Below are positions 1 through 64,000 of a DNA stretch of 64,000 nt, piece by piece (the stretch's first letter is position 1; every line of letters starts with the position of its first letter). The stretch spans positions 1 to 64,000 of the IMG/VR virus record IMGVR_UViG_3300050821_003608; one strand, written 5' to 3'. The notes below the pieces were generated by a model. The model was not told the origin of the DNA and did not search any database. It was given only the letters and a program-made list of their open reading frames with translations. Position numbers and translations under genes: made by a program. Source of the stretch: a virus.

Positions 1-3000
1 CGCCAGAGGGGTCCGAGCCAGGGTCCGCGATAGTGGAGGTGGCGTTCAGCATAGAGAGGGCACTGGATGTGTGATTCGGCCCCGCCCCAGTGGACTGAAT
101 CTGCATGTCGAAGTTGTAAGCTGGGGCGAGTATGTCAGACTTGAGAAGCTGTCCGGTGTTATTCCCTGAAGGCTGATTAACGAAGTAAATCTTCTGCGTC
201 GCGCTTGCTGCAAGTGAGGGGACGAGGAAGCTCACAATGGCGTAGCGTACCGAGCCGTCCGACCAGCGTTGCTTCACATCTGACTGAGTGAGAACGGTTG
301 AGCCATTGATAAGAGCCTGTGGGAATTGCGGGATGTCGCCTTGGGCGAAGGCTTGTGACACCGACAGTGGCGCACTCACGAGCGTCCCCGCGGAGGTATT
401 GGTCGCTCGCACGACCGGAGGCCGCTTCAGCTTCCAGCAGGTCGTGTTGATATTGGCGCAGAGCATGTACAGGTCATCTGGCGCGTCGTAGTGGAACTTG
501 TTGAACATTGGAGTCCCGCCGTTGAAGGATTCCGGGATGTCCGTGCCGATGACAGTCCCGTAGGACTCAGCGACGCAAGTCACAGTATTGGAAAGTTTAT
601 TGACGTTCACGATATATACTGTGCCGCCAGATCCCGGCCAGCCAACTAGTTCTTGTCGCAGCGTGTCGTAGGTCAACGCTGAGCCATTAATGGCGATAGG
701 CGAGCAGGAAGCGTCGAGTGATGGATGGTTGATAGAGGTGCATCCGGTAGAGATGTCGCACCAGAAGGAGCCGCCGGGGTTCGGGGCGTCGTTTGGCGTA
801 GACATAACCACGACAGCTTGGTTGAGTGTGTCCACACCGAGAGAGCCGTAGAGCGTAGCGTTGGTCGAGAGCGAGGCTGTCTTCGTCCAAGTGTTAGCCA
901 CGTCGTCGAACTTCGAGATAGAGGCGACGCCGTTTCCGTTGAAGCTCTCCCATACCCAGATGAGGCCAGACGAAAGGTCGGGAGCCGCCGAAGACATAAC
1001 GATGTTCTCGCTCGACGGCAAGCCAGCAGGAGTAATTTGTGCCCATGACGCCGAGCAGGTGGGAGCACAAGACTGCGAGATAGTAGTGGTGTCGAGCGAC
1101 CACATGTTAAACGATGCACAGCCATCGCCGAGCGTGTCCCCAGTGATACGCGCCCAGATGTAGAGACGATTTAGCCGGGGAGACTTGATGTTGAAGCCGT
1201 AGGTATGCCCGGACCCCGGAGCGGAAGCGTCGGGGGAGCCACAGGTCGCAGCAAAGGTCGTCGAGGGGTTGTTCAGTCGCAGTGCATTGTTGGTACGCGG
1301 GTTCAGTTCATAGCACTCGTTGCCCAGGTAGTCGCTGTGCCCACCGTTCGAGCAACCGAGCATACGCGGACCATTCGGGCCGGCAGAATCGAAGGCCAGG
1401 CTCGTCCAGGCATTCCATGCTCCCGCGCACTTGCCGCCAAAGGAGTAGGAAGTCCCTCCGAAGTTATTCGGAGGACATTGATCGCGTCCGTTTCCTTGTA
1501 CGGTCGTAGCAGTCGAGAACTTCGTCCACCCGAGCGTGGTCGAGGACGACACAGTGCCATTGTCTTGCAGATAGAGAATAGCGTCCCGCGCCGATCCCCA
1601 AGGTGGAGTGAAGGACTGCGTGGACGAGCCACCTTGGATGGTTGTTCCAGCCGTGTAGGCGCCATTCGCGGGGTCGAGCCATTGCACGAGGATGTTGTGG
1701 GCGGATTGGTTGGATAGGTTGACGGTGAAGGCTCCACCAGAGGGAGCGTAGACGATAAACTCAAAGCTAGCATTGGCATTGTTGGCTAGACAGTAGGTCG
1801 TGCTACATAGAGAAGTCGAGGCGGACATCGCCGCGAGGTTGAGCACGCGGGAGTTGACGAGATTGGCTGCGTAGCCGAAGTTGTCGCGGAAGTTGTCGTA
1901 CCGTGTGTCCACTCCGCCCGTACAGACTCCGTTGACGGGAGTGATGCAGTTGTTGCGGTTCGTCCAGTTGGGATTGGAAGCGCCCGCGAAGATAGCGTAT
2001 GGGTCCATGAACATGACCGACGCACCGCGAGTGACGTTCTCCCATAGGAAGTTGCGGTTCTGCTGGTTGGTTTCTTGCCACAGACCGAAGTAGGAATGGT
2101 CGGAGTCGTTCAGGATAGTCTTACAGGCGGGAGCGCCCGTTCCGCAGCCGCTTACCTGGACGACGTGATAGTTGCCAATGGAGGTCGCACCCAAGGGAGC
2201 GACCATGTTAGCGGCAGAGTTGTAGAGCGATGGGTCGTTCGGGGAGTTCACGTTCAGGGTCGGGTATAGGACTTGGTGCTGGAAGGGTTTCGTAGCCTCG
2301 TAGGACTGGATGACACTGATAACGTGGTTCTGCCAGAAGGTCGATCCCGTCGGCGCTTCTTCGCTAATTTCCCAAATGACGTTAGGGACATCGTTGAGCG
2401 TGTCGATTATCTTGCGGATGTAGGCGTCTTGGAAGGTGTTGATGGAATTGAGCGAGGTCATGGTCATCGAGCCTTCGCCCTGCGCACCCGAGGTGTAGCC
2501 ATCATCAACGGAGTTGATATTGTTGACTCCAGTGAAAGGGAAGCCATCTCCGGTAGGGGAGGAGTTCCCGCAACGATTTACAGTGAGGCCGAGTCCGTCG
2601 AATAGCTCGACGACGGCGTATAGACCAGAGCCGTAGAGTTGCAGCGCACGAGCCCGAGTACGATCAAAGTAGGATTGGTTGAAGGTCGATAGATCCCACT
2701 TGTTGCCGCCGTCGGATGCTCCGGTCGTGGCCGAGCGCGCCCATGGGAAGCCGGAGTCGGCGATACGCCACGTTCCGCCCGCCCCCCAGTTGCAGAATTG
2801 TGGAATGTCCTTGTGCCACAAGATTGTAGCGTTGTGGTTGTGCGACTTGAGGAAGGCGATATAGTTGGTGAAGTTGAACGCTGCGGGCGAGGCGGAGGTG
2901 TCTTGGTCTTGCAGGTCGTCCCATGTTTGCGAACCGAACAGAAGGATAGGGTGAGTTTGCGAAGGGACTGCTAGGAAGTTCGAGGCGGGCTGTGCGACTC

Positions 3001-3157
3001 CCGCCGAGGACAGTGCTCCTAGCGCACAGGTGGGATTACAGACCGCATTGACGGAAGCCTTTCCCGAGATGGTCGCGCCACCGGAGGCCGAGACGCTCTG
3101 TGCCCGAAGCAGGACAGGCCACAGTAAAAGTAGGAGCAGGAGAAGTCGTCGCGGCAT
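1..3157 (-). CDS. Glycosidase-like tail protein, N-terminal 1052 residues (runs off left edge)
   Basis: Reads leftward off the window. The start MPRRLLLLLLLLWPVLLRAQ looks like a Sec signal peptide. Residues about 45-370 resemble a TIM-barrel glycosidase of the DUF4038/apiosidase-like type, with a candidate acid in NVIWEISEEA near residue 264. Residues about 450-520 match the pattern of the putative collagen-binding domain that usually follows such barrels (CLANN...EFIVYAPSGG...WLDPANG). A Gly/Asn-rich, kelch-like stretch follows. From about residue 909 there is a domain with the phrase QRWSDGSVRYAIVSF, as in the N-terminal part of YetA/rhamnogalacturonan-lyase-like proteins. The ATG shares one base with the TGA of the gene before it. 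Likely a virion-associated or secreted polysaccharide-degrading enzyme. The specific reaction is not established. Confidence 0.75.
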   Translation of the reverse strand, partial: MPRRLLLLLLLLWPVLLRAQSVSASGGATISGKASVNAVCNPTCALGALSSAGVAQPASNFLAVPSQTHPILLFGSQTWDDLQDQDTSASPAAFNFTNYIAFLKSHNHNATILWHKDIPQFCNWGAGGTWRIADSGFPWARSATTGASDGGNKWDLSTFNQSYFDRTRARALQLYGSGLYAVVELFDGLGLTVNRCGNSSPTGDGFPFTGVNNINSVDDGYTSGAQGEGSMTMTSLNSINTFQDAYIRKIIDTLNDVPNVIWEISEEAPTGSTFWQNHVISVIQSYEATKPFQHQVLYPTLNVNSPNDPSLYNSAANMVAPLGATSIGNYHVVQVSGCGTGAPACKTILNDSDHSYFGLWQETNQQNRNFLWENVTRGASVMFMDPYAIFAGASNPNWTNRNNCITPVNGVCTGGVDTRYDNFRDNFGYAANLVNSRVLNLAAMSASTSLCSTTYCLANNANASFEFIVYAPSGGAFTVNLSNQSAHNILVQWLDPANGAYTAGTTIQGGSSTQSFTPPWGSARDAILYLQDNGTVSSSTTLGWTKFSTATTVQGNGRDQCPPNNFGGTSYSFGGKCAGAWNAWTSLAFDSAGPNGPRMLGCSNGGHSDYLGNECYELNPRTNNALRLNNPSTTFAATCGSPDASAPGSGHTYGFNIKSPRLNRLYIWARITGDTLGDGCASFNMWSLDTTTISQSCAPTCSASWAQITPAGLPSSENIVMSSAAPDLSSGLIWVWESFNGNGVASISKFDDVANTWTKTASLSTNATLYGSLGVDTLNQAVVVMSTPNDAPNPGGSFWCDISTGCTSINHPSLDASCSPIAINGSALTYDTLRQELVGWPGSGGTVYIVNVNKLSNTVTCVAESYGTVIGTDIPESFNGGTPMFNKFHYDAPDDLYMLCANINTTCWKLKRPPVVRATNTSAGTLVSAPLSVSQAFAQGDIPQFPQALINGSTVLTQSDVKQRWSDGSVRYAIVSFLVPSLAASATQKIYFVNQPSGNNTGQLLKSDILAPAYNFDMQIQSTGAGPNHTSSALSMLNATSTIADPGSDPSG

Positions 3158-3876
3158 CAGAGCACCACCGGAGGTTTCGACGGAGTGGCAGCACCGCCAG
3201 ACGGCTTGACCGCGAAAACCACCGCGCCCCATGAGTCTGAGCCGCTGAGAGTCATCGGGCCGTTCGTTGCAGTCGCAGTGGTTTGTACCCAGTCCTCCAT
3301 TCCGAGCTTGGACGGAGCCGCTGGGACTACCTCAAACATGGTGAAGTTGGTCCCGGCCGTGAAAGTCTCGGCTGCGTCCACCGATCCAGCCGCGATAATG
3401 AGTTCGTTGTTTGCTGCTGGGGTGATGGAATTGGACTGCGGGGACGCACTGGAGCCGGTGTTGGAGTTAGACGAGTCGATTGGTGAGGTAGTTGCGACGC
3501 CACTGTACTCAGCGATAGCGATACGGAGGGTGGTTGAGAGCGTGGTCGATACTGTGAGAGTGTCCGCCCCTCCTGCCGTGTTGTGCGCCTCGAAGCACTG
3601 GAGAAGTTCGCCGTTGCCCGTACCAGTTACTTGCACCGAGACGACAGAGTTCCAAGTGTTCGACTGTCCATCGGTGATGGATAGAGTAGTAGATTTATTC
3701 CCGGCACGCACGCAGGCGGACAGAAAGTTAGTCGCCGCAGTATTGCTGGAGAACGAAATGGTCGTAGAAGAGACGTTGGAGGTTTGATTGGTGTTGGCGT
3801 GCTGGACGCGGGAGATAGCCCCCTGCGCGGGGAGAGCACAGAGGAACAGGATTAAGGTGAGTAGGAGTCGTCGCAT
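3157..3876 (-). CDS. Signal-peptide fibre-like protein, 239 aa
   Basis: The start is set at MRRLLLTLILFLCALPAQGA, a clear signal peptide, because its ATG shares a base with the stop of the large fibre gene upstream (TGATG); a longer in-frame extension into that gene is spurious. The mature part is rich in Ser, Thr, Asn and Gly, with beta-strand patterns such as TSNVSSTTISFSS and GADTLTVSTTLS. The C-terminal phrase DSWGAVVFAVKP resembles jelly-roll or Ig-like domains seen in secreted bacterial proteins. It sits between the fibre and the glycosidase and is translationally coupled to both, so a fibre-tip, adhesion or accessory role is inferred. No enzymatic motif is seen. Confidence 0.75.
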   Translation of the reverse strand: MRRLLLTLILFLCALPAQGAISRVQHANTNQTSNVSSTTISFSSNTAATNFLSACVRAGNKSTTLSITDGQSNTWNSVVSVQVTGTGNGELLQCFEAHNTAGGADTLTVSTTLSTTLRIAIAEYSGVATTSPIDSSNSNTGSSASPQSNSITPAANNELIIAAGSVDAAETFTAGTNFTMFEVVPAAPSKLGMEDWVQTTATATNGPMTLSGSDSWGAVVFAVKPSGGAATPSKPPVVL

Positions 3877-6800
3877 CAGTTCGCCTGCACCGTCAAGAGT
3901 CTCGGGATGGTGATGCCCAAGCCATAGATTTCCACGTTCGTCGCGGTGTCGGTCGTGCGAGAGAGTTGAAGACGCAGGACGCCGCCAGCGATGCAGCCCG
4001 TCATGGTGATGGTCGAGAGCGTGGCATCCCATTGGCGGTTTGCGTTACCGTTCAGAGTGATGGTTGAAAGAGATTGCGCGGTGTTGAAGGCCACGTCGTC
4101 GGTGGTCGAGCCGTCTCCCTTAGAGCAAGCCGTCGCGATCTGCATGATGACCGTGTGGCCGTTGGTCGCGTCGGTCGAGGCCAGACGGAGGCGGACGTTT
4201 GGATTGGTCGCGGTGTCCCAATCGGCAGGGAGGCCGATAGACATTTGCGCCGTGTCGGACGCGCCCCATGTGAGGAAGCCCTCTTTGTTGTTCGTTCCGG
4301 CGCGGCAGGTCGCAGCGGGAGTCGCAGCGGTAGACCAGCCCGAGGCCGCAACAGCGTTCACACAGTCCGCCGCCGGGAAGTAGTGGTAGTCCGGGAAGTC
4401 GATATAGGCGGGAGGAGAGCCAGCCGTCAATATCTGCTTGCTAGTACCTGCCGCGAGAGATGCAGCGCCTTGACCACCACCTGACCCAATCACGACTTGG
4501 TTGTTGGTCAGAGCCGAGCCCGAAGTCACACAGGTAGCACAAGCAAGAGTTAGATTGGACGTAAGGGCTGCGCCACCAGTGATGGGGGAGGTCGTATTGA
4601 TAGTCAGCGTAGTCGAAGTTGCGACAATGGCACCTGTACCGATCGCAGCCAAGCTGCCCGTCGTGTCCATCTGGACGCCGTTTGCGGTCCCTACGGCAGT
4701 AGCCTTGAACGGTTTCAGTGTCGAGGACGCAGCGGTGTGCAAGAACATCAACGCGCCAGTCGAGGTGGACGCACCGTCCACGATCTCCCAAGCGTTGCGT
4801 GTCCCGGTCATCACGCCATGCGTGAAGAGAGAATTGTTCGTGCCCATCGAGAGCGAGAGGTCCGCGGCGGGATTTGAGAGCGACGACCACACGGTCGAGG
4901 CCGAGCCGGCACAGGAGCCCCATGAGGGGGTGCCACCCGATACGCTGATGGCACAGAGCGTACCCGCGCCGCCCGTGGCGGTCGAGACTAGCTTCGTGCC
5001 GTCGGAATAGATGAAGCCGTTCGTGTTGGCGAGGCCAGAGGATGCGTTCGTACCACCGTTCCCAAATGGAAGAGTTCCGGTCACGTCCGCAGTGAGGGAC
5101 ACAGCGGACCACGAGGGCGTCGTGCCTGAGTGTAGGAGTTGCGTCGCGGTTCCCGCAGCTAGACGCGTCCCGGATCCGCTTGTGCCGCCGTAGAGAATGT
5201 CTCCGGCCATGGTCAGGGGGGATAGATTGTTGAAGCAGGCAAGGGCAGTCGATGCACCGCAGCCGCCGTTGGTCACAGGGAGCGTCCCAGTCACGCCGCC
5301 GTTGGTGTTGTTGGAGTTGAGATTGATGGGCAGGATGTCCGCCGCGACTATCAAGCGGAAGGTCGGAGCCGCAGCTGCGCCGGAGGTGGGACCGACGAGG
5401 AAGGAGTTGGCGTTCTGCGAGCCGAACATGCCCCCAGTGATATTGCTGCACGTTGGAGATGTGTTGTCGTTGGCCGCAGTGACGACAGTGGTCGGGGAGC
5501 AGCCTCCTACGCCCGAGGCCGGGAGGAAGGACAACGTGGCTACGCTGGAGACGTTGCTGGCCCGCAGGAAGCCTGTCGCCGCGGAACCAGGGAGGACTAT
5601 GGCATAGGACGACGGGATGGATGTAGGAGAGTAGATTCGCGCCGAGTTCGTCCCCAGTGGAGGAGCGGAAGTCTGCGGCAGGTCGATGTAGGATGCGCCA
5701 GAACCGATGCCAGTGAAGGAAGTCCCGGTTACGTTGCCACTCACGTCTACCTTATAGACTGTGGTGCCGGAGGTATCCTTGTAGTTTTCAAAGTTCCCAG
5801 TCGGGCCGGAGTTGGTAAATCGCTGCTGGGTGAGAGTGTCAACTCCGTTCGATGGCTGAAGGATAGTGTGGCCGGACGTGGCCGAATAGGTCCAGTTCGC
5901 CGAGCCGGTGACGGCAGAGGAAGTGTTCCAGAAGGTTCCTTGTCCGGCAGAGCCAGTGCCGCCGACCGCGCCGGCTGCGCAGGAGTTCCACGTCGCCGTG
6001 GAACCGTTCGATACGAGACAGAGGCCGTTCGTGCCGATGCCGAGGCGTCCGGCCGTGTTTACACCCGTTCCGAGGATTAGGTCGCCGGTGGAAGTGACGG
6101 GCGAGAGTGCGTTGAACGCAGCGGAGGCGGTGACTTGGCCCGTGCCGCCATTGGCGATAGCGGTCGTACCCGTCGTGTCCGTTCCAAGATTGACAGCAGC
6201 ATAGGTCGGCGCTCCGGCGGCGTTGCCATGGAGCACGGTCGTCGTCGTGCCAGCGGGACCGATTTGCGTCGCCTGTCCGCCCGCGCCGAGGACGATTTGA
6301 TTGTTGGTCAGAGCGGCGGCGTTGGTCGTACAGGTCGGACAAGTGAGGTTCCCTGTCGTGGCCGAGAGCACAAGCGGCGCCGACGCGCCATCGGCGAACG
6401 TGCCCGAAGTGTTCGGGAGGGTGAGAGTCGGCGTCCCCGCAATCGCCTGTGGAGTGATAGTCACTGTGCCCGAAGTAGCACCAGCCATAGCTAATTGACC
6501 AGTAGTCGATGCCGCGACGCCGATAGTCAGAGTAGGCGAAACCCACGTAAGGTTCGCCGAGCCGCCAAACGACCCAGAGTTATTGAACTGGACTTGGGTG
6601 TTCGCGCCGCCAGGCGTGCCCGTGCCAGCGGAGCAGGCCGACCATGAGAGTTGCAGCGAGCCGTTTGAGGACAGACATTGCGTGCCGGAGGAGTCCGTCG
6701 TGGGGAACAGCCACACGAGATTGACGGTGGACGCTCCGCCAGTGAAGCCTGCGTAGTTCGTGCCGTTGGTGCTGAACCAGCGGATCGCCTTCCCGTTGGC

Positions 6801-8474
6801 GATAGACTGGTGATCGGTCCACGTCTGGGCGAGATTCAGTTCGGCCAGTGTGCCTGTGTTGTTCGGCAACGTGGCTGTACGCGTTGCGCTGAAGCTACCA
6901 CTCAGAGTCGCAGTGTTCCCTCCACCAGTGAGGTTGAACGCGGGAGACGTGAATCCCGTGCTGGATGTGACTTGCCCACCGAACAAGCTGGGCGTAGTGC
7001 CGTCTGTGGTAATCGCGAAGGCATGAGCACTGGCAGTCTGCGCGTCGATTTGGAGGGCAGAGGTTCGCGTCGTGCCAAGGTTCCTCTGGTCCTGCACCTG
7101 AAGACCATAAAGGTTGGTAGCCGTTTCGGTGGACGAGACTCCGCCAACTCGATTAAACGGAGAAGTGACTTGGAGGCCCACGCCCAACAACGCGCTGGAA
7201 GAAGGCTTGGTGAGGCTAACTTGTGCCTGCATCGCAATTAGCTCTTGTCCGGCGTTGGTGTCTAGAGGGTCGTCGCTGGCCACTGCCAGTACGCCAGTCG
7301 CGATGGGATTACCGGAGCCTAGCACGTCAACGAGAGACTGGATGCCTTGGTTTCCCAAGCCTGGATTGGTGCTGACCGCGGTCACGCTCAGGATGGAACC
7401 ACCCGATGCTGCGCCTAAGCTGGCCAAGGCCACGCTGTTCGTGAAACTCACTCCGCTGTCAGTGGATGAGAAGGAGAGAGCAGAATTGTTGCTCGTCGTA
7501 GACTGGAACAGAGTATCGCAGGTAGCTGTGCTGCCGAATCCGCATCCCGCCACGGCTGGAACAAATCCAGTAGCGGTCAGGTTCAGGTTAGGCAGCGTGA
7601 AGGTACGGTTCGCCGTCAGAGTCGCCGTGGACAAGGTGGACGCGAACCCGCTGTTGGACAGCTTTAAGCCACTTGAGGGGATGGTGATAGCCGTGCCGTT
7701 GTCGACGGCGATAGATGCGGCGAGAGCACCGGAGCCGTTGTTCTTCTGGAGAGAGTTGGCCGGTGGCGCAGGGTTGCCTCCCCCACCCGAGCCCGAGTTC
7801 GAGATGAGATTCCAGTTGGTCCCGTCGAACTTCCATGTGAGCGCGTTGGTCGCAAGCGCAAGCTGATTGAACGAGAAGCCTAGAGGGAGGATGAAGTTCG
7901 AGGGGAAGGCGAAGGGTCGAGAGCCGATCGCGTCTTCGATGAGCGTGAGCGAGAGGATGTTGCCGTTCGCTGGCGTGCCTGTGATAGTCGAGGAGGTCAC
8001 GTTCCCGGTGAGGGTCATCGTGTACGACACGTTGTTGGTGGCGTTGAACGCAGGGGTGGACGAGAAGGACAGGTTGGTGTTGGGCAAGGCGGCTTGCTGG
8101 TTCGCGGGGTCAGCGATGGAGATGTCGGAGTAGGTGACGGGGGAGGGGAAGCCCGCGCCAGAGAGCTGCACGTCGTAACGTCCGTTCGCGGCGTAGAACA
8201 GCCAGCGGCCGTTCGAGGTAGCAGTGAAGGGGTTGGACAGGGGCGTGCCAGAATTGTCCGAGAAGATGGTCGCCAGTCCCCCGCCATGGATGAAAATGGT
8301 CACGGTGCAAGCTGGGAAGGATTGCTGGACCTGCGTGGTCGAGGTCAGGCCCGAGGTCACGACGGGCTGCGCGCCGGACTCACACCAGCCTTGGATGTTC
8401 TGGTTCGCCTTCGCGAGAACGGGCGACAGCAGGAATAAAGTGAGAGGTAGAAGCAGTCGGAGTAGTTTTCTCAT
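3876..8474 (-). CDS. Large repetitive tail fibre/stalk protein, 1532 aa
   Basis: The start MRKLLRLLLPLTLFLLSPVL overlaps the stop of the adaptor-like gene as ATGA; the open frame continues about 540 bases upstream but only as an alternate frame of that gene. A signal-peptide-like N-terminus precedes a head domain (about residues 25-110) with FYAANGRYDVQLSG. The rest is a long Ser/Thr/Gly/Asn-rich stalk of imperfect modules, including repeated phrases like NLSPLTMAGDILYGG, VTGTLPFGNGGT and AIANGGTGQ, typical of trimeric phage fibres and stalks. The C-terminal 150 residues are less repetitive (FPAADCVNAVAASGW...) and may be the tip. Likely a host-binding fibre. The signal peptide is unexpected for a virion fibre. 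Confidence 0.85.
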   Translation of the reverse strand: MRKLLRLLLPLTLFLLSPVLAKANQNIQGWCESGAQPVVTSGLTSTTQVQQSFPACTVTIFIHGGGLATIFSDNSGTPLSNPFTATSNGRWLFYAANGRYDVQLSGAGFPSPVTYSDISIADPANQQAALPNTNLSFSSTPAFNATNNVSYTMTLTGNVTSSTITGTPANGNILSLTLIEDAIGSRPFAFPSNFILPLGFSFNQLALATNALTWKFDGTNWNLISNSGSGGGGNPAPPANSLQKNNGSGALAASIAVDNGTAITIPSSGLKLSNSGFASTLSTATLTANRTFTLPNLNLTATGFVPAVAGCGFGSTATCDTLFQSTTSNNSALSFSSTDSGVSFTNSVALASLGAASGGSILSVTAVSTNPGLGNQGIQSLVDVLGSGNPIATGVLAVASDDPLDTNAGQELIAMQAQVSLTKPSSSALLGVGLQVTSPFNRVGGVSSTETATNLYGLQVQDQRNLGTTRTSALQIDAQTASAHAFAITTDGTTPSLFGGQVTSSTGFTSPAFNLTGGGNTATLSGSFSATRTATLPNNTGTLAELNLAQTWTDHQSIANGKAIRWFSTNGTNYAGFTGGASTVNLVWLFPTTDSSGTQCLSSNGSLQLSWSACSAGTGTPGGANTQVQFNNSGSFGGSANLTWVSPTLTIGVAASTTGQLAMAGATSGTVTITPQAIAGTPTLTLPNTSGTFADGASAPLVLSATTGNLTCPTCTTNAAALTNNQIVLGAGGQATQIGPAGTTTTVLHGNAAGAPTYAAVNLGTDTTGTTAIANGGTGQVTASAAFNALSPVTSTGDLILGTGVNTAGRLGIGTNGLCLVSNGSTATWNSCAAGAVGGTGSAGQGTFWNTSSAVTGSANWTYSATSGHTILQPSNGVDTLTQQRFTNSGPTGNFENYKDTSGTTVYKVDVSGNVTGTSFTGIGSGASYIDLPQTSAPPLGTNSARIYSPTSIPSSYAIVLPGSAATGFLRASNVSSVATLSFLPASGVGGCSPTTVVTAANDNTSPTCSNITGGMFGSQNANSFLVGPTSGAAAAPTFRLIVAADILPINLNSNNTNGGVTGTLPVTNGGCGASTALACFNNLSPLTMAGDILYGGTSGSGTRLAAGTATQLLHSGTTPSWSAVSLTADVTGTLPFGNGGTNASSGLANTNGFIYSDGTKLVSTATGGAGTLCAISVSGGTPSWGSCAGSASTVWSSLSNPAADLSLSMGTNNSLFTHGVMTGTRNAWEIVDGASTSTGALMFLHTAASSTLKPFKATAVGTANGVQMDTTGSLAAIGTGAIVATSTTLTINTTSPITGGAALTSNLTLACATCVTSGSALTNNQVVIGSGGGQGAASLAAGTSKQILTAGSPPAYIDFPDYHYFPAADCVNAVAASGWSTAATPAATCRAGTNNKEGFLTWGASDTAQMSIGLPADWDTATNPNVRLRLASTDATNGHTVIMQIATACSKGDGSTTDDVAFNTAQSLSTITLNGNANRQWDATLSTITMTGCIAGGVLRLQLSRTTDTATNVEIYGLGITIPRLLTVQAN

Positions 8475-9466
8475 TGCGTCCCTATAGTGCTGGCCACGCC
8501 AGCGATGGTGTTGTAGAACGGATAGCCGAGGCCGCCGAATACGTTGTCGCGCACAGCAAACCAGTTGTCCACGAACTCGCGGTCCTGTTTGCGATAGAGC
8601 GAGAGGAGTTTGCCATAGCGCGTGGAGGTTTCGCCCATCAGGAACTTCCAGTCCGGGCCAGTCGAGCGCGGAGAGATGTCGCGGTTGGCCTCGGCCCACT
8701 CGTAAGCGTAGAACTTTGCTTTGGCGAGGAGAAGGTCTTCGTCGAGCGGTTGAGGGAGAGCATCGGATGGATTGATGAGGTCCGCTCCCATGCGAAGGCC
8801 ATAGCACTGATAGGTGAATGGCGAGACAGGCTGGCCCCACAGTTCGTAGAGAGGGTAGCCGAGAGTGGCCGAACCGACGCGCGTGTCGCGGTACGCAGCG
8901 ACGACACGAGTCGGGAACTGATATATAAGCCGCTGAGGGTCCTCGCGGTCGAGTTCCGAGCGTGTCTTGGTGAGGTCGAGGTTCAGGAACAGGAGAGGAT
9001 TGCGCACGGACAGCCAAGTGCGGTGGTCCTTAAACGGAGGAGCGTAGTAGAGTTGGTAGACTTGGTAGGCCGCTCCGGCAGCGGTGGGGTCGCCGAAGAT
9101 GCGGTCGAGAGTGACGATGCCGTTCGCCGCGAAACCGGGGTCTAGAGTTTGGATATTGTAGATGCCGCCCGAGCCGATGCGGAACTGGCGGAGCGTGAGC
9201 GGTGAGTAGATGTTGGCGATGACGGAAGCGAGGAGGGCCGCAATCGCGGTCGCGTCGAAAGTGATGGTCGCGAGTCCCTGCGTCGCGGTCACGGTCCCGA
9301 GGGTACACACAGGAGGGGTAATCCACGACGACTCGAAGAGGTTGAACGACCACAGATTCGACTCGCGGATGTCCCTCCAAGAGCGGTTGATGAGTGTCTT
9401 GGTGAAGGCGAATGGCAGCTTGGGGACGGAACCGCGAAGTTCCGCCATCATGTCCTGGAGGGCCAC
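8471..9466 (-). CDS. Head-tail adaptor-like virion protein, 331 aa
   Basis: GTG start overlapping the previous stop by one base; an internal ATG pair at residues 6-7 is an alternative start. The N-terminal helix (MMAELRGSVPKLPFAFTKTLINRSWRDI), a beta-rich middle and a helical C-terminus (ALPQPLDEDLLLAKAKFYAYEWAEANRD) follow the pattern of adaptor proteins that sit below the portal in short-tailed phages. The position between capsid genes and fibre fits this. The 648-residue protein at 57.4-59.4 kb is a second connector-like protein, so which one is the true adaptor is unresolved. No catalytic motif is visible. Confidence 0.6.
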   Translation of the reverse strand: MALQDMMAELRGSVPKLPFAFTKTLINRSWRDIRESNLWSFNLFESSWITPPVCTLGTVTATQGLATITFDATAIAALLASVIANIYSPLTLRQFRIGSGGIYNIQTLDPGFAANGIVTLDRIFGDPTAAGAAYQVYQLYYAPPFKDHRTWLSVRNPLLFLNLDLTKTRSELDREDPQRLIYQFPTRVVAAYRDTRVGSATLGYPLYELWGQPVSPFTYQCYGLRMGADLINPSDALPQPLDEDLLLAKAKFYAYEWAEANRDISPRSTGPDWKFLMGETSTRYGKLLSLYRKQDREFVDNWFAVRDNVFGGLGYPFYNTIAGVASTIGTQ

Positions 9467-9606
9467 TAGAGCCTCCCTGACTTTTTACCTTGCTTCTTGA
9501 GCGAACGTTTAGACTTGGGGCCAGCGAAGGTTATCGTGCGAGGATAGACTGGCGCTGCGGCGGCGCCGGGAGCCTTCGCGACAGGAGTGGATTTTCCGTA
9601 AGCCAC
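9466..9606 (-). CDS. Small basic protein, 46 aa
   Basis: GTG start eight bases after a perfect AGGAGG that itself spans the TAG stop of the preceding small gene. The sequence begins VAYGKSTPVAKAP and ends in a Lys/Arg-rich tail, SKRSLKKQGKKSGRL. Its stop shares a base with the GTG of the adaptor-like gene, so the three are coupled. The AYGK start recalls the 53-residue protein at 13.2 kb. Function unknown; a nucleic-acid- or capsid-associated basic peptide is possible. Confidence 0.6.
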   Translation of the reverse strand: MAYGKSTPVAKAPGAAAAPVYPRTITFAGPKSKRSLKKQGKKSGRL

Positions 9607-9620
9607 ACGCGCAATGCCTC

Positions 9621-9794
9621 CTACGAAACGTGCTTGCGCCCGCGCTTGCCCGAGCTGGAAGTCTTGAGAGCACGCTTCGGGCGGGCGGAATGCGAGTGGA
9701 CGAGCGGGCGGCCCGACTGTCTTGGGCCGTGGGGCTGGGGCGGTTCCTTCTCGTGCCCCATGTACGCGCCTACTGCTCCATGTCCTTTTCTCAT
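9621..9794 (-). CDS. Small basic protein, 57 aa
   Basis: ATG preceded by GAGGGG at six bases and lying just after the TAA of the structural gene upstream. The protein starts MRKGHGAVGAYMGHEKEPPQ, is rich in Pro, His, Arg and Lys, and ends SSSGKRGRKHVS. No cysteine cluster, membrane segment or known domain is seen. It sits in a run of capsid-to-adaptor genes and may be a minor virion or DNA-binding component. Confidence 0.55.
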   Translation of the reverse strand: MRKGHGAVGAYMGHEKEPPQPHGPRQSGRPLVHSHSARPKRALKTSSSGKRGRKHVS

Positions 9795-9795
9795 G

Positions 9796-10158
9796 TTAGA
9801 CCCCTCGAATTTGAAGACGGATGGATTTGCCCGAAAGATTGATGGCGTTGGCCACTTCGACGTTGGTCAATAGCACATACCAGTGGATGACTGCCTGCAC
9901 GCCGACGTTGCCCTTGTTGGCTCCGGTGATGGATTGCCCGGTGAGGATGACGTAGGCGTAGTTCAGGCCGTCGGAAGAAAGCGCATCCACCTGGACCAGC
10001 TCGAAGCCACCGAGGCCGAAGTCGGAAGCGTTGATGGTTTCGCCGGAGGTCGCGAAGGTTCCAGTGTTGTTGTACGAAGCCGGCCCGTCGTGATCGACGA
10101 CGGTTTCAATCTTGTCGCAGTACGGAGCCGGATAGCCGTCGAGTGTTCGATTCGCCAT
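9796..10158 (-). CDS. Virion structural protein, 120 aa
   Basis: ATG with GGAG upstream. Begins MANRTLDGYPAPYCDKIETV and ends with a beta-rich pattern (VIHWYVLLTNVEV...GKSIRLQIRGV). The composition, rich in Ala, Asn, Gly and Val with no catalytic residues, and the position next to the capsid genes suggest a head decoration or completion protein. A comparable start (MANSVHQDKQGPV) is seen in the structural protein at 52.2 kb, but only the first three residues agree. Confidence 0.55.
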   Translation of the reverse strand: MANRTLDGYPAPYCDKIETVVDHDGPASYNNTGTFATSGETINASDFGLGGFELVQVDALSSDGLNYAYVILTGQSITGANKGNVGVQAVIHWYVLLTNVEVANAINLSGKSIRLQIRGV

Positions 10159-10170
10159 TGAGAACGCTCC

Positions 10171-10836
10171 TTAGATTCGGCTGAAGGGGTTGCGCTGGAG
10201 CAGCACAGCGGTAATCGTTGAGAGGACCGGGATGACGATGGCAGTGCCAGCGAAGGCTCCCGCGTAGGAGAACGGGATGGTCGCAGTGACCACGTTCACG
10301 CCTACGTCGAAGGTCGAGGCGACAGCGGCGGAGATTTTGACGCTGACAGGGTTGCCGACAGCAGCCGCAGTGATGGCCGAGTCGAACAGGCAGGAGGCCA
10401 CGCCGCCAATTTGAATCCAGCCGAAGTTGCCCTTGGTGATGGCGTTGATGAATACGCCGGCGAAGAGAGTCGGGATGGCGGTGGTGGGCTGCGCGTCGGA
10501 GGTTACTTGGTACAGGTTCGACGCCGCGGGTGGAAGGTCGGCGGCACGGAAGAACGCAGCGGTGCCGCGAGCGGGCGCGGCGGCGGCCGAGGACAGAGTG
10601 CCGACGTACATGTAGATGCCGCCGAAGAGGGTGCCGGTGTTCACCGTGTCCGACAGCGCGAGCGCAGTAGCGTCGTCGAGGCAGATACGATCGCCCGCGA
10701 TGGTCTGGCTGACCTGCGGGGACGGCGCGCCAGCCGGGACCGAGACGATGACCCCGCCCGCAGCGGCGTCGTTGACCGTGTTGAGGAACTTCGCGGTCTG
10801 GAACTCGGCTTGTTTCGTTAGCATTCCTGATGCCAT
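10171..10836 (-). CDS. Capsid-adjacent structural protein, 221 aa
   Basis: Starts MASGMLTKQAEFQTAKFLNT behind GGAGAATCGACC. The protein is rich in Ala, Val, Thr and Gly with alternating hydrophobic strands (TIAGDRICLDDATALALS, NVVTATIPFSYAGAFAG). This is typical of head decoration or minor capsid proteins encoded directly after the major capsid gene. It lies 12 bases downstream of the major capsid gene. No enzyme signature is seen. Confidence 0.6.
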   Translation of the reverse strand: MASGMLTKQAEFQTAKFLNTVNDAAAGGVIVSVPAGAPSPQVSQTIAGDRICLDDATALALSDTVNTGTLFGGIYMYVGTLSSAAAAPARGTAAFFRAADLPPAASNLYQVTSDAQPTTAIPTLFAGVFINAITKGNFGWIQIGGVASCLFDSAITAAAVGNPVSVKISAAVASTFDVGVNVVTATIPFSYAGAFAGTAIVIPVLSTITAVLLQRNPFSRI

Positions 10837-10848
10837 GGTCGATTCTCC

Positions 10849-11991
10849 TTAGAAGCCCGAGCCGTAGATTTGCGAGTTGTCGCGGGGCGACGTGGTGTAA
10901 GCGTTCAGCGCGGCCTTGAGGAACATGACCACGAGGTCCGGGTTGTTGGCCGAGCGGATCGGCGGGGTGAAGTTGAAGTTGTACTCGGGGTCCACGGACG
11001 GTCGGAGCTTCCAGCCCTTCGCGCGCAGCCAGAAGAACGGCTCGCCGGGGTTGATGGTCACAGCGGAGGGAAGGTTCGAGATTTTGCGCTGCGCGGCCGT
11101 TAGAGTCGCGGAGGTGAAGGTCGAGGGGAGGAGCGTCGTGGTTTGCGATAGACCAGACGGGAGGATGGTCCCGTACTTGGTCGAGGGCGCCAGCTTGTCC
11201 TCGAAGATCATGGCGTCGAGTAGTTTCAGGCCGGACATGCCGATGGATACGTCGGTCTGAGTCTCGAAGCGTTGTTTGGGTTCCTGCCGTTCGAGCAGGT
11301 AGGCGTAGAGAGCCTTGTTGCACAGGCCGATGTCCGGGCGCTGCACGCAGTTGAGATAGGCTTCGACCAAGATTTTGTAGGTGATTTGCCCGGTGTTCCC
11401 GGCTTGGTCGCCCGCCCAGATGGGCACGGAGTTGAGCACGTTGCCGACCACGCCGTTGCGGAGCTGCCCGCCGTAGGTAGTGAAGACGTTGCCGTCCCAA
11501 GAGTTGTTGATGCCGTCGTTCAGGGCCTCGCTGATGCCGTTGAGAAAGAGGATACGGTTGGATCCAGAGATGTTCTGGCCATGACGGTAGAAGTCGATGG
11601 CGAGGTCGGTGTTGAGCGCCTGGACCGCGTTGGTCATGTAGGCGTCAACCTCTTTGATTTTGACGGCCGGACCCGCCGCCTGGATGACGTTGGTGCGGAA
11701 CAGGTTCAGAGGCACGTCTTCCTTGTACGCCTTGGGCACGAAGGCAGTCGAAGCGATGATTTGCTTCTGTTGCACCTGCACGTCCGAGCCCGGAGCGTAG
11801 GCGCCACCGTTCACGCGGTCGTACTGGAACGGAGTCTGCATGAGCGTCCCGCCGAGGAAGTCGTCGAGGGCACCGCTGACGCGGAGCTTGCGCAGCCATG
11901 CGGAGTCGACGAAGAAACAATCGTAGAGCACGTCGTCGCGGAGGTCAGCCAACGTGGTTGAGCTGAGTTGGTCAAATACTGGATCTGCCAT
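10849..11991 (-). CDS. Major capsid protein, 380 aa
   Basis: ATG preceded by GGAGAACAGCG. Size and position (directly after the scaffold gene) fit an HK97-fold major capsid protein. The N-terminal part (SSTTLADLRDDVLYDCFFVD), an extended loop-like segment (MQTPFQYDRVNGGAYAPGSD), a helical middle (KIKEVDAYMTNAVQALNTDLA) and a C-terminal part (PSVDPEYNFNFTPPIRSAN) match the usual E-loop/P-domain/A-domain arrangement. Assigned by context and general fold pattern; no single diagnostic motif can be cited. It probably makes up most of the head shell. Confidence 0.75.
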   Translation of the reverse strand: MADPVFDQLSSTTLADLRDDVLYDCFFVDSAWLRKLRVSGALDDFLGGTLMQTPFQYDRVNGGAYAPGSDVQVQQKQIIASTAFVPKAYKEDVPLNLFRTNVIQAAGPAVKIKEVDAYMTNAVQALNTDLAIDFYRHGQNISGSNRILFLNGISEALNDGINNSWDGNVFTTYGGQLRNGVVGNVLNSVPIWAGDQAGNTGQITYKILVEAYLNCVQRPDIGLCNKALYAYLLERQEPKQRFETQTDVSIGMSGLKLLDAMIFEDKLAPSTKYGTILPSGLSQTTTLLPSTFTSATLTAAQRKISNLPSAVTINPGEPFFWLRAKGWKLRPSVDPEYNFNFTPPIRSANNPDLVVMFLKAALNAYTTSPRDNSQIYGSGF

Positions 11992-12026
11992 CGCTGTTCT
12001 CCTGTCCTACCTCGAAAACGAAATCG

Positions 12027-12878
12027 TTAGTTCGCTCGCCCACCCGACTCGCGGGAGTAGTGCCGCTGGATCGCGCGCTGCACCCGGTCGTTCGAGCCGG
12101 ACTCGCCGTCGAGCCCCACTTCCCACGGCTGCTTGTCGCGGCCGGTTTCCTTGCGGAAGGTGAATGGGGAGGACGAGGGCTGAAGCGGACGGGTCTCGGG
12201 ATTGCCATACTGCGAGGCCATCTCGGCGCGCACACGGTCGGCCTCTTCCTTGCGGATTTTGTTGTCGCGCTCGTCCTGGATGCGCTTGGCAGCGGAGTCG
12301 CGGGCTTCCTGGACCTTGAACTCGTCCATCCAGAGCTGCTTCACGGGGATCTTGCGCTCGACTGCGCGGGAATAGAGGGACTCGAAGTCGAGCGGACGGT
12401 CGGGGAAGAGTCGCGCGTGCTCGTTCAGGATAGAAGCGGTGACTGCGATGGCCTGACCTTCCGATCGTGCGATGGCGTTGATTTCCTCGCGCGTGTAATA
12501 CTTCGAGGCGTCCAGAGAGGGAGTCGGAGGAGGGGTGTTCTGTGGGGGATTGTTCGGAGGATTGTCGAAGTTGTAGCCGAGGTCCTTGGCCACGTCCACC
12601 ATCCCGCGTTCGTGGGCGGTACGCAAGGCCGCGACCGCACGAGCCTCGTTCGCCTTGGCGGCGATGATTTCGTTGTCAAGACGGGCGCGGCGTTCCTTCT
12701 CGGTCTCGTAATAGTTGTTCACCTGGTCTTGGAACGTAGCCGCGGTTTCCTTGAACTTGTTGAAGTCGGTCTCGACCGTCTGCATCCTCTCGAACGCCTT
12801 GCGTCCGACGGAAGTGTCGAGGATTTTGATGTCCTCGTCCGATGCGCCCTGAGACTTCAGCCACTCTGCGTAAGTCAT
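12027..12878 (-). CDS. Capsid scaffolding protein, 283 aa
   Basis: ATG preceded by AAGGAGTAGACG. The sequence is strongly charged and helical: a predicted coiled coil at about residues 35-105 (KFKETAATFQDQVNNYYETE, KERRARLDNEIIAAKANEAR), a Pro/Asn-rich hinge near residue 108 (NFDNPPNNPPQNTPPPTP), a second helical region, and a basic C-terminus (DRVQRAIQRHYSRES), as in scaffold proteins that bind capsid with a charged tail. The gene order portal, scaffold, capsid is canonical. No protease domain is seen. Confidence 0.75.
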   Translation of the reverse strand: MTYAEWLKSQGASDEDIKILDTSVGRKAFERMQTVETDFNKFKETAATFQDQVNNYYETEKERRARLDNEIIAAKANEARAVAALRTAHERGMVDVAKDLGYNFDNPPNNPPQNTPPPTPSLDASKYYTREEINAIARSEGQAIAVTASILNEHARLFPDRPLDFESLYSRAVERKIPVKQLWMDEFKVQEARDSAAKRIQDERDNKIRKEEADRVRAEMASQYGNPETRPLQPSSSPFTFRKETGRDKQPWEVGLDGESGSNDRVQRAIQRHYSRESGGRAN

Positions 12879-12889
12879 CGTCTACTCCT

Positions 12890-13189
12890 TCACCCGCCCG
12901 TTGGCGGCGCTTGCGGTTCGCCGGGTGTCTGTGACTCCATCATTCCGGCGAGAACTTCCCGCATCAAATCGTTTATCTGTCCCACCTGCGGCGCGACCTT
13001 CGGATGCGCCTTGGCTATCCCTCGTAGCTTGTTCACGATCTCGATTACGTCCTGTGTCCCTTGCTGCATCGCGGGAGATGGCTGCGCGGGCGAGGGAGAG
13101 GCCGCCGTAGGGGATGAGGGAGTCTGCGGCGGTGGGGCAGAGTCGCCCATCTGAGGCGGAGGTGTGAGCGCGTTGGAAGGTGAGGCCAT
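12890..13189 (-). CDS. Pro-rich protein in head module, 99 aa
   Basis: Starts MASPSNALTPPPQMGDSA. About 45 residues are rich in Pro, Ser and Ala, followed by one helical block (DVIEIVNKLRGIAKAHPKVA, NDLMREVLAGMMES) and a Pro-rich end. Its place between the portal and scaffold genes suggests a head assembly accessory. The low-complexity start makes a disordered tether likely. Ribosome site is weak (GAGAG). Confidence 0.6.
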   Translation of the reverse strand: MASPSNALTPPPQMGDSAPPPQTPSSPTAASPSPAQPSPAMQQGTQDVIEIVNKLRGIAKAHPKVAPQVGQINDLMREVLAGMMESQTPGEPQAPPTGG

Positions 13190-13203
13190 TCATCTCTCAG
13201 AGG

Positions 13204-13365
13204 TCAAACTTTCTTATGCGCTTGCTTCGACGCTTTCTTGAAGGTCGAGTTGGTGAGATTCTCGGGGCGCATGTCGCCGGCGAGACGGAGCTTGCGATGC
13301 GAGCCGCCCAGCTTCGCGAGGTTGCCGACGAATCCACCGCGCTTGCCCTTCTTGCCGTACGCCAT
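13204..13365 (-). CDS. Small basic protein, 53 aa
   Basis: ATG with AAAGGAGAACCACG upstream, an excellent ribosome site. Reads MAYGKKGKRGGFVGNLAKLG at the start and ends NSTFKKASKQAHKKV. About a third of residues are Lys or Arg. The AYGK start is shared with the 46-residue protein at 9.5 kb. It lies in the head gene cluster. Possibly a DNA- or RNA-binding head peptide; unknown. Confidence 0.65.
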   Translation of the reverse strand: MAYGKKGKRGGFVGNLAKLGGSHRKLRLAGDMRPENLTNSTFKKASKQAHKKV

Positions 13366-13470
13366 CGTGGTTCTCCTTTGCTTCTACTTCTACTTGGGAC
13401 TCGGGAATTGGTAGGGGTGGACTGCCTTCTCATGCCGCCACCCCCGCCTCGGTTTACCCTGCTCGGGGAC

Positions 13471-13488
13471 CATCCTCGGACGAGGATG
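13471..13488. repeat. Perfect 8-bp inverted repeat
   Basis: CATCCTCG, two bases, then CGAGGATG. It lies in the gap of about 145 bases between two very small head-module genes. It could form a hairpin in the late transcript or act as an operator. No run of T follows on either strand, so it is not an intrinsic terminator. Confidence 0.6.
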
Positions 13489-13511
13489 CTCGTTTCCGGG
13501 CGAGGGAGGGC

Positions 13512-13574
13512 TTAGCGTTTCTTGCCGCCCTTGTGCCGACGCTTGGAAGCGTTGAAGCGATCGTTGGTCAACAT
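13512..13574 (-). CDS. Micro-protein of 20 aa, basic
   Basis: ATG preceded by GGAGACCTACTGAA. The product is MLTNDRFNASKRRHKGGKKR, with a short polar start and a strongly basic tail. It lies immediately downstream of the intrinsic terminator at 13.6 kb. The small size makes the call uncertain, but the ribosome site and basic composition match the other small head-module proteins. Confidence 0.45.
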   Translation of the reverse strand: MLTNDRFNASKRRHKGGKKR

Positions 13575-13599
13575 TTCAGTAGGTCTCCTTTCTCAGAAT

Positions 13600-13657
13600 A
13601 AAAAAAAAGCCCGCGACTTGAGAGAGTGAGGGAAGTCACTCTGCTGAGTCACGGGCC
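13600..13657 (-). terminator. Intrinsic terminator inside the late unit
   Basis: On the minus strand GCCCGTGACT pairs with AGTCGCGGGC (10 bp, one G-T pair), an inner AGAGTGA/TCACTCT stem adds 7 bp, and the structure is followed by nine T. It separates terminase-portal genes from scaffold-capsid genes, so it could set how much upstream message reads into the capsid genes, or end a short transcript begun near 13.70 kb. Confidence 0.85.
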
Positions 13658-13708
13658 TTGGGTTGTCCATCCACACAGGACGGAGACTTCAGGATGCCGT
13701 TACGGTTG

Positions 13709-13740
13709 ATAGTAGGCTACACGCTCAAACAGCTTGTCAA
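13709..13740 (-). promoter_or_regulatory. Possible promoter or shared TTGACAAG element
   Basis: A TTGACAAGC element at 13740-13732 overlaps the stop of the 67-residue gene and matches the element used at 24.50 kb and 30.60 kb. A TACTAT lies 20 bases downstream, longer than the usual 17, and the 17-base position reads GCCTAC. The element is shared, but promoter function is uncertain. Confidence 0.4.
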
Positions 13741-13940
13741 GGGGAAACTTCAAGTTTTTGCTGTTCGATGATTCTGACGTTCCTGACGCCCCCTAGATTG
13801 CAGTCGAGGATGACCTGTCCCGAGAGGCGTTCTTCGAGGATTAGCTGCATCACGCGCGCAAAGTCGGACGGCAGGAAGGTACGCTCGCGCACGACAGTTG
13901 TGCCTTCGCGGGAGACCAAGATGTCCGACGTTGCGCTCAC
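13737..13940 (-). CDS. Unknown head-module protein, 67 aa
   Basis: GTG start overlapping the portal stop (GTGA). Sequence starts MSATSDILVSREGTTVVRER and continues LPSDFARVMQLILEERLSGQ, then a short beta pair ending IIEQQKLEVSP. Compact alpha-beta protein with no cysteines near a metal pattern. Translational coupling to portal suggests a role in head assembly. Not recognised. Confidence 0.6.
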   Translation of the reverse strand: MSATSDILVSREGTTVVRERTFLPSDFARVMQLILEERLSGQVILDCNLGGVRNVRIIEQQKLEVSP

Positions 13941-16012
13941 TTACTCTCACTCACCGTACTGCGCGCTCCGCCCTCTTTGGACTTGATGGACGGTGGCGCG
14001 TTGCCCGATGGAGGACGACCTTCGGGTGCGCCCCCTCCCGGCTTGGGTGCTCCCGGAGGCGCGCCGAGGCCGAGGCCCTCGCCGAGTTCCTTCATGCGGG
14101 CCATGAACTCTAGTTCTTGTTCCTTCTCCGCTTTGAATCGCTCGATGACCGTGTTGCCGGGGATCTTCCCATAGTCGGGAATGTTCCACGGCTCGGCCAC
14201 GGTCTGAGAGTCCATCATCACTCCGGCCTTCTTGAGCTGGATGAGTCCGAGCTTATGCACGGTCTGAGTGATTTCGTGCAGCGAGTTGGGCATGATGAAG
14301 AAGCGCAGGTTGTCGGCGAAGATACGGGCGCGCTGGGCCGAAGTATGCGAGGACGGGCCGGAGTCGGGGGACTCACCGGGCAAGTGCGATGGAATGAGCG
14401 AGGACGGGTCGTAGTCGAAGACTTGCGGCACGATGCCGTCCGGGCCGACGTACTGCATTACGCGGGGCGTGGAGTAGTATTGGAGGATGAGATATTTCAC
14501 CATGTTGCCGAGGTCGCGCATGGGCGGTTCCATCGAACGGGAGATGTCCTCGATGATGGGGCCGACTTTCTCCATGATAGTTTCGATGTCGTCCATCGCG
14601 CCGGAGGAGCGGAGTTTGGCGAGTGCGGCCGCTTCTGAGACGCCGAGTTGATGGTCGAGCATGTTCTGGAGCGCATCGACGAAGGCCATGGACGACTTGT
14701 CGATTTCGAGTACCTTCGGGTCCACGCCGAGTTGGAAGGGATTGCCCTCGGTCGCCGAGCCGTCGAAGCCCACGCGGCCTTTCGGCAGGTACGGGTCGTA
14801 GCGGCGGGCTTCTGAGAGCGAGACGGCGTTGGTGTCGTAGGCGAGAGACGGGTCGAGTTGCGCGCGAACCTTGTCCATGTTGCCGCGGACGATGGTTTTG
14901 ATGGCCTCGTTCAGTTCATAGCCGTCGTGGACGAGCGAGAAGCCCAGAGGCTCCCACGGCCACTCGTCGACCGAGAACGACACTCCTGGCATCATGCCGT
15001 GCCAGTCGAAGCCGGGGCCGTCGTAGGTGATGCAGTTGTCGGAGGAGATGATGAGCCGGCGGTACGGGTACAGTCTGGCGTCGTTCTCGTCGGCCTTGCG
15101 GTAGGCCATTTGACCGGACTTGGTGTCGATGCCGACCGGGATGTCCATCCCGACGGAAGGAACGTCGTAGGCCCAAGACGAGCCGGGTTCGCCCATGGGG
15201 ATTTTCCGCCCTGTTTTGTTGATGGTCAGGTCGATGATGTAAGAGTAGCGAATGGGCACGAGGAGATCGGATAGAGGAGTGTCCTTGGTGGTGCGCGTCT
15301 TGCCGAAGGCGCGGGACAGCCAGTTTCCTTGCGCGGCTTTGCGGGTGAGTTCGGACGAGTACCAGTAGCGCGAGGAGGTTGGACGTAGGCGGGCTTGGAA
15401 AGTCGGGAACATTCCATGTGCCATCGCCACAGGCATCTCGTCGAGGAACGTGACGGTGTAGGCCGACTGCCAATCGTTCGAGGACGGGAGTTGCACAGGG
15501 AGCACGGATGGAGAGCCGTAGGTGAGGAGCTTGATGTCCCCGCGTCCGGTACCGTACATGTCCCGGCGATAGACCGGACGAATCCAGCCGCGGCAGGTCG
15601 CAGCGGCCCACTGGAGAGCGGATTTCACCGCGCGATCCGCGAAGGATTCGAGGTACCACGCGCGAGTGACGTTGTTCATCATCTGTGCTTGGTCTTTGAA
15701 CGCAGAGTTGTCGGAGTGATAGCCCCACATCGGGCGCAGCTTGGCGAGAGCGCCGATGACTTCGCGCATGTTGCGTTTCAGACGATTGGGCGAGAGTTTG
15801 GAACGGTAGTCCGCACCAGGGGAAGTGGCGGTGTCGGCGCCGGAGATCGTATCCAACGCTTTATGAAAGTCCCTCGCTCCTCGTTGCGACTTGACCCACG
15901 CTTGGCCTTCCTCGACGGCTTCGTTGAGCCAGCCAAGGCGCTTGGACTCTTCGGTGGCCTCTGCTGGGACCTGCCATTCACGATACGATGGAGTTGTCTG
16001 GTCGTCGGCCAT
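13937..16012 (-). CDS. Portal protein, 691 aa
   Basis: Position directly after the terminase genes, length near 700 residues and helical C-terminus fit a podovirus-type portal. Features include an N-terminal helical region (SYREWQVPAEATEESKRLGW), a middle with QAMMNN-type helices around DQAQMMNNVTRAWYLESF, a clip/stem-like part around LQNMLDHQLGVSEAAALAKL, and a C-terminal Pro/Gly-rich tail (GLGLGAPPGAPKPGGGAPEG) after a long helix (KAEKEQELEFMARMKELGE). Forms the twelve-fold DNA gate at one capsid vertex. The call rests on context and architecture rather than a unique motif. Confidence 0.75.
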   Translation of the reverse strand: MADDQTTPSYREWQVPAEATEESKRLGWLNEAVEEGQAWVKSQRGARDFHKALDTISGADTATSPGADYRSKLSPNRLKRNMREVIGALAKLRPMWGYHSDNSAFKDQAQMMNNVTRAWYLESFADRAVKSALQWAAATCRGWIRPVYRRDMYGTGRGDIKLLTYGSPSVLPVQLPSSNDWQSAYTVTFLDEMPVAMAHGMFPTFQARLRPTSSRYWYSSELTRKAAQGNWLSRAFGKTRTTKDTPLSDLLVPIRYSYIIDLTINKTGRKIPMGEPGSSWAYDVPSVGMDIPVGIDTKSGQMAYRKADENDARLYPYRRLIISSDNCITYDGPGFDWHGMMPGVSFSVDEWPWEPLGFSLVHDGYELNEAIKTIVRGNMDKVRAQLDPSLAYDTNAVSLSEARRYDPYLPKGRVGFDGSATEGNPFQLGVDPKVLEIDKSSMAFVDALQNMLDHQLGVSEAAALAKLRSSGAMDDIETIMEKVGPIIEDISRSMEPPMRDLGNMVKYLILQYYSTPRVMQYVGPDGIVPQVFDYDPSSLIPSHLPGESPDSGPSSHTSAQRARIFADNLRFFIMPNSLHEITQTVHKLGLIQLKKAGVMMDSQTVAEPWNIPDYGKIPGNTVIERFKAEKEQELEFMARMKELGEGLGLGAPPGAPKPGGGAPEGRPPSGNAPPSIKSKEGGARSTVSESK

Positions 16013-16020
16013 CTAGTCTC

Positions 16021-16323
16021 CTACGTCTCGGGCGGAAAGTCTCCGCCAGTGTAGCCTATCAGCTTGAGATGAACGTGCCAGTTACATCCGTGTGGGTTGT
16101 GCACGGTCTGTCCCTTCCACTGGAAGGGTTGATTGGAGTCGAAGAACGAAGCGGTAACAGTTCCGTCCGCATGAACGAAGTGGTTCGCAAGTCCAATGTA
16201 GGCTCCACAGTTACAACGGATAATGGGACGGAGAGGTTTGCCGTCGATGTCGGATACGGCCAGCCATCCCGGTTTCACCTTCTCCGCGTCATCGTGGTTG
16301 ACTTGTGGGATTTCGGTCCACAT
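16021..16323 (-). CDS. Possible zinc-binding protein, 100 aa
   Basis: Contains IIRCNCGAYIGLANHFVHAD and later NPHGCNWHVHLKLIGY, giving C-x-C and C-x2-H-x-H patterns that could bind a metal. Located between portal and terminase genes in the late unit. The N-terminus MWTEIPQVNHDDAEKVKPGW gives no further hint. Function not recognised; a zinc-stabilised accessory protein is the most that can be said. Confidence 0.55.
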   Translation of the reverse strand: MWTEIPQVNHDDAEKVKPGWLAVSDIDGKPLRPIIRCNCGAYIGLANHFVHADGTVTASFFDSNQPFQWKGQTVHNPHGCNWHVHLKLIGYTGGDFPPET

Positions 16324-16326
16324 GGT

Positions 16327-16779
16327 TTAGGTTTTCACATTGATGCGGTCAGGATGAAACTCTTCTGAATCGACAGGCCGGGAGCCGGAGTCGTTCTCCC
16401 GCGCCCAGAGGTAGGCGGTGCGCTCCAGCCAGCGTTGCTGGTAGACGGCTCGCTTGTCGTTGCGAAGCTGGAGGTAGAGCCGGATGAACTCGCGCTCGAA
16501 CTCGGAGGTCGCCGAAGAGGTCATGCGCGCGTAGAGTCGGTCGCGCACCTCGTCCATTCGCGCCCCGAACGTCGCTGCATCGCGTTGGACTTCGCGTTCC
16601 CACTCGCGCTTCTCTTGCGCGACGAGAGTAGCCTGGAGTCGGTCCACGGCGGCGAGAGTGTCGGCGTACTCGCGGATAGCGCCCTCGGGGGTAGGGAAGT
16701 CCGAGTACGGGGCGAGAGTTAAATGGTCGTCCGGGTGGCGGAAGTAGATGACGGGTTCGATGCAGCCGGGCTTTCTCAT
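16327..16779 (-). CDS. Unknown protein with long charged helices, 150 aa
   Basis: ATG overlaps the terminase stop as ATGA. After a short beta start (CIEPVIYFRHPDDHLTLAPY) the protein is almost entirely charged helix (LQATLVAQEKREWEREVQRD, FEREFIRLYLQLRNDKRAVY). Probably a coiled-coil partner in head assembly or packaging. No catalytic pattern is seen. Confidence 0.6.
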   Translation of the reverse strand: MRKPGCIEPVIYFRHPDDHLTLAPYSDFPTPEGAIREYADTLAAVDRLQATLVAQEKREWEREVQRDAATFGARMDEVRDRLYARMTSSATSEFEREFIRLYLQLRNDKRAVYQQRWLERTAYLWARENDSGSRPVDSEEFHPDRINVKT

Positions 16780-19715
16780 CGCGACAACCTTTCTAGCATC
16801 CCCTCGTTGTAAAGTAAATCTTCAATTGACGACGTGGTGCGGTGCATCGGATGGTCCGGGTTGACGAGGAGGCCGGACGGGGACGGGCCGAGGTTCAAGG
16901 GCGGGAGCGCGGAGGATTCGACGAAGCGTTTCTTCGAGCGATCCGCGAGTTGATCCATGTCGTGTGGGCAGAAGATGGCCATGGCGGAGGCGAAGATACG
17001 GTCGTCGTGGGAGTCGTCGGCGTGCTCCAGCTTCTCCTTGCCCGAGGAGGTGACGTGCACCTCGAACTCCTTCATCTCGTTGATGAGCCAGGGACTATTT
17101 ATCTCCGCCCAGCCGTTCTGCGCCGCATGCACGAAGTTGCCGGTCAGCATCGCGCGGGTGTAGGAGAAGGTGAACCAGCCTCGCTTGCCGCCGGTTTTTT
17201 TCTGGCGGATGATGCGCTTAACGGAAGAGTCGTAGCGGGCCATCTTGTGAAAGTTGGTGTAGCCCATGCGCGCGAGCTGGAGCTGGCAGGTGTCGCCGAC
17301 GGCCGCGACCTGCTCGATGCTGAGATAGGGCTCCTTCCAGCGGGTCTGGCCGATGGCCATGTGCGTTTTGTAGTAGGCGGAGATCGCGAGGACGAAGGCG
17401 AAGGCTTCGACGTGGTTCACGCGGGACGAGGAGAACTCGGCGACTTGGATGTCGGGGTCGCCCTTCTTGCCACAGGTCCATACCGAGATGACTGTGGAGT
17501 CTTGTCCCTTGCCCTCGGAAGTGTCGACACCGATAGAGTAGCTGACGCCGGGCTCGGGATGATGGAAGATGAGCAGGATACCATCCACGTCCTCGGCCTG
17601 GTCCTCGCGGAGCGATTCGTCGCGGAGCGGGATGAACTCCCAGCGGAAGGTCTCCTGCTTATTGGAAGTGAAGCGGACGGGGATGCGCTCGCGAGAGTAG
17701 TCGTAGAACTCGGCAGCCACCTCGTGAGATTCCTCGATAGATTGTCCAGTGATTGTATAGCACTCGAAAGTCTTCTTCCTTCGCACCCTAATCTGGTCGA
17801 TGGTGTCATGTCCGAATACTGACTCTGAAGAACGCTGGAGAGCCTCTTCGTCGTCGCCAGCCATCTCTTGTAGGAATACACCTTCGATGTTCTTGGCCTT
17901 GGCTTGTTCGTGCTCGACCTCCCAGAACCACTGCTGCGCACGGGGCATCTTGTAGTCCACGCCGAGGTGCCTCGACAATAACTTATCGGAATGTACGTAG
18001 AGTTCCGCCTTGGCCACATGTGTCCGGGTGTTGCGGTTCGGGCGCCAGTCGGAAGGGATGGGCCGCATCCGCAACCATGTGGAGGTCGGGTAGATGTCGG
18101 TGCCACAGAACCAAGGAAGGAAGAGTGGGCAGAGACGCGAGCGACGATGGACCCAGTTGGCCTTGGCGTGGCGGTAGGTGTCTGGCCACCAGCCTTTGTC
18201 TCCCTCGCCCGTCGATTCGAGGATGCCGAAGACGGACGGGGATGCGTGGACCGCTTTGAAGAGAGAGGCTTCGATCTGATTCACGGGGTCGGTGAAGGAT
18301 GCACATTCAGAGAGATGATAGATGGTCGGAGTCGTGCCGCGCGCGATGCCAGAAGTTTGCGCGCCGTGTTGGAAGCTGACCCCTGATGCGGTGTGGCCGA
18401 AGACTAGCATCCCGCGATCGGACTCGACGCGCCGGGTCCACGACGGACGGAGCCAGATGGGCATCATGTCGTAGGCCAGGAACAGCATGTTGGCCATGAG
18501 GGAGGTCTTGGTCTGGTCCGCGGAACCGATGACCGCGTTGACGCCGTGGGCGAAGATGATGCGGAGAGCGATGAGGAGTTCGACGAGCGTGGACATGCCG
18601 AGCTGCCGCGCCTTGAGAATCATTATCTCGATAGAGGCCCGCATCTCTTCAAGGTCGCAGATGATGTCGAACAGGAGACGCTGCGGGATGCGGAAGCGGA
18701 ATCGTTGGATGATGTTCTCTTCGTTTTTGATAAAGCAGTTCTTGCTCGCGTAACCCCACGCCACATAATTCCCCGTCTCGGTTTGCATGGAAACTACTTC
18801 ACCCTCGCCATCTGGTTCCACTGAGACAATCGAATCCTTATCTCCCTTCAAGGTAGAATGCTGACTGAAGATATAACGCTCCAAACTCTCAAAGCGTATG
18901 GGCCGACACCAAGCCAGAAATCTTGCCATTTCTGCGGCTCCACCGTTTATGGATATAACTTTTCCATTCTTCATCACTCCCGCATGGAAGCCCAAAACAC
19001 GTAGAGTTTCCGCAATATGAGCATGAACTTTAGGGTTATGTATCTTATCTTGTGCTATATAATGGCGACTACCTTCTCCATCGTAGAGTCCCCCCAACCA
19101 TGCTGCTCGCTGTGGATGAGATGGCTCGTTGGAATAAACATTCACTAAGCGACGAAGATTCCACCCCACACGCGCACGAATCCATGGCCTCTTTGATCTA
19201 TCGTAATTCCCAGAAGACCAGAGATGGTCAGGGGTGCAGCGAATCACTCGACCCGAAGCTAAAGTAACTCTTACAATCGGAGCAATGCGCCTAGAAATAG
19301 CTAAAACCTTAGACCGTTTCCAACTTTCCCTAAGTGTACCCCTCCATGCTCCTTGACTAGAGCGAAGAACGCGTTCCCACCCCATGACAATATCTCCGAC
19401 TTGCACCTCTCCGATTGGCTTGAATGTGAAGTCTCCCATCCAAATAGGAGCTTCGGGAGGATTACAGTAGCGGGTCAGCGCGTAGGCCGCGTCGCACATG
19501 CACAGAACTTGTTCGTTGAGCATCCATTGTTGGTTGGAAGGAGAGAGGTTCTGGGTCGAGGCGGGGCGACCGGTGTCGTCGAGGAGGTATTTCCCTTCGC
19601 GATGGAGACGGGACTCGAAGGCGTCGACTTCCTCGACGGATTTGTAATCGACAGTGAAGCCAAACTCGTCGCGGGCGAGCTGGAGGCGTTCTTCGACGAT
19701 GGAAGCTGCGTACAC
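16776..19715 (-). CDS. terL: Large terminase subunit with intein, 979 aa
   Basis: ATPase-nuclease that packages DNA through the portal. GTG start immediately after the small-subunit stop. Host-protein motifs: Walker A-like ILKARQLGMSTLVE, Walker B-like TIYHLSECASF, nuclease acids in VDTSEGKGQDSTVI and DDSHDDRIFASAMA. The mature sequence resumes CFIKNEENIIQRFRFRIPQR, a typical terminase phrase, after a 243-residue intein inserted at Tyr83/Cys84. Without the intein the protein would be 736 residues. The C-terminal 60 residues (LPPLNLGPSPSG...) look like a flexible tail. The intein must splice for function. Confidence 0.9.
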   Translation of the reverse strand: MYAASIVEERLQLARDEFGFTVDYKSVEEVDAFESRLHREGKYLLDDTGRPASTQNLSPSNQQWMLNEQVLCMCDAAYALTRYCNPPEAPIWMGDFTFKPIGEVQVGDIVMGWERVLRSSQGAWRGTLRESWKRSKVLAISRRIAPIVRVTLASGRVIRCTPDHLWSSGNYDRSKRPWIRARVGWNLRRLVNVYSNEPSHPQRAAWLGGLYDGEGSRHYIAQDKIHNPKVHAHIAETLRVLGFHAGVMKNGKVISINGGAAEMARFLAWCRPIRFESLERYIFSQHSTLKGDKDSIVSVEPDGEGEVVSMQTETGNYVAWGYASKNCFIKNEENIIQRFRFRIPQRLLFDIICDLEEMRASIEIMILKARQLGMSTLVELLIALRIIFAHGVNAVIGSADQTKTSLMANMLFLAYDMMPIWLRPSWTRRVESDRGMLVFGHTASGVSFQHGAQTSGIARGTTPTIYHLSECASFTDPVNQIEASLFKAVHASPSVFGILESTGEGDKGWWPDTYRHAKANWVHRRSRLCPLFLPWFCGTDIYPTSTWLRMRPIPSDWRPNRNTRTHVAKAELYVHSDKLLSRHLGVDYKMPRAQQWFWEVEHEQAKAKNIEGVFLQEMAGDDEEALQRSSESVFGHDTIDQIRVRRKKTFECYTITGQSIEESHEVAAEFYDYSRERIPVRFTSNKQETFRWEFIPLRDESLREDQAEDVDGILLIFHHPEPGVSYSIGVDTSEGKGQDSTVISVWTCGKKGDPDIQVAEFSSSRVNHVEAFAFVLAISAYYKTHMAIGQTRWKEPYLSIEQVAAVGDTCQLQLARMGYTNFHKMARYDSSVKRIIRQKKTGGKRGWFTFSYTRAMLTGNFVHAAQNGWAEINSPWLINEMKEFEVHVTSSGKEKLEHADDSHDDRIFASAMAIFCPHDMDQLADRSKKRFVESSALPPLNLGPSPSGLLVNPDHPMHRTTSSIEDLLYNEGMLERLSR
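18738..19466 (-). mobile_element. Intein with LAGLIDADG motif inside large terminase
   Basis: Residues 84-326 of the terminase frame. Block A begins at Cys84 with KPIGEVQVGDIVMG; block B is VRVTLASGRVIRCTPDHLW; a LAGLIDADG-type motif is AAWLGGLYDGEGS; the end is GNYVAWGYASKN followed by Cys+1. Both splice junctions fall inside a conserved terminase phrase (TRY/CFIK). The DNA is visibly AT-richer than the flanking exteins, as expected of a recently acquired element. Only one clear LAGLIDADG motif is seen and the intein is short (243 residues), so homing activity may be reduced. Confidence 0.92.
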
Positions 19716-20531
19716 CTAGGGAGTCAACTCGGCTTCCTCTTCCCTTTCGTTGTCGTCTCGGTCTTCCACTACTTCCACCACTTCAAGGTCTTCGTGCGGC
19801 ATCACTTCCGGCAGGACTGTTCCTTCGACGCTCGCGGGCAGTGCAGGCGTGCCGCGAGCGTCGTTGAAGCGGTTGACCATTCGCCGGATAGTCGCTTCCG
19901 GTGGCGGCGCCGTGACGGACGCGGCCTGCGCGTTCGCCTGCGCCGAGGCGTTCTGAGCGATGGTGATGTTGGTCTGCGCTCCTCGGGGAGTGGGCAGGAA
20001 TCCGGTGGCCTTGTGCAAGGTGGCGCGGTCCTCGGTGCCTTCGTCGGTCAGGGCCATCTCGACGGTCTTCTGCGTGACGCGCGGATGGCTCACGGCTGCG
20101 ACGAGCATCGAGGCTTGCGCGCCGAGGCGGACGGCGGTGGCGGTCAGGATTTCGAGAATGCGCAGAGGCGACACAGCGACGGACAGACAGAATGCTTCGA
20201 CAGGTAGAATGCGAGCGAGCGTCCGAGGCATCGCGTAGTACACGTCGAGCACCTTGCGCGCTTCAGGATCGGCGGAAGAGTCGAGATACCAGGGCCACGA
20301 GCGAGCGATGTCTGAGCCGGGGCCGTAGGGAGGGACGTGCTCGGTCACACGCTTGATGTCAACCGCATCGCCATGCTGGCTGACGAGTTTGTGCGTTACC
20401 CTCTGCTGTCCTGCACGACGAATCACGGCGGCAATGGCCTTGAGCTGCGGCGTAATCTGTGGCTGCTTGCGCACGTCTTCGACGCGGACGCCGAGTTTCT
20501 CGTAGGCTTCGGCGATGGGCCATGTGGGCAT
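19716..20531 (-). CDS. Small terminase subunit-like protein, 271 aa
   Basis: Directly upstream of the large subunit with no gap. Helical N-terminus (AEAYEKLGVRVEDVRKQPQI), a middle helical domain (FCLSVAVSPLRILEILTATA), the phrase LHKATGFLPTPRGAQTNITI, which I associate with small terminases of related phages, then an Ala/Gln-rich stretch and a very acidic C-terminus (DRDDNEREEEAELTP). Assigned mainly by position and this phrase. It would recognise the packaging site and stimulate the motor. Confidence 0.65.
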   Translation of the reverse strand: MPTWPIAEAYEKLGVRVEDVRKQPQITPQLKAIAAVIRRAGQQRVTHKLVSQHGDAVDIKRVTEHVPPYGPGSDIARSWPWYLDSSADPEARKVLDVYYAMPRTLARILPVEAFCLSVAVSPLRILEILTATAVRLGAQASMLVAAVSHPRVTQKTVEMALTDEGTEDRATLHKATGFLPTPRGAQTNITIAQNASAQANAQAASVTAPPPEATIRRMVNRFNDARGTPALPASVEGTVLPEVMPHEDLEVVEVVEDRDDNEREEEAELTP

Positions 20532-20786
20532 TTAATCTTGATCCTCGGGGAAGTCCTCGGCGGTGGCAAGTCCCTGTTCGATGAGGTCGCGGTGGTAGGC
20601 GCGATTGGCCTCGCGCACGTCGAGGGAGGAGAAGTCCGTCGTGGACTTAGCGCGAGAACGATGCTTCTTGTCGTGGTCGGACTGAGCCAAGGACGCGAGG
20701 GTGCGCTGGGAATCCGCGATGGATTCGGCTGCGACGACGAGGCGGCGCAGGTAGACGACGACGCGGAGTTGGAAGATGACGTTCAT
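20532..20786 (-). CDS. Unknown protein, 84 aa
   Basis: ATG overlaps the upstream stop (ATGA) and the TAA abuts the next ATG. Helical start (VVVYLRRLVVAAESIADSQR) followed by a charged part (DHDKKHRSRAKSTTDFSSLD) and an acidic end. It could be a small regulator or packaging accessory. Not recognised. Confidence 0.6.
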   Translation of the reverse strand: MNVIFQLRVVVYLRRLVVAAESIADSQRTLASLAQSDHDKKHRSRAKSTTDFSSLDVREANRAYHRDLIEQGLATAEDFPEDQD

Positions 20787-21028
20787 GGGATGGGAGAGTA
20801 TTTGCGCTCGAACACTTCCTTCGGGTTGAGGTAGATGTAGCCGTCGGATTGGATGACCCAGTAGTCTCCGGGAACGGGACGCATACGCGCAATCATACCG
20901 TCACTGGCTCTAACTTCACATCCGTCCTCCAAGGTCAGAGGAATGTAGCCGTGACGCGAATCGTACACTCCCACCTCGGCTATTTTCAATGCCTCGACTT
21001 CAACTGGGTTGGCTCGGTACTTGGGCAT
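20783..21028 (-). CDS. PGDYG-domain-like protein, 81 aa
   Basis: Ribosome site GGAGG six bases before the ATG, which lies inside the end of the previous gene. The start MPKYRANPVEVEALKI and the phrase VPGDYWVIQSDGYIYLNPKE followed by VFERKYSPI match a small family of phage proteins in which PGDYG-like residues precede a conserved Phe/Tyr end. The family has no established function. The match is from memory of the pattern. Confidence 0.6.
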   Translation of the reverse strand: MPKYRANPVEVEALKIAEVGVYDSRHGYIPLTLEDGCEVRASDGMIARMRPVPGDYWVIQSDGYIYLNPKEVFERKYSPIP

Positions 21029-21584
21029 GACTCGCCTCCTCTTCTGCTCCTTCGATGACGATGTCCTGTACCTCGCTCAGAAGATTCCAGTCCACCTTGG
21101 CCTGCGCGGTCGTGTCGACGATGGACACGTCCCCCTCGCCCAGTTCAGGGTACGAGCCGGGCGGGTAGGTGATGGACTCCTGCGCGCGAGTGCCGTCGTT
21201 CTGAGGGACGAGGCACGGGATGGGCATGTCGTTGCGCAGGCGCTCGGCGTTGCCGGAATCGACCTTGCGCGTCAGGGTCGTGGCACCGACTTCGCCTCCA
21301 CGCTCCGCGTTTAGCAGGGGCGGGGCTTCGATGGACAGACGCGAGGGTTGGGACGCGATTTCGGTCGGCGTCGCCGGCTTCGACGACAGGGATACGGACG
21401 ACTCCGGGTAGAAGGGATTGTCCATGTGCAGCTTGAGGGAGATGGAGTAGGCCACGCGCGGGAAGGCTACGTTCGGTTGCAACATGCACTCGTTGTCGAG
21501 AAGCCGCTGGCAGTCGGCGAGGATGATCTTCTTGAGTTCGTCCCCGTTGAGCGGGAGGTTCAGGATTTGTTCGTGTCCGGGCAT
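21000..21584 (-). CDS. Unknown late-module protein, 194 aa
   Basis: The ATG at MPGHEQILNLPL is chosen because AGGAGG precedes it and it shares a base with the upstream TGA; the open frame runs 18 codons further. N-terminal helix (LKKIILADCQRLLDNECMLQ), then a Ser/Pro-rich middle and an acidic end (DIVIEGAEEEASHA). Its stop overlaps the next gene by 29 bases. Function unknown. Confidence 0.6.
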   Translation of the reverse strand: MPGHEQILNLPLNGDELKKIILADCQRLLDNECMLQPNVAFPRVAYSISLKLHMDNPFYPESSVSLSSKPATPTEIASQPSRLSIEAPPLLNAERGGEVGATTLTRKVDSGNAERLRNDMPIPCLVPQNDGTRAQESITYPPGSYPELGEGDVSIVDTTAQAKVDWNLLSEVQDIVIEGAEEEASHAQVPSQPS

Positions 21585-21793
21585 CACGCCTCCTGATTCT
21601 CTGACTTGTTGGCCATCGCTTTCTTTGCGAAGAAGCAAGCCTCTTCTAGTTTCGTCTTGACGATGGACAACTCACGTCCTGCTCCACACTCTCCTTCCAG
21701 AAAGGTGAGTAGGCCATCGAAGGCATTTGCGATAGCCTTCGCGCTGTTCTTTCCCTGCTCGTTCAACATGTGCACTTGGAATAATGTATCCAT
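21584..21793 (-). CDS. Small helical protein, 69 aa
   Basis: Starts MDTLFQVHMLNEQGKNSAKA and is helical throughout (GLLTFLEGECGAGRELSIVK, LEEACFFAKKAMANKSE). The length, helix content and two-gene coupling (TAATG upstream, TGATG downstream) recall small phage proteins that pair tail or packaging parts. No specific match. Confidence 0.55.
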   Translation of the reverse strand: MDTLFQVHMLNEQGKNSAKAIANAFDGLLTFLEGECGAGRELSIVKTKLEEACFFAKKAMANKSENQEA

Positions 21794-22167
21794 TAGGACC
21801 GCCCTCCTTGGGCGGGATACTTCTTCGATTTCGTTGTGGGCGTCTTCATTCTACATCGCCTGCGCTCGATCGCGGCACGCAGGAGAAAGTTGAACCTCGC
21901 GTCATCGATAGTCGGATCGTCGAGGCCATGCTCGCGGAGAACGTCCCACTGGATGCCTGCGAGAAGGATGTTGATTAGTCTGGAGCGGTGACGAGTGCGG
22001 AACAGGTACAGATGGTTCGCGGGGTCCGAGTGTCGTCGCGCCTCGACAGTGCAGTATGGGAGCCACTCGCGCCAGCGACGCTCGATGTAGTTCTCGCGCT
22101 TCGGCGGGAGCATGGGCGGAGCGGGCTGGCTGACGAGGGACTGGATGTCGCTTCGGGTGGTGGCCAT
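21793..22167 (-). CDS. Unknown basic protein, 124 aa
   Basis: After a Pro-rich start (SQPAPPMLPPKRENYIERRW) come aromatic and basic stretches (LYLFRTRHRSRLINILLAGI) and a Lys-rich tail (KTPTTKSKKYPAQGGRS). The stop shares a base with the next ATG. High Arg/Lys content suggests nucleic acid contact, but no fold is recognised. Confidence 0.55.
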   Translation of the reverse strand: MATTRSDIQSLVSQPAPPMLPPKRENYIERRWREWLPYCTVEARRHSDPANHLYLFRTRHRSRLINILLAGIQWDVLREHGLDDPTIDDARFNFLLRAAIERRRCRMKTPTTKSKKYPAQGGRS

Positions 22168-22188
22168 GGAAGTTATTTCTCCTTCGAC

Positions 22189-22590
22189 TCAGCGATGGAC
22201 GACCGCGACGTGCGACATGTCGACGTGGGTCGTCTTGTCCTTGCGCCATTCCACGATGCCGTGGCCTAGCTGGAGGCAGCTTCCACCGTAGCTGATGGCT
22301 GCGCCTGACTTGCCGCCAATCTTCTCCGAGATGGGAATCATCAGGAAGTTCGCGCCGGTGTAGACGCCGAAGATGGCCCACGACTCGCCATACTTGCCGT
22401 CACAACGTTCGACTCCGCCTGTGCGGCAGTGGTGCAGGCCAGCGGCGCCGACGCCGGCGGACACGCCCGCGTAGAGCAGCTTGGTCGCGACGGGATGACG
22501 GAGGAACCAGTCGAGCGGATTCGCCAAGGTCGTGGTCGATAGGCCCATCAGGACTAGAGTCGCTATCGTCACTCTAATTGTCGTTGCCAC
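22189..22590 (-). CDS. Small membrane protein, 133 aa
   Basis: The GTG is chosen over an ATG 15 bases upstream because AGGAGG sits six bases before the GTG and the ATG lies inside that site. A hydrophobic N-terminus (VTIATLVLMGLSTTTLA) acts as signal or anchor; further hydrophobic stretches follow (TKLLYAGVSAGVGAAGLHHC, SWAIFGVYTGANFLMIPISE). Overall layout resembles the membrane protein at 28.1 kb. A role at the host membrane is inferred. Confidence 0.6.
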   Translation of the reverse strand: MATTIRVTIATLVLMGLSTTTLANPLDWFLRHPVATKLLYAGVSAGVGAAGLHHCRTGGVERCDGKYGESWAIFGVYTGANFLMIPISEKIGGKSGAAISYGGSCLQLGHGIVEWRKDKTTHVDMSHVAVVHR

Positions 22591-23491
22591 GTTCGGCCTC
22601 CTCATACGCGGACTGCTCGTCCACCGTCGAAGTCGATTCCACTTTCACCTGGTCCGAGCGAACCCATTCGTTGCCCACGCGCACGTAGTCCACGCTAGGG
22701 TCGGCGGTGTCGGGCTCGATGGGCGGATGGTCGCCGCGGAACGAGACGCCGACGGGGATGCGGTTGGCTTCCTCGACGACGGCCTCGACCTGTGCGAGCT
22801 GGTCGTCGGCCATCACAGGAAGTTCGGTGATGCTGCCGTCGTCGTTTATCTTCACGGGCACTCCATCGTCGGGCTCGGCTATCGGCGGGGGCGAGGGCGG
22901 GGCCGACACTGTTCGTTCCGGCTGTGGCTCCTCCCTCGGTGCCGACGCAAACCGCACGCTCTCAGAGGGGACCATCCTCGTCGTCGTGGGGACTTCCAGC
23001 CTCGGTGGCGGCGCCATCGTCACTACGTCCTCCAGCCGCGGGGGCGGAGCGATAAGCGTCGAGGCTGCCTCGGTCTGCGGCGGACGCGCATGTAGTCGTG
23101 GCCTCCCGACCGGACGCTTGGGTATCCCCAGCCGCTTCCGCCTTCTCTCGGCTGAGGTGGCCCAGTTCGGATTCGGCGGATCCTCCGGCCGTCTCGCGTT
23201 CGAGTGCATCGGCAGCCGATTCCATCCCGCCGACCCGCAGCGCGGACAGGCGGTGGGCGGCCTCCCAACCGTCAATCCCTTCCACGTGTGTCCGCAGCGA
23301 GTGCACGGTCCCCACGTCGGGCGGTCGGACTTGTCCGACTGGAGCCGCGCGAGGAGGATGGAGATTTCCGTGTCAATGTCGTGGCGCTGGCGGCGCAGGA
23401 TGACGAGCCGCTGGATGTCCTCCTCGACCTGGGCCATGGTTGAGCCGGGTGGGGGAGGTGGGAGGGTTTCGGTTGTGGATTGGTCGATCAC
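22574..23491 (-). CDS. Zinc-ribbon and AT-hook-like protein, 305 aa
   Basis: GTG start overlapping the previous stop (GTGA). Residues about 18-52 are coiled coil (MAQVEEDIQRLVILRRQRHD). A zinc ribbon follows: CTRCGHTWKGLT with CPRCGSAGW about 15 residues later. Then a basic segment RKRLGIPKRPVGRPRL contains the GRP core of an AT-hook. The rest is Pro-rich and disordered with an acidic end. The combination suggests a DNA-binding regulator, plausible for the first genes of the late unit. Confidence 0.65.
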   Translation of the reverse strand: MIDQSTTETLPPPPPGSTMAQVEEDIQRLVILRRQRHDIDTEISILLARLQSDKSDRPTWGPCTRCGHTWKGLTVGRPPTACPRCGSAGWNRLPMHSNARRPEDPPNPNWATSAERRRKRLGIPKRPVGRPRLHARPPQTEAASTLIAPPPRLEDVVTMAPPPRLEVPTTTRMVPSESVRFASAPREEPQPERTVSAPPSPPPIAEPDDGVPVKINDDGSITELPVMADDQLAQVEAVVEEANRIPVGVSFRGDHPPIEPDTADPSVDYVRVGNEWVRSDQVKVESTSTVDEQSAYEEAERGNDN

Positions 23492-23802
23492 AGGGCGCGG
23501 ATGAACTCTCCCTGCTTGCCCCCGAGCTTGGCAATCCACGTGTCCCAGCGGCGGTCCCCTGTCGGCGAGGGACTGGCTGATGGGGAAGGCTCCGTCGTGT
23601 CTCCGCTGAGGACCGCGCGGAATCCCGAAAACAGAGAGCCCACTTTCTGCATGAAGGCTTCGTGTTCGCGTTGAAGCTGGCCCAAGTCCGCGCGCAACTC
23701 CCTTACTTCTTCGCGCAACTCCGCCAGTTCGTCCACGGACTCGGCCACATGAGCCGAGGAGGAGGAGGGAGAATCAGTGAGCAGATGCGGACGCGTAGTC
23801 AC
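23488..23802 (-). CDS. Coiled-coil protein, 104 aa
   Basis: Central coiled coil (ELAELREEVRELRADLGQLQ) flanked by Ser-rich ends. It overlaps the DnaJ-like gene upstream by 29 bases and the zinc-ribbon gene downstream as GTGA. Begins MTTRPHLLTDSPSSSSAHVA. Possibly a partner of the neighbouring zinc-ribbon protein, which also starts with a coiled coil. Function unknown. Confidence 0.55.
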   Translation of the reverse strand: MTTRPHLLTDSPSSSSAHVAESVDELAELREEVRELRADLGQLQREHEAFMQKVGSLFSGFRAVLSGDTTEPSPSASPSPTGDRRWDTWIAKLGGKQGEFIRAL

Positions 23803-24448
23803 GCTCGCCCTTCCCTTCCGTCAGTGCCGCGACGAACCCTTCCATCGCGCGTTCGAGGATCATCGGCGCGCCGCAGTTCTCCAAGCCACGGAGATAGACC
23901 AAGGCCATCTGCACTGCGCGCATGTTCAGCCGAACCTCGTTGAAGGTGTCGATGGCGATGACGCACTGATAGTTCGCGCCGGTCTTGCGGGCGATGAAGT
24001 CCAGAGCCCGCTTCCTGGCTTCGTCGTAGCGCATGTAGATGTTGATGTCCCCCGTGCGCGGGTTGTCCGGGTGGTACTGGGGGTGGTACTGGGCCGCGAG
24101 GCGCTTGAATGCGTCCCCGATGTCCCGCTCAGACGGCGACGGGGACGAGATGTGCAACGTCTCCTGCCACGAATAGTCGTCCGGCCGTTCCCGCGAGAAC
24201 CACACCGCGACTCCAGTGTCGGCTGGCGAGGGCACGTCCGCGAACTTCTCCCCGCTCGGGGGGATGTTGCAGGAGATGACGTAGCTCAGGACTTTCGAGC
24301 GCGTCAATTCCTTGCGCAGCTTCCCTACCGACTGGAGCAGGGTATCCTTCCACGCCTTCCGGTCCTTGAGATCGCGCAGGAGTGTCCGCGGCCAGCCATC
24401 CGGCCATGCCAAGGGGTAGGCTTCCTTCATCGTCGTTGTCGTAGTCAT
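23774..24448 (-). CDS. J-domain-like phage protein, 224 aa
   Basis: First gene of the late unit. Begins MTTTTTMKEAYPLAWPDGWP, the WPDGWPRT phrase being characteristic of a phage and plasmid family whose members keep a short J-domain. The J-like part includes AFKRLAAQYHPQYHPDNP with the HPD motif. The C-terminal part (AVQMALVYLRGLENCGAPMI) matches the same family. An upstream TTG start is possible; the ATG at 24448 is chosen with GGAGGG upstream. May recruit the host DnaK chaperone; role inferred. Confidence 0.65.
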   Translation of the reverse strand: MTTTTTMKEAYPLAWPDGWPRTLLRDLKDRKAWKDTLLQSVGKLRKELTRSKVLSYVISCNIPPSGEKFADVPSPADTGVAVWFSRERPDDYSWQETLHISSPSPSERDIGDAFKRLAAQYHPQYHPDNPRTGDINIYMRYDEARKRALDFIARKTGANYQCVIAIDTFNEVRLNMRAVQMALVYLRGLENCGAPMILERAMEGFVAALTEGKGERDYASASAH

Positions 24449-24475
24449 AGTCGTGTGCTTCCCTCCACGCCCCAA

Positions 24476-24504
24476 CCCTATCCTACTAGCGGAATGCTTG
24501 TCAA
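24476..24504 (-). promoter_or_regulatory. Leftward late-unit promoter candidate
   Basis: TTGACA at 24504-24499 in the shared context CTTGACAAGCATTC. The box 17 bases downstream reads ATAGGG and a TAGGAT begins 13 bases downstream, so the -10 is poor. Lies just before the J-domain gene, the first leftward gene. A weak -10 could reflect a need for an activator or a phage sigma factor. Confidence 0.5.
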
Positions 24505-24850
24505 GGGAAATCTACACAGTGTTCGTAATGGTAGGTAAGTACATGAAAATAAAAATGATAAAAATAGCCCTCGTAGTGTGGAAACACGGACCCGTTTCCC
24601 CTCTTCCCTATCCCGGACAACTCGGGCGACCGGGACTATGACAAGGCCGGCGTCGATCGGGACTGCCACGTCCAGGCGGCCGGCGAGGTCACAATGTTAC
24701 GCGTCGAGGTAACGTGTGGGGAGTCGCGTCCCGTCCCACGTGGTAGGCGTCGACAGAGGCGGAGACAAGGACAACGGACTAGACATGGCCATAGACGTGC
24801 TAGGCGCGCTGGGCAGGACATTAAATGGACACCATTCTCATCTCCCTCCC

Positions 24851-24888
24851 ATAATACCGTATTACGGTAATACCGTCATACCGTCATA
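24851..24888. repeat. ATACCGT iteron-like cluster
   Basis: Three direct copies of ATACCGT at 24854, 24870 and 24878 and one inverted copy of the core (TACGGTA at 24863) within about 35 bases. It lies 55 bases upstream of the rightward promoter. Could be operator sites for a repressor or binding sites for an origin protein. Confidence 0.55.
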
Positions 24889-24941
24889 CGCTACAGAATA
24901 CCATATCCTCAAACTATTTTGCCTTGCGTGTCGGATTTTAC

Positions 24942-24970
24942 TTGACAAGTGTTTGAGACTTTGCTAGAGT
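24942..24970 (+). promoter_or_regulatory. Rightward early promoter
   Basis: TTGACA, a 17-base spacer, then TAGAGT, close to the sigma-70 consensus. The shared context CTTGACAAG and the GACTTT-GCTA end of the spacer recur at 30.60 kb. The expected transcript start is about 24977, 24 bases before the first early ATG. Confidence 0.8.
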
Positions 24971-25000
24971 TTGAGTGTGGGACGGGAGACCACACTCGCC

Positions 25001-25441
25001 ATGCCCTACGTAGCAATGCAACGCCTCGCAGTTCAGGGAGTTTACGCGCTATTTGAGCAAGCTATCGCGCACAAGCTCCAGTATCCCAAGATTAGACTCC
25101 AAACCGTCACGCAGACACCCGTTGTGCTGTCACGCGCTGGGAAGATGTCCAAGTACACTGGACAGATTATGGTGACGGATGGCGGACCATTCGGCGCTAA
25201 CCGTTATTTCGGACGCATTGACCTTGACGGAGTGTTCCACGCGACGGACTCCGCTGACGTGCCAGTGTTTCACTTGTTGCAACGCCTGAGCGAAAACCCG
25301 GCGGATGTTGCCAGCGAGTATGGCAAGCTGACGGGTAATTGCTGTTTCTGCCAGCTTGGATTGAAGGACGCAAGGTCAACGGCGGTTGGATACGGTCCAG
25401 TGTGCGCGGACCATTTCGGATTGCCTTGGGGAACACACTGA
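25001..25441 (+). CDS. DUF6011-like protein, 146 aa, first early gene
   Basis: The ATG in MPYVAMQRLAVQGVYALFEQ is chosen over an upstream TTG because it falls just after the predicted transcript start. The C-terminal part has GNCCFCQLGLKDARSTAVGY then GPVCADHFGLPWG, the cysteine pattern of the DUF6011 domain (two CxxC-like pairs around a GYGPVC core), which is often a small zinc-binding tail on phage proteins. The N-terminal domain may act on a ligand or nucleic acid (YFGRIDLDGVFHAT). Function unknown; expressed early. Confidence 0.65.
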   Translation: MPYVAMQRLAVQGVYALFEQAIAHKLQYPKIRLQTVTQTPVVLSRAGKMSKYTGQIMVTDGGPFGANRYFGRIDLDGVFHATDSADVPVFHLLQRLSENPADVASEYGKLTGNCCFCQLGLKDARSTAVGYGPVCADHFGLPWGTH

Positions 25442-25442
25442 C

Positions 25443-25517
25443 ATGACCAAACTCCAATTGCAACGAATCGCGCGGGAACGCGCCAAGTCAATCCGCGCGG
25501 CACGGTTAGGCCAATGA
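25443..25517 (+). CDS. Micro-protein of 24 aa
   Basis: ATG two bases after the previous stop, and its TGA overlaps the next ATG (ATGA), the spacing seen throughout this operon. Basic helix beginning MTKLQLQRIARERAKSIR. No clear ribosome site of its own; translation would rely on coupling. Could be a short regulatory peptide or an artefact of tight gene packing. Confidence 0.4.
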   Translation: MTKLQLQRIARERAKSIRAARLGQ

Positions 25518-25726
25518 AACTCAACGTCACCATTGGTGGAAGCCATCGCAAGTTTAACCGTCAGATGGACGCGCTACAGCCATTCGCGGATGGACTGCCA
25601 CTGCGCACGCGCTTGTACGGCAAGTTGTTCACCTTGACCATTACCGATTCGCCGGAAGCGCGGGAGACTATGAAGCGCGTTGGCGCTACGGTGTCGCGTT
25701 GGCAACCGGATTGGCTCAACGAGTAG
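25514..25726 (+). CDS. Unknown early protein, 70 aa
   Basis: Starts MKLNVTIGGSHRKFNRQMDA and ends MKRVGATVSRWQPDWLNE. Mixed alpha-beta composition with basic residues. The open frame is bounded by an ATGA overlap upstream and a strong hairpin downstream. No domain recognised. Confidence 0.6.
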   Translation: MKLNVTIGGSHRKFNRQMDALQPFADGLPLRTRLYGKLFTLTITDSPEARETMKRVGATVSRWQPDWLNE

Positions 25727-25740
25727 CATGGCTCCAGTCT

Positions 25741-25762
25741 CGCGTCTCCCCTGGGGGACGCG
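25741..25762 (+). repeat. GC-rich hairpin between early genes
   Basis: CGCGTC pairs with GACGCG around a CCCC/GGGG core. It sits in the 70-base gap before the next gene, with no T run. May protect or process the polycistronic early message. Confidence 0.55.
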
Positions 25763-25796
25763 GGGAAGTGGCCAGCACAGTGAGAGGGAGGACAAT

Positions 25797-26117
25797 ATGA
25801 ACGCGTACATCTATCAAGCTGACATTTATTGCGTGGATTGTGGCGAGGCAATCAAGCGAAGGGTGGAGCGCGACACGCCCGCGAATGTACCAGCGAATCC
25901 CAACGATGAACGGACGTTCGACTCTGACGATTATCCCAAGGGACCGTACACGGACGGTGGAGGGGAAGCGGATTGTCCTCAACATTGCGGTATGTGCCGT
26001 GTTCACCTTGAGAATCCGCTAACACGCGACGGCGAACAGTACGTATTACGGGCAATCAATTCGGAATGTTGCACCATTCCAGAATGGCGGGAGTATTACT
26101 CGTATTTGTTCGCCTAG
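25797..26117 (+). CDS. Cysteine-rich early protein, 106 aa
   Basis: ATG six bases after GGGAGG; the open frame extends upstream but lacks this site. Contains YCVDCGEAIKRR, an acidic loop ending DYPKGPYTDGGGEADCPQHC and then GMCRVHLENPLTRDGEQYV, giving several CxxC-type pairs. This pattern recurs in small phage proteins I have seen before but whose function is not known. Likely zinc-binding. Confidence 0.65.
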   Translation: MNAYIYQADIYCVDCGEAIKRRVERDTPANVPANPNDERTFDSDDYPKGPYTDGGGEADCPQHCGMCRVHLENPLTRDGEQYVLRAINSECCTIPEWREYYSYLFA

Positions 26118-26126
26118 CCACAGTCT

Positions 26127-26154
26127 CAAGCCCATTCAAACGCGCGTGGGCTTG
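26127..26154 (+). repeat. 8-bp hairpin between early genes
   Basis: CAAGCCCA pairs with TGGGCTTG across a 12-base loop, in the gap before the next gene. No T run. Similar in position to the hairpins at 25.74 and 27.62 kb. Confidence 0.55.
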
Positions 26155-26186
26155 GGGAAGTGACTAGGTTAGGGGAGGGTGACACC

Positions 26187-26447
26187 ATGAACTATATTGT
26201 GGGCAGTAACGCGGATCGTTTCTTCACGGAGTACCGCAAGCAATTGGAAAATGCCTTGCGTGATTATCCTCAAGAGTACGCGTTTCCGGCCAGTGAATTG
26301 CCGAACGTGTTCGAGCGGATGCGCGTCGCGATCGAGAATGGCAGTGCGAACAAGGACAGCCGCGCGATCAAGGCGACATGCAAGATGTTGGGGATTAAGC
26401 ACACCTACACGGCGATTCGCGAATACCTCGCGACGGTGCCAGCATGA
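26187..26447 (+). CDS. Unknown early protein, 86 aa
   Basis: ATG with GGGAGGG seven bases upstream. Starts MNYIVGSNADRFFTEYRKQL; helical with a C-terminal IKATCKMLGIKHTYTAIREY. The last residues could form a helix-turn-helix-like unit, but evidence is weak. Its stop overlaps the next ATG by four bases. Probably a small DNA-binding or host-takeover protein; unknown. Confidence 0.6.
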   Translation: MNYIVGSNADRFFTEYRKQLENALRDYPQEYAFPASELPNVFERMRVAIENGSANKDSRAIKATCKMLGIKHTYTAIREYLATVPA

Positions 26448-26647
26448 CCGCGCGTGGGGAGATCGTAACGCTCGGCGCAACGTCGCACGGTCCCGCGTGG
26501 GACGCCAACACGTTCCGGGTGGTCGTACTTGAAGACAGGCCGGACGCGCTGATTGCCGTGAGTGAACGTAGGTACTTCGAGACTCACGGCGAAGCGGTCA
26601 AAACTCCGGGGATATTCCCCAAGTTTGCGTGGGAGGTCCGCCAATGA
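26444..26647 (+). CDS. Unknown early protein, 67 aa
   Basis: ATGA overlaps at both ends. Beta-rich start (GEIVTLGATSHGPAWDANTF, RVVVLEDRPDALIAVSERRY) and a C-terminal KFAWEVRQ. Compact small fold with no metal pattern. Function not recognised. Confidence 0.55.
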   Translation: MTARGEIVTLGATSHGPAWDANTFRVVVLEDRPDALIAVSERRYFETHGEAVKTPGIFPKFAWEVRQ

Positions 26648-26862
26648 CCCGCACCGTCACCATACCCGCTATCAATCGCACCGTCAGTCTCGCGGCCTAC
26701 GTCAAGGCGATCAAGCTGGCACTGGCGAATCCCGACATGGAGTTTACTCACGGGCTCACTACCTGGTGGCCGACCAAGGGGAGTGAGATTGTCGAGCAGT
26801 TCCGCGACGGCATGCACGACCGGATTAGTCAAGGGGTGCCGTACAGTCAACGAGGGTTGTAG
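26644..26862 (+). CDS. Unknown conserved-looking early protein, 72 aa
   Basis: Starts MTRTVTIPAINRTVSLAAYV. The middle phrase EFTHGLTTWWPTKGSEIVEQ and the end FRDGMHDRIS look like a recurring small phage family of unknown function. Mixed alpha-beta. Tightly coupled to the preceding gene by ATGA. Confidence 0.6.
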   Translation: MTRTVTIPAINRTVSLAAYVKAIKLALANPDMEFTHGLTTWWPTKGSEIVEQFRDGMHDRISQGVPYSQRGL

Positions 26863-26926
26863 TCGTAGTGGGAGGGACCGTACCACGCAACGGGGAATGC
26901 GCGCGCGCCAATGGAAAGGAATACAA

Positions 26927-27613
26927 ATGGGAACGGTATCAGATGAACAACGATTCCGAGACATCCTCGCTGTACTAGCTGTGGACTCTGAGAAGTTTTG
27001 GGCCAATGGCAAGGTCATGCAAGCCGAATATGAAGCCGAATTGGCTGCTGACTATCACACGCGATTCCCACGACGTAAGTACGTGGCTTCTAAGTTTGAC
27101 GAATGCCCAAACGGAGCAACGATAACGGCGAAGTGGAAAGCCGAAGTAGACAAGGTGTGTGCTGCCCACGACGATACAAAGAAAGAACGGAAAGCCGAAT
27201 TGGATAAGATAGCTGAGGCATTGGAAGTTTGGATTACACCCGAACTGAACCTAGTCCACACAGTTCATGCTTCAACGTACGCTTCCCAAGGATTCGGGTG
27301 TGAGAAGTACACACGACAACGCGCTGAGAGTTACGCTGACACAGCACGATTCAACAATCTTACCGCCGAGGTCCGGCCTGTAGGTGAACGATGTTCCGGT
27401 TCCTATGGTATGTCGTTTCAGGATTACGGGGTTTTTGTCAACACCGATTCAGTAGGCTGGGAGTTGGTGCAGCGCAAACCAAGCCAAACTATAAAGGAAT
27501 GGCTAAAGTCTTGTTGGAAGCGTGGAGTCAATCCGCGAGTCTACAATCCATTCCTACCATACGGCCTAGAGGAAAAGATGGGGCTGGATTATTTCGGAGG
27601 CGAGGCGGTGTAG
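26927..27613 (+). CDS. Unknown early protein, 228 aa
   Basis: The ATG has AAGGA six bases upstream; the longer open frame starts inside the preceding gene. N-terminal helical part (LAVLAVDSEKFWANGKVMQA) with many Lys/Glu (DDTKKERKAELDKIAEALEV), then an aromatic C-terminal half (GMSFQDYGVFVNTDSVGWEL). Base composition is less GC-rich than most of the window. No family recognised. Confidence 0.6.
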   Translation: MGTVSDEQRFRDILAVLAVDSEKFWANGKVMQAEYEAELAADYHTRFPRRKYVASKFDECPNGATITAKWKAEVDKVCAAHDDTKKERKAELDKIAEALEVWITPELNLVHTVHASTYASQGFGCEKYTRQRAESYADTARFNNLTAEVRPVGERCSGSYGMSFQDYGVFVNTDSVGWELVQRKPSQTIKEWLKSCWKRGVNPRVYNPFLPYGLEEKMGLDYFGGEAV

Positions 27614-27622
27614 GGAGCGTAA

Positions 27623-27659
27623 CCCCGCACGCGGAAGCGGGGACAGTCCGGGCAGGACT
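27623..27659 (+). repeat. Two tandem hairpins between early genes
   Basis: CCCCGC/GCGGGG with an 8-base loop, then AGTCC/GGACT with a 5-base loop, in the gap of about 65 bases upstream of the next gene. Not followed by T. Position matches the other early intergenic hairpins. Confidence 0.5.
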
Positions 27660-27679
27660 ATAAACACGGAGGCAAGGGT

Positions 27680-28003
27680 ATGGCAGTCACATCGAAAGAG
27701 AAAATGGAGTTCGCCTACGCAATGGCGAGGCACAGCACGGTCACACAGCACGAGTGCTTGCGATTGCTCAGGCTAGCCGCGACGGTACAACGGCTGGCCA
27801 CGGAAGCGTGCAACCGAGAATTGACCGAGCGCGAGGTGCGGAAGGACGAGAAGGTCCAGATGGACATTATCGCTATTCTCGCGCCGCACGATTGCGAGGC
27901 CAAGTTCCAGGGCGATCCGCGAGGGTGCTGCGTCAAGGTCAAGGTTCCAGACGGCTACACAAACGACTGGGGACGGGAGGGGATATGCGTGCCGACAAGC
28001 TAA
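27680..28003 (+). CDS. Unknown early protein, 107 aa
   Basis: ATG behind GGAGGCAAGGGT. Helical N-terminus (EKMEFAYAMARHSTVTQHEC, LRLLRLAATVQRLATEACNR) and a C-terminal part with several Cys (PHDCEAKFQGDPRGCCVKVK, REGICVPTS). Possibly a helix-turn-helix with a small cysteine-stabilised tail. Not recognised. Confidence 0.6.
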   Translation: MAVTSKEKMEFAYAMARHSTVTQHECLRLLRLAATVQRLATEACNRELTEREVRKDEKVQMDIIAILAPHDCEAKFQGDPRGCCVKVKVPDGYTNDWGREGICVPTS

Positions 28004-28115
28004 CGGAGGTGAACATGCACGAGGCCAGCAGCACAAAGCCTCGTTGACCATCAGGACACGTCCCCTCGATTGTTCTCCCAAGTATGAGGGGACGTGGCCG
28101 GAGGATCAAAGGGAC

Positions 28116-28592
28116 ATGCTGACACACTCTCAACAGGTCGCCGTGAACGCGGCGAAGTTTCTGGTCAAGGTCGCAGTCACGGCTATTGTGCTGTGGATTG
28201 TGATGGTGCTGTTTCTCAGTCTCCCGGCGAGGGGGCAGGAACTACCAAAGGCGCCCGTCGCCAAGGTCAAGGTCGGGATCGTCGAAAAAGTGGAACTGTT
28301 CACCTTGGCCGGGAGCGCAGCCGCCGACTATGGAAGCACCGAGGGGATGCTCGGCCGGGGCTGGAAGGAATTGAACCCGGCGTTCGGGCCGCATCCGAGC
28401 CACGCGAGGCTCTGGGGGGTGGGCGCGGCGATTACGAGCGCGCAGGGTGGGGTGCTGCACTACACGGAACAGTCGAGGCATGCGTGGGTGCGGTGGCTGG
28501 GACGCGCGGGCTGGCTCTACGTCACGGAGGAGCATGTCCGGTTCACGATTCACAATCGAGGGCTAGGCAGGCCGAGGGGGAGGGTGCAATGA
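28116..28592 (+). CDS. Single-pass membrane protein, 158 aa
   Basis: The ATG at MLTHSQQVAVNAAKF is chosen, with AAGGGAC upstream. One strong hydrophobic segment (FLVKVAVTAIVLWIVMVLFL) near residues 14-35, then a soluble part with the phrase ADYGSTEGMLGRGWKELNPA and SHARLWGVGAAITSAQGGVL. The late-unit protein at 22.2 kb has a comparable layout. The pattern recurs in unclassified phage proteins; function unknown. Confidence 0.6.
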   Translation: MLTHSQQVAVNAAKFLVKVAVTAIVLWIVMVLFLSLPARGQELPKAPVAKVKVGIVEKVELFTLAGSAAADYGSTEGMLGRGWKELNPAFGPHPSHARLWGVGAAITSAQGGVLHYTEQSRHAWVRWLGRAGWLYVTEEHVRFTIHNRGLGRPRGRVQ

Positions 28593-28714
28593 CACTCGCG
28601 GAAGCCTATTGGACAGGCATGATAGTCGGGGGGTGTGTGATGGCCACGCTCGGGTGGTTGGGGTGGTGGCTTGGGCAGCGACCGTGGCGACAGCCACAGA
28701 GGAGGGGATTATGA
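28589..28714 (+). CDS. Small membrane protein, 41 aa
   Basis: ATGA overlaps on both sides and a GGGGGAGGG site upstream. Begins MTLAEAYWTGMIVGGCVMAT followed by LGWLGWWLGQRP, one transmembrane helix with a basic C-terminal tail. Too small to assign; small toxin, holin or signalling peptides are possibilities. Confidence 0.6.
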   Translation: MTLAEAYWTGMIVGGCVMATLGWLGWWLGQRPWRQPQRRGL

Positions 28715-29208
28715 CGCGCGGGGAGGAGCTAGTTCAGGCGCAGGACTATGCGAAGTGGATGGTGCTGCGCATCGTCCGGGACGAGGAGGACGCCAGGGAC
28801 GTGCTGCAAACGGCCACGGTCAAGGCACTGGTAGCCTTGCGCGAGGGGAGATTCCGCGGGGACTGCTCGCTCAAGACGTGGTTCTCGACGATCGCGCAGA
28901 ACGAGGCCAAGATGGTGCTCAGGGGCAGGCTGGGTGCGAAGGGGACTAGACAGTTTTTGTCATTCGACGAGGGGGACGGGGCCGAGGTGGAGCAGCTTCG
29001 GTCTGAGGAAGTGTCGCCGCTGGAGCGGGTGGTGCAGGGCGAGGTGGTGGCGAGGGTGAGGCACGCGATAGCGAGGCTCTCCCCGCTGATGAGGGAGGAA
29101 GCCGGGAGATGGCTGGCCGGCGACAAGGTAGGCGCAGATGGAAGGCGGAAGGCCAGGCGGCATCACGCCAGGGTCAGGCTGAGGGAACTATTGAGTGTGG
29201 TCCAATGA
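28711..29208 (+). CDS. ECF-type sigma factor-like protein, 165 aa
   Basis: ATG after AGGAGGGGATT. Residues about 10-75 match sigma-70 region 2: YAKWMVLRIVRDEEDARDVL, then EGRFRGDCSLKTWFSTIAQN, the WL.TIA-type phrase of ECF factors. The C-terminal region is shorter and more basic than a normal region 4 (GADGRRKARRHHARVRLREL), so -35 recognition could differ. Predicted to redirect host RNA polymerase, perhaps to the late promoters whose -10 boxes are poor. Coupled to small genes on both sides. Confidence 0.75.
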   Translation: MTRGEELVQAQDYAKWMVLRIVRDEEDARDVLQTATVKALVALREGRFRGDCSLKTWFSTIAQNEAKMVLRGRLGAKGTRQFLSFDEGDGAEVEQLRSEEVSPLERVVQGEVVARVRHAIARLSPLMREEAGRWLAGDKVGADGRRKARRHHARVRLRELLSVVQ

Positions 29209-29420
29209 GGACGCGAGGGACGAGGCTCTATGTGGAAGGGAAGCACGCACGGGATGCGTGGTGGACGAGGGTGTACTGGGTGCCCGTGTTCAGCATGAAG
29301 GCGGCCGAGAGGTGGATACCAGTGGCCGATGGGATGACCGTCCCAGGGGAGAGGACGAGGGAAGGTCTAGGGAGACTACTTCGCATCCGCACGATATGCC
29401 AGATGGAGCGGGTCCAGTGA
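29205..29420 (+). CDS. Unknown early protein, 71 aa
   Basis: ATGA overlap with the sigma-like gene. Starts MRTRGTRLYVEGKHARDAWW, basic and beta-rich, ending in a helix (REGLGRLLRIRTICQMERVQ). May be a partner of the sigma-like protein because of coupling. Not recognised. Confidence 0.55.
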   Translation: MRTRGTRLYVEGKHARDAWWTRVYWVPVFSMKAAERWIPVADGMTVPGERTREGLGRLLRIRTICQMERVQ

Positions 29421-29479
29421 CACGTCGGGCTTGGTGGTTCGTGGCGTTGGTGATTTTGGCTGTTTTGGAGTTGCTCTAA
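29417..29479 (+). CDS. Single-helix micro-protein, 20 aa
   Basis: GTG overlapping the previous TGA (GTGA). Product VTRRAWWFVALVILAVLELL is a basic start and one membrane helix with nothing else. Last gene of the first early block, ending three bases before the end of the convergent minus-strand gene. Could be a tiny membrane toxin or anchor. Confidence 0.45.
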   Translation: MTRRAWWFVALVILAVLELL

Positions 29480-29481
29480 GG

Positions 29482-30330
29482 TCAACTAGGGGGCGACGGA
29501 ACCGGTGGGACGGTCGAAATCCACACAAACTCACTCTCAGGTGTCTGTGGTCCGTGCGATTTAGTGTGCCGGAAGCACCCAGGAACCTTGCACAAGGGCT
29601 CAGGGGGAGGATCTTGGGTACTACCAACGGAAAAGTTATCCGGTAAGGTGTCTTTCTCTATACCGGATAACTTTATGTCCTTACGTCCTTGTTGTGAGAG
29701 TCCTTGGAAGAACAACACACGTTTGGATAGTTCCAATTCGGCCCGGAGAGAGTAGTTGGTAGGGAGGTCGGGAGCTAGGACGAGCCGGAGACGCTCGAAG
29801 AAGTCCACCTTGGGGTGGGATGAGACTTGGAGGGAGTAGTCGTGGGAGCGGAGCAGTTCGATGGTCGGAGTCGGGATGGAGTGGATCGAGGCGAGCAGGA
29901 GGACCTTGTGGACGAGCCGGCCACCCTCGGGACAGCCCAGCTTGGACAGGATGGGTCCGAGCGGCGCCAAGAGGGAGCGGATTAGCTTGCCGTCTCCTTC
30001 AAAGCGCAGGATCGTGAAGTTCTCCGGGCAGATGAGGTGAAGCTTGCGGTACTTTTCATACTCGGCCGTGGCGAGGAGCTGGGAACAGTGGATGCACCCG
30101 CGGCGCTTACAAGCGGAGATGTTCTGTTTGTACCTGCCTTTGGGGGTGTCGTGCGTCCGCCAGATGGTCGAGCAGTTGTCGAGCTTGGCGGCGATCTTGA
30201 GGTGGCGCTCGCAGCCAGGGTCGAGGTCGTAGATAAACTGAGCGTAAGACTTGGTGAAGGTGGGGACTTGGACGACGTTGCAGAGTTCGTGGAGTTGGGC
30301 CAACGTGGGAACGAACTGGTGTGTGGACAT
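29482..30330 (-). CDS. Lone minus-strand early protein, 282 aa, possible zinc finger
   Basis: The only leftward gene between 25 and 47 kb. The ATG at MSTHQFVPTLAQLHELCNVV is chosen over an upstream start in the leader. A cysteine group (DNCSTIWRTHDTPKGRYKQN, ISACKRRGCIHCSQLLA) recalls the zinc-binding C-x5-C-x2-C elements of replication initiators and relaxase-like proteins, but no catalytic tyrosine motif can be placed. The last 60 residues are Pro-rich. Opposed transcription suggests a regulator or initiator. AT-richer leader upstream. Confidence 0.55.
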   Translation of the reverse strand: MSTHQFVPTLAQLHELCNVVQVPTFTKSYAQFIYDLDPGCERHLKIAAKLDNCSTIWRTHDTPKGRYKQNISACKRRGCIHCSQLLATAEYEKYRKLHLICPENFTILRFEGDGKLIRSLLAPLGPILSKLGCPEGGRLVHKVLLLASIHSIPTPTIELLRSHDYSLQVSSHPKVDFFERLRLVLAPDLPTNYSLRAELELSKRVLFFQGLSQQGRKDIKLSGIEKDTLPDNFSVGSTQDPPPEPLCKVPGCFRHTKSHGPQTPESEFVWISTVPPVPSPPS

Positions 30331-30368
30331 AGGTAGTAGTCCTCTCCTGTGGACACAAGATAGGAGAG

Positions 30369-30394
30369 GGGCCGGGGTGTCCACTCCCCGGCCC
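30369..30394 (-). repeat. 9-bp GC hairpin in leader of minus-strand gene
   Basis: GGGCCGGGG pairs with CCCCGGCCC around an 8-base loop, 40 bases before the ATG. No T run follows. It could control translation or processing of that message. Confidence 0.6.
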
Positions 30395-30447
30395 TTCTGA
30401 GAGGTCGAATCGCTCCCGAAGGAGTGCCCGCCCAGCCTCGGGTGGAG

Positions 30448-30476
30448 ATTCGCATAGGTGGGCTGGTGGCTGTCAA
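30448..30476 (-). promoter_or_regulatory. Possible leftward promoter
   Basis: TTGACA at 30476-30471 followed by GCGAAT at 17 bases or TATGCG at 14 bases. The -10 is poor. Proposed for the minus-strand gene ending at 29.48 kb. Confidence 0.35.
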
Positions 30477-30603
30477 GTAAAAAGTGAGGCTTAGTGAAAA
30501 ATAATTTAGAGGCTCATCCTACGTAAATACTAGTCATAATTAGACTTGCAGGCGGAGTGCTCGGGAGATGCTGGCGGGAGGACGCAAGTAACAAAAATAA
30601 TGC

Positions 30604-30632
30604 TTGACAAGCATTCGGACTTTTGCTAAAAA
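30604..30632 (+). promoter_or_regulatory. Rightward promoter before helicase
   Basis: TTGACA, 17 bases, TAAAAA. The context CTTGACAAGCATTCG and TTTTGCTA is shared with the promoter at 24.94 kb and in part with 24.50 kb, which defines a phage promoter family. The GTG of the helicase is 31 bases downstream of the box. Confidence 0.8.
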
Positions 30633-30662
30633 CGAGCCGTTGGCTCGCAATGGAGGTGGACA

Positions 30663-32186
30663 GTGGAGTGGAGCGCATACCAGAGCGACATTTTCAGGTG
30701 GATCGAGGAGAGTCGGGACAGCCTCATCATCGAAGCCGTCGCCGGCTCAGGCAAGACCACGACCATCGTCGAGGCCATCAAGCACGTCCCTCCCGAGCAG
30801 TCGGTCGTGTTCCTTGCGTTCAACAAGAGCATCGCCGAGGAGCTGAAGCGTAGGGTGACTCAGCCTAACGCTAAGTGTATGACTTTGCACAGCTTAGGGT
30901 TGAGCGCGTGGAAGCAGGCGCTCACTTGGGACGCCCAAGGACTGAACATCGACGGCAAGAAGATCAGGAACATCATCGACGAGATGGAACTGGAATGGGG
31001 GAAGTGGACCAAGGAGATGACCAAGTTGGTCGGGCTCGCCAAGGGCGGAGGGATAGTCCCGAAGGGATTGGAGGTCAAGTATTCCGGGCTAGTCGAGGAC
31101 TCCGAGGACGTGTGGGAGGATCTGATGGAGCTGTACGACATCGACCCCGACCAAGTGGACCTTGGGCTTGTCAGGGAAGTGCTCACGCGCTCGATCGAGC
31201 AAGCGCGGGAGGTGATTGATTTTGATGACATGTTGTACATGCCGGTCATCGCGGGGGCGGAGTTTCAGAAGGCCGACGTGGTGTTTCTGGACGAGGCGCA
31301 GGACGTGAACGGGATTCAGGCCGAGATTGTGTCGAGGATGCTCCTACCGGAGTCGCGCGTAGTGGCCGTGGGCGATCCCAACCAAGCCATCTACGGCTTC
31401 CGCGGCGCACTGTCGGACTCCATGCACCAGATTGGAAGGAGATTCCACTGCACGTCCCTCCCGCTGAGTGTGAGCTATCGCTGCCCGAAGTCGGTGGTGG
31501 CGAAGGCGAGGGAGTGGGTCAGCCACATCCTGCCGCATGAGGATTCGATCGAGGGCATCGTGGAGGACGCGGGGGACTGGCGAGTGGGGGACTTCCGGCC
31601 GGGGGACGCCATCCTCTGTAGGAACGCTCGACCGGTGGTCGCCATTGCGTTCCTCCTGATAAGGAACAAGGTCGCCGCGAGAGTGGTCGGAAGGGACATC
31701 GGACAAGGCTTGGTCAGCCTCATCAATAAGATGAAGGCCTCGACGATCCTCGACCTCGACGAACGACTCAGCAAGTATCGGAAGCGCGAAGTCGAGCGCG
31801 CGAAGGGGAAGGAAGCCAAGATTGGCGCTCTGGACGACAAGCTCGACACCATCAGAGTGTTCATGGACGAGGCCGGGCCGCACGCGGGCATCGGGACGCT
31901 CATCCAAAGTATCGAGGGCTTGTTCGGCGACGGCGCGGACATGCGCGGCATGGTCACCTGCTCGACGGTGCACAAAGCGAAAGGGATGGAGTGGGATCGG
32001 GTGTTCGTGCTGGACGCAGACACGCTGATGCCGTCGAGGTGGGCGCGGCAAGCGTGGGAGATGCAGCAGGAGGACAATCTCTGTTACGTCGCCGCGACGA
32101 GGGCCAAGAAGGAGTTACGGTACGTGTCGTCCGAGGGGCTAGGGATAGAGAGGAGGGAGCGTGCCGCATCGACCGAGAATGCCTAG
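30663..32186 (+). CDS. UvrD/PcrA-like SF1 helicase, 507 aa
   Basis: GTG start five bases after GGAGGT. Helicase motifs in order: Walker A EAVAGSGKTTT (Lys31), motif Ia LAFNKSIAEELKRR, Walker B VVFLDEAQDV, motif III VVAVGDPNQAIYGFRGA, motif IV SYRCPKSV, motif V STVHKAKGMEWD and motif VI CYVAATRAKKEL. All catalytic residues look intact. Likely unwinds DNA in replication or recombination together with the Cas4/RecB-like nuclease encoded 500 bases downstream. Shorter than cellular UvrD (about 720 residues), as often in phages. Confidence 0.9.
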   Translation: MEWSAYQSDIFRWIEESRDSLIIEAVAGSGKTTTIVEAIKHVPPEQSVVFLAFNKSIAEELKRRVTQPNAKCMTLHSLGLSAWKQALTWDAQGLNIDGKKIRNIIDEMELEWGKWTKEMTKLVGLAKGGGIVPKGLEVKYSGLVEDSEDVWEDLMELYDIDPDQVDLGLVREVLTRSIEQAREVIDFDDMLYMPVIAGAEFQKADVVFLDEAQDVNGIQAEIVSRMLLPESRVVAVGDPNQAIYGFRGALSDSMHQIGRRFHCTSLPLSVSYRCPKSVVAKAREWVSHILPHEDSIEGIVEDAGDWRVGDFRPGDAILCRNARPVVAIAFLLIRNKVAARVVGRDIGQGLVSLINKMKASTILDLDERLSKYRKREVERAKGKEAKIGALDDKLDTIRVFMDEAGPHAGIGTLIQSIEGLFGDGADMRGMVTCSTVHKAKGMEWDRVFVLDADTLMPSRWARQAWEMQQEDNLCYVAATRAKKELRYVSSEGLGIERRERAASTENA

Positions 32187-32544
32187 GCCACGGTGGCAGG
32201 GGAGCCGGCCGCTCAAGCTCATCACCGTGAGGATCGTGCCGAAGGAGGGCGAGGGGGTGGAGGAGAAACTCCCATTCCACGCGCCCGATGGGAGGTACTG
32301 GGCTGAGGAGAGCGTCGAGGAAGTCCTCGACCGGGTGATTGACTATCTCGATGGGAAGTATCCAGCTTGGGAGTTTCGGTTGGTGGCACTGAAGGGCGGA
32401 GGGCAGTTCAATTTTGTGTATGATGGGCCGCGGGCGCCCAGTGCGCTGGCGGAAGTCATGGCGAAGAGGGAAGGGAAGGTGGACAGTGAGAGCGAAGGTG
32501 ATTCGAGTGGAGTCGGGGGAATCGTTCACGGACAAGGAACGTAG
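32161..32544 (+). CDS. Unknown replication-module protein, 127 aa
   Basis: GTG after GAGGAGGGAGC, overlapping the helicase end by 26 bases; an ATG six codons later is an alternative. Core phrases RIVPKEGEGVEEKLPFHAPD, SVEEVLDRVIDYLDGKYPAW and FRLVALKGGGQFNFVYDG suggest a small alpha-beta domain. Acidic Ser-rich end. Coupled to the helicase, so perhaps a cofactor. Not recognised. Confidence 0.6.
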   Translation: MPHRPRMPRPRWQGSRPLKLITVRIVPKEGEGVEEKLPFHAPDGRYWAEESVEEVLDRVIDYLDGKYPAWEFRLVALKGGGQFNFVYDGPRAPSALAEVMAKREGKVDSESEGDSSGVGGIVHGQGT

Positions 32545-32689
32545 GTACACGTTCCAGTTTGCGACAGCCGAGAGGTTCGGGCAGAACACGGTGACATTCT
32601 GCGAGAGCGCACTGCCGTCCGAGTTGCGCGGGTTGGAACTCGACTATGAGGTGGACGTGGTGATGGTTCCGGTGGGGGTCAGGACATGA
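32486..32689 (+). CDS. Unknown protein, 67 aa
   Basis: GTG behind GGGAAGGTGGACA; the frame continues upstream without a ribosome site. Beta-rich: VRAKVIRVESGESFTDKERR, YTFQFATAERFGQNTVTFCE, then LDYEVDVVMVPVG. Resembles small OB-like or SH3-like folds but this is a guess. Sits between helicase and nuclease. Confidence 0.55.
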   Translation: MRAKVIRVESGESFTDKERRYTFQFATAERFGQNTVTFCESALPSELRGLELDYEVDVVMVPVGVRT

Positions 32690-34233
32690 CGCAGAGAGTG
32701 TTCACCGATAGATCGCGCATCGAAACCCACCAGCGATGCCCGAGGCTAAGATGGCTGGAGTATCACTCCGGCGAGGCGAGGATGGGCGTCGTCAGCGCGA
32801 GGAAGCCACTCCCTCTCGCGGTGGGAGGCTCGGTCCACGCTGGGCTGGCCGTCCTGCTCCAATGCACGATGGGCATCCCCCTCGGCGAGCTGTCGTTTGA
32901 GTTAGCCGAGTTGAAGGCAGTCCGAGCGGCGCTCGCGGACTTCTCTACCTTCGCCAACGCGCTCGACATCGACACCTCCGAGCAGGCCGCGTTCTTGGCC
33001 ACGACCACGGACCCTTCGTTGAAGGAGATGCACGAGGGGATAGTGAGGCGAGCGAAGTCGGACTTTGACCTCTATCTGTACACGGAGCAGGCGGCGTTGG
33101 TCGAGGGGATGGTTCGCGCGTATGCGAGGCGGCGCCTGCGGCCACTGTTGGAGCAGTATGAGGTGCTGGAGGTGGAGCGGGAGGGGCAGTGGGAACTGCA
33201 CGAAAGCGAACAGGATTTCAGTTACCCTGGTGGTCGTCGTCCCGCCGTGTGGTTCATGTCCCGCCCCGACGCGCTCCTGCTCGAACGGGACTCGCGCCAG
33301 CTCTACATCCTGAGCTTCAAGACCGCCGGCGGGTGGGACATCCGCAAGGCGAGGGACGCCGAGCATGACATGCAGGGGCTCGGTGAGGGCGTGGAGGTCG
33401 AGAAGCGGCTCGCTCGACACTGGGAGGTCATCCAGCAAGTCAAGAAGCGACTCCCGGAGGGACAGGACGTTCTGGAAGTGGCGGTCGGGAAGGAAGTCCT
33501 CTCGGGAGCAATGCTCGACTTCCTGAAGCGGTCCCCGGCGCCGCCGCGTATCCTCGGCATCCGATACGAGTACATGTTGAAGGGTGATCGGTGGGTAGAC
33601 AAGGACTTGAGCGCGAAGCTGGGCGTCGAGGTCCGCTCCCAGCGCAGTCCGCTCGTCCGCGGCTATCTCAATCAGGGAATGACCTCGGGGGACGAGCAGT
33701 GGAATGTGTCTTGGGACTACGTGAAGGAGGACGGCACCTCGTCGAAGCTGTACTGGAAGAACTGGAAGTCCTCGCCCGTGTGGGAGCATCAGACCATGAG
33801 GGAATGGATTGACAAGCTCGACGCAACGGTGATGACCGTCGGGGAAGAGAATCACGAGCTAGGATTCTCCTGCCCAGCGCAATCGACCGGGTTCCTAGCG
33901 ACGCATCCTCTCGATGACATCTTCATCCCTCCGATCGTGGTGTACCGGAACGACGACGACCTACGGGACTGGGTGGAGCAGATCGAGGCGCAGGAACGTA
34001 GGGTGGCTGAGGGGGTCCAAGCTGTACGGGCCGCGGGCAGTGCGGACGAGGAGCGGTCCATGCTGAACGTACACTTCCCGATGACGAGACGAGCCTGTGA
34101 ATATCCAACTACTTGTTCCATGTCGAGATTATGCTATGGAGGAGAGGACATCCGGCGGGATCCGCTCGGGTCGGGGCTGTACTCGATTCGCAAGGCCAAT
34201 CATCCGCAGGAGGTGGCTAGTGATAAGTCTTAG
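32686..34233 (+). CDS. Cas4/RecB-like PD-(D/E)XK nuclease, 515 aa
   Basis: The N-terminal phrase RIETHQRCPRLRWLEYH with Cys18 and a C-terminal cysteine trio at Cys471, Cys477 and Cys483 (ACEYPTTCSMSRLCYGG) form the iron-sulfur signature of Cas4/AddB-type nucleases. The nuclease core is RPDALLL followed by LYILSFKTAGG (catalytic Asp and the D/E-x-K-like FKT). The long insert between core and cysteine trio is typical. Probably processes DNA ends in recombination with the upstream helicase. Metal and cluster content are inferred from cysteines. Confidence 0.8.
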   Translation: MTQRVFTDRSRIETHQRCPRLRWLEYHSGEARMGVVSARKPLPLAVGGSVHAGLAVLLQCTMGIPLGELSFELAELKAVRAALADFSTFANALDIDTSEQAAFLATTTDPSLKEMHEGIVRRAKSDFDLYLYTEQAALVEGMVRAYARRRLRPLLEQYEVLEVEREGQWELHESEQDFSYPGGRRPAVWFMSRPDALLLERDSRQLYILSFKTAGGWDIRKARDAEHDMQGLGEGVEVEKRLARHWEVIQQVKKRLPEGQDVLEVAVGKEVLSGAMLDFLKRSPAPPRILGIRYEYMLKGDRWVDKDLSAKLGVEVRSQRSPLVRGYLNQGMTSGDEQWNVSWDYVKEDGTSSKLYWKNWKSSPVWEHQTMREWIDKLDATVMTVGEENHELGFSCPAQSTGFLATHPLDDIFIPPIVVYRNDDDLRDWVEQIEAQERRVAEGVQAVRAAGSADEERSMLNVHFPMTRRACEYPTTCSMSRLCYGGEDIRRDPLGSGLYSIRKANHPQEVASDKS

Positions 34234-34438
34234 TGGTGCGTTCATCACGCGGTTCGAGGAAGAGGAAGAAATCGCCCGGCGCATGTCGCATGGTGGCCGT
34301 CGCGAACGCGTGGAGTTGTTCGTCGAGGCCATGAAGTACGAGTTGGCGAAAGTGCTGATGCCGGAGGTGGTGCCCAATGCCACGATCTCGCTCCCCCAAA
34401 GTGGGGCATCCTCCGCACAGCAACCGAAGGAACAGTAG
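34220..34438 (+). CDS. Small helical protein, 72 aa
   Basis: GTG six bases after AGGAGG, overlapping the nuclease stop by 14 bases. Charged helices: ITRFEEEEEIARRMSHGGRR, ERVELFVEAMKYELAKVLMP, then a Ser/Gln-rich tail. Might be a partner of the nuclease. Not recognised. Confidence 0.6.
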   Translation: MISLSGAFITRFEEEEEIARRMSHGGRRERVELFVEAMKYELAKVLMPEVVPNATISLPQSGASSAQQPKEQ

Positions 34439-34673
34439 GAACGAGGCTATCTCGCTCCGGGCCTTGCTGGTGTCGGCTTGTCGCGTCTTGGAGGAGTATT
34501 ACCCGGAGATGATGCCTCTGCACGTCAAGGAGTGGTGGGCGGCACACAAGAGCATGACGACGAGGAAGAGAGAGATGAAGCAGGACGCGGAGGCCGCGAG
34601 ACTTACCTCGGTACTGTCCGAGATGAAGGAGATGGACGAGGATTTCGACAAAATAGTTGAAGATTTCTCTTGA
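34377..34673 (+). CDS. Charged helical protein, 98 aa
   Basis: ATG with GGAGG nine bases upstream, overlapping the previous gene by 62 bases in another frame. Basic start (MPRSRSPKVGHPPHSNRRNS), hydrophobic helix (LRALLVSACRVLEEYYPEMM) and an acidic end (EMKEMDEDFDKIVEDFS). Its stop lies within the -35 box of the next promoter. Function unknown. Confidence 0.6.
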   Translation: MPRSRSPKVGHPPHSNRRNSRNEAISLRALLVSACRVLEEYYPEMMPLHVKEWWAAHKSMTTRKREMKQDAEAARLTSVLSEMKEMDEDFDKIVEDFS

Positions 34674-34698
34674 CAGGATTTCGACTTGGACGTAAAGT
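34670..34698 (+). promoter_or_regulatory. Rightward internal promoter
   Basis: TTGACA, 17-base spacer, TAAAGT. Good sigma-70 match, 38 bases before the ATG of the zinc-finger gene. Would drive the ATPase and downstream replication genes independently of the helicase operon. Confidence 0.75.
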
Positions 34699-34736
34699 TC
34701 GCAGGCTGACCAACGGTTGATAAACGGATTACGACA

Positions 34737-34913
34737 ATGAAAAAGCGCAAATGCGCCGAATGCAAACGTGTCTTCAAGCCGGTTCGCGAGTATCAACTGT
34801 ACTGCTCGCGGCGGTGCAAGAACCGCGCCGGATCACGTAGGCTGCGGGAACGGGCCAAGAATTACGTGGAGATGGTGGCGGAGCACGGAGGGGTGATGGG
34901 AGGGAATGACTGA
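34737..34913 (+). CDS. Cys4 zinc-finger protein, 58 aa
   Basis: Product starts MKKRKCAECKRVFKPVREYQ, continues LYCSRRCKNRAGSRRLRERA, giving C-x2-C and C-x3-C pairs of a compact treble-clef or ribbon followed by a basic helix. Such small proteins bind DNA or RNA in many phages. The stop shares a base with the next ATG. First gene behind its own promoter, suggesting a regulatory role. Confidence 0.7.
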   Translation: MKKRKCAECKRVFKPVREYQLYCSRRCKNRAGSRRLRERAKNYVEMVAEHGGVMGGND

Positions 34914-35956
34914 TGGCACGCTCAGGCTGTATCTACTGTCCAACTGGAGCACGCAAGACCTCGCAGGTGAAGGATTTCGCGCACTACATTGCGAGGAAGA
35001 CCGGGAAGGCCACGCTCCTGTTATCGACCGACGGCGGGGGATGGGATCCCTGCACTCCCGAGGTCAACGCGGGGATGATAAAGCCGTATCGCTGCGAAGT
35101 GGCCAATATGCCGCTCGTGCTCTTACGAAAAATCAGCCAAGGGTATTGGCCGGTCAATCCCTTGGAAACCAATCCCGAGCGCATCGACCTCGAACCTATG
35201 AACTACGACGAGATTGGAGGCATCGCCGTCGAGGGCTGGTCGTCCATCTCGCAGGTGGTGATGCGCTACCTGCCCGACCAAGGGATTAGCGTCGGCGGCG
35301 AAGACCGCAAGAAGGCCAACTCGAACATGTCCTTCGTCCAGTCCGTGCAGGTGATGGGCCAGTGGCGGCCCGAGAGCTTCGGGAGCAACACCCGCGGGGA
35401 CTATGGCTTCGTACAGAATTATCTCTACGGACTAGTGATGAACCTGAACTCACTGCCAGTCGAGTACGTTCTCTATACCGCGCTGGAGTCGAAGACCGAG
35501 GACGACGACCGCTCGACGACGTTCGGCCCGGCGATCGCGGGGAAGAAGGGAACGCGGGACTGTGGCGCGTGGGTCGGGGACCTCATTCACGGGCAGGATT
35601 ACCCTATCGCCAAGAAGATTCAGATGCCTGACCCGGCGGACGCGACCAAGACGATTGAGCTGGACCAGATCGACGTGACGGTGCGCTTCCACTTCAGGAA
35701 GCATCTCGACCCAGCGACGGGGATTCCATTCCCGGCCAAGCCCAGAGTGACGCCCGAGAAGACCGAGGCGCTGGAGAAGAGGTTCCCAGGGGGATACTTC
35801 GAGCCGTATGTGAAGGATGAGGTCGTGTACGAGGGGTTCGGCACGTACCTCGACGTGGTGGATTCGCTGGGAGCGATGCAAGCGGATACGCTCAAGGATT
35901 GGCGCACGAGGATGGACGCCAAGCTCGGGAGAGTTTCAGCAGGTCAGGGGAAGTAG
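34913..35956 (+). CDS. RecA/Sak4-like ATPase with degenerate P-loop, 347 aa
   Basis: The start GCIYCPTGARKTSQ occupies the place of a Walker A; the usual G-K-T is R-K-T and the first Gly is off register, so ATP use may be lost or altered. The phrase TGKATLLLSTDGGGWDP recalls the strand after the P-loop in RecA-like phage recombinases. A middle acidic YTALESKTEDDD could stand for Walker B. The end is helical (KTEALEKRFPGGYFEPYVKD). Placed just before an SSB-like gene. Recombinase-mediator role is inferred. Confidence 0.55.
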   Translation: MARSGCIYCPTGARKTSQVKDFAHYIARKTGKATLLLSTDGGGWDPCTPEVNAGMIKPYRCEVANMPLVLLRKISQGYWPVNPLETNPERIDLEPMNYDEIGGIAVEGWSSISQVVMRYLPDQGISVGGEDRKKANSNMSFVQSVQVMGQWRPESFGSNTRGDYGFVQNYLYGLVMNLNSLPVEYVLYTALESKTEDDDRSTTFGPAIAGKKGTRDCGAWVGDLIHGQDYPIAKKIQMPDPADATKTIELDQIDVTVRFHFRKHLDPATGIPFPAKPRVTPEKTEALEKRFPGGYFEPYVKDEVVYEGFGTYLDVVDSLGAMQADTLKDWRTRMDAKLGRVSAGQGK

Positions 35957-35987
35957 AATTTCAATCTAATCGAAAAGAGGAAACGAA

Positions 35988-36818
35988 ATGGCAACACCAT
36001 CGAAACCATGGGAAGTCAGTCAGGGCAGTCAGGGCGGTGCTCCGTCGCAGCCAGGACAGCCAGGGGAGGCTCCGGTCAACGGCGCCGCACCAGTCTCGTC
36101 CGACGTACAGGATGTCATCGACCCGAACGACCCTCGCCTGGTATCAGAAGCCGTGGACGTGAACGTCGAAGGCGACGCTTACGCGCAGCCCAGTCCGCCG
36201 CCGGACGGGAAGTACCGTATCAAACTGAAGCTGGAGGGGATCGAGAAGGCCGACAAGTCGCATCTCGACTATGAACACACCGCGACGAAGAAGGCGCCCG
36301 TGATGCCGTACTTTCACACGCGCATCTCGGCCACCATCATCGACCCGACTGGAAAGTACGACGGCATCAAGGTCTACCCGGAGTTCGGCGGCTACGTCGG
36401 CACGCTCCAGAACAAGGACCGCTCGACCAAGGTCGCGACGATCCTCGCGCGGCTGAAGCGGCCGGACGGCCAGCCATGGGTCAACTCGACGATGAAGATG
36501 GACCAGAAGGGCTGGATGGACCTCTTCGTGAAAGCTCTGGCGGGCGAGCCGGAAATCGGCGGCGAGCTGCAATGGCAAGCGAGCTGCGAACAGTGCGGCA
36601 AGGAAGCCAAGGCCGCCAGGGAGCAGGGAAAGGACGCTGCGTACCCCGCGAACGTGAATGGGATGCATCGGTTCCCGCAGGAGCAGTCGGCAGACAAGCG
36701 GAAGTCGGCCGGCCACGGATACTCGTCCGAGGTGAAGTGTCAGAAGGACGCCTCACACGGGTACTCCAGAGCGCAGGCCCGCATCGTGCGGTTCCTGCAC
36801 ACGCATGAGTTGAAGTAA
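35988..36818 (+). CDS. SSB-like or zinc-containing DNA-binding protein, 276 aa
   Basis: ATG with AGAGGAAACGAA. After a Ser/Pro/Gln-rich leader (about 60 residues) comes a beta-rich domain (PPPDGKYRIKLKLEGIEKAD, HTRISATIIDPTGKYDGIKV) of OB-like type. A zinc element follows: QASCEQCGKEAKAAREQ with KCQKDASHGYSRAQ 50 residues on. The end FLHTHELK is short, without the acidic tip of cellular SSB. Location after the ATPase fits a single-strand-binding protein. Not proven. Confidence 0.5.
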   Translation: MATPSKPWEVSQGSQGGAPSQPGQPGEAPVNGAAPVSSDVQDVIDPNDPRLVSEAVDVNVEGDAYAQPSPPPDGKYRIKLKLEGIEKADKSHLDYEHTATKKAPVMPYFHTRISATIIDPTGKYDGIKVYPEFGGYVGTLQNKDRSTKVATILARLKRPDGQPWVNSTMKMDQKGWMDLFVKALAGEPEIGGELQWQASCEQCGKEAKAAREQGKDAAYPANVNGMHRFPQEQSADKRKSAGHGYSSEVKCQKDASHGYSRAQARIVRFLHTHELK

Positions 36819-36906
36819 GTCGAGTTGGGTGGTGGGAAGGTCGGCTACTTGGCTGACGAGGCTCCTGGACCAACATCGCAGGAAAGGACGCCACCCTTTT
36901 GAGGTT

Positions 36907-36983
36907 CACGAGAGAGCCCGTATGAAAACTCTACCCCTCCACGGGGAGAGGCTCATGGGCTGGGATACGATGGCTCTCTCGTG
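36907..36983 (+). repeat. 12-bp inverted repeat with inner hairpin
   Basis: CACGAGAGAGCC at 36907 and GGCTCTCTCGTG at 36972 are perfect complements, enclosing a CCCC/GGGG stem. It fills most of the 216-base gap before the next gene. It could be a structured RNA or a regulatory fold. A short ORF inside (from 36922) lacks a ribosome site. Confidence 0.6.
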
Positions 36984-37034
36984 GGCATGTCTCATCCTCA
37001 CCATCGAGCCCCACATTTGAAAAAGGAGAACGAT

Positions 37035-37307
37035 ATGGCAGCACGAGGTTCGGCATTGCAACGCGCGCTCACGTATTTTCGTGAGGCGCAGATCGACGAA
37101 GCAAGGGTCGCGTACCAGCTGGCCGAGGAGATTATGACCAAGCGGCTGGATGATGCGGAGAAGGACTTCGCTCCATTCAAAGCGAAGGCATCGACACCGA
37201 GAAAGCAGCGGAAGACACGGACGCCCAAGACAGGCGCAACCACCGACCACCAGGACGTTCAGGCTCCTCCAGCACAGGAGCACCGGGAGTCCCTGGCCGA
37301 CGCATGA
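37035..37307 (+). CDS. Unknown helical protein, 90 aa
   Basis: ATG with AAAGGAGAACGAT. Helical N-terminal half (ALQRALTYFREAQIDEARVA) and a basic disordered tail (KAKASTPRKQRKTRTPKTGA). The stop overlaps the Pif1-like helicase ATG as ATGA. Possibly its loader or an interaction partner. Not recognised. Confidence 0.6.
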   Translation: MAARGSALQRALTYFREAQIDEARVAYQLAEEIMTKRLDDAEKDFAPFKAKASTPRKQRKTRTPKTGATTDHQDVQAPPAQEHRESLADA

Positions 37308-38644
37308 ACGAAGAGGTCCAACTCGGCCAAGTCGACTCCGAGATCCAGCTCGTCGGGGAGGAACTCCCAGTTCCATGTGAGTTCCTCACCGGCAAAGCTG
37401 GGAGCGGCAAGACGTATGAGGTGCTCCGCCGCGTGGGGGCGGACCCATCCTACGGGCTGGTCTGCGCGACCACGGGCATCGCGGCCGTGAACCTAGGCGC
37501 CGTGACCATCAACTCGGTGCTCAAGTATTTCGACACTGCGTCGATGCGAGACTCCTACCTCGCCGGCCACCTCACCCGCGTCCTGCACAAGATCGCCAAG
37601 GAGAAGCGTCGCATCATCATCGACGAGGGGTCCATGCTTGAAGCGGAACAGCTTGGCTACCTCTATCGTGCGACACAGGAGGCCAATCGCTTCGCCGACG
37701 TGAAAGTGCCCCTCGGTATCGTAGTGGTCGGGGACTTCGCCCAGCTCCCTCCGGTGAAGGGCGCCTGGGCGTTCACCTCCCCGTACTGGGCGGAGTTCGC
37801 ATCGAACACCACGAGACTCGACAAGGTATGGCGGCAGGGAGAGGGACAGTTCCTCGACGCACTGAACTTCGCTCGTGTCGGGGACGGACTGTCCTGCGCC
37901 AAGACATTATCTGAGGCCGGGGCGGGATGGAACTCCTCTCGCGACATGGACTTTGAAGGCACGACCATCTTGTGCAAGAACGACATGGTGTCGCGGCACA
38001 ACGACGTGGTGCTCGACCGCGTTCCTGGACCACGCTTCAAAGTAACCTCCGAGCGATGGGGCAAGCAACGCTCGGAGTGGGGCGAGAATAAACGTACCCA
38101 CGAGTGGGGCATCCCTCCGTCGTCGGAGTTCAAGCTGGGCGCGTATGTGATGGTGCTGTCCAACACGCGCGACTTCAGCATGGTCAACGGGGATTGCGGC
38201 TGGGTCCGATCCTACGATCCCGACCTGGAAGTGTTCACGGTCGAACTCATCCGCACCAAGAAGGAAGTCGTGGTTGGTAGGATCGTGCGTGAGGTCGCCG
38301 CGACGGACGAGCCCGAGGGATGGGTGGGAGACGAGTTGGACCGCGACGACGAGGCTGGGTGGCTGCCACGGCAGCACTATAGACCAAAGGACAAGAAGTA
38401 CGTGCTGGGGCAGATTCGATATTTCCCGCTGAGGCTGGCCTACGCGTCGACGGTGCACAAGTCGCAAGGACTCACGCTCGACCGCGTGCAGGTGGACTAC
38501 CGCGACCGATTCTTCGAGAGTGCGGCCATGGTATACGTCGCGCTCTCGCGGTGCCGGACACTCGAAGGGTTGCGACTGGTCGGTGGGCCGGACGTGCTGG
38601 CGCAAAAGTGTAGGGCGGATGTGAGGGTGATGGCATGGCTCTAG
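37304..38644 (+). CDS. Pif1/RecD-like SF1B helicase, 446 aa
   Basis: Walker A LTGKAGSGKTYEV (Lys36), Walker B RRIIIDEGSML, motif III VVVGDFAQLPPVKG, motif V YASTVHKSQGLTLD, motif VI VYVALSRCRTLEGL. Motif order and lengths match Pif1 and T4 Dda-type 5'-3' helicases. Catalytic residues look intact. A charged insert lies before motif V (DELDRDDEAGWLPRQHYRPK). Probably assists replication fork progression near the polymerase encoded downstream. Confidence 0.88.
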   Translation: MNEEVQLGQVDSEIQLVGEELPVPCEFLTGKAGSGKTYEVLRRVGADPSYGLVCATTGIAAVNLGAVTINSVLKYFDTASMRDSYLAGHLTRVLHKIAKEKRRIIIDEGSMLEAEQLGYLYRATQEANRFADVKVPLGIVVVGDFAQLPPVKGAWAFTSPYWAEFASNTTRLDKVWRQGEGQFLDALNFARVGDGLSCAKTLSEAGAGWNSSRDMDFEGTTILCKNDMVSRHNDVVLDRVPGPRFKVTSERWGKQRSEWGENKRTHEWGIPPSSEFKLGAYVMVLSNTRDFSMVNGDCGWVRSYDPDLEVFTVELIRTKKEVVVGRIVREVAATDEPEGWVGDELDRDDEAGWLPRQHYRPKDKKYVLGQIRYFPLRLAYASTVHKSQGLTLDRVQVDYRDRFFESAAMVYVALSRCRTLEGLRLVGGPDVLAQKCRADVRVMAWL

Positions 38645-38820
38645 TGCTGCTCAGGAGACAACTACCGGGGAAGCAAGTGGACGTGGCGGTCAACCCGGCC
38701 AACGTGGAGTGGGTCCAGCCTTCCGACGAGGGCATGACCGACGTGCGGATGCTGGACGGGATGAATCTGTACATCGTCGGCCCGTTCAACGAGGTGTGGA
38801 GGGCACTCAATGTCTCTTAA
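38635..38820 (+). CDS. Unknown small protein, 61 aa
   Basis: ATG overlaps the helicase end by 10 bases. The phrase VAVNPANVEWVQPSDEGMTD and RMLDGMNLYIVGPFNEVWRA gives a small beta-barrel-like pattern that recurs in phage and flagellar accessory proteins. No function is known. Very short, coupled on both sides. Confidence 0.6.
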   Translation: MALVLLRRQLPGKQVDVAVNPANVEWVQPSDEGMTDVRMLDGMNLYIVGPFNEVWRALNVS

Positions 38821-39052
38821 TGGATTCCGTTCGCGGGTCCGCTCCTTCTTCCTCGGAACGAAGCAGGACAAGCCCGTCATTATGACCGAGCACGGCCAAG
38901 TCACCGAGTCCATGCGCTTCCAAGCGGCGATGAACATGCGGCTCAAACCGGAGATCAAGGCCGCAGTCGAGGGACAGCTCGCGAAGGAGCTGGGCAGCTT
39001 GGCGAAGGGGATTATGGAGGCGCGGAGGCGCTATCCCGAGGCGTATGACTGA
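38810..39052 (+). CDS. Unknown small protein, 80 aa
   Basis: Starts MSLNGFRSRVRSFFLGTKQD, basic; C-terminal helical part (IKAAVEGQLAKELGSLAKGI, MEARRRYPEAYD). Overlaps neighbours by 11 and 1 bases. Not recognised. Confidence 0.55.
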   Translation: MSLNGFRSRVRSFFLGTKQDKPVIMTEHGQVTESMRFQAAMNMRLKPEIKAAVEGQLAKELGSLAKGIMEARRRYPEAYD

Positions 39053-39333
39053 TGAGAGATCAAATTGGCAATAGAATTACTGAAAAAGACCTCGTGCGCT
39101 GGAACATCCCCGAGGACCTGCTGCACAAGTTGGTCTTCAACGTAGTCCGCGTGAGCGATGGAGGCATAGCGACTCCACAGGGGAACACCCCTCCGCTAAT
39201 CCAGTTGAGCATCACGATTCCCATACACTCGGACACCCCCGAGCCGGTGCTGACGGACTTTGTATGTGTGCGCAATCCCGAGAGTGAAGCGTTGCTCGAT
39301 GCTCTGGCGGGAGTGGGAGGTCGGAAGCAGTGA
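39052..39333 (+). CDS. Unknown small protein, 93 aa
   Basis: Phrases GNRITEKDLVRWNIPEDLLH, LVFNVVRVSDGGIATPQGNT and PLIQLSITIPIHSDT give an all-beta small domain typical of many phage early proteins. The following HNH gene starts 40 bases later without overlap, consistent with an inserted element after this gene. Confidence 0.55.
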   Translation: MRDQIGNRITEKDLVRWNIPEDLLHKLVFNVVRVSDGGIATPQGNTPPLIQLSITIPIHSDTPEPVLTDFVCVRNPESEALLDALAGVGGRKQ

Positions 39334-39372
39334 CTCCGAGGTGCAAACCGAATAGTTGTGTTGGAGCCTTTC

Positions 39373-39777
39373 ATGCCTAGAAAGGGAACGAATCCGTATC
39401 GTTCCTCGACTTTTAGACGAAGCTGTCACAGAAAGTCTAGAAGGTTGTATGAGAGAACGTACAATATAAAACTCCCTTACTGGGTTGATGTTCATCATAA
39501 GAACGGCGACTACGCTGACATCAGAATAGAAAACCTCGTTGCTCTGGATGAGGCTACTCACAACCGAGTTCACTTCACCAAGCACTCCGAGCCTATACGA
39601 TGGAAGCGCCCTGAGCACAAGAAGTATCAAAGAGAATATAAAAAGAGGATTCGGGTTGTGAGGATTTGCGCTAGGTGTGGTGCGTCTTTTACGTGCGACA
39701 AGTATCACAAGGGTCTATGTTGCTCAGTTGGATGCTATCTGAGAGGAATGTCTCGTGGCAGCTCGTTCAAAGCCTAA
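39373..39777 (+). CDS. HNH homing endonuclease-like protein, 134 aa
   Basis: ATG with GGAG six bases upstream; a TTG five codons earlier is an alternative. HNH core: WVDVHHKNGDYADIRIENLV, then ALDEATHNRVHF, with His-Asn-His spacing as in freestanding phage homing endonucleases. The C-terminal end carries ICARCGASFTCDKYHKGLCC, a second zinc element that may recognise DNA. Base composition is markedly AT-richer than flanking genes, indicating acquisition. It overlaps the polymerase start by 23 bases and could have homed to this spot. Confidence 0.85.
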   Translation: MPRKGTNPYRSSTFRRSCHRKSRRLYERTYNIKLPYWVDVHHKNGDYADIRIENLVALDEATHNRVHFTKHSEPIRWKRPEHKKYQREYKKRIRVVRICARCGASFTCDKYHKGLCCSVGCYLRGMSRGSSFKA

Positions 39778-42700
39778 CTCGTGTATTGGTTGTGTCTGTC
39801 ACGACATGGGAACGGACTTCTCTGCGATCGAGGGCACGGGCAGCTCGGGGATTATGTTGGTGGGGGAGGCGTCAGGTGAGCATGAACAACGCGATGGGCT
39901 ACCGTTTCGACCTCACGCCCCTGCTGGCGGAGTTCTGGAGCGCACTCTTCGGCGCATGGGCCTTGATCGTCAGCAATTCTCCATTACTAACGTTGTGCGC
40001 TGTCGTCCTCGCAAAAATTGGCTGGAAGGCTCTCCGTGGGAATTTTCGGCTATCAATCATTGTCGTCCCAACTTGGACGCCGCCATTGCCGAGCGCCGTC
40101 CGCGTGTCATCGTCGCGCTCGGAGGGACCGCGCTCAGGGAATTGACGGGAATGGCCGGGGAGGCGCAGGGGATTTCTCACTTGGCTGGCTATGTGTTGCC
40201 CCTCGCGATTCCTACGATGATTCCCTGTTCGGAGCCAGCAGAGTTGGATGGGAAGCACCATCCTAATTGTTTCATCTGTGGGGGGTCGGGATTCATCGGA
40301 GGGCGTGGAGCTGGGACCATCCCAGTGATTGGAGACTTCCACCCCTCCTTCCTGCGCCACGGGAAGATGGCCCTCGGCGGGGTGTTCGCCCGCATCCTCC
40401 AGCGCGCCACCAATATCGCGAAGGGATTGGATAGGGAGTGGCTGTGGGGAGTGGACCCACGAGACCATTCCACTTGGGGGAAAAAGCAGTACGTAATTCA
40501 TCCGTCCGTGGATGACGCACGAGCCCTACGGAACCGCGTCTACGACAATCAGAATATTCCCGTGGCAGAGGACATCGAGACTCCCGAGTCTGCCTCTATG
40601 GACGAAGACGCCCGAGACGGATACAAAGACACGGAGATCCGCCAGATTCAATTCAGCATGGGCAAGGGCGAGGGGATGGCCTTTCCGTGGGAGGAGCCGT
40701 TCCGGTCCATCGCTTCGGAGATTATGCACTCTCCTAACCCGAAGTATGGGCACAACTGGGACAACTACGACCACAAAGTTCTGCGAGCGGCGGCAGCCCG
40801 TGAGGGGTGGAGTTATGCCCCCACAGTTCGGGTTCTGGACACTCTGGACTTATTCCATCATTGGCAGCCCGACCTTCCGGCGCATCTCCAGTTTGCCTGT
40901 AACTTTATCTCGTTCCCCTTTCCTTGGAAGCACCTGCATACGCTAGAGAACGAGCCTTTCTATGGCTGTGTGGACGTAGACTCGGACTGGCAGCTCGGGG
41001 AGATGCTCATTAGGACGTTGAAGCGCGACGACATGTACGGGTTCGCTCAGTCGTCGATTGGGTACATAGGGCAGGTCTATGAGGTCCGCCCGGTCCTCGC
41101 CGCGATGGAGGACCGCGGGATGCCCATCGACGACGCTGCGAGGCTGGCGCTCGACGTGGAGTTTGAGATTGCCCAGCGCGAGTTGGGCACAGAGCTGGCG
41201 AAGCTGGCGCCCAGACAGTGCGGAAGACTCCAGCCCAAGGAGGGATACAAAGGGGTTCCTCCAGAGATGAAGCCGTGGATTAACACTCCACAGTTACAGG
41301 AGGAGATGGACCGCCCGAGGCTTGACGACAGGGAATACTACCACTACGCGATTTACGACTTCCCCGTGGCAATCAGAGGAGCCAACGATGAGCTAGCTAT
41401 CGAGAAGGTGGACCGCTGGGTCCGCGTCTACGACTTCAACCCGAACTCTCGGCCGCAAATCATCAACTACATGAAGGCCAAGGGCCACCCGGTCCCCAAG
41501 TCGAAGGAAGAAGACTCCGAGGGCAATGCGAAGGAGACCACTGCGGCGAAGGAGCTGATGCGCCTCGCCGCGAAGACGGGGGACGACTTCTATCTCAAGT
41601 GCAATCAGTACAAGGGATATACGAAGATGCGCGGCACCTACGTCGCGGGATTCATCCCCGGCGAGGACGGCTGCGTACACACGACCTTCACCTTCGACAC
41701 CGGAATTGGGCAGCTATCTTCCAGAAATCCTAATATCCAGAACTTCCCCAAGCTGAAGCCTACCCCCGCGATCGCCAAGTCCATGCGCAAGATGGTCGCG
41801 GCCAAGCCGGGGCACGTACTGACGGAGTGGGACTTCAAATCCTGCCACGTCATCACGCTCGGCTTCCTGGCCGAAGACCTGAACTACATGAGACTGGGGA
41901 GATTGGACATCCACTCGTTCGTCGCCGGCCACTTTCTCGGCCACTGGGATGGACTGAAGATATTCGGCGAGACCGACGAGGAGTTGCTGGCCCGATTCAA
42001 ATGGCTGAAATCGGACGAAGTAAGAAGGACGGTGCGCGATGACCAAGCCAAGCATGGGATACTTGGTATTGGTAACGGGCTCAAAGCGAAGGGTCTTTAC
42101 GAACGCTACATGGAATCGTTTCCTCCAACGCCATGCCAGGTCTGCGCTGGAACGGGCAAGGTTGCAGGCGTCCGTGGGCCTAAGAAGTGCGCGTCGTGTC
42201 AAGGAATAGGGAAGGTCCCCGGCCAGCGAGTCGCCGAGCGCGTCCTCGAAGTGTGCGAATCCCTCTTCCCGAACGTCTTCGCCTACCAGAAGCGGGAAGT
42301 GAAACAAGCACACGAGCAGCAATTCCTCAAGACCGACTTCGGGCATATTCGCCGCTTCTACGAGGTGTTCCGCTGGGACCATCGCCGTGGCGACTGGGGG
42401 CCGGGTGACCAGCATGAGGAGGCAGTGGCGTTCCGCCTTGCGAACATCGCGTTCGGGCATATACGGGAGAAGCTCAAACAGTTGCACTACTCGGGGCTGG
42501 CCGAGCGATGGGGACTTTTCAACAACGTACATGATAGCTTCCTCTTTAATTTCCCCGAGAGTCAGTTAGAGGAGCATGTCGCCGAGGTCTACCCTGTCCT
42601 CGTCGAACCATCGAAGGTGCTGCGTCATCCAACGATATGCCCTGACGGACTGGTGATCGGTGTCGAAGGCGCGTGGGGCAGGACGTGGGCCGACATGCAG

Positions 42701-42826
42701 GAGATCAAGGTCGGGGTCAGTGCGGCATCCTCCAGCCATGAGCCGGAGGTATCTCGTGACGCGCACACGTCTCAAAGCGCGGATCTGGCAACTGCGCGAA
42801 TGGGAACCGATAGGGGAACGCTGTGA
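39755..42826 (+). CDS. Uracil-DNA glycosylase/DNA polymerase A fusion, 1023 aa
   Basis: Residues 1-215 form a family-4-type uracil-DNA glycosylase: Cys10, Cys13, Cys83 and Cys103 as iron-sulfur ligands, motif GEASGEHE, GLPF and the late HPS motif at His196. A CxxCxGxG pair (Cys172, Cys175) lies within. Residues about 270-450 form a 3'-5' exonuclease with DIE at Asp273/Glu275 and HNWDNYDHKV. Residues about 460-980 form a family A polymerase with motif A at Asp693 (WDFKSCHV), motif B at Lys766 (KHGILGIGNG) and motif C HDS at Asp927. Cys794/797/812/815 form two CxxCxGxG motifs between B and C. Fusion of these activities in one chain is unusual. Catalytic Asp residues remain. Confidence 0.88.
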   Translation: MAARSKPNSCIGCVCHDMGTDFSAIEGTGSSGIMLVGEASGEHEQRDGLPFRPHAPAGGVLERTLRRMGLDRQQFSITNVVRCRPRKNWLEGSPWEFSAINHCRPNLDAAIAERRPRVIVALGGTALRELTGMAGEAQGISHLAGYVLPLAIPTMIPCSEPAELDGKHHPNCFICGGSGFIGGRGAGTIPVIGDFHPSFLRHGKMALGGVFARILQRATNIAKGLDREWLWGVDPRDHSTWGKKQYVIHPSVDDARALRNRVYDNQNIPVAEDIETPESASMDEDARDGYKDTEIRQIQFSMGKGEGMAFPWEEPFRSIASEIMHSPNPKYGHNWDNYDHKVLRAAAAREGWSYAPTVRVLDTLDLFHHWQPDLPAHLQFACNFISFPFPWKHLHTLENEPFYGCVDVDSDWQLGEMLIRTLKRDDMYGFAQSSIGYIGQVYEVRPVLAAMEDRGMPIDDAARLALDVEFEIAQRELGTELAKLAPRQCGRLQPKEGYKGVPPEMKPWINTPQLQEEMDRPRLDDREYYHYAIYDFPVAIRGANDELAIEKVDRWVRVYDFNPNSRPQIINYMKAKGHPVPKSKEEDSEGNAKETTAAKELMRLAAKTGDDFYLKCNQYKGYTKMRGTYVAGFIPGEDGCVHTTFTFDTGIGQLSSRNPNIQNFPKLKPTPAIAKSMRKMVAAKPGHVLTEWDFKSCHVITLGFLAEDLNYMRLGRLDIHSFVAGHFLGHWDGLKIFGETDEELLARFKWLKSDEVRRTVRDDQAKHGILGIGNGLKAKGLYERYMESFPPTPCQVCAGTGKVAGVRGPKKCASCQGIGKVPGQRVAERVLEVCESLFPNVFAYQKREVKQAHEQQFLKTDFGHIRRFYEVFRWDHRRGDWGPGDQHEEAVAFRLANIAFGHIREKLKQLHYSGLAERWGLFNNVHDSFLFNFPESQLEEHVAEVYPVLVEPSKVLRHPTICPDGLVIGVEGAWGRTWADMQEIKVGVSAASSSHEPEVSRDAHTSQSADLATARMGTDRGTL

Positions 42827-42930
42827 GGGCGAAGTCCGGTCGGTTCCTCGCTCTGGTGAGACTGAGTGAGAGCGCACCCCTGACCGGGCGCGGAGAGGAC
42901 AGGAGGAGGAGTGATGAACCTGAACACTAA
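42823..42930 (+). CDS. Doubtful small basic ORF, 35 aa
   Basis: GTGA overlap with the polymerase stop; product starts VRAKSGRFLALVRLSESAPL and ends in an Arg-rich tract. It overlaps the next gene by 17 bases. No ribosome site of its own. Listed for completeness because coupling by GTGA is common here. Confidence 0.25.
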   Translation: MRAKSGRFLALVRLSESAPLTGRGEDRRRSDEPEH

Positions 42931-43924
42931 ATTCACGCGCGGACAACTCGGCGGGTTCGCTGCGGAATTGCAGGCCATCAGTGCCAAGATTGGCTTTAAG
43001 GTTTCCGCTCGCGGTTGGTGCTATCTCTTAGAGCAATCTCGGTTAATCAACAAGGACCAGTTCGACAAAGTGGAAGGCGTTATTAATCGTTGCCGTCGCC
43101 TAGGGATTCTGCCGGTTGATTTTATCGCTGAGGAAGATGCGCGGGCATTTCATGGCGTTGAAACTAAGAGCGATGGGACAGTGGAAGATACGCTGAAATG
43201 GATGCTGAAAGACGTTCTTGACGGCCATCGGTACTACACTCCCGATTGGTGGGACGGCGAGAAGTTCTACATTCAGATGCTAGTCGAAAAGATTGACCTC
43301 AAGACCCTCTTCGAGCCTGTGTGCTCGCAGTATCATATTCCCATCGCCAACTCGAAGGGATGGTCCTCGATTCTCCAGCGAGCGGAGTATGCAAGGAGAT
43401 TCAGCGAGGCTGAAGACCGTGGCTTGCGGTGCGCGCTGTTGTATTGCGGGGACCACGACCCGGACGGACTGCGAATATCGAGCACGCTGCGAGCTAACTT
43501 AGAGCAAATCACCGACATCGAATGGGACGATGGAACGCGCGGTTACGACCCAGTGAACCTTGAGATTCGACGCTTCGGGTTGAACTACGATTTCATTGCC
43601 GAGCGTGGCTACGCTTGGATTGATAACCTCATCACAGGTTCTGGCAAGAATCTGGCCAGTCCGTCGCACCCTAATTTCCGCCTGCCCTACCTTCAACAAT
43701 ATCTGAAAACGATAGGCGCTCGTAAGTGCGAGGCCAACGCGATTGTTACGACCCCCGATGCCGCGCGAACGTTGTGTAGGCAAGCGATAGAGTCGCTGAT
43801 TGGTACGGGAGCGAGAAACCGTTTTGCCGTGAAGCGCGAATTGGTAAAGCAAGATTACGCGGCAGTGCTGGCAAAGTCGGGACTGTCTAAGGCTATATCG
43901 AAGGCGCTGAAAAATGGAGCGTAA
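42914..43924 (+). CDS. TOPRIM-like protein (TopoVIA/Spo11-type motif), 336 aa
   Basis: ATG after AGGAGGAG. The central phrase CALLYCGDHDPDGLRISSTL contains D-x-D-P-x-G, the metal-binding acid motif of TOPRIM domains of the Spo11/TopoVI-A type. The N-terminal half (GFKVSARGWCYLLEQSRLIN) looks like a winged-helix, and C-terminal helices are basic (AVKRELVKQDYAAVLAKSGL). No clear catalytic Tyr can be assigned. Base composition is lower in GC than the polymerase. Could nick or bind DNA ends. Function uncertain. Confidence 0.6.
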   Translation: MNLNTKFTRGQLGGFAAELQAISAKIGFKVSARGWCYLLEQSRLINKDQFDKVEGVINRCRRLGILPVDFIAEEDARAFHGVETKSDGTVEDTLKWMLKDVLDGHRYYTPDWWDGEKFYIQMLVEKIDLKTLFEPVCSQYHIPIANSKGWSSILQRAEYARRFSEAEDRGLRCALLYCGDHDPDGLRISSTLRANLEQITDIEWDDGTRGYDPVNLEIRRFGLNYDFIAERGYAWIDNLITGSGKNLASPSHPNFRLPYLQQYLKTIGARKCEANAIVTTPDAARTLCRQAIESLIGTGARNRFAVKRELVKQDYAAVLAKSGLSKAISKALKNGA

Positions 43925-44216
43925 ACGCATGACCCCCTCGAAACGGCAGCGGCGGAGCGGGGGCCAGGTGCAGCTAGTGGATACGTTGTACGGTTGCGTT
44001 TGCGGCCACTCTTGGTGGTCGATGCGTAATCCCCGGCGTTGCCCCAGGTGTAGGAGGATGCGCCAAACGAAGCTACAGAAGGCGGTCCTCCAAGCAGTGC
44101 AAGTCGAGAGCGATTGGTGGCACAAGGAATGGCACAACGCTACGGGAATTCCTTGCGATGGCGTTTCCGAGTACTGCCCGCTGGTGCGCCGCGAAAGGTC
44201 GGCCAAGCATGGGTGA
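43914..44216 (+). CDS. Zinc-ribbon protein, 100 aa
   Basis: The ATG at 43914 overlaps the previous gene by 11 bases; ATG at 43929 is an alternative with GGAG upstream. Cysteines in YGCVCGHSWWSMRNPRRCPR and CRRM form a zinc ribbon. A Trp-rich helix follows (ESDWWHKEWHNATGIPCDGV). Basic N-terminus (TPSKRQRRSGGQVQ). DNA-binding or adaptor role possible. Confidence 0.6.
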   Translation: MERKRMTPSKRQRRSGGQVQLVDTLYGCVCGHSWWSMRNPRRCPRCRRMRQTKLQKAVLQAVQVESDWWHKEWHNATGIPCDGVSEYCPLVRRERSAKHG

Positions 44217-44781
44217 GCGAGTGACGACGTTGAGCGATTGCCGAAAGTACCGCTACACGCTTTGGCGCGACTGGCCGATGTCAGATGGTGAGGAGCGTCA
44301 AGGGTTCGACCGCGAGCGCGCTTACGCGATGTTTATTGGCCTGAATCCGTCTACCGCCGACGAAGTGGAGGACGACCCAACGATACGTCGCTGCATAGGT
44401 TTCGCAAAGTCTTGGGGCTACGGAGCGTTGTGCATGACGAATCTGTTTGCTTTCCGTGCGACGAATCCCAAGGAACTGTACCGCAACAGCAACGTTGTGG
44501 GCGCAGAAAACGATGAGTGGATTAAGCGATGCGCCAAAGGCGCGTGCGTTGTCGTGGCCGCATGGGGTAAGGATGGAGACCACCTATACCGAGACCAAGA
44601 CGTGCCTTACATGCTGGCGCAGTTAGAAGGATTTCCGAGCGAGCGGTTCAAATGTTTCGGACGTAACAAGGATGGGTCACCGAAGCATCCGCTTTACTTG
44701 GCGAAGACCACGCCACTGATTCCATTTTGGCAGATGTGCGGCCCGCGCCGCAGGCGGAGAAGGGAACGAAATGAGGACTAA
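44209..44781 (+). CDS. DUF1643 family protein, 190 aa
   Basis: ATG within the previous stop region. Matches DUF1643 phrases: YRYTLWRDWP, MFIGLNPSTADEVEDDPTIR, GYGALCMTNLFAFRATNPKE, VVVAAWGKDGDH and GSPKHPLYLAKTTPLIPF. Family function is not established; members occur in phages and mobile elements. The Asp/Arg-rich conserved block suggests nucleotide or nucleic acid chemistry. Confidence 0.8.
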   Translation: MGERVTTLSDCRKYRYTLWRDWPMSDGEERQGFDRERAYAMFIGLNPSTADEVEDDPTIRRCIGFAKSWGYGALCMTNLFAFRATNPKELYRNSNVVGAENDEWIKRCAKGACVVVAAWGKDGDHLYRDQDVPYMLAQLEGFPSERFKCFGRNKDGSPKHPLYLAKTTPLIPFWQMCGPRRRRRRERNED

Positions 44782-44971
44782 AAAGGTAAGCCGAGTATTC
44801 TGCCCGCAACTTCCGTGTCAAGGGGCTGCGCATTTCAATGTAAGCGTTCGGGTCGGTGTAAATGAGTTCGATGGCTGGAAGCCGGAGCAAATTGCCGCCT
44901 TTTTCGCTGGTATTGCTGAAGTGCTCAAGGCTAAAGAGCGGGCGGAGAAGGGAACAGGCGATGGCAAGTAG
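44771..44971 (+). CDS. Unknown small protein, 66 aa
   Basis: Starts MRTKKVSRVFCPQLPCQGAA with a C-x4-C pair, then beta (FNVSVRVGVNEFDGWKPEQI) and a helix (AEVLKAKERAEKGTGDGK). Coupled to both neighbours. Not recognised. Confidence 0.55.
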   Translation: MRTKKVSRVFCPQLPCQGAAHFNVSVRVGVNEFDGWKPEQIAAFFAGIAEVLKAKERAEKGTGDGK

Positions 44972-45431
44972 TATCATGATCCGTTTCGTCAGCGGCAAGG
45001 GCCTAGACTCCAAGCTCATCGAATGGTACTCCCGTTGTCGTTGGTCCCACGTCGAGTTCGTCAGCGACGGCTGTACCTTCGGCGCACAGCTACGTGGTGG
45101 GTTGAAGTGGCGGACGCTCGACGATCCTTGCTACCGCCACGCCAGCGCGTTCGAGACTTGGACTATCCCAGTTACCGACGACCAGTACATCGATTTCATC
45201 CGCATGATCGACGCCGCTATCGACGCTCGCTACGACTGGAAGGCCATCGTCTCCTTCGTGCTGGGACCGTGGCGCTGGCACACCAAGGGGGCGTGGATTT
45301 GTTCTAGCTTCGTCGCCGGAATGCTTCAATCGCTTCAATTATTGCCGAGGGTTATGTGGGCCGAGATGTACGACCCACGAGACATCTACCTCGTCGTCCA
45401 GCAGATTCCCAGTGTATCCAAGGTCGGCTAA
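44961..45431 (+). CDS. NlpC/P60-like cysteine hydrolase, 156 aa
   Basis: The ATG at MASSIMIRFVSGKGL is used. Papain-like layout with early His (RWSHVEFVSDGCTFGA, GGLKWRT) and late Cys (WICSSFVAGMLQ), separated by RYDWKAIVSF, which suits the permuted NlpC/P60 fold of YiiX or YaeF-like proteins. Likely an amidase or peptidase acting on peptidoglycan or acyl groups. Sits in the lysis-like group at the end of the early unit. Confidence 0.65.
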   Translation: MASSIMIRFVSGKGLDSKLIEWYSRCRWSHVEFVSDGCTFGAQLRGGLKWRTLDDPCYRHASAFETWTIPVTDDQYIDFIRMIDAAIDARYDWKAIVSFVLGPWRWHTKGAWICSSFVAGMLQSLQLLPRVMWAEMYDPRDIYLVVQQIPSVSKVG

Positions 45432-45470
45432 GTAGTAGTATCATTCGCACGTCAAAGGAGAATCGACTCA

Positions 45471-46100
45471 ATGAAACAAGTAACTCGCTACGTATCTCGG
45501 GGCCTTCTCGCAATCACTCTCTCGCTTGCTCTCATCGTCGCTGGCTGCCCACCGTTTGCTACGGTGATGCAGAAGTTAAAACAGTACGTCCCCATCGGCC
45601 TGCAAGCCTTCGCCGGCGTCGTCGCCATCATCAATCCTCCCGTCGGATCGGCCCTCGCGCTCGCGGCTCCCTTGGTCAACAAGGCATGGTCGGACCTCAG
45701 CTCCACTATCGACGCCTACAACGCGGCCCCGGCCGCCGACAAGTCCTCCGCGCTGGGAGCGACCCTGACCGCGCTCGACGCGCTCGAAGCCAATCTAAAA
45801 CAGTCGGTGACTGACCTTGGAGGGAATCCCTCGTCGCCCGAAGTGCAGGCAGCTCAGGCCGCCTTGCTACTTCTCACGACTACCCTGACGGCGATTGAGT
45901 CACAGCTCGTGCCTCCGCAAGCACCTCCGGCCTTGGTCATCGCCCATGCTCATGCGCGCATCGCTATGGCACAGGGGCCACGCACAGTGATGGTCGCCCA
46001 CGACTCCATCGTCCTCGTCCCGGCGAAGTCTCCGTCCGACTTCTGCGCCCAATACAACCGCATCATGGCTTCGGCGGGACATCCCGACCGCAGACTCTAA
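45471..46100 (+). CDS. Lipoprotein, 209 aa
   Basis: ATG behind AAAGGAGAATCGACTCA. Signal peptide ITLSLALIVAGC ends in a lipobox (LIVAGC), so the protein would be lipidated at Cys26 and anchored to a membrane. Ala/Thr-rich helical mature part (ALEANLKQSVTDLGGNP). Between the NlpC-like and Ig-like genes. Possible o-spanin-like or superinfection role; length is larger than usual o-spanins. Confidence 0.7.
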   Translation: MKQVTRYVSRGLLAITLSLALIVAGCPPFATVMQKLKQYVPIGLQAFAGVVAIINPPVGSALALAAPLVNKAWSDLSSTIDAYNAAPAADKSSALGATLTALDALEANLKQSVTDLGGNPSSPEVQAAQAALLLLTTTLTAIESQLVPPQAPPALVIAHAHARIAMAQGPRTVMVAHDSIVLVPAKSPSDFCAQYNRIMASAGHPDRRL

Positions 46101-46109
46101 GGAGTAAGG

Positions 46110-46559
46110 ATGTTCGACCTACACCTGTCCGATCGTGATCGCGAGGAACTCCACGACATCGTGGAGTCCTTGCGAGAAATCACTTCCCTTTTACGCCGAG
46201 CCGTGTTAGGTATATCTGCGACGACAGGGACCATCACACAGATTGGGATTGGAGAACCTATGATTATCGGAGTTAAAGTAGGACTGTCAGGTACGTTCCA
46301 AGTCACTTGGAACGGCGCAATCAAGCAAGGATCGACCACATGGAAGACTGGCGACCCGAGCGTAACTCTCACTGCCAGTCCAGACGGGGACACCACGAAG
46401 GTCATTGCTACTGTAGCAACGGGAGAGACGCTGCCCTCCTTCGGACTTACGGCCTCGGCGGTTTCGTCCGACGGTAGCACCATTACTTCGGATGCGAGCA
46501 TCCCGGTGCTTGCCAATGTTCCTCCGGCAACTGGCGGGACTATCGACCAGCTCGCCTAG
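46110..46559 (+). CDS. Ig-like fold protein, 149 aa
   Basis: Helical start (MFDLHLSDRDREELHDIVES) then beta-rich domain: GVKVGLSGTFQVTWNGAIKQ, PSVTLTASPDGDTTKVIATV, TASAVSSDGSTITSDASIPV. Typical of decorations with an Ig-like or bacterial Ig-like fold. Present among lysis-type genes on the plus strand. Unknown binding target. Confidence 0.6.
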   Translation: MFDLHLSDRDREELHDIVESLREITSLLRRAVLGISATTGTITQIGIGEPMIIGVKVGLSGTFQVTWNGAIKQGSTTWKTGDPSVTLTASPDGDTTKVIATVATGETLPSFGLTASAVSSDGSTITSDASIPVLANVPPATGGTIDQLA

Positions 46560-46562
46560 ACA

Positions 46563-47009
46563 ATGAGGCTCCTCGTCCTCCGCGACGTGCTGGCTCCGAC
46601 CGACTCGCTCGGTCGGCTGGCTGTCGATGGAGTGCAATTCGGCTACACGCTTGAACTCCCCGTCCGGGATGGCCTTCCAGGTTCGGCTATCCCGGATGGA
46701 ACCTACGACATCCACATTGTCGACTCGCCGCACTTCGGGCGACCGATGCCGCTCATTGTGGGTATTCCCAACCGCTCGGAGATTGAGATCCACTGGGGCA
46801 ACGACGTGAAGGACACCCGTGGGTGCATCCTCGTGGGCGACAGCCGGGACTTCTCGTCTATGCAGATTTACAACACCCGCGCGACCTTTGCGAAGCTGTT
46901 CCCGCTTATCGAGGCTGCGGTGGCGTCGCCGGATGGATGCCAGATAACGATTGAGACGGTCCAGAACAACTCCGAGGACGTACAAGCGGCGACGGCTGGC
47001 GAGGTCTGA
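46563..47009 (+). CDS. DUF5675-like peptidoglycan-associated protein, 148 aa
   Basis: Pattern RLAVDGVQFGYTLELPVRDG, AIPDGTYDIHIVDSPHFGRP, IEIHWGNDVKDTRGCILVGD matches DUF5675, a beta-rich family often near lysis genes in phages and likely an L,D-transpeptidase-like or endolysin-like fold. Catalytic residues are the conserved His and Cys in IHWGN...GCILVG. Last gene of the plus unit. Its end overlaps the convergent nuclease-like gene by 104 bases. Confidence 0.75.
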   Translation: MRLLVLRDVLAPTDSLGRLAVDGVQFGYTLELPVRDGLPGSAIPDGTYDIHIVDSPHFGRPMPLIVGIPNRSEIEIHWGNDVKDTRGCILVGDSRDFSSMQIYNTRATFAKLFPLIEAAVASPDGCQITIETVQNNSEDVQAATAGEV

Positions 47010-47940
47010 AGCCGAGCGAGGCCACGTCCACCACGTCGCCATAGCACACAGTCTGGAAGGGACAGGGCACCCACTCGTCACAGGCATTCCTCGACATCGG
47101 CTGCATCGTCCAGTGGTCCCCGGACGCTTCCTGCATCGCCAATGACTCGACTAGAATGTCGCTCAACACCCGCGAGCACTGATGCTCGGTCGGCACCTTC
47201 ACCTCGATCGTGTGCATGACTTCCTGCGCGGCCCCTTCCTTCCATAGCTGCTCGACCCAGGACTCGACCGACACCCGCTCGTCGGACAGGTAGGTCGGCT
47301 TCCACCCTTGGAAGTCTCGTCCGTCCTTGCGCTTGAATCGCAGAGGGAGGGACGACATGGCCGGATGACGCCAGGCACGGGTCCATGGCGACGCTCGTCG
47401 GCCGGAGCGGACCTGCCCGATCTCGATGACGTGCAACGTGAGAGGGAGCTTGGTCGTGGCGATGTCACCGATGACCCACCAGGAGTGCAGTTCGCGCATG
47501 AGAGCGGACTCGTCCCAGCGGTCGAGGGTGACCCAGCGGTGCAGGGATTGGCCCGAAACGTGCGCAAGGGGCTGCCATTCGACGCTGGAGTTGAGCCGGA
47601 CTGGGGGATGCTCGACTAGCCCCTTGGGCACGCCTGCTCGTGCGACGGATCGGACCACCGTGTCGAGCAGGGCGCACCACTCCTTCGCTAAGGAGTAAGT
47701 GTCCCCAGAAGCGTCCAGTCCGGGGTTGGCGGCAGTCTGTAGGAACCTCGCCGTCGCTTCGCCCGCTGTGGCTGCCGCGTCCATTCCGCCCGATAGGGCT
47801 AGAATGGCCTGCCGGAGCGTCCCGTCCGCCAGCGCCTTCCCGCGCCATTTGTGGGGCCTCCAGTCGCGATCGAGGATGCCTCGGCGGCGACAGGACTGCC
47901 ACGACGAGATAGAGGAGGCGTCTAGGACTAGTACCGACAC
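46906..47940 (-). CDS. Catalytically doubtful Cas4/AddB-like Fe-S protein, 344 aa
   Basis: GTG start directly after the previous TAA. Cys17 in SISSWQSCRRRG and the C-terminal trio C-x5-C-x5-C (RNACDEWVPCPFQTVCYGD) repeat the signature and exact spacing of the nuclease at 32.7 kb. The nuclease position reads LHVIEIGQVRSGRRASPWTR, without a D...(E/Q)-x-K motif, so catalysis is doubtful. The last 37 residues (Pro/Ser/Arg-rich) lie opposite the DUF5675-like gene. Located with internal virion genes. Could bind DNA as part of the virion or packaging. Confidence 0.65.
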   Translation of the reverse strand: MSVLVLDASSISSWQSCRRRGILDRDWRPHKWRGKALADGTLRQAILALSGGMDAAATAGEATARFLQTAANPGLDASGDTYSLAKEWCALLDTVVRSVARAGVPKGLVEHPPVRLNSSVEWQPLAHVSGQSLHRWVTLDRWDESALMRELHSWWVIGDIATTKLPLTLHVIEIGQVRSGRRASPWTRAWRHPAMSSLPLRFKRKDGRDFQGWKPTYLSDERVSVESWVEQLWKEGAAQEVMHTIEVKVPTEHQCSRVLSDILVESLAMQEASGDHWTMQPMSRNACDEWVPCPFQTVCYGDVVDVASLGFRPRQPSPLVRPRSCSGPSQSLSGIHPATPPQPR

Positions 47941-49422
47941 TTATTGTTCCATCTGCGGCGGGGGCTCGGGTGCCGAGCGGGACTTGCGGGCGTCTTCGCC
48001 GGCGGTGGTCAGATGGGACAGAGGGAGGGACAGTATGGCTCCCTTGGCGACTTTCTTCCCGCGATTCGGCCCGCCTCGCTGGAACGCCGACTTCACCTTC
48101 GAGTCGGCCAGCTCGCCTACGTCCTCCGGGACCGCCTCGCCCATCGGGACGTGCACTCGGGGGCCACCCGCAGACATGTAGGCATGAGGCTTCACTCGTT
48201 CGCGGACACTCTGCCCCGCCTTGGCCGCTTGTTTGTTCCGCAGCTTCTCCACTTGGTCGGCCATGTGGTCCTGAAGGTCGATGAACGCCTCCTGCTTCTG
48301 GCGCAGGATGTCGTAGTAGAAGCGGGGCTTCCCCGTCGTGTGCGCGAGGTGGTCGTTGACCGTCTCAGACATCACGTTGGCGACGATGCTCTTAGCTTCC
48401 ATCTCGGAGTCGCGGGCGAGCGCTGCGCGAGCATCAGACGGGGCCATGTTTCTGAGCGAGCGGATGTCCTTGCGCAGCGAGGACCGCTCCTTGTTGAACT
48501 CGTCCAAGGTCCACCCAGTCACGTCGTACTCGGCCTTCACCTTGTTGATGGCCGCGATCCGCGCGCGTCCAGCCTCGGTCTTCGTCCATTGAGGATTCTC
48601 GCGGATGATGCGGTCGAGATGATTGCGGATTAGCGGAGTATAGACCTTGTTCCCTTTGATGGGGGAGAAGTCGCGCTGGAACTCGGCCTCCTGCTGGAGC
48701 GACCCTTGGTCGATGATGTCCTTCAACCCACCGATGGTGGTGGGGCGCCCGCTCCGCTTGGCGGCCTCGGCGATGTCGGGCATCACGCGCTCCAAGTTCT
48801 TTACGTCAGCTCCGGTTGCAGAAACGACCTTGTTTATCCGAGTAGTCTCAGTAGGCTCACTCCCAATCTTCTTCCCAGCCCAGAGAGTTAGAATATCGAA
48901 CGCTCCCTGTCCAATAGCTTCGTGAAGCCTGCCCTCGTCTGTGGCTTGATTGGCACTAACTACACTTCCGGTCGCAAATGGGTCAGCTAGGGATAGAGCC
49001 GTAGCTGCTCCATGAAGTCCCTTGGCAAACCGTGTCGTCGGGTCGGGATCTCGTGCGGCTTCTTGGAACTGTTCCTTGGTCTGACGGGCACCCTGTTTAT
49101 AAGTTTCAATAGTTTGCTTGCCAACGTCGCGTGCGCCGCCAGCTTCGCCTTCAGGAATGAAAAGGTCATGGATGTTCTGGAATGCTCCTTTTGCTCCTTT
49201 GACAAAGCCCGCGAGCATCCCCTCGTCTTCCTTCTGTGGTGTCTGCTCCTTCGGCTGGGTCGTCTTCAGCGCCCGCACCCCCAACAGTAGCCAGTTCTTC
49301 GCCTCCGGGGTCATCTTCGACAACGCGCGAGTCTGCCCGCCTTCGTCGAGAGCCATGAACGCTTTGACGGAATCTTCGCTGGCTTGTGCTGGATTAGTCT
49401 GTGTCTGAGGCTCTTGTGGCAT
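47941..49422 (-). CDS. Internal virion-like protein, 493 aa
   Basis: Begins MPQEPQTQTNPAQASEDSVK. Mostly helical: FVKGAKGAFQNIHDLFIPEG, RIIRENPQWTKTEAGRARIA, DILRQKQEAFIDLQDHMADQ. A Gly-rich central hydrophobic part (GLHGAATALSLADPFATG) could insert in a membrane. Position among tail genes and the helical make-up resemble ejected internal virion proteins of T7-like phages. No lysozyme motif is seen. Confidence 0.6.
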   Translation of the reverse strand: MPQEPQTQTNPAQASEDSVKAFMALDEGGQTRALSKMTPEAKNWLLLGVRALKTTQPKEQTPQKEDEGMLAGFVKGAKGAFQNIHDLFIPEGEAGGARDVGKQTIETYKQGARQTKEQFQEAARDPDPTTRFAKGLHGAATALSLADPFATGSVVSANQATDEGRLHEAIGQGAFDILTLWAGKKIGSEPTETTRINKVVSATGADVKNLERVMPDIAEAAKRSGRPTTIGGLKDIIDQGSLQQEAEFQRDFSPIKGNKVYTPLIRNHLDRIIRENPQWTKTEAGRARIAAINKVKAEYDVTGWTLDEFNKERSSLRKDIRSLRNMAPSDARAALARDSEMEAKSIVANVMSETVNDHLAHTTGKPRFYYDILRQKQEAFIDLQDHMADQVEKLRNKQAAKAGQSVRERVKPHAYMSAGGPRVHVPMGEAVPEDVGELADSKVKSAFQRGGPNRGKKVAKGAILSLPLSHLTTAGEDARKSRSAPEPPPQMEQ

Positions 49423-49428
49423 GGGGCC

Positions 49429-51264
49429 TCACGCAGCGGGGCGTTGCGCTTCGCGGACGGCCTTCTTGATTTCGTCGTCGAGTGGGTGTCCGCCCTCGCC
49501 CAGTTTTGGCGGTGTGTTCGGTGCGGACTTGGACTTCGACTTCGGCTGGGCCTTGTCGCGGAACTTCCCAGGCAGGGCCTCGATGTACTTGCGCTCCTCC
49601 TGCGGGAGCGGGACTGTGCGCGAGCCCGTGTAGACCTCTTCGGCGAGCCGAGCCATCTTGTCGTTGAACGCGGCCGCAGACATGGCGTTTAGTCCGGGCA
49701 CAGGGACATCGCGTTCGAGTGCAGCGACGCTGAACTTCGCCGCGCTGGCCTTGGTGAGCGAGCGGAGGCCCATGACGGTTGAGAGCGACGACACCACCGA
49801 GTTGAACGCTCTGGTCTCTTCAGGTGAGAGCTTGCCGATGATGTCCTTATTGATAGACAGTTGCGAGGCGATGAGAGCTTGCGGCACGCCACCGTAATTC
49901 TTGAGCAGGGTGAATAGCGACCCGGAACGTTTCTCCTCCTGCTCCATGCCATCGAGCACGAGTCGCACGGCGGAAGCGACCTTCTTGCTGGCCTTGGGGT
50001 CGTCGGCTAACTTGTCGAAGTCGGATAGCGAAGTCGCGGACGGTTGCGTCGGATCGCCGAACAGTTGCGTGTAGGCTTCGCGCACGGGGGCGATGCGCTG
50101 GGAGGTGGCGTTAGATGGGAGCATTCCGCTAGACGAAGGGGTCGCAGCACCGCCTCGACTTCCGCCACTCGCGCTCGGTGCGGCGGCTCCACCCGGCTTT
50201 GCTGTCGGACCCTGTGGTGGTGCGGATGGAGCGGACTTACTGCCTCGACCCTTCACTCCCGTCGTCGCCGGCGCGCTCGTTCCCTTCGTGACATCGACCC
50301 CCGTCTTCTCGTCAAGGCCCCGGACGCTCGTGTGTGCCGTGCCAACGCGATGCTCGCCGAGGTCGGTCCCGGCGCCCTGTCCCAACGCTTCCACGTCCAT
50401 CGGGCTGACCGCGAAGGTTTCATTCCCGACCGTGACCACTTTCGAGTTGGGCGAGAACGGCTCGTAGAACGACTTCCCGCCCCACACGATATTCTTCAAC
50501 CCCATCGTATCCGGGAGCGTAGTGAGATCGATGGGCTGGCCGTCCTTGTCGATGAAGGACTTCCCTTGCTTGGCGAGATCCCGCGCGTTCGACACGGAGA
50601 TGGCTGGACCCATGACGGGGCGACCGGAAGGATTCGCAGCTTTGGCCTTCGCTACGGCCTCGGCCTCCTCCATCTTGAACTTGTGCTTCAGTTCCTCCTC
50701 GCGCTTGAACTTGGCGAACTCGCGGTCGTCCTGTGCTTGTGGCGAGGGATGCGCCGCCGACAGGATACTGGCCATCGTAGGAGGAGGAGCGGGAGCGGAC
50801 TTAGGGGCAGCGCCCCCGCTCTGGGGAGCCGTTGCTGAAGCGGCTTGGGGGGACCGTGGGGGCATGGAGGGAGCGTTCGGGCCGGTGCTGGATGCATTCG
50901 CGCCGGGGATTTGTTCGGACATCGCGGGAGGCTGGGCCGGAGCAGACGACTGGGGCTGGCCCTGACTCCCGTCCTGACCTCCACCTTGGCCCTGCTGTCC
51001 ATGTGGACTCTTGTGAAACATATCCGCGATGTGGCCGAATTTCTCGAACGCTCCCTTGATCCCTTTGGACTTCGGATACAACTTCTGCAACTCTTCGAGC
51101 GTCTGAGTCATCTGCTCGGGCGAGAGGTTCCCCGAGTTGATAGCATCGTGGAGAGCCTGCACCTTGATGTCGCGCAGTTTGTCGTCATCGGCTTTATGCT
51201 TCTCGGCCACGTCCTGCAACTTCTGCCCGACGGCGCCAAAGAAGCCTGATGCGAAGTTTCCCAT
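49429..51264 (-). CDS. Internal virion-like protein, 611 aa
   Basis: Starts MGNFASGFFGAVGQKLQDVA. Helical N-terminal part (KFGHIADMFHKSPHGQQGQ), then about 200 residues rich in Pro, Ala, Gly, Gln, and a folded C-terminal half (REAYTQLFGDPTQPSATSLS, LLKNYGGVPQALIASQLSIN) with a final LGEGGHPLDDEIKKAVREAQ. Likely a DNA-ejection or inner core protein in the same set as the 493- and 187-residue proteins. Confidence 0.6.
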   Translation of the reverse strand: MGNFASGFFGAVGQKLQDVAEKHKADDDKLRDIKVQALHDAINSGNLSPEQMTQTLEELQKLYPKSKGIKGAFEKFGHIADMFHKSPHGQQGQGGGQDGSQGQPQSSAPAQPPAMSEQIPGANASSTGPNAPSMPPRSPQAASATAPQSGGAAPKSAPAPPPTMASILSAAHPSPQAQDDREFAKFKREEELKHKFKMEEAEAVAKAKAANPSGRPVMGPAISVSNARDLAKQGKSFIDKDGQPIDLTTLPDTMGLKNIVWGGKSFYEPFSPNSKVVTVGNETFAVSPMDVEALGQGAGTDLGEHRVGTAHTSVRGLDEKTGVDVTKGTSAPATTGVKGRGSKSAPSAPPQGPTAKPGGAAAPSASGGSRGGAATPSSSGMLPSNATSQRIAPVREAYTQLFGDPTQPSATSLSDFDKLADDPKASKKVASAVRLVLDGMEQEEKRSGSLFTLLKNYGGVPQALIASQLSINKDIIGKLSPEETRAFNSVVSSLSTVMGLRSLTKASAAKFSVAALERDVPVPGLNAMSAAAFNDKMARLAEEVYTGSRTVPLPQEERKYIEALPGKFRDKAQPKSKSKSAPNTPPKLGEGGHPLDDEIKKAVREAQRPAA

Positions 51265-51277
51265 CTCTCATCCTTCA

Positions 51278-51841
51278 CTAAGCGAACATCAAAGCAGCCA
51301 TGGCGATCTGTCCTGCGGCCTGCCCCATGGCAGCACCGTTGGCGTCGGACTGCTTCTTAGAGTCTGTAGCTATTTTGCCTAGATCATTGGCGGAAGTCTC
51401 GCCCAGCCCAAGTGCGTTCAGCGCCGCCGACAACTCAGTGCTGCCAATCGCCGCAGTCTGCTTGGCCGCTTCTGGCCTCGCCCCGAATATGGCGTTGTCC
51501 GTTTTCGCGCGAGTGGAATCATCGAGCGTGCGCGAGGCTGCGTTGACTCCGCCCCCGCGGGCGGTCCCTGACGTGGCCAACTGTCGTTTGCTGGCGTCTG
51601 CTCCAGCACGGACAGCGTTAGTTTCGGGCGCAACCGCCGCACTGACCGACGCACGATTCCCCGTGAGGATATTCTTCCAGTAACTCGCGGCGTCGCCGAC
51701 CATCGACTGTCCCGTTTTGAACGCCTGCTCCCCAGCGGGGAGAGCGAAGTTGAATACGTTGTGCAGGTCTTGGAACGAAGTCAGTTGCTCCTTCCTGTCC
51801 GTCTTGGACGACGAGCCGCCGATCCCGAACAGTCCGCCCAT
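51278..51841 (-). CDS. Internal virion-like protein, 187 aa
   Basis: Start MGGLFGIGGSSSKTDRKEQL is chosen since its ATG shares a base with the upstream TGA; the longer open frame is a shadow. Gly-rich head, helices (LHNVFNFALPAGEQAFKTGQ), Ala-rich end (SDANGAAMGQAAGQIAMAAL) that may insert in a membrane. The MGGLFG-SSS start recurs in podovirus small internal virion proteins. Confidence 0.65.
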   Translation of the reverse strand: MGGLFGIGGSSSKTDRKEQLTSFQDLHNVFNFALPAGEQAFKTGQSMVGDAASYWKNILTGNRASVSAAVAPETNAVRAGADASKRQLATSGTARGGGVNAASRTLDDSTRAKTDNAIFGARPEAAKQTAAIGSTELSAALNALGLGETSANDLGKIATDSKKQSDANGAAMGQAAGQIAMAALMFA

Positions 51842-52233
51842 CACTTCGCTCCTGAGACAGTCACGTACACGGGATGGTGAACCTTCACCATTCCTCGTGC
51901 CTCGCACAGCCTCACTGCCGCGGGGTGTTCGCACACCGCCATGTATCCACGGACATGGCACTCGACGAGGAAGGCTTGCATCTCGTCGGCCAGTTCCTCG
52001 GCTAGTCCAGTGGCGTATTCAGAGCGGTCCACGAGGAGGGGTTCGGTGTGTGGGACGAGCTGGAGGCAGGTCAGTCCGACGATGCGTCCATCCTTCTCGG
52101 CCAGCAACACGCGCGAGGTCTGGCGGTTCAATGACATCCATCCTCTCGCCGCCAACTTTTGATCGATGGCATCCCAGTCCCGCTCCGAGCAGGTCGCCCC
52201 GTCCACCCAGCGTTTTGTAATTCCGTCGCTCAT
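51841..52233 (-). CDS. GNAT-like protein, possible internal virion protein A, 130 aa
   Basis: Fold pattern of GCN5 acetyltransferases: SRVLLAEKDGRIVGLTCLQL (strand-turn-strand), then LADEMQAFLVECHVRGYMAV and EHPAAVRLCEARGMVKVHHP. In T7-like phages a small GNAT-like protein lies with internal virion genes, which is the context here. The pyrophosphate loop is not canonical, so acetylation is uncertain. Confidence 0.55.
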   Translation of the reverse strand: MSDGITKRWVDGATCSERDWDAIDQKLAARGWMSLNRQTSRVLLAEKDGRIVGLTCLQLVPHTEPLLVDRSEYATGLAEELADEMQAFLVECHVRGYMAVCEHPAAVRLCEARGMVKVHHPVYVTVSGAK

Positions 52234-52688
52234 TGGATGATGGCCGTCACCTGACAGGCATCCCCCGTAGTGTCCGCGTCGATGAAGAACTCGTACAAAC
52301 TGTAGACGTTGCGATTGAGAGCCGCGCTCCCGAGGATGAACGTCTCTCCGGGGACCAGTGCTTTGATGATGGTCCCTTTGTCGGTGGCGTTCCCAGTGCC
52401 TCCCGCCGCCCCACGCTTCAGGATGTAGACAATCCCCGTGTTGTTGGCGAGCGAAGGCGGACCCGCTCCGGCCTTGAGTGCCTGGAAGATGATTTGCTGC
52501 GCACGAGTCGTGTACTCGTCGGCCGCGGGAGGAGTGCCGGACACGCCAGGGTTGGGCGTTTCAGGTGCATTCACGGCCGTAGAATCTACCAAAGAAGTGA
52601 TGCGAACCGGAGTCCCCGCCGCAGCGACGACGATATTCCCCAAGGGCCAGACCGGGCCTTGTTTGTCCTGATGAACTGAGTTCGCCAT
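52230..52688 (-). CDS. Virion structural protein, 152 aa
   Basis: Starts MANSVHQDKQGPVWPLGNIV. Beta-rich throughout (NIVVAAAGTPVRITSLVDST, GTIIKALVPGETFILGSAAL, FFIDADTTGDACQVTAIIQ), in the mode of small head or tail decoration proteins. The length and Ala/Gly/Thr content are typical. Overlaps the GNAT-like gene by four bases. Confidence 0.6.
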   Translation of the reverse strand: MANSVHQDKQGPVWPLGNIVVAAAGTPVRITSLVDSTAVNAPETPNPGVSGTPPAADEYTTRAQQIIFQALKAGAGPPSLANNTGIVYILKRGAAGGTGNATDKGTIIKALVPGETFILGSAALNRNVYSLYEFFIDADTTGDACQVTAIIQ

Positions 52689-52703
52689 TGCTCTCTCCCT
52701 CTC

Positions 52704-53171
52704 CTACGGATAGACCCGGACGTTGTACGTTTTCGCTGGCGGAGTCAAAGCCACGAACGCGACTGCGTTCACCGTCACTGTGTTCGAGGCCGTGACTGTG
52801 CACTCAATGCTCATCCCTAGCGCGGAGATGTTCGTGCCGTCGCTCGGGGAAGCGATGCAAGGCTGTCCTGCGACTGCGCCCGTGACCGTCGCGGTGCCCG
52901 AAGCACTTCCTCCGAGTGCGAGCAGTCCTCCGCCGATGCTCCCGGTTGTTCCGGTCAGATAGGCGGCAGGAGAAGAAGTCCCGCAGGACATCGCTCCGCC
53001 CGACATGTTCAGGTGGTTCCCAGCGGAGTCGGGACAGTTCGGGATGGAAGGAGACGGAGAGTTGGCGGTTGATTGCGACTGGACCCGATGCCGAGTCGCG
53101 ACGAGGTAGGAGCCGCTCAGGATCAAGCAGAGCAGCACCCACGCGAGGGGCTTCTTGAAGTCTCGCAACAT
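52704..53171 (-). CDS. Signal-anchored protein, 155 aa
   Basis: N-terminal membrane anchor or signal (KKPLAWVLLCLILSGSYLVA). After a Ser/Pro-rich linker come Gly/Ala/Thr-rich strands (GTTGSIGGGLLALGGSASGT, ASNTVTVNAVAFVALTPPAK). Four cysteines could pair outside the cell. Resembles the signal-bearing fibre-like proteins of the left end in composition. Likely displayed or secreted. Confidence 0.6.
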   Translation of the reverse strand: MLRDFKKPLAWVLLCLILSGSYLVATRHRVQSQSTANSPSPSIPNCPDSAGNHLNMSGGAMSCGTSSPAAYLTGTTGSIGGGLLALGGSASGTATVTGAVAGQPCIASPSDGTNISALGMSIECTVTASNTVTVNAVAFVALTPPAKTYNVRVYP

Positions 53172-53197
53172 GACTGGACTATACCCCCTTTTTGGCT

Positions 53198-53491
53198 CTA
53201 TACGAAGTGGAAATTACCACTCTTCTTGTCCCACTTGAGAATGGCTCCGTCTGCGAGTGTCTGAACGTCCACGGGCGCGACTCGCAATCCTAGAATCTGC
53301 GTGTCAGTCGGCCCCGAGCCCGGAGGTGGCCCTGACGACTTAGTTGTTATGGGCTTGGACATCTCCTCGCGCATCGACGCCACGCTATCTTGCAGGTTGT
53401 AGTGTTGGGTGAGGAGCTGGCGGAACGCTCGCTCGGTCGCGGCGGGATCTTTCAACTGGTCAACTGAGGGGAACCATCGTTGCTGGCTCAT
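53198..53491 (-). CDS. Unknown tail-module protein, 97 aa
   Basis: ATGA overlap with the nozzle gene; the longer frame inside that gene is rejected. N-terminal helix (VDQLKDPAATERAFRQLLTQ, YNLQDSVASMREEMSKP) then a beta end (LADGAILKWDKKSGNFHFV). Could be a small trimer or fibre-attachment protein. Not recognised. Confidence 0.6.
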   Translation of the reverse strand: MSQQRWFPSVDQLKDPAATERAFRQLLTQHYNLQDSVASMREEMSKPITTKSSGPPPGSGPTDTQILGLRVAPVDVQTLADGAILKWDKKSGNFHFV

Positions 53492-56400
53492 ATCTTGGCT
53501 TCGTCGCCCGACCTTTCTCCAACCAGAGGCTTGTTCGTGTATCCGTCCTGTCGACCCCACGCACCCACGAGGACTTCGCACTTGTCTTGGTGTACTGCGA
53601 ATGGCGCGGTGGAAGTCATCGAGTACGTGTAGAGCTGCCCTTTGTTGAAGGTCGGGACGAAAACCAGCTTCTTCACCAGTCCTCCTGTGGATGGCATGAT
53701 GATCGGAGCAGGCGCGGTGCCGTCAAACACTCCAATCGTGAGCGTCACAGGCGTCGTGGACGAGTACGTGATAGACACCTGCCGGACGTACATGAATCCT
53801 TGCATCCCGTGCGAAGTGGGCTGGGTCGTCCACGTCTCGGCCGACTCGGGAGTCTCCTCCGCGATCCAGCGGACTTTCCAGATACGCATCGGGAGTCCGT
53901 CGGGCTGTGGCTCCAACCGGACCATGTGCGCGATGAACGGCTGGTTGAAGGAGTAGGCGATTTCTTTCTCCCCGTTGTGGTTGACGACGGGAGTGAAAGC
54001 GTGCGCTGCAAGTGCATCTGCATCCCGCACGATTATTCCCTTAGCCGCCGCGAAGGTGTCGGCGTGCAAGATAAATCCCTGAATCCACTTCGCTCCCTCA
54101 ATCCCAGCATCGTCCCAGTCCATCTGGCGGTCGATGATGTTCTCGGGTTTGGGGATGAGCGCGGGCTGCCATACGTAAAGTGTGGTCGGGACAGACTGCT
54201 GGGAAAAGTCGTCGGCCCACTGGTAGAAGGTGCCGAGGAAGTTCGACAACACCCCGCCGACGAGCGAGACAGGTTGCTGGACACGCACGAGTCTCTGTGG
54301 GATAGTCTGCGTCACGCTGATAGACACACCAAGATTCATTGGTGTCATAGTCAGAGGGGAACCCTTCGCCGCAGGGAGAGAGTCGAGGTAGAGGTCACCC
54401 CACTGCTCGCCCGCGCGCACGTCGCCGCCGTCGAACTCGAACGTCGCGAGGGAACAGGCGATGGGATTGCCTACTCCATTCGTGCCGTCGTCGTTGAACA
54501 AGTCGTTCTGTTGGTAGATTGCTCCGCGATTCGGAGCACCGACCGTTCGTCCAGCGAGAACTGTTACCGCGTTGGACGCACTAGAACTTTCCTTCTGTTG
54601 CTCAACGTGATAGACCGCCGACACTTGGAAGGGATAAAGGTCCACGCTCCACGCGCCCGTGCGGAGGTTGCACACCAGAACGCGGAACACGAACGCGCTG
54701 TCCTGATACGTAGCGTACAGCCAGCCGTTTGAGTGTGCCAGCCGGAACGTCGGAGCATTCTGATAGGCCGGCGCGTGGATGGTCACGCCGTTGTAAGTCA
54801 CATCTTGTCCAGGAATGCCCTCGTGTGGGAAGAGATTGAAGAGGTCGGCGTCCGTGAGCGAGCCACGACTGGTCCCGTAGATACCGTCCTTCCCCCAGAA
54901 GAACACTTCCTTGCCGTCATTGCAGTGCCCAAACGGAGCGCCCAGCCCGCGGGTGATGGGCTGCTGGACGAAGTTGTATCGTTGCAGAGGGTTGTCCGGC
55001 TGTGGGTACAAGGCCCACCAGCGTTCGGTCGAGCCGACGAAGGACAATCCATCCACGACTTCGCCACCGAGCAAGGGTTCAGTCGGCGGGGAGATTTCGA
55101 TGTTGTACGAATCGGGTGCCGAGTCTGGCTGATTATTCTTGGCGAAGTAGAGCGTACCCGGACGAAGTGGATCCCCGACCGCGAAGACCGTTCCGTTCAC
55201 GTCCGGTCCCCACATATAGGGAAGGAACTGTCTGGCGGTAAGTGGTTCGTAGATGGAGAAGACCGCAGGGACGGTGGGCGAATTGGCATTCTCCTCGAAC
55301 TCAAACAGGTAGGTCGTGCCTCCGACCAGCACGGGCCGCTTGCGCAAGGTGTAGACGTTGCCGAGTGCTATTTGCACGAGGTTGCCGGGGAGATAGCGAA
55401 GCACGTTGGTCGGCGAAGGGATAGTCACGAGCGCAACAGTCCCGGTGACTTGCGTCGCAGTCGCGTTCAGTGGAACGTCGATAGTTGGCCACGGTTCGTG
55501 ATTGTCGAAGTCGAGGGCCTCGCCTGCGCCAGCAGCGTCGTCGCTGAAGATGTCGATGAACTGGGAAACCAGAGGCATCGAGGCAATGCGTCTCCACTCC
55601 GTTACCGACCCTCCATACCGTTCGATGTCCCAAGTGTCTATCTGAGGGTCGTATGCTCCGCTTGGGAGGATGACCAGCACAGCCTGACGACGCGGACTGA
55701 TTCCATACCGCGTGGCTGGCGAAGGGTTCCCGACCGCTCCCGTCACGCTCGATCGCGGACGCACTCGATAACGATACGGCGCTCCGACATCGCCCACGTC
55801 CGGTGCGCTCCCGCCCGATACGCCGAACGACCCGGTGGCGACGTTGATAGTCCCGGAAGCGTTCCACAGGATTTGCATCTTCGTGGCGTTCTGGAGGTTC
55901 TTGGTGAGGTCACCGCCCACTCGGGTCAAGTTGGTCAAAGGGAAGATGAGTTGAATCCAAGTGTTATTGCCGGGAGTGAGTTGCTGGCTGGAGGAAGTCT
56001 GGACGGAGTTCCCCTTGCCAATGGAAGACTCATCGTCGATGGTAGCTCGTTGGTCTACGGTCTGCGCCGAGGCGATTTGCGTCACAGAGTTGGCGATGGC
56101 CGCAGTGATGTCGCTTGGACGGAAGGTGACGTAGAAGAAGTCCCGCGTGAAGGTGCCGTCCCCGACATCGAAGAGAATTTTCATCTCATTAAGGTTGGCG
56201 AGGTTGTCTACCTTGATTCCGATGTAGAAATAGTCGTCCGGCTGCGCGGACGGAAACCCGAATGGATTGAGCGCCCCAGGGGAGGCGGGATTGAGCGTGG
56301 CGGTCTGTGTCCCAATCCCTACCGTGACGACGTAGGTGGCGGATGTCGCGGAGATAGCCTGCCCAGCTATAGGGAGTGTCGTAGTGAAGATTTGCACGGC

Positions 56401-57435
56401 GGGGATAGCCGTGATGCTATCCGCCACGCTGTGCGCCAACGTGGTGGAAGTTTCGATAGAGACGGTTCCGTCCGGCCCCTCGGTGACGCTCCAGACGTAG
56501 CAGGTTTCGGTCCCGACCTTGATGAGCGCCCCGCGACGCAGAGCGAATAGGAGAGAGGTAAGGTAGATGGAAGTCTCGCCTCCCGCGCCCGACTGTGCTT
56601 GGAGAACACTAGGCACGATGATGCAGCGTCCGGTCACGCCCGAGAAGTAGAAGATGCTGGAGATGCTCAGAGTGGAAGTGAATCCCGCGAACACGTCCAG
56701 CACGAAGGCCGAGTTCTGGACTCCGTTGATACTGAGTGGGAGCATCCTCTGGTACTGCGCGGCTGCGGTGACTCCGATGGACACTGTGAAGGGATTGATG
56801 ATGGCAGGATCCGGGAGGACTGGCCCCACAGTGTCGGTGATTCGATTCCCTGCTGCGCTGGCTCCCGCAGTAGCCACATTGGTCCAGAAACTCCCGCCGC
56901 CGCTATCGGTGAAGGTTCTATTCGCACTACTCATCAGCATGTCTGGTGCGACCTGCGGCTCGGCAATCCCGACCTTCTGTTGCGTCACCACCCCCGCGAG
57001 TGTCGGCGCCGAGAACTTTTGATAGTCGCTCCCGTTGGCGATGTACATGTACGGGTTGGGGGACTGGTTCGGGCGGAACGGAATGAGGGACGCGCCTTGA
57101 ATGGCGATGGGCGAGCCACCAGCGAGCGAGCCAACCTGCGTGCCCAGCCCGGCGTCAATCCACACGGAATTGTCGAGGTTGAACCCCAGCAGTCGAGGTT
57201 GATCGTCGGTCCCGAGCGTCGCATAGGCGCGAACGTCGGTAAAGTAGGCGCTCGCGGGACCAGCTTGGAATAGTTTCGTAGTGCCTGGCCGGGTCCGCAC
57301 GGAGGAGTCCGAGTACGACCGGATGTTCACTGCAATGGGATACTTGTCGGGTGGCATGGAATCCGGCGCGGAGTTGGTCTTCATCCCGCCGAACTTGAAG
57401 CGGAACCCCTCCTTCGGCCTGGAGTAGTCGCTCAT
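53488..57435 (-). CDS. Tail nozzle-like beta-propeller protein, 1315 aa
   Basis: Starts MSDYSRPKEGFRFKFGGMKT. The early phrase KYPIAVNIRSYSDSSVRTRP followed by GTTKL is typical of nozzle or tubular-B-like tail proteins (T7 gp12, P22 gp10-like). Propeller-like repeats run through the middle (YRYRVRPRSSVTGAVGNPSP, DTWDIERYGGSVTEWRRIAS, VVDGLSFVGSTERWWALYPQ). Longer than T7 gp12 (about 794) by a beta-rich insert at about residues 170-500. Forms the distal tube that fibres attach to. Confidence 0.7.
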   Translation of the reverse strand: MSDYSRPKEGFRFKFGGMKTNSAPDSMPPDKYPIAVNIRSYSDSSVRTRPGTTKLFQAGPASAYFTDVRAYATLGTDDQPRLLGFNLDNSVWIDAGLGTQVGSLAGGSPIAIQGASLIPFRPNQSPNPYMYIANGSDYQKFSAPTLAGVVTQQKVGIAEPQVAPDMLMSSANRTFTDSGGGSFWTNVATAGASAAGNRITDTVGPVLPDPAIINPFTVSIGVTAAAQYQRMLPLSINGVQNSAFVLDVFAGFTSTLSISSIFYFSGVTGRCIIVPSVLQAQSGAGGETSIYLTSLLFALRRGALIKVGTETCYVWSVTEGPDGTVSIETSTTLAHSVADSITAIPAVQIFTTTLPIAGQAISATSATYVVTVGIGTQTATLNPASPGALNPFGFPSAQPDDYFYIGIKVDNLANLNEMKILFDVGDGTFTRDFFYVTFRPSDITAAIANSVTQIASAQTVDQRATIDDESSIGKGNSVQTSSSQQLTPGNNTWIQLIFPLTNLTRVGGDLTKNLQNATKMQILWNASGTINVATGSFGVSGGSAPDVGDVGAPYRYRVRPRSSVTGAVGNPSPATRYGISPRRQAVLVILPSGAYDPQIDTWDIERYGGSVTEWRRIASMPLVSQFIDIFSDDAAGAGEALDFDNHEPWPTIDVPLNATATQVTGTVALVTIPSPTNVLRYLPGNLVQIALGNVYTLRKRPVLVGGTTYLFEFEENANSPTVPAVFSIYEPLTARQFLPYMWGPDVNGTVFAVGDPLRPGTLYFAKNNQPDSAPDSYNIEISPPTEPLLGGEVVDGLSFVGSTERWWALYPQPDNPLQRYNFVQQPITRGLGAPFGHCNDGKEVFFWGKDGIYGTSRGSLTDADLFNLFPHEGIPGQDVTYNGVTIHAPAYQNAPTFRLAHSNGWLYATYQDSAFVFRVLVCNLRTGAWSVDLYPFQVSAVYHVEQQKESSSASNAVTVLAGRTVGAPNRGAIYQQNDLFNDDGTNGVGNPIACSLATFEFDGGDVRAGEQWGDLYLDSLPAAKGSPLTMTPMNLGVSISVTQTIPQRLVRVQQPVSLVGGVLSNFLGTFYQWADDFSQQSVPTTLYVWQPALIPKPENIIDRQMDWDDAGIEGAKWIQGFILHADTFAAAKGIIVRDADALAAHAFTPVVNHNGEKEIAYSFNQPFIAHMVRLEPQPDGLPMRIWKVRWIAEETPESAETWTTQPTSHGMQGFMYVRQVSITYSSTTPVTLTIGVFDGTAPAPIIMPSTGGLVKKLVFVPTFNKGQLYTYSMTSTAPFAVHQDKCEVLVGAWGRQDGYTNKPLVGERSGDEAKI

Positions 57436-59378
57436 GTCGCGGACTCCAAGGTCATCCGCGGATTGCGAGCCTCTTCGTGGCTCGACAGGCCGTAGAGGAT
57501 GGAAGTGTACTCGCCGAGCTGGGACAGTTTCACGTTGTAGGACTGGGCCACGCCGAAGAAGTGTTGGAGCAGGGGCATGGTGGAAAGGAACTCGGCCCCG
57601 CCGAGCTTGAAGGCCGCGAGATGCTGCGCGTAGTCGAGCATGGCGTCGTAGTCGTCGCGGGCGATTTCAACAGGATCATTGTCTGCGACCGGGATGGGAG
57701 CGTTCTCGACGACAGTCGCAGTCAGCGAGTACAGTCCCGCGTCGGGCGCAGCCGCGAGGGCTAGGAGGTTAAGTCCCGACTGATAGACATTCGATGGCTT
57801 CCCCTGCGCAAGTGCCTGCCAGCTAGTCTGATAGTGGTCGGCGTCTTTCACAGCGTCGATTTGTAAGGGCACGTTCCCTATTCGCATCGCCAGCAACGCA
57901 GCGGATTCCTTCAGCGCAGCGATACCCATTTTGTATCGTTGCTCGCAGTAGGTCGCGCGCAGGACATCCTTGGCGTTCGACTCGCGGCCGAGCAGGTCGG
58001 CCAGTGCTCCCCACTTTATGATGTGTATCCAATCGTCGGGGACGAACAGAAATGAGCCTATGTTTCCGCTCCCGACCCAATCCTTCCAAGCCAAGTCGCC
58101 GGGAGTGGACAACGCCGCAGAGGATTCCAAGAGAAGCCCTGGGCTTCCGACTGGTATCGGGGACGGGTCGGTGAAGGAGCCTCTAAATACGCCGTTTTGG
58201 AACACCGAGATGGTAGCACCCGAAACTTGGGCCGTGAAGATGTCGCCGATCTGTGGCGTGACCGCAGGGAATTGGGATAGGAGGCTCTGGACTCCTCCTG
58301 CGACCTTTTGCAAATTAAGCGGAGTGGGAATGCCAATCCCACCCACTCCACCAGCAATACCGGAAGCGTCGAGGTCGATGTAGTAGAAATTCTGAGCAGT
58401 TGCGTCGCAACGCAGGACCAAGGCCAAGTATCCCTTGCCAGCTACGAGCTGCACTATCGTCGCTTGACTAGACTGGTTCGGGGACCACGAAATGCCACCG
58501 TACAGCATCAGCCATGTGGTCGCAGCGGCCATGCTCGCGGGCGAGACTGCATTGTTCAGGATTTGCGGAAGAGGGAACGCTCCTGCTGCTATCCATGGCA
58601 CTCCAATGGGATTCTGATTGGGCAAGGTAAAGCTGAAAGGTATGGTGCCGCCAGCACCAACGAGAATGCTAGCGAGTGATTGTCCAGCTTCGACCGTCAG
58701 GAGTTCGTACACTCCCGCCGATCCCGGTGGACGGTCGGTGTCGAACGAGATGGGCGGCTGGGTGGACATCAGATAGGTGAGAGGAGTCCCCGGAGTGTTC
58801 TGAAGGTAGGAGGTGGCGAAGGACTGCTCCGCCCAAGTGTCTTCAGGCCACATGGTCGAAGGCGAGCCGACCGCCGGAAGGTAGGCCATACGTCGTACAT
58901 CGATAACTGTGTCGGGGAGAGGGATTCTACCCAGCACCGCCCCAAGGGTACGTCGCGTGATAGTGCATCCTGCTAGACTGAGAAGTTCGTCACGGCGTCT
59001 CTGTACAGCATTCACGAGATCGTCGGGAGTGAACTGGGAGGACACTCCGGTCCAAGGATTGATGGATCCGGCAGGCTCTAGCAGGTGATACTGAATGGCC
59101 GTGTAGATGTCCACGTCCGTCAGAGTGTAAGGACGCAACGTGTTGGGCATAGCCACGCGGTCGGTGAGGTCGTACCACGACACTCCTTGCTGGGACTGGA
59201 AGGTGAAGTCTCCTCGCCAGTAGGAGGTCAGCGCATTCCAAGTGCGCAGGGCTTCGACTATATACTTTCCGAGTTCGAGGTCGGACCAGAATTGTTTGCT
59301 GGAATCAAATAGACGATTGGCAAGCTGCTGTCGGGCTTGGACGAAGGGAAGGTAGGAATAGGGAAGTGGGTTCGGCAT
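57432..59378 (-). CDS. Connector-like tail protein with lectin-like insert, 648 aa
   Basis: N-terminal helices (ARQQLANRLFDSSKQFWSDL, ELGKYIVEALRTWNALTSYW) then FQSQQGVSWYDLTD follow the adaptor pattern. Residues about 245-440 interrupt it with a LamG/concanavalin-like beta domain (GKGYLALVLRCDATAQNFYY, FTAQVSGATISVFQNGVFRG, SPGLLLESS). The helical adaptor-like sequence resumes (WIHIIKWGALADLLGRESNA). So the connector-like protein seems to carry a carbohydrate-binding-like insertion. Its stop overlaps the nozzle gene start by four bases. Confidence 0.65.
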   Translation of the reverse strand: MPNPLPYSYLPFVQARQQLANRLFDSSKQFWSDLELGKYIVEALRTWNALTSYWRGDFTFQSQQGVSWYDLTDRVAMPNTLRPYTLTDVDIYTAIQYHLLEPAGSINPWTGVSSQFTPDDLVNAVQRRRDELLSLAGCTITRRTLGAVLGRIPLPDTVIDVRRMAYLPAVGSPSTMWPEDTWAEQSFATSYLQNTPGTPLTYLMSTQPPISFDTDRPPGSAGVYELLTVEAGQSLASILVGAGGTIPFSFTLPNQNPIGVPWIAAGAFPLPQILNNAVSPASMAAATTWLMLYGGISWSPNQSSQATIVQLVAGKGYLALVLRCDATAQNFYYIDLDASGIAGGVGGIGIPTPLNLQKVAGGVQSLLSQFPAVTPQIGDIFTAQVSGATISVFQNGVFRGSFTDPSPIPVGSPGLLLESSAALSTPGDLAWKDWVGSGNIGSFLFVPDDWIHIIKWGALADLLGRESNAKDVLRATYCEQRYKMGIAALKESAALLAMRIGNVPLQIDAVKDADHYQTSWQALAQGKPSNVYQSGLNLLALAAAPDAGLYSLTATVVENAPIPVADNDPVEIARDDYDAMLDYAQHLAAFKLGGAEFLSTMPLLQHFFGVAQSYNVKLSQLGEYTSILYGLSSHEEARNPRMTLESAT

Positions 59379-59381
59379 GGG

Positions 59382-59543
59382 TCATCGTTTGGAGCCACGC
59401 TTGTGGGATTTCTTCTTCTCGTTCTTCCGCTTGTTCTCCGTCGCGTAGAAGACTCGTTTCGTCGTCTCGGTGTCCCCATAGGTCTTCTTCATGGAACGAT
59501 AGACCTTCTCGCCGTGACCGTCGTAGTGAGCGGAGCGAGGCAC
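59382..59543 (-). CDS. Small basic protein, 53 aa
   Basis: GTG start five bases after the previous TAG. Begins VPRSAHYDGHGEKVYRSMKK, ends KRKNEKKKSHKRGSKR. The tail is almost all Lys/Arg. The GHGEKVYRSMKKTYGD-FYAT pattern is seen in other small phage proteins. Function unknown; fits the set of small basic proteins at 9.5, 9.7, 13.2 and 13.5 kb. Confidence 0.6.
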   Translation of the reverse strand: MPRSAHYDGHGEKVYRSMKKTYGDTETTKRVFYATENKRKNEKKKSHKRGSKR

Positions 59544-59549
59544 GAGGGA

Positions 59550-59840
59550 CTACTCGTCGCCTTCGTTTCTGAAGCCAGGCCCCGCACGTAATGCACGATT
59601 GAACTCGGCGCAGCGGTTCTCCGTGATTTCCCCATGACGCGGACCCGGCGATGGCGGAGCAGAACTGGGATAGGCGTCGAATCCCCTATCGCCTCGAATC
59701 GTCCCTTCGCGCATCTCACGTTCCTCTTCCCAAGGAATTTCACAATGGATGCGCGTGGCAAGCAAAGGCCGTTGCGCTGCGATTTCGCTGGGATAAGTCT
59801 TGTCCCGAATCAAACCACTCGGATTAATTTTGTAGGCCAT
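59550..59840 (-). CDS. Unknown tail-module protein, 96 aa
   Basis: The second ATG (MAYKINPSGL) is used, with GGAGG six bases before it. Pattern INPSGLIRDKTYPSEIAAQR, then charged middle and an Arg/Gly-rich end. May be a small structural protein. Not recognised. Confidence 0.5.
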   Translation of the reverse strand: MAYKINPSGLIRDKTYPSEIAAQRPLLATRIHCEIPWEEEREMREGTIRGDRGFDAYPSSAPPSPGPRHGEITENRCAEFNRALRAGPGFRNEGDE

Positions 59841-59852
59841 GTCCATCCTCCT

Positions 59853-60044
59853 TCAAGCTGCGAGAACTTCTCCGTTCGCTCCCAACGCTGAAACCTGAAA
59901 CAGTTCTACGTTGTAGTCATTCCCGCCCGCACCGGACGAGCCTCCTTGCGAAGCGTTCATCACGTAACTATCCGCGTCCGCTTTCGTGGAGAACACCTGC
60001 TGGGCCTTGCCGTCGTATGTCACTACGTATACCATCGTCGCCAT
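59853..60044 (-). CDS. Unknown small protein, 63 aa
   Basis: ATG behind AGGAGAATCGTAT. Two strands and a helix (MVYVVTYDGKAQQVFSTKAD, ADSYVMNASQ), Gly-rich hinge, last strand (NVELFQVSALGANGEVLAA). The membrane protein gene before it overlaps it by 77 bases. Function unknown. Confidence 0.55.
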   Translation of the reverse strand: MATMVYVVTYDGKAQQVFSTKADADSYVMNASQGGSSGAGGNDYNVELFQVSALGANGEVLAA

Positions 60045-60669
60045 ATACGATTCTCCTGGGTCGAATCATACGCCGCTGCCGCCAGCCCGTCCAGCCAATC
60101 CAGCCGAACACGACCAGACCAAGAGTATAGGTCAGCCAGTAGGAAAGTGAGTCCCAGCGATGAGCCTCGACCGCGAAGCCGAATAGAGCGACGGCCAAGG
60201 TCACCCACAGGACCGCTAGAGGGATGAGGGAGGAGCGGTACTTTGAGAATCGGCACCGCAGGGTAAGCGCGGTGCCGAAGAACATGGTGAGCGTCCCGGC
60301 GACGAGCAGGATGGCGTTGTCGGGAGTCCAGTGCTGGATGGTCGACATGGTGACGGAACAGGCGAAGCAGGCGCTCATGGCCGAGAGGAGGAGAGCGACG
60401 ATTTCGGCTCCGACTGCACGGACCAGCCGCCATGAAGCATAGGTGACCGCGAGCGTCGCGATACCATAGGCGACACGGTAGGGGTCGGACTGCCGAGTGT
60501 AGAACAATCCGACCCCAACAAGGCCAAGGAACGTCCCAAGCTGAACCCCTAGATAGATCCTAAGAGTCGCTGGGGCCTTCGCTGCCAGTGCCCACAGGAG
60601 GCTGAGGGCTGTTAGGCCAGAAAGCCAAAGCTCCAGTAGTTTTGGATTTGAAATAGGCCACGTCCTCAT
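59968..60669 (-). CDS. Multi-pass membrane protein, 233 aa
   Basis: Six or so hydrophobic helices (LSGLTALSLLWALAA, VQLGTFLGLVGVGLFY, IVALLLSAMSACFA, AILLVAGTLTMFFGTALTL, LIPLAVLWVTLAVALFGFAV, LTYTLGLVVFGWIGWTGW). It overlaps the 64-residue gene upstream by 110 bases and the 63-residue gene downstream by 77. Located in the holin-like cluster. Could be a holin or a membrane modifier; large for a holin. Confidence 0.6.
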   Translation of the reverse strand: MRTWPISNPKLLELWLSGLTALSLLWALAAKAPATLRIYLGVQLGTFLGLVGVGLFYTRQSDPYRVAYGIATLAVTYASWRLVRAVGAEIVALLLSAMSACFACSVTMSTIQHWTPDNAILLVAGTLTMFFGTALTLRCRFSKYRSSLIPLAVLWVTLAVALFGFAVEAHRWDSLSYWLTYTLGLVVFGWIGWTGWRQRRMIRPRRIVYGDDGIRSDIRRQGPAGVLHESGRG

Positions 60670-60754
60670 CTTTCATTTTGAATGTAACCTTGTCGTCCTT
60701 GACCGAAAAGACTTCCACTTCGGCTGTGATGCCTGGGGGTCCGCCGACGCTCAT
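60560..60754 (-). CDS. Unknown small protein, 64 aa
   Basis: ATGA overlap with the coiled-coil membrane gene upstream. Beta-rich: GITAEVEVFSVKDDKVTFKM, KDEDVAYFKSKTTGALAFW, then a Pro/Gly tail. It overlaps the multi-pass membrane gene by 110 bases in another frame, so one of the two starts may be different from that given. Confidence 0.5.
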   Translation of the reverse strand: MSVGGPPGITAEVEVFSVKDDKVTFKMKDEDVAYFKSKTTGALAFWPNSPQPPVGTGSEGPSDS

Positions 60755-60999
60755 TGTGCCCTCCTCTGTAATTCAAGAAGCCGATCGTAAAGATTCCGCA
60801 GCTCCCGGTAGTCATTCTCCTGCATCTTCCGATTAGTCGCAATAGCCACGCGCAACTCCTCGTCGTCTTCCTTTAGATGCTGGAGTTCCGACTCAAAGGT
60901 GCCAGAGCCTTTCGCTCCACGCAGAAGATACCAGACCAGCCCGCCGAGAAGACTGAGGGCTTGGAGGACGACGGCGGTGAGGGCTAGGATGTGGTCCAT
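60751..60999 (-). CDS. Holin-like or i-spanin-like protein, 82 aa
   Basis: N-terminal membrane helix (ALTAVVLQALSLLGGLVWYL) then a coiled coil (ESELQHLKEDDEELRVAIAT, RELRNLYDRLLELQRRAQ). This layout fits an inner-membrane spanin or single-helix holin. Next to two more small membrane proteins. Precise role undecided. Confidence 0.65.
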   Translation of the reverse strand: MDHILALTAVVLQALSLLGGLVWYLLRGAKGSGTFESELQHLKEDDEELRVAIATNRKMQENDYRELRNLYDRLLELQRRAQ

Positions 61000-61005
61000 C
61001 TCTTT

Positions 61006-61335
61006 TTATCTCTGACGATTCCTCAACAACGCTTCACGGATAAGCTCTCGCAATTTTTCATCACGTTTCCTGAACTCCCGCTCGATTACTTTCTCCATCA
61101 ACTTCTCCAAGTCTTCGTGTCGTTGTGGGGCATTCTCAGTAAGTACCTCTTTGACGGCTTCGCGGAACTCTATACGCCAGAATGAAATAGGCTGCTGCCC
61201 GCTGCTTGGCTCCTCTCCTGTGCGATGCCCGTTCTTGCCGTTCTTGATGGACCGGATGATTAGCAACACTATCCACAGTCCACCAAGGAATGCAGCCAAC
61301 CCGACGCTGAACTGTGCCAGTTTGGAGAAGTCCAT
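61006..61335 (-). CDS. Membrane coiled-coil protein, 109 aa
   Basis: One hydrophobic helix (FSVGLAAFLGGLWIVLLIIR), basic stop-transfer (SIKNGKNGHRTG), then a long charged helix (LEKLMEKVIEREFRKRDEKL). i-spanin-like or structural role is possible. Part of the small membrane cluster downstream of the Ig-like gene. Confidence 0.6.
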   Translation of the reverse strand: MDFSKLAQFSVGLAAFLGGLWIVLLIIRSIKNGKNGHRTGEEPSSGQQPISFWRIEFREAVKEVLTENAPQRHEDLEKLMEKVIEREFRKRDEKLRELIREALLRNRQR

Positions 61336-61336
61336 A

Positions 61337-61672
61337 TCACTTAGGTTGCTCCCCAGCTCCGGTCGTGACTATGGTAGTCGTGGTCTGTGGAGTCTTGCTT
61401 GGCCCGACTGTGGTTTCTACGACTGTTGTGGTGGGTTCCTTAGCAGGCAGGGGATTCTGATGTAGGTAAGCCATCATGGTTATGAAGCCGTTGATGAGGA
61501 ATGAGAATGCTGCCAGCCTCATGGTATTGCCAAATTGTGTGTTGAGGTTGTAGGAATTAGGAGTAATTCCAATGGCACCGAGCGCGGTGATGACCGAGCC
61601 CGCACCACCGCCCACGAATCCAGCGATCAATCCGTACAGCCAGTTGCCCCAATCGAGTCGCAACGCTGCCAT
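61337..61672 (-). CDS. Holin-like protein with two membrane helices, 111 aa
   Basis: First helix region WLYGLIAGFVGGGAGSVITA, second LAAFSFLINGFITMMAYLHQ, followed by a Thr/Pro-rich polar tail (TTTVVETTVGPSKTPQTTTT). The MAALRLDWGNWLYGLIAGF start recurs in prophage and phage proteins I have seen near lysis genes. Probable holin or antiholin. Confidence 0.65.
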   Translation of the reverse strand: MAALRLDWGNWLYGLIAGFVGGGAGSVITALGAIGITPNSYNLNTQFGNTMRLAAFSFLINGFITMMAYLHQNPLPAKEPTTTVVETTVGPSKTPQTTTTIVTTGAGEQPK

Positions 61673-61772
61673 CGTCGATCTCCAGTCCCTTTATACTACA
61701 GTTCTAACTCTCCACAACCGATAATATACCGTCTCCCTGCATCACTCCCGACGCCGCACAGCCAACCATCCC

Positions 61773-61795
61773 ATTGTCTATGTCAACTAGACAAT
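61773..61795. repeat. Perfect 8-bp inverted repeat at gene end
   Basis: ATTGTCTA, seven bases, TAGACAAT. It overlaps the stop codon of the Ig-like gene, in the gap before the holin-like gene. No T run on the minus strand, so a terminator is unlikely. May be a processing or attenuation element. Confidence 0.6.
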
Positions 61796-62433
61796 CGGGC
61801 GGGAGCGTTCCCGGCGCGAAAGGAGAGAAAATCGAACACTCGCGGGTTGAAGTTCATCGCCAAGCCGCTCGAATCAGTCACAGTGAATCCAAAAGTGGAA
61901 GATCCGCTCGAAGAAGGAACACCCGCGACGATGCCGGACGATGACAATGTAAGTCCGGGCGGCAAGGAGCCTAGACTGACTGTCCATTTGTAAGGTGGGA
62001 CTCCCCCCGTTAGTCCAGTCACTGATTGTAGCGACACGGAATAGCTGAGTCCCACGGTTGCGTTTGGGAGCACGACCGGAGTTTGCATCGTTAGGGGGGT
62101 CACTGTACAAGTGAGAGTAATAGTCACGGTAGAGTTAACCGCTCCCGAGGTCATTGCTGCCGTGAGGTTGCCCGTCAACGCCTGCGTCGTCGCGCTGTAA
62201 GTCACTGGCAACGCCGTCGAGCCGACGGTCACGGTGCAGGAGGAGTTGAATCCGTTGGTCGAGCTGGCGAAGGAAATCGGAGCCGCGGTGTTTTGATAGA
62301 AGTGAGTCGGAGTGGGAGTGACCGTCCCAAGTGAAGCTGGAGCGACGATAGTGATAGTCGTCGTCTGTGTCTGCGATCGAGAGGGCACACAGAAGGCTAG
62401 GATTAGAAGCGGGGCCGATAGCAGTCGTTTCAT
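61783..62433 (-). CDS. Secreted putative-Ig repeat protein, 216 aa
   Basis: Signal peptide MKRLLSAPLLILAFCVPSRS. Mature part: two beta domains, the second a putative-Ig repeat with LPNATVGLSYSVSLQSVTGL, GGVPPYKWTVSLGSLPPGL and STFGFTVTDSSG, the GG-PPY-W and G-L-P-x-G-L pattern of He_PIG domains frequent in secreted proteins of soil bacteria. Follows the glycosidase C-terminal part. Probably an adhesin-like virion accessory or secreted factor. Confidence 0.7.
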   Translation of the reverse strand: MKRLLSAPLLILAFCVPSRSQTQTTTITIVAPASLGTVTPTPTHFYQNTAAPISFASSTNGFNSSCTVTVGSTALPVTYSATTQALTGNLTAAMTSGAVNSTVTITLTCTVTPLTMQTPVVLPNATVGLSYSVSLQSVTGLTGGVPPYKWTVSLGSLPPGLTLSSSGIVAGVPSSSGSSTFGFTVTDSSGLAMNFNPRVFDFLSFRAGNAPARLSS

Positions 62434-62455
62434 TGTTTCGTCTCCTCAGTATGAC

Positions 62456-64000
62456 TTATCTTCTCGGGACTATATCCCATTTTGGACTAGGATTGGTGAA
62501 TATCGCAGGGTTGTTGAACATACCCGGCATACATCCGGCGGCGCCGTAGAGCGAAGCGCGAGCAGTGTCGTAGGCCACCCGACCGGACAGTCCATCCACT
62601 GTATAAGGATAAAACAGTCCCAACTCGGCCAGTGGCGCCGCGTGCCCATGGTCGTCCTCGGCGGAAAAGTCGCAGGGTTTTTGTGAGTGAACTTGGTCGG
62701 TCCATGTTGTCGCCAGACCACTGCCATTCCCTTGAGTGAATCCGGCAAGATAGTCGGCGGCAGTCTGAATCCACGTCCCGGACGAAACCAGCTTGGACGC
62801 CATCCGGTAAGTGCCAATCATAAAAATCCCGCCCCAGTTTGAGTCCAGCGCGAGATGAAGCATCCGCTTCGCTTGGTAGTTCAGGACGGAGTCGTAGTTG
62901 GTGAATCCCATGTCGCGGGCCTGCGCCTCGACTACGACGGTGTACTGTTCCTCCCACGGGGAAGTGCCGGTGAGCAGATGTCCAGCGGTGGTGTCGAGCG
63001 GAGCCTCGACGAAGCTGCCGTACCAGCCGTCGAGGTAGATGTGCAGGGGATTGTGCGTAGGATCGTCCTGTTGAGTGACGCCAAAGTTATAGGCGGCGAG
63101 ACGAGACGAATCAGTGTTGGTCGTCCCGTACTTCCCCTGGTGGTAGGCTCCATTGTTTTGTAACTTGTCGAAGTAATAGACTTGCTCAGGCGAGCCATCG
63201 GGCGACACGGCCCAAGCCCATAGTGCCGCGCGCGTCATCCACGCGGTCCCGCGGCCTTCTTGCGTTGACCAGATGATGCCCATACTACCGTTGCGATGGC
63301 CGCTGGGACATCCGCGGTCGAGTCCGACCATGTAGGCGCCGGACATCTGGGCTTCTTCCACATACCAGAACTTCCCGGTGATGAGCGCGGCCGTGTAGCC
63401 GAACTCAGGCCAGTGAGAGCCGTCCATACCTCCAGAGCCTCCGCCGCTAATCCAGCCATCGTCGGTCAGAGGCGAGCCCATGTTGAGGGTGAGCGTATTC
63501 GCGCCGCCGCAGGTGTCGTTGAACTGGCTGACCTGAGTGCCGATGCCCCAGTTCTCCATGGGCCGGGCGTTCACGGAGATAGTGCGTCCGCCGGCGGGGA
63601 CGGTTCCTCCGGCATCGTAGAAGAGATTCGTTGCACTCACCGTATTGTCGCCCTCGCGGTAGTGGAACGGGATACGCCCACCGACCTGCGAGTTCCCGAG
63701 TACTTGGTTGAGCATTCCGGTAGAGCCATGGCTGAACCAGTACATCGCCTCCCAAGTATTCAGGATGCCGAACCATTGTGAGGTGCCACCCGTGTTCATG
63801 TCCTTGCCATACTGGCCCACGCCGCCGGAACCATCAGGCGGTCCCGAAGATGTACCAGGGATGGACTGGTCGCCCGTGACCCACGCGTTGCCGGTGGTCA
63901 TGGATGCGGGGATATTGATGGCCGGGTCGAAGTTCGGGATGGCCTTTGCGTAGGCTTCGTAGGCGGCGTTGTGGTCGACGATGATGGACGAGCAACCGTT
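62456..64000 (-). CDS. C-terminal 514 residues of a large protein (enters at right edge)
   Basis: Open from the right edge; reading starts NGCSSIIVDHNAAYEAYAKA with no upstream start in the window, and the first in-window ATG (63901) has no ribosome site. Helical and Trp/Tyr-rich (WFGILNTWEAMYWFSHGSTG, TRAALWAWAVSPDGSPEQ, GYTAALITGKFWYVEEAQ), in the manner of an alpha/alpha-toroid lyase or hydrolase domain. It fits as the continuation of the protein leaving at position 1, whose last visible domain is a YetA-like module. Substrate unknown. Confidence 0.65.
   Translation of the reverse strand, partial: NGCSSIIVDHNAAYEAYAKAIPNFDPAINIPASMTTGNAWVTGDQSIPGTSSGPPDGSGGVGQYGKDMNTGGTSQWFGILNTWEAMYWFSHGSTGMLNQVLGNSQVGGRIPFHYREGDNTVSATNLFYDAGGTVPAGGRTISVNARPMENWGIGTQVSQFNDTCGGANTLTLNMGSPLTDDGWISGGGSGGMDGSHWPEFGYTAALITGKFWYVEEAQMSGAYMVGLDRGCPSGHRNGSMGIIWSTQEGRGTAWMTRAALWAWAVSPDGSPEQVYYFDKLQNNGAYHQGKYGTTNTDSSRLAAYNFGVTQQDDPTHNPLHIYLDGWYGSFVEAPLDTTAGHLLTGTSPWEEQYTVVVEAQARDMGFTNYDSVLNYQAKRMLHLALDSNWGGIFMIGTYRMASKLVSSGTWIQTAADYLAGFTQGNGSGLATTWTDQVHSQKPCDFSAEDDHGHAAPLAELGLFYPYTVDGLSGRVAYDTARASLYGAAGCMPGMFNNPAIFTNPSPKWDIVPRR

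Follow-up and report, generated by a model that had tools for sequence, protein, structure and literature searches.

A predicted iron–sulfur uracil-DNA glycosylase fused to the proofreading family A DNA polymerase of a tailed phage

The stretch of DNA analyzed here (the window) represents bases 1–64,000 of a 64,465-base source record, which is that of a tailed phage (64.5 kb), and holds on its plus strand, at 39,755..42,826 including the stop codon, the gene of the replicative DNA polymerase, whose 1023 aa product unites a uracil-DNA glycosylase (UDG), a 3′-5′ exonuclease and a family A DNA polymerase. The gene starts with a GTG codon and its frame is uninterrupted over 39,755–42,823, with the stop codon extending to 42,826; when the window was shuffled 100 times, no stretch free of stops exceeded 351 codons, which excludes a chance origin of the 1023 aa frame. 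The three domains had been read out of this single frame in the initial annotation, and Pfam, PHROG 403 and the conserved motifs all agree with that reading, just as the domain limits proposed there (UDG at residues 1–215, exonuclease and polymerase at 270–980) agree with the AlphaFold model of the full fusion protein. The latter, computed from 43 alignment rows (an earlier run with 7 sequences, at a pLDDT of 41, was discarded), had a mean pLDDT of 87.1 and a pTM of 0.82, and its pLDDT fell below 50 only in the tail at residues 989–1023 and in a UDG loop at residues 183–186. The top Foldseek matches in the PDB were Klenow-type polymerases, aligned over about 790 columns, and the top viral matches, with 1030–1110 aligned columns, ran the length of the fusion.

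The UDG-superfamily domain (residues 1–222; 39,755..40,420, plus strand) is delineated by PF03167, TIGR00758 and PDB matches to family-4 UDGs. Its superfamily membership follows from the PF03167 match at residues 30–156 (E = 1.9e-20; 73.8 bits versus the Pfam cut-off of 24.3), as expected of a domain initially called a UDG, while the narrower label of a family-4-type enzyme holds only in part: the cysteines and the best relatives speak for it (the nearest solved UDGs by sequence, 4zbx, 1l9g and 1vk2, are all of the family-4 type), whereas the NCBIfam UDG_fam4 match (TIGR00758; E = 7.9e-23) stays at 81 bits, below the curated cut-off of 125.3, and motif 1 reads GEASG where family 4 reads GE(A/G)PG. 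The thermophile family-4 UDGs that are the best PDB sequence matches (4zbx, 1vk2 and 1ui0) furthermore differ in being stand-alone enzymes, with GEAPG or GEGPG in place of the GEASG of the window. The four cluster cysteines of a family-4 UDG are all present at the positions initially pointed out and correspond to those of 4zbx in the alignment: C10 and C13, the first two predicted 4Fe-4S ligands (39,782..39,793), in 35/35 rows; C83, the third, in 37/37, sharing the motif NVVRC (39,989..40,003) with N79 (36/36); and C103, the predicted fourth (40,061..40,063), in 36/36, where the counts, here and for the other UDG motifs, are those rows of the family alignment (37 relatives) that cover the residue in question. 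Equally invariant are E38 (35/35) of motif 1 (GEASGEHE, residues 37–44; 39,863..39,886) and H196 (36/36) of motif 2 (H196-P197; 40,340..40,345), in which HPS is retained; all of these motifs lie on the plus strand. A UdgX-type KRRIH loop with the covalent His is absent after N79/C83, the sequence there being CRPRKNWLEGSPWEF. The alignment also delimits an insert at residues 156–188 with Cys 158, 172 and 175 (40,220..40,318, plus strand; pLDDT of about 60), which has a similar counterpart in relative L002 and none in L003–L005.

The adjoining 3′-5′ exonuclease (residues about 245–424; 40,487..41,026, plus strand) received no Pfam call in the fusion protein at E ≤ 0.01, and is recognized from PHROG 403 (polymerase exonuclease subunit), which matches residues 332–397, from the alignment and from the model; the DxE, NxxxxD and YxxxD motifs of a proofreading DEDDy exonuclease are all there, with D273, E275, D339, Y403 and D407 invariant in the family alignment. 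For the family A polymerase (residues about 436–985; 41,060..42,709, plus strand), Pfam, the alignment, the predicted structure and Foldseek concur: PF00476 (DNA_pol_A) matches residues 559–727 (E = 1.2e-18) at 67.7 bits versus a cut-off of 34.3, upholding the initial assignment to PolA, and the family A catalytic residues D693, K766 and D927 are invariant in the family alignment. Two usual, albeit not strictly defining, family A features are lacking, namely the Glu steric gate of motif A, where H698 stands, and the Arg of the motif before A, replaced by Q653; His and Gln occupy these positions in 37/37 family rows, and motif A of the other fused polymerases and of phage P23-45 has Glu or Asp at the position of the His. 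A DnaJ-like double CxxCxGxG insert, seen in the alignment after motif B (residues 790–822; 42,122..42,220, plus strand), is found in the window plus a minority of the relatives, and the protein ends in a disordered tail (residues about 986–1023; 42,710..42,823, plus strand; pLDDT below 50).

Several plus-strand genes accompany the fusion gene among its relatives: a Dda-like helicase as the upstream neighbour (37,304..38,644; in 32/37), a Sak4-like protein (34,913..35,956; in 30/37) and a neighbour whose function is unassigned (35,988..36,818; in 29/37). A conserved block including a Sak4-like protein and a helicase fits the fusion protein serving as the main replication polymerase. The start of the fusion gene is overlapped by 23 bases by an HNH endonuclease gene (39,358–39,777), which, as it is matched in only 1/37 relatives, is probably a mobile insertion. 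On the other side, a protein encoded at 42,911–43,924 matches PHROG 6247 (DNA topoisomerase) without a Pfam match and has a nearby counterpart in only 1/37 relatives, and a DUF1643 protein near the fusion (44,158–44,781) bears a GLNPSTAD motif that is UDG-like by eye; a profile comparison for DUF1643 as a second UDG fold, built on only two sequences, gave nothing.

Scans of IMG/VR provided 37 distinct relatives, whose architecture classes were counted by hand, and a host search of bacterial genomes found no relative. UDG through polymerase lie in one frame in 28 of the 37, each on a distinct contig, while four are truncated at contig ends, one (L054) looks frameshifted, and four (L051, L056, L057 and L058) have a UDG-exonuclease gene separate from the polymerase gene. 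The split falls between exonuclease and polymerase, with the UDG staying joined to the exonuclease (as also in L012); by manual reading, in L058 a 17-base stretch is shared by the two open frames, and in L057 an HNH endonuclease-like reading frame parts the two genes, and in a tree of the polymerase part the split rows appear in at least two places, some of them on long branches. Although such separate genes and the appearance of L054 might suggest a frameshift or assembly error that fused two genes, as had been considered from the outset, the recurrence of the same continuous frame in 28 independent contigs means that the fusion is no frameshift artefact and, together with its occurrence in isolated phages, leaves this reading with practically no probability.

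The UDG is, moreover, interrupted in some lineages by inteins, called by manual reading (a Cys at the start, HN at the end and a Cys after the insert), which split it immediately before C83 or its equivalent in L031:8001-11783 and L139:1885-6099, at an identical insertion point even though the fusion lineage of L139 is unrelated to that of L031. Further intein-like inserts are found in exonuclease motif II (L050:7929-12173) and, within the polymerase, close to motif A and in the motif preceding it (L048:7950-11699 and L042:5698-8556). Inteins favour conserved active sites as insertion points, and their position at C83, together with the invariance of C10, C13, C83, C103, E38, N79 and H196, argues from sequence that the UDG is no relic and is under selection for function as a predicted iron–sulfur glycosylase.

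The UDG-exonuclease-PolA architecture is already known in many phages, and the window fusion, whose novelty the initial annotation implied, is not new in kind: SPO1, the PaBG group and other phages share it. A UDG-domain search matched 106 phage records, many of them annotated as DNA polymerase. The DNA polymerase I (gp205) of the Pseudomonas jumbo phage PaBG has UDG, 3′-5′ exonuclease and polymerase from the N- to the C-terminus, an order common to all 11 members of its “Lupandier” group, and its UDG has been modelled on the Thermus family-4 UDG 1ui0 (PMC7412058, 2020); the window protein, likened to gp205 by that published description, has the same three-domain order in one chain, although PaBG differs in being a jumbo phage. 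Bacillus phage SPO1 gp31 likewise follows the order of UDG (E = 3.2e-22), exonuclease and PolA (Pfam), but unlike the window fusion it has degenerate UDG cysteines and catalytic motifs, as well as a dUMP hydroxymethylase gene nearby. The polymerases of ctfzr933, StAshley, Mel-JY34, vir526 and ctMlz233 also combine UDG, exonuclease and PolA (Pfam), yet share about 22–23% overall identity with the window protein and lack both the motif A His and the DnaJ-like insert. Some bacterial C-family DnaE variants carry a fused UDG domain (PF03167) too, likewise on a replicative-type polymerase, albeit one of another family, whose C-terminal OB and CTD domains have given way to the UDG (PMC3919608). A degenerate UDG-like C-terminal region was also seen in the DNA polymerase III alpha of Rhizobium phage B1VFA (L067:2097-5465), with similar matches in further Rhizobium and Pseudomonas phages. 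New in detail are the exonuclease/polymerase gene splits of some relatives, the inteins placed in two unrelated lineages at a cluster cysteine of the UDG, and the His at the steric gate of the polymerase.

Elsewhere, the SPO1-like, PMBT14-like, Serbin-like and KimJongPhill-like fusions have kept the UDG domain and lost its catalytic motifs, which indicates that excision is not a requirement of every such fusion, and a structural role of the UDG is probable somewhere in the wider fusion group. In L059, L060, L061, L064, L069 and L008, the UDG-PolA genes lie within a cluster of thymidylate synthase, dCMP deaminase, and dUTPase or pyrophosphatase genes, with UDG motifs that are in many cases degenerate. 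A strict rule prompted by the named phages, whereby a thymidylate synthase/dCMP deaminase cassette would denote a dead fused UDG, was rejected, as E38 and N79 are both kept in 33 of the 80 cassette rows; among the 154 long UDG-bearing frames compared, all from outside the window's family, this stands against 54/74 rows without a cassette (Fisher p = 9e-5, the rows being related and not independent), so that cassette presence appears to go with UDG motif loss as a tendency only.

Given the observed fusion, the identities of its domains, the conservation of their catalytic and cluster residues and the conserved replication block, the best explanation, which we hold with somewhat better than even confidence, would be a replisome-tethered, predicted active Fe-S UDG that excises uracil, mounted on a proofreading family A replicative polymerase, and a coupling of uracil handling to synthesis is what we would most sensibly infer from the join. 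Uracil, stemming from cytosine deamination or dUTP incorporation, would be bound and excised by the UDG domain at or near the replication point, and the resulting AP site might be passed on to host base-excision repair or, if the uracil was located at or close to the 3′ terminus of the new strand, to the adjoining exonuclease. Excision of a template uracil ahead of the polymerase, on the other hand, would leave a blocking AP site, AP endonuclease 2 (the one AP endonuclease family searched for) was found in none of the family records and in 0/3 phage controls as well, and the family-4 Pro of motif 1 is replaced by Ser. The same three points would be accommodated by a domain that binds template uracil and stalls the polymerase, by analogy with archaeal family B polymerases, but binding alone would not obviously need the catalytic residues, whose full invariance makes such a uracil reader rather unlikely. 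Not quite as probable as the reader is that UDG and exonuclease form a natural unit, in which the glycosylase would mark new-strand dUMP and the exonuclease remove it, as a second proofreading for a polymerase with an altered gate; that the UDG has remained joined to the exonuclease where the gene is split may point to editing, and not polymerisation itself, as its partner activity, although the sample is thin (four related loci and L012).

Vaccinia D4, a UDG that is part of the viral processivity factor, provides a model in which the UDG fold would clamp DNA or contribute to processivity and excision would be secondary, an arrangement that would suit the fusions that keep the domain without its catalytic motifs; in the window's family, every row that covers a catalytic or cluster residue has kept it, and we consider such a role here doubtful, to the same degree as the editing unit. 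It is far less probable that the phage has modified or uracil-containing DNA in which the UDG excises or sorts unmodified uracil. SPO1, which is an hmU phage, has the fusion, and several other fusions adjoin a thymidylate synthase, dCMP deaminase, dUTPase or annotated pyrimidine hydroxymethylase, but in the window's family thymidylate synthase and dCMP deaminase were each found in 0/28 records (which may be incomplete) versus 3/3 phage controls, and dUTPase in 1/28 of these same possibly incomplete records; the window's Pfam matches include no DNA modification gene, and an active UDG would harm a U-DNA genome. The initially suggested dealing with a modified template is thus unsupported for this phage, and nothing was found in support of the accompanying idea of a guard against host deamination.

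No functional test of the UDG-exonuclease-PolA architecture was found in the literature reached. As all the checked catalytic residues of the UDG, exonuclease and polymerase are intact and there is no sign of modified DNA, the window's family represents a clean system for asking whether a tethered UDG excises uracil, senses it, or merely holds DNA, for which the natural exonuclease/polymerase splits are ready-made constructs.
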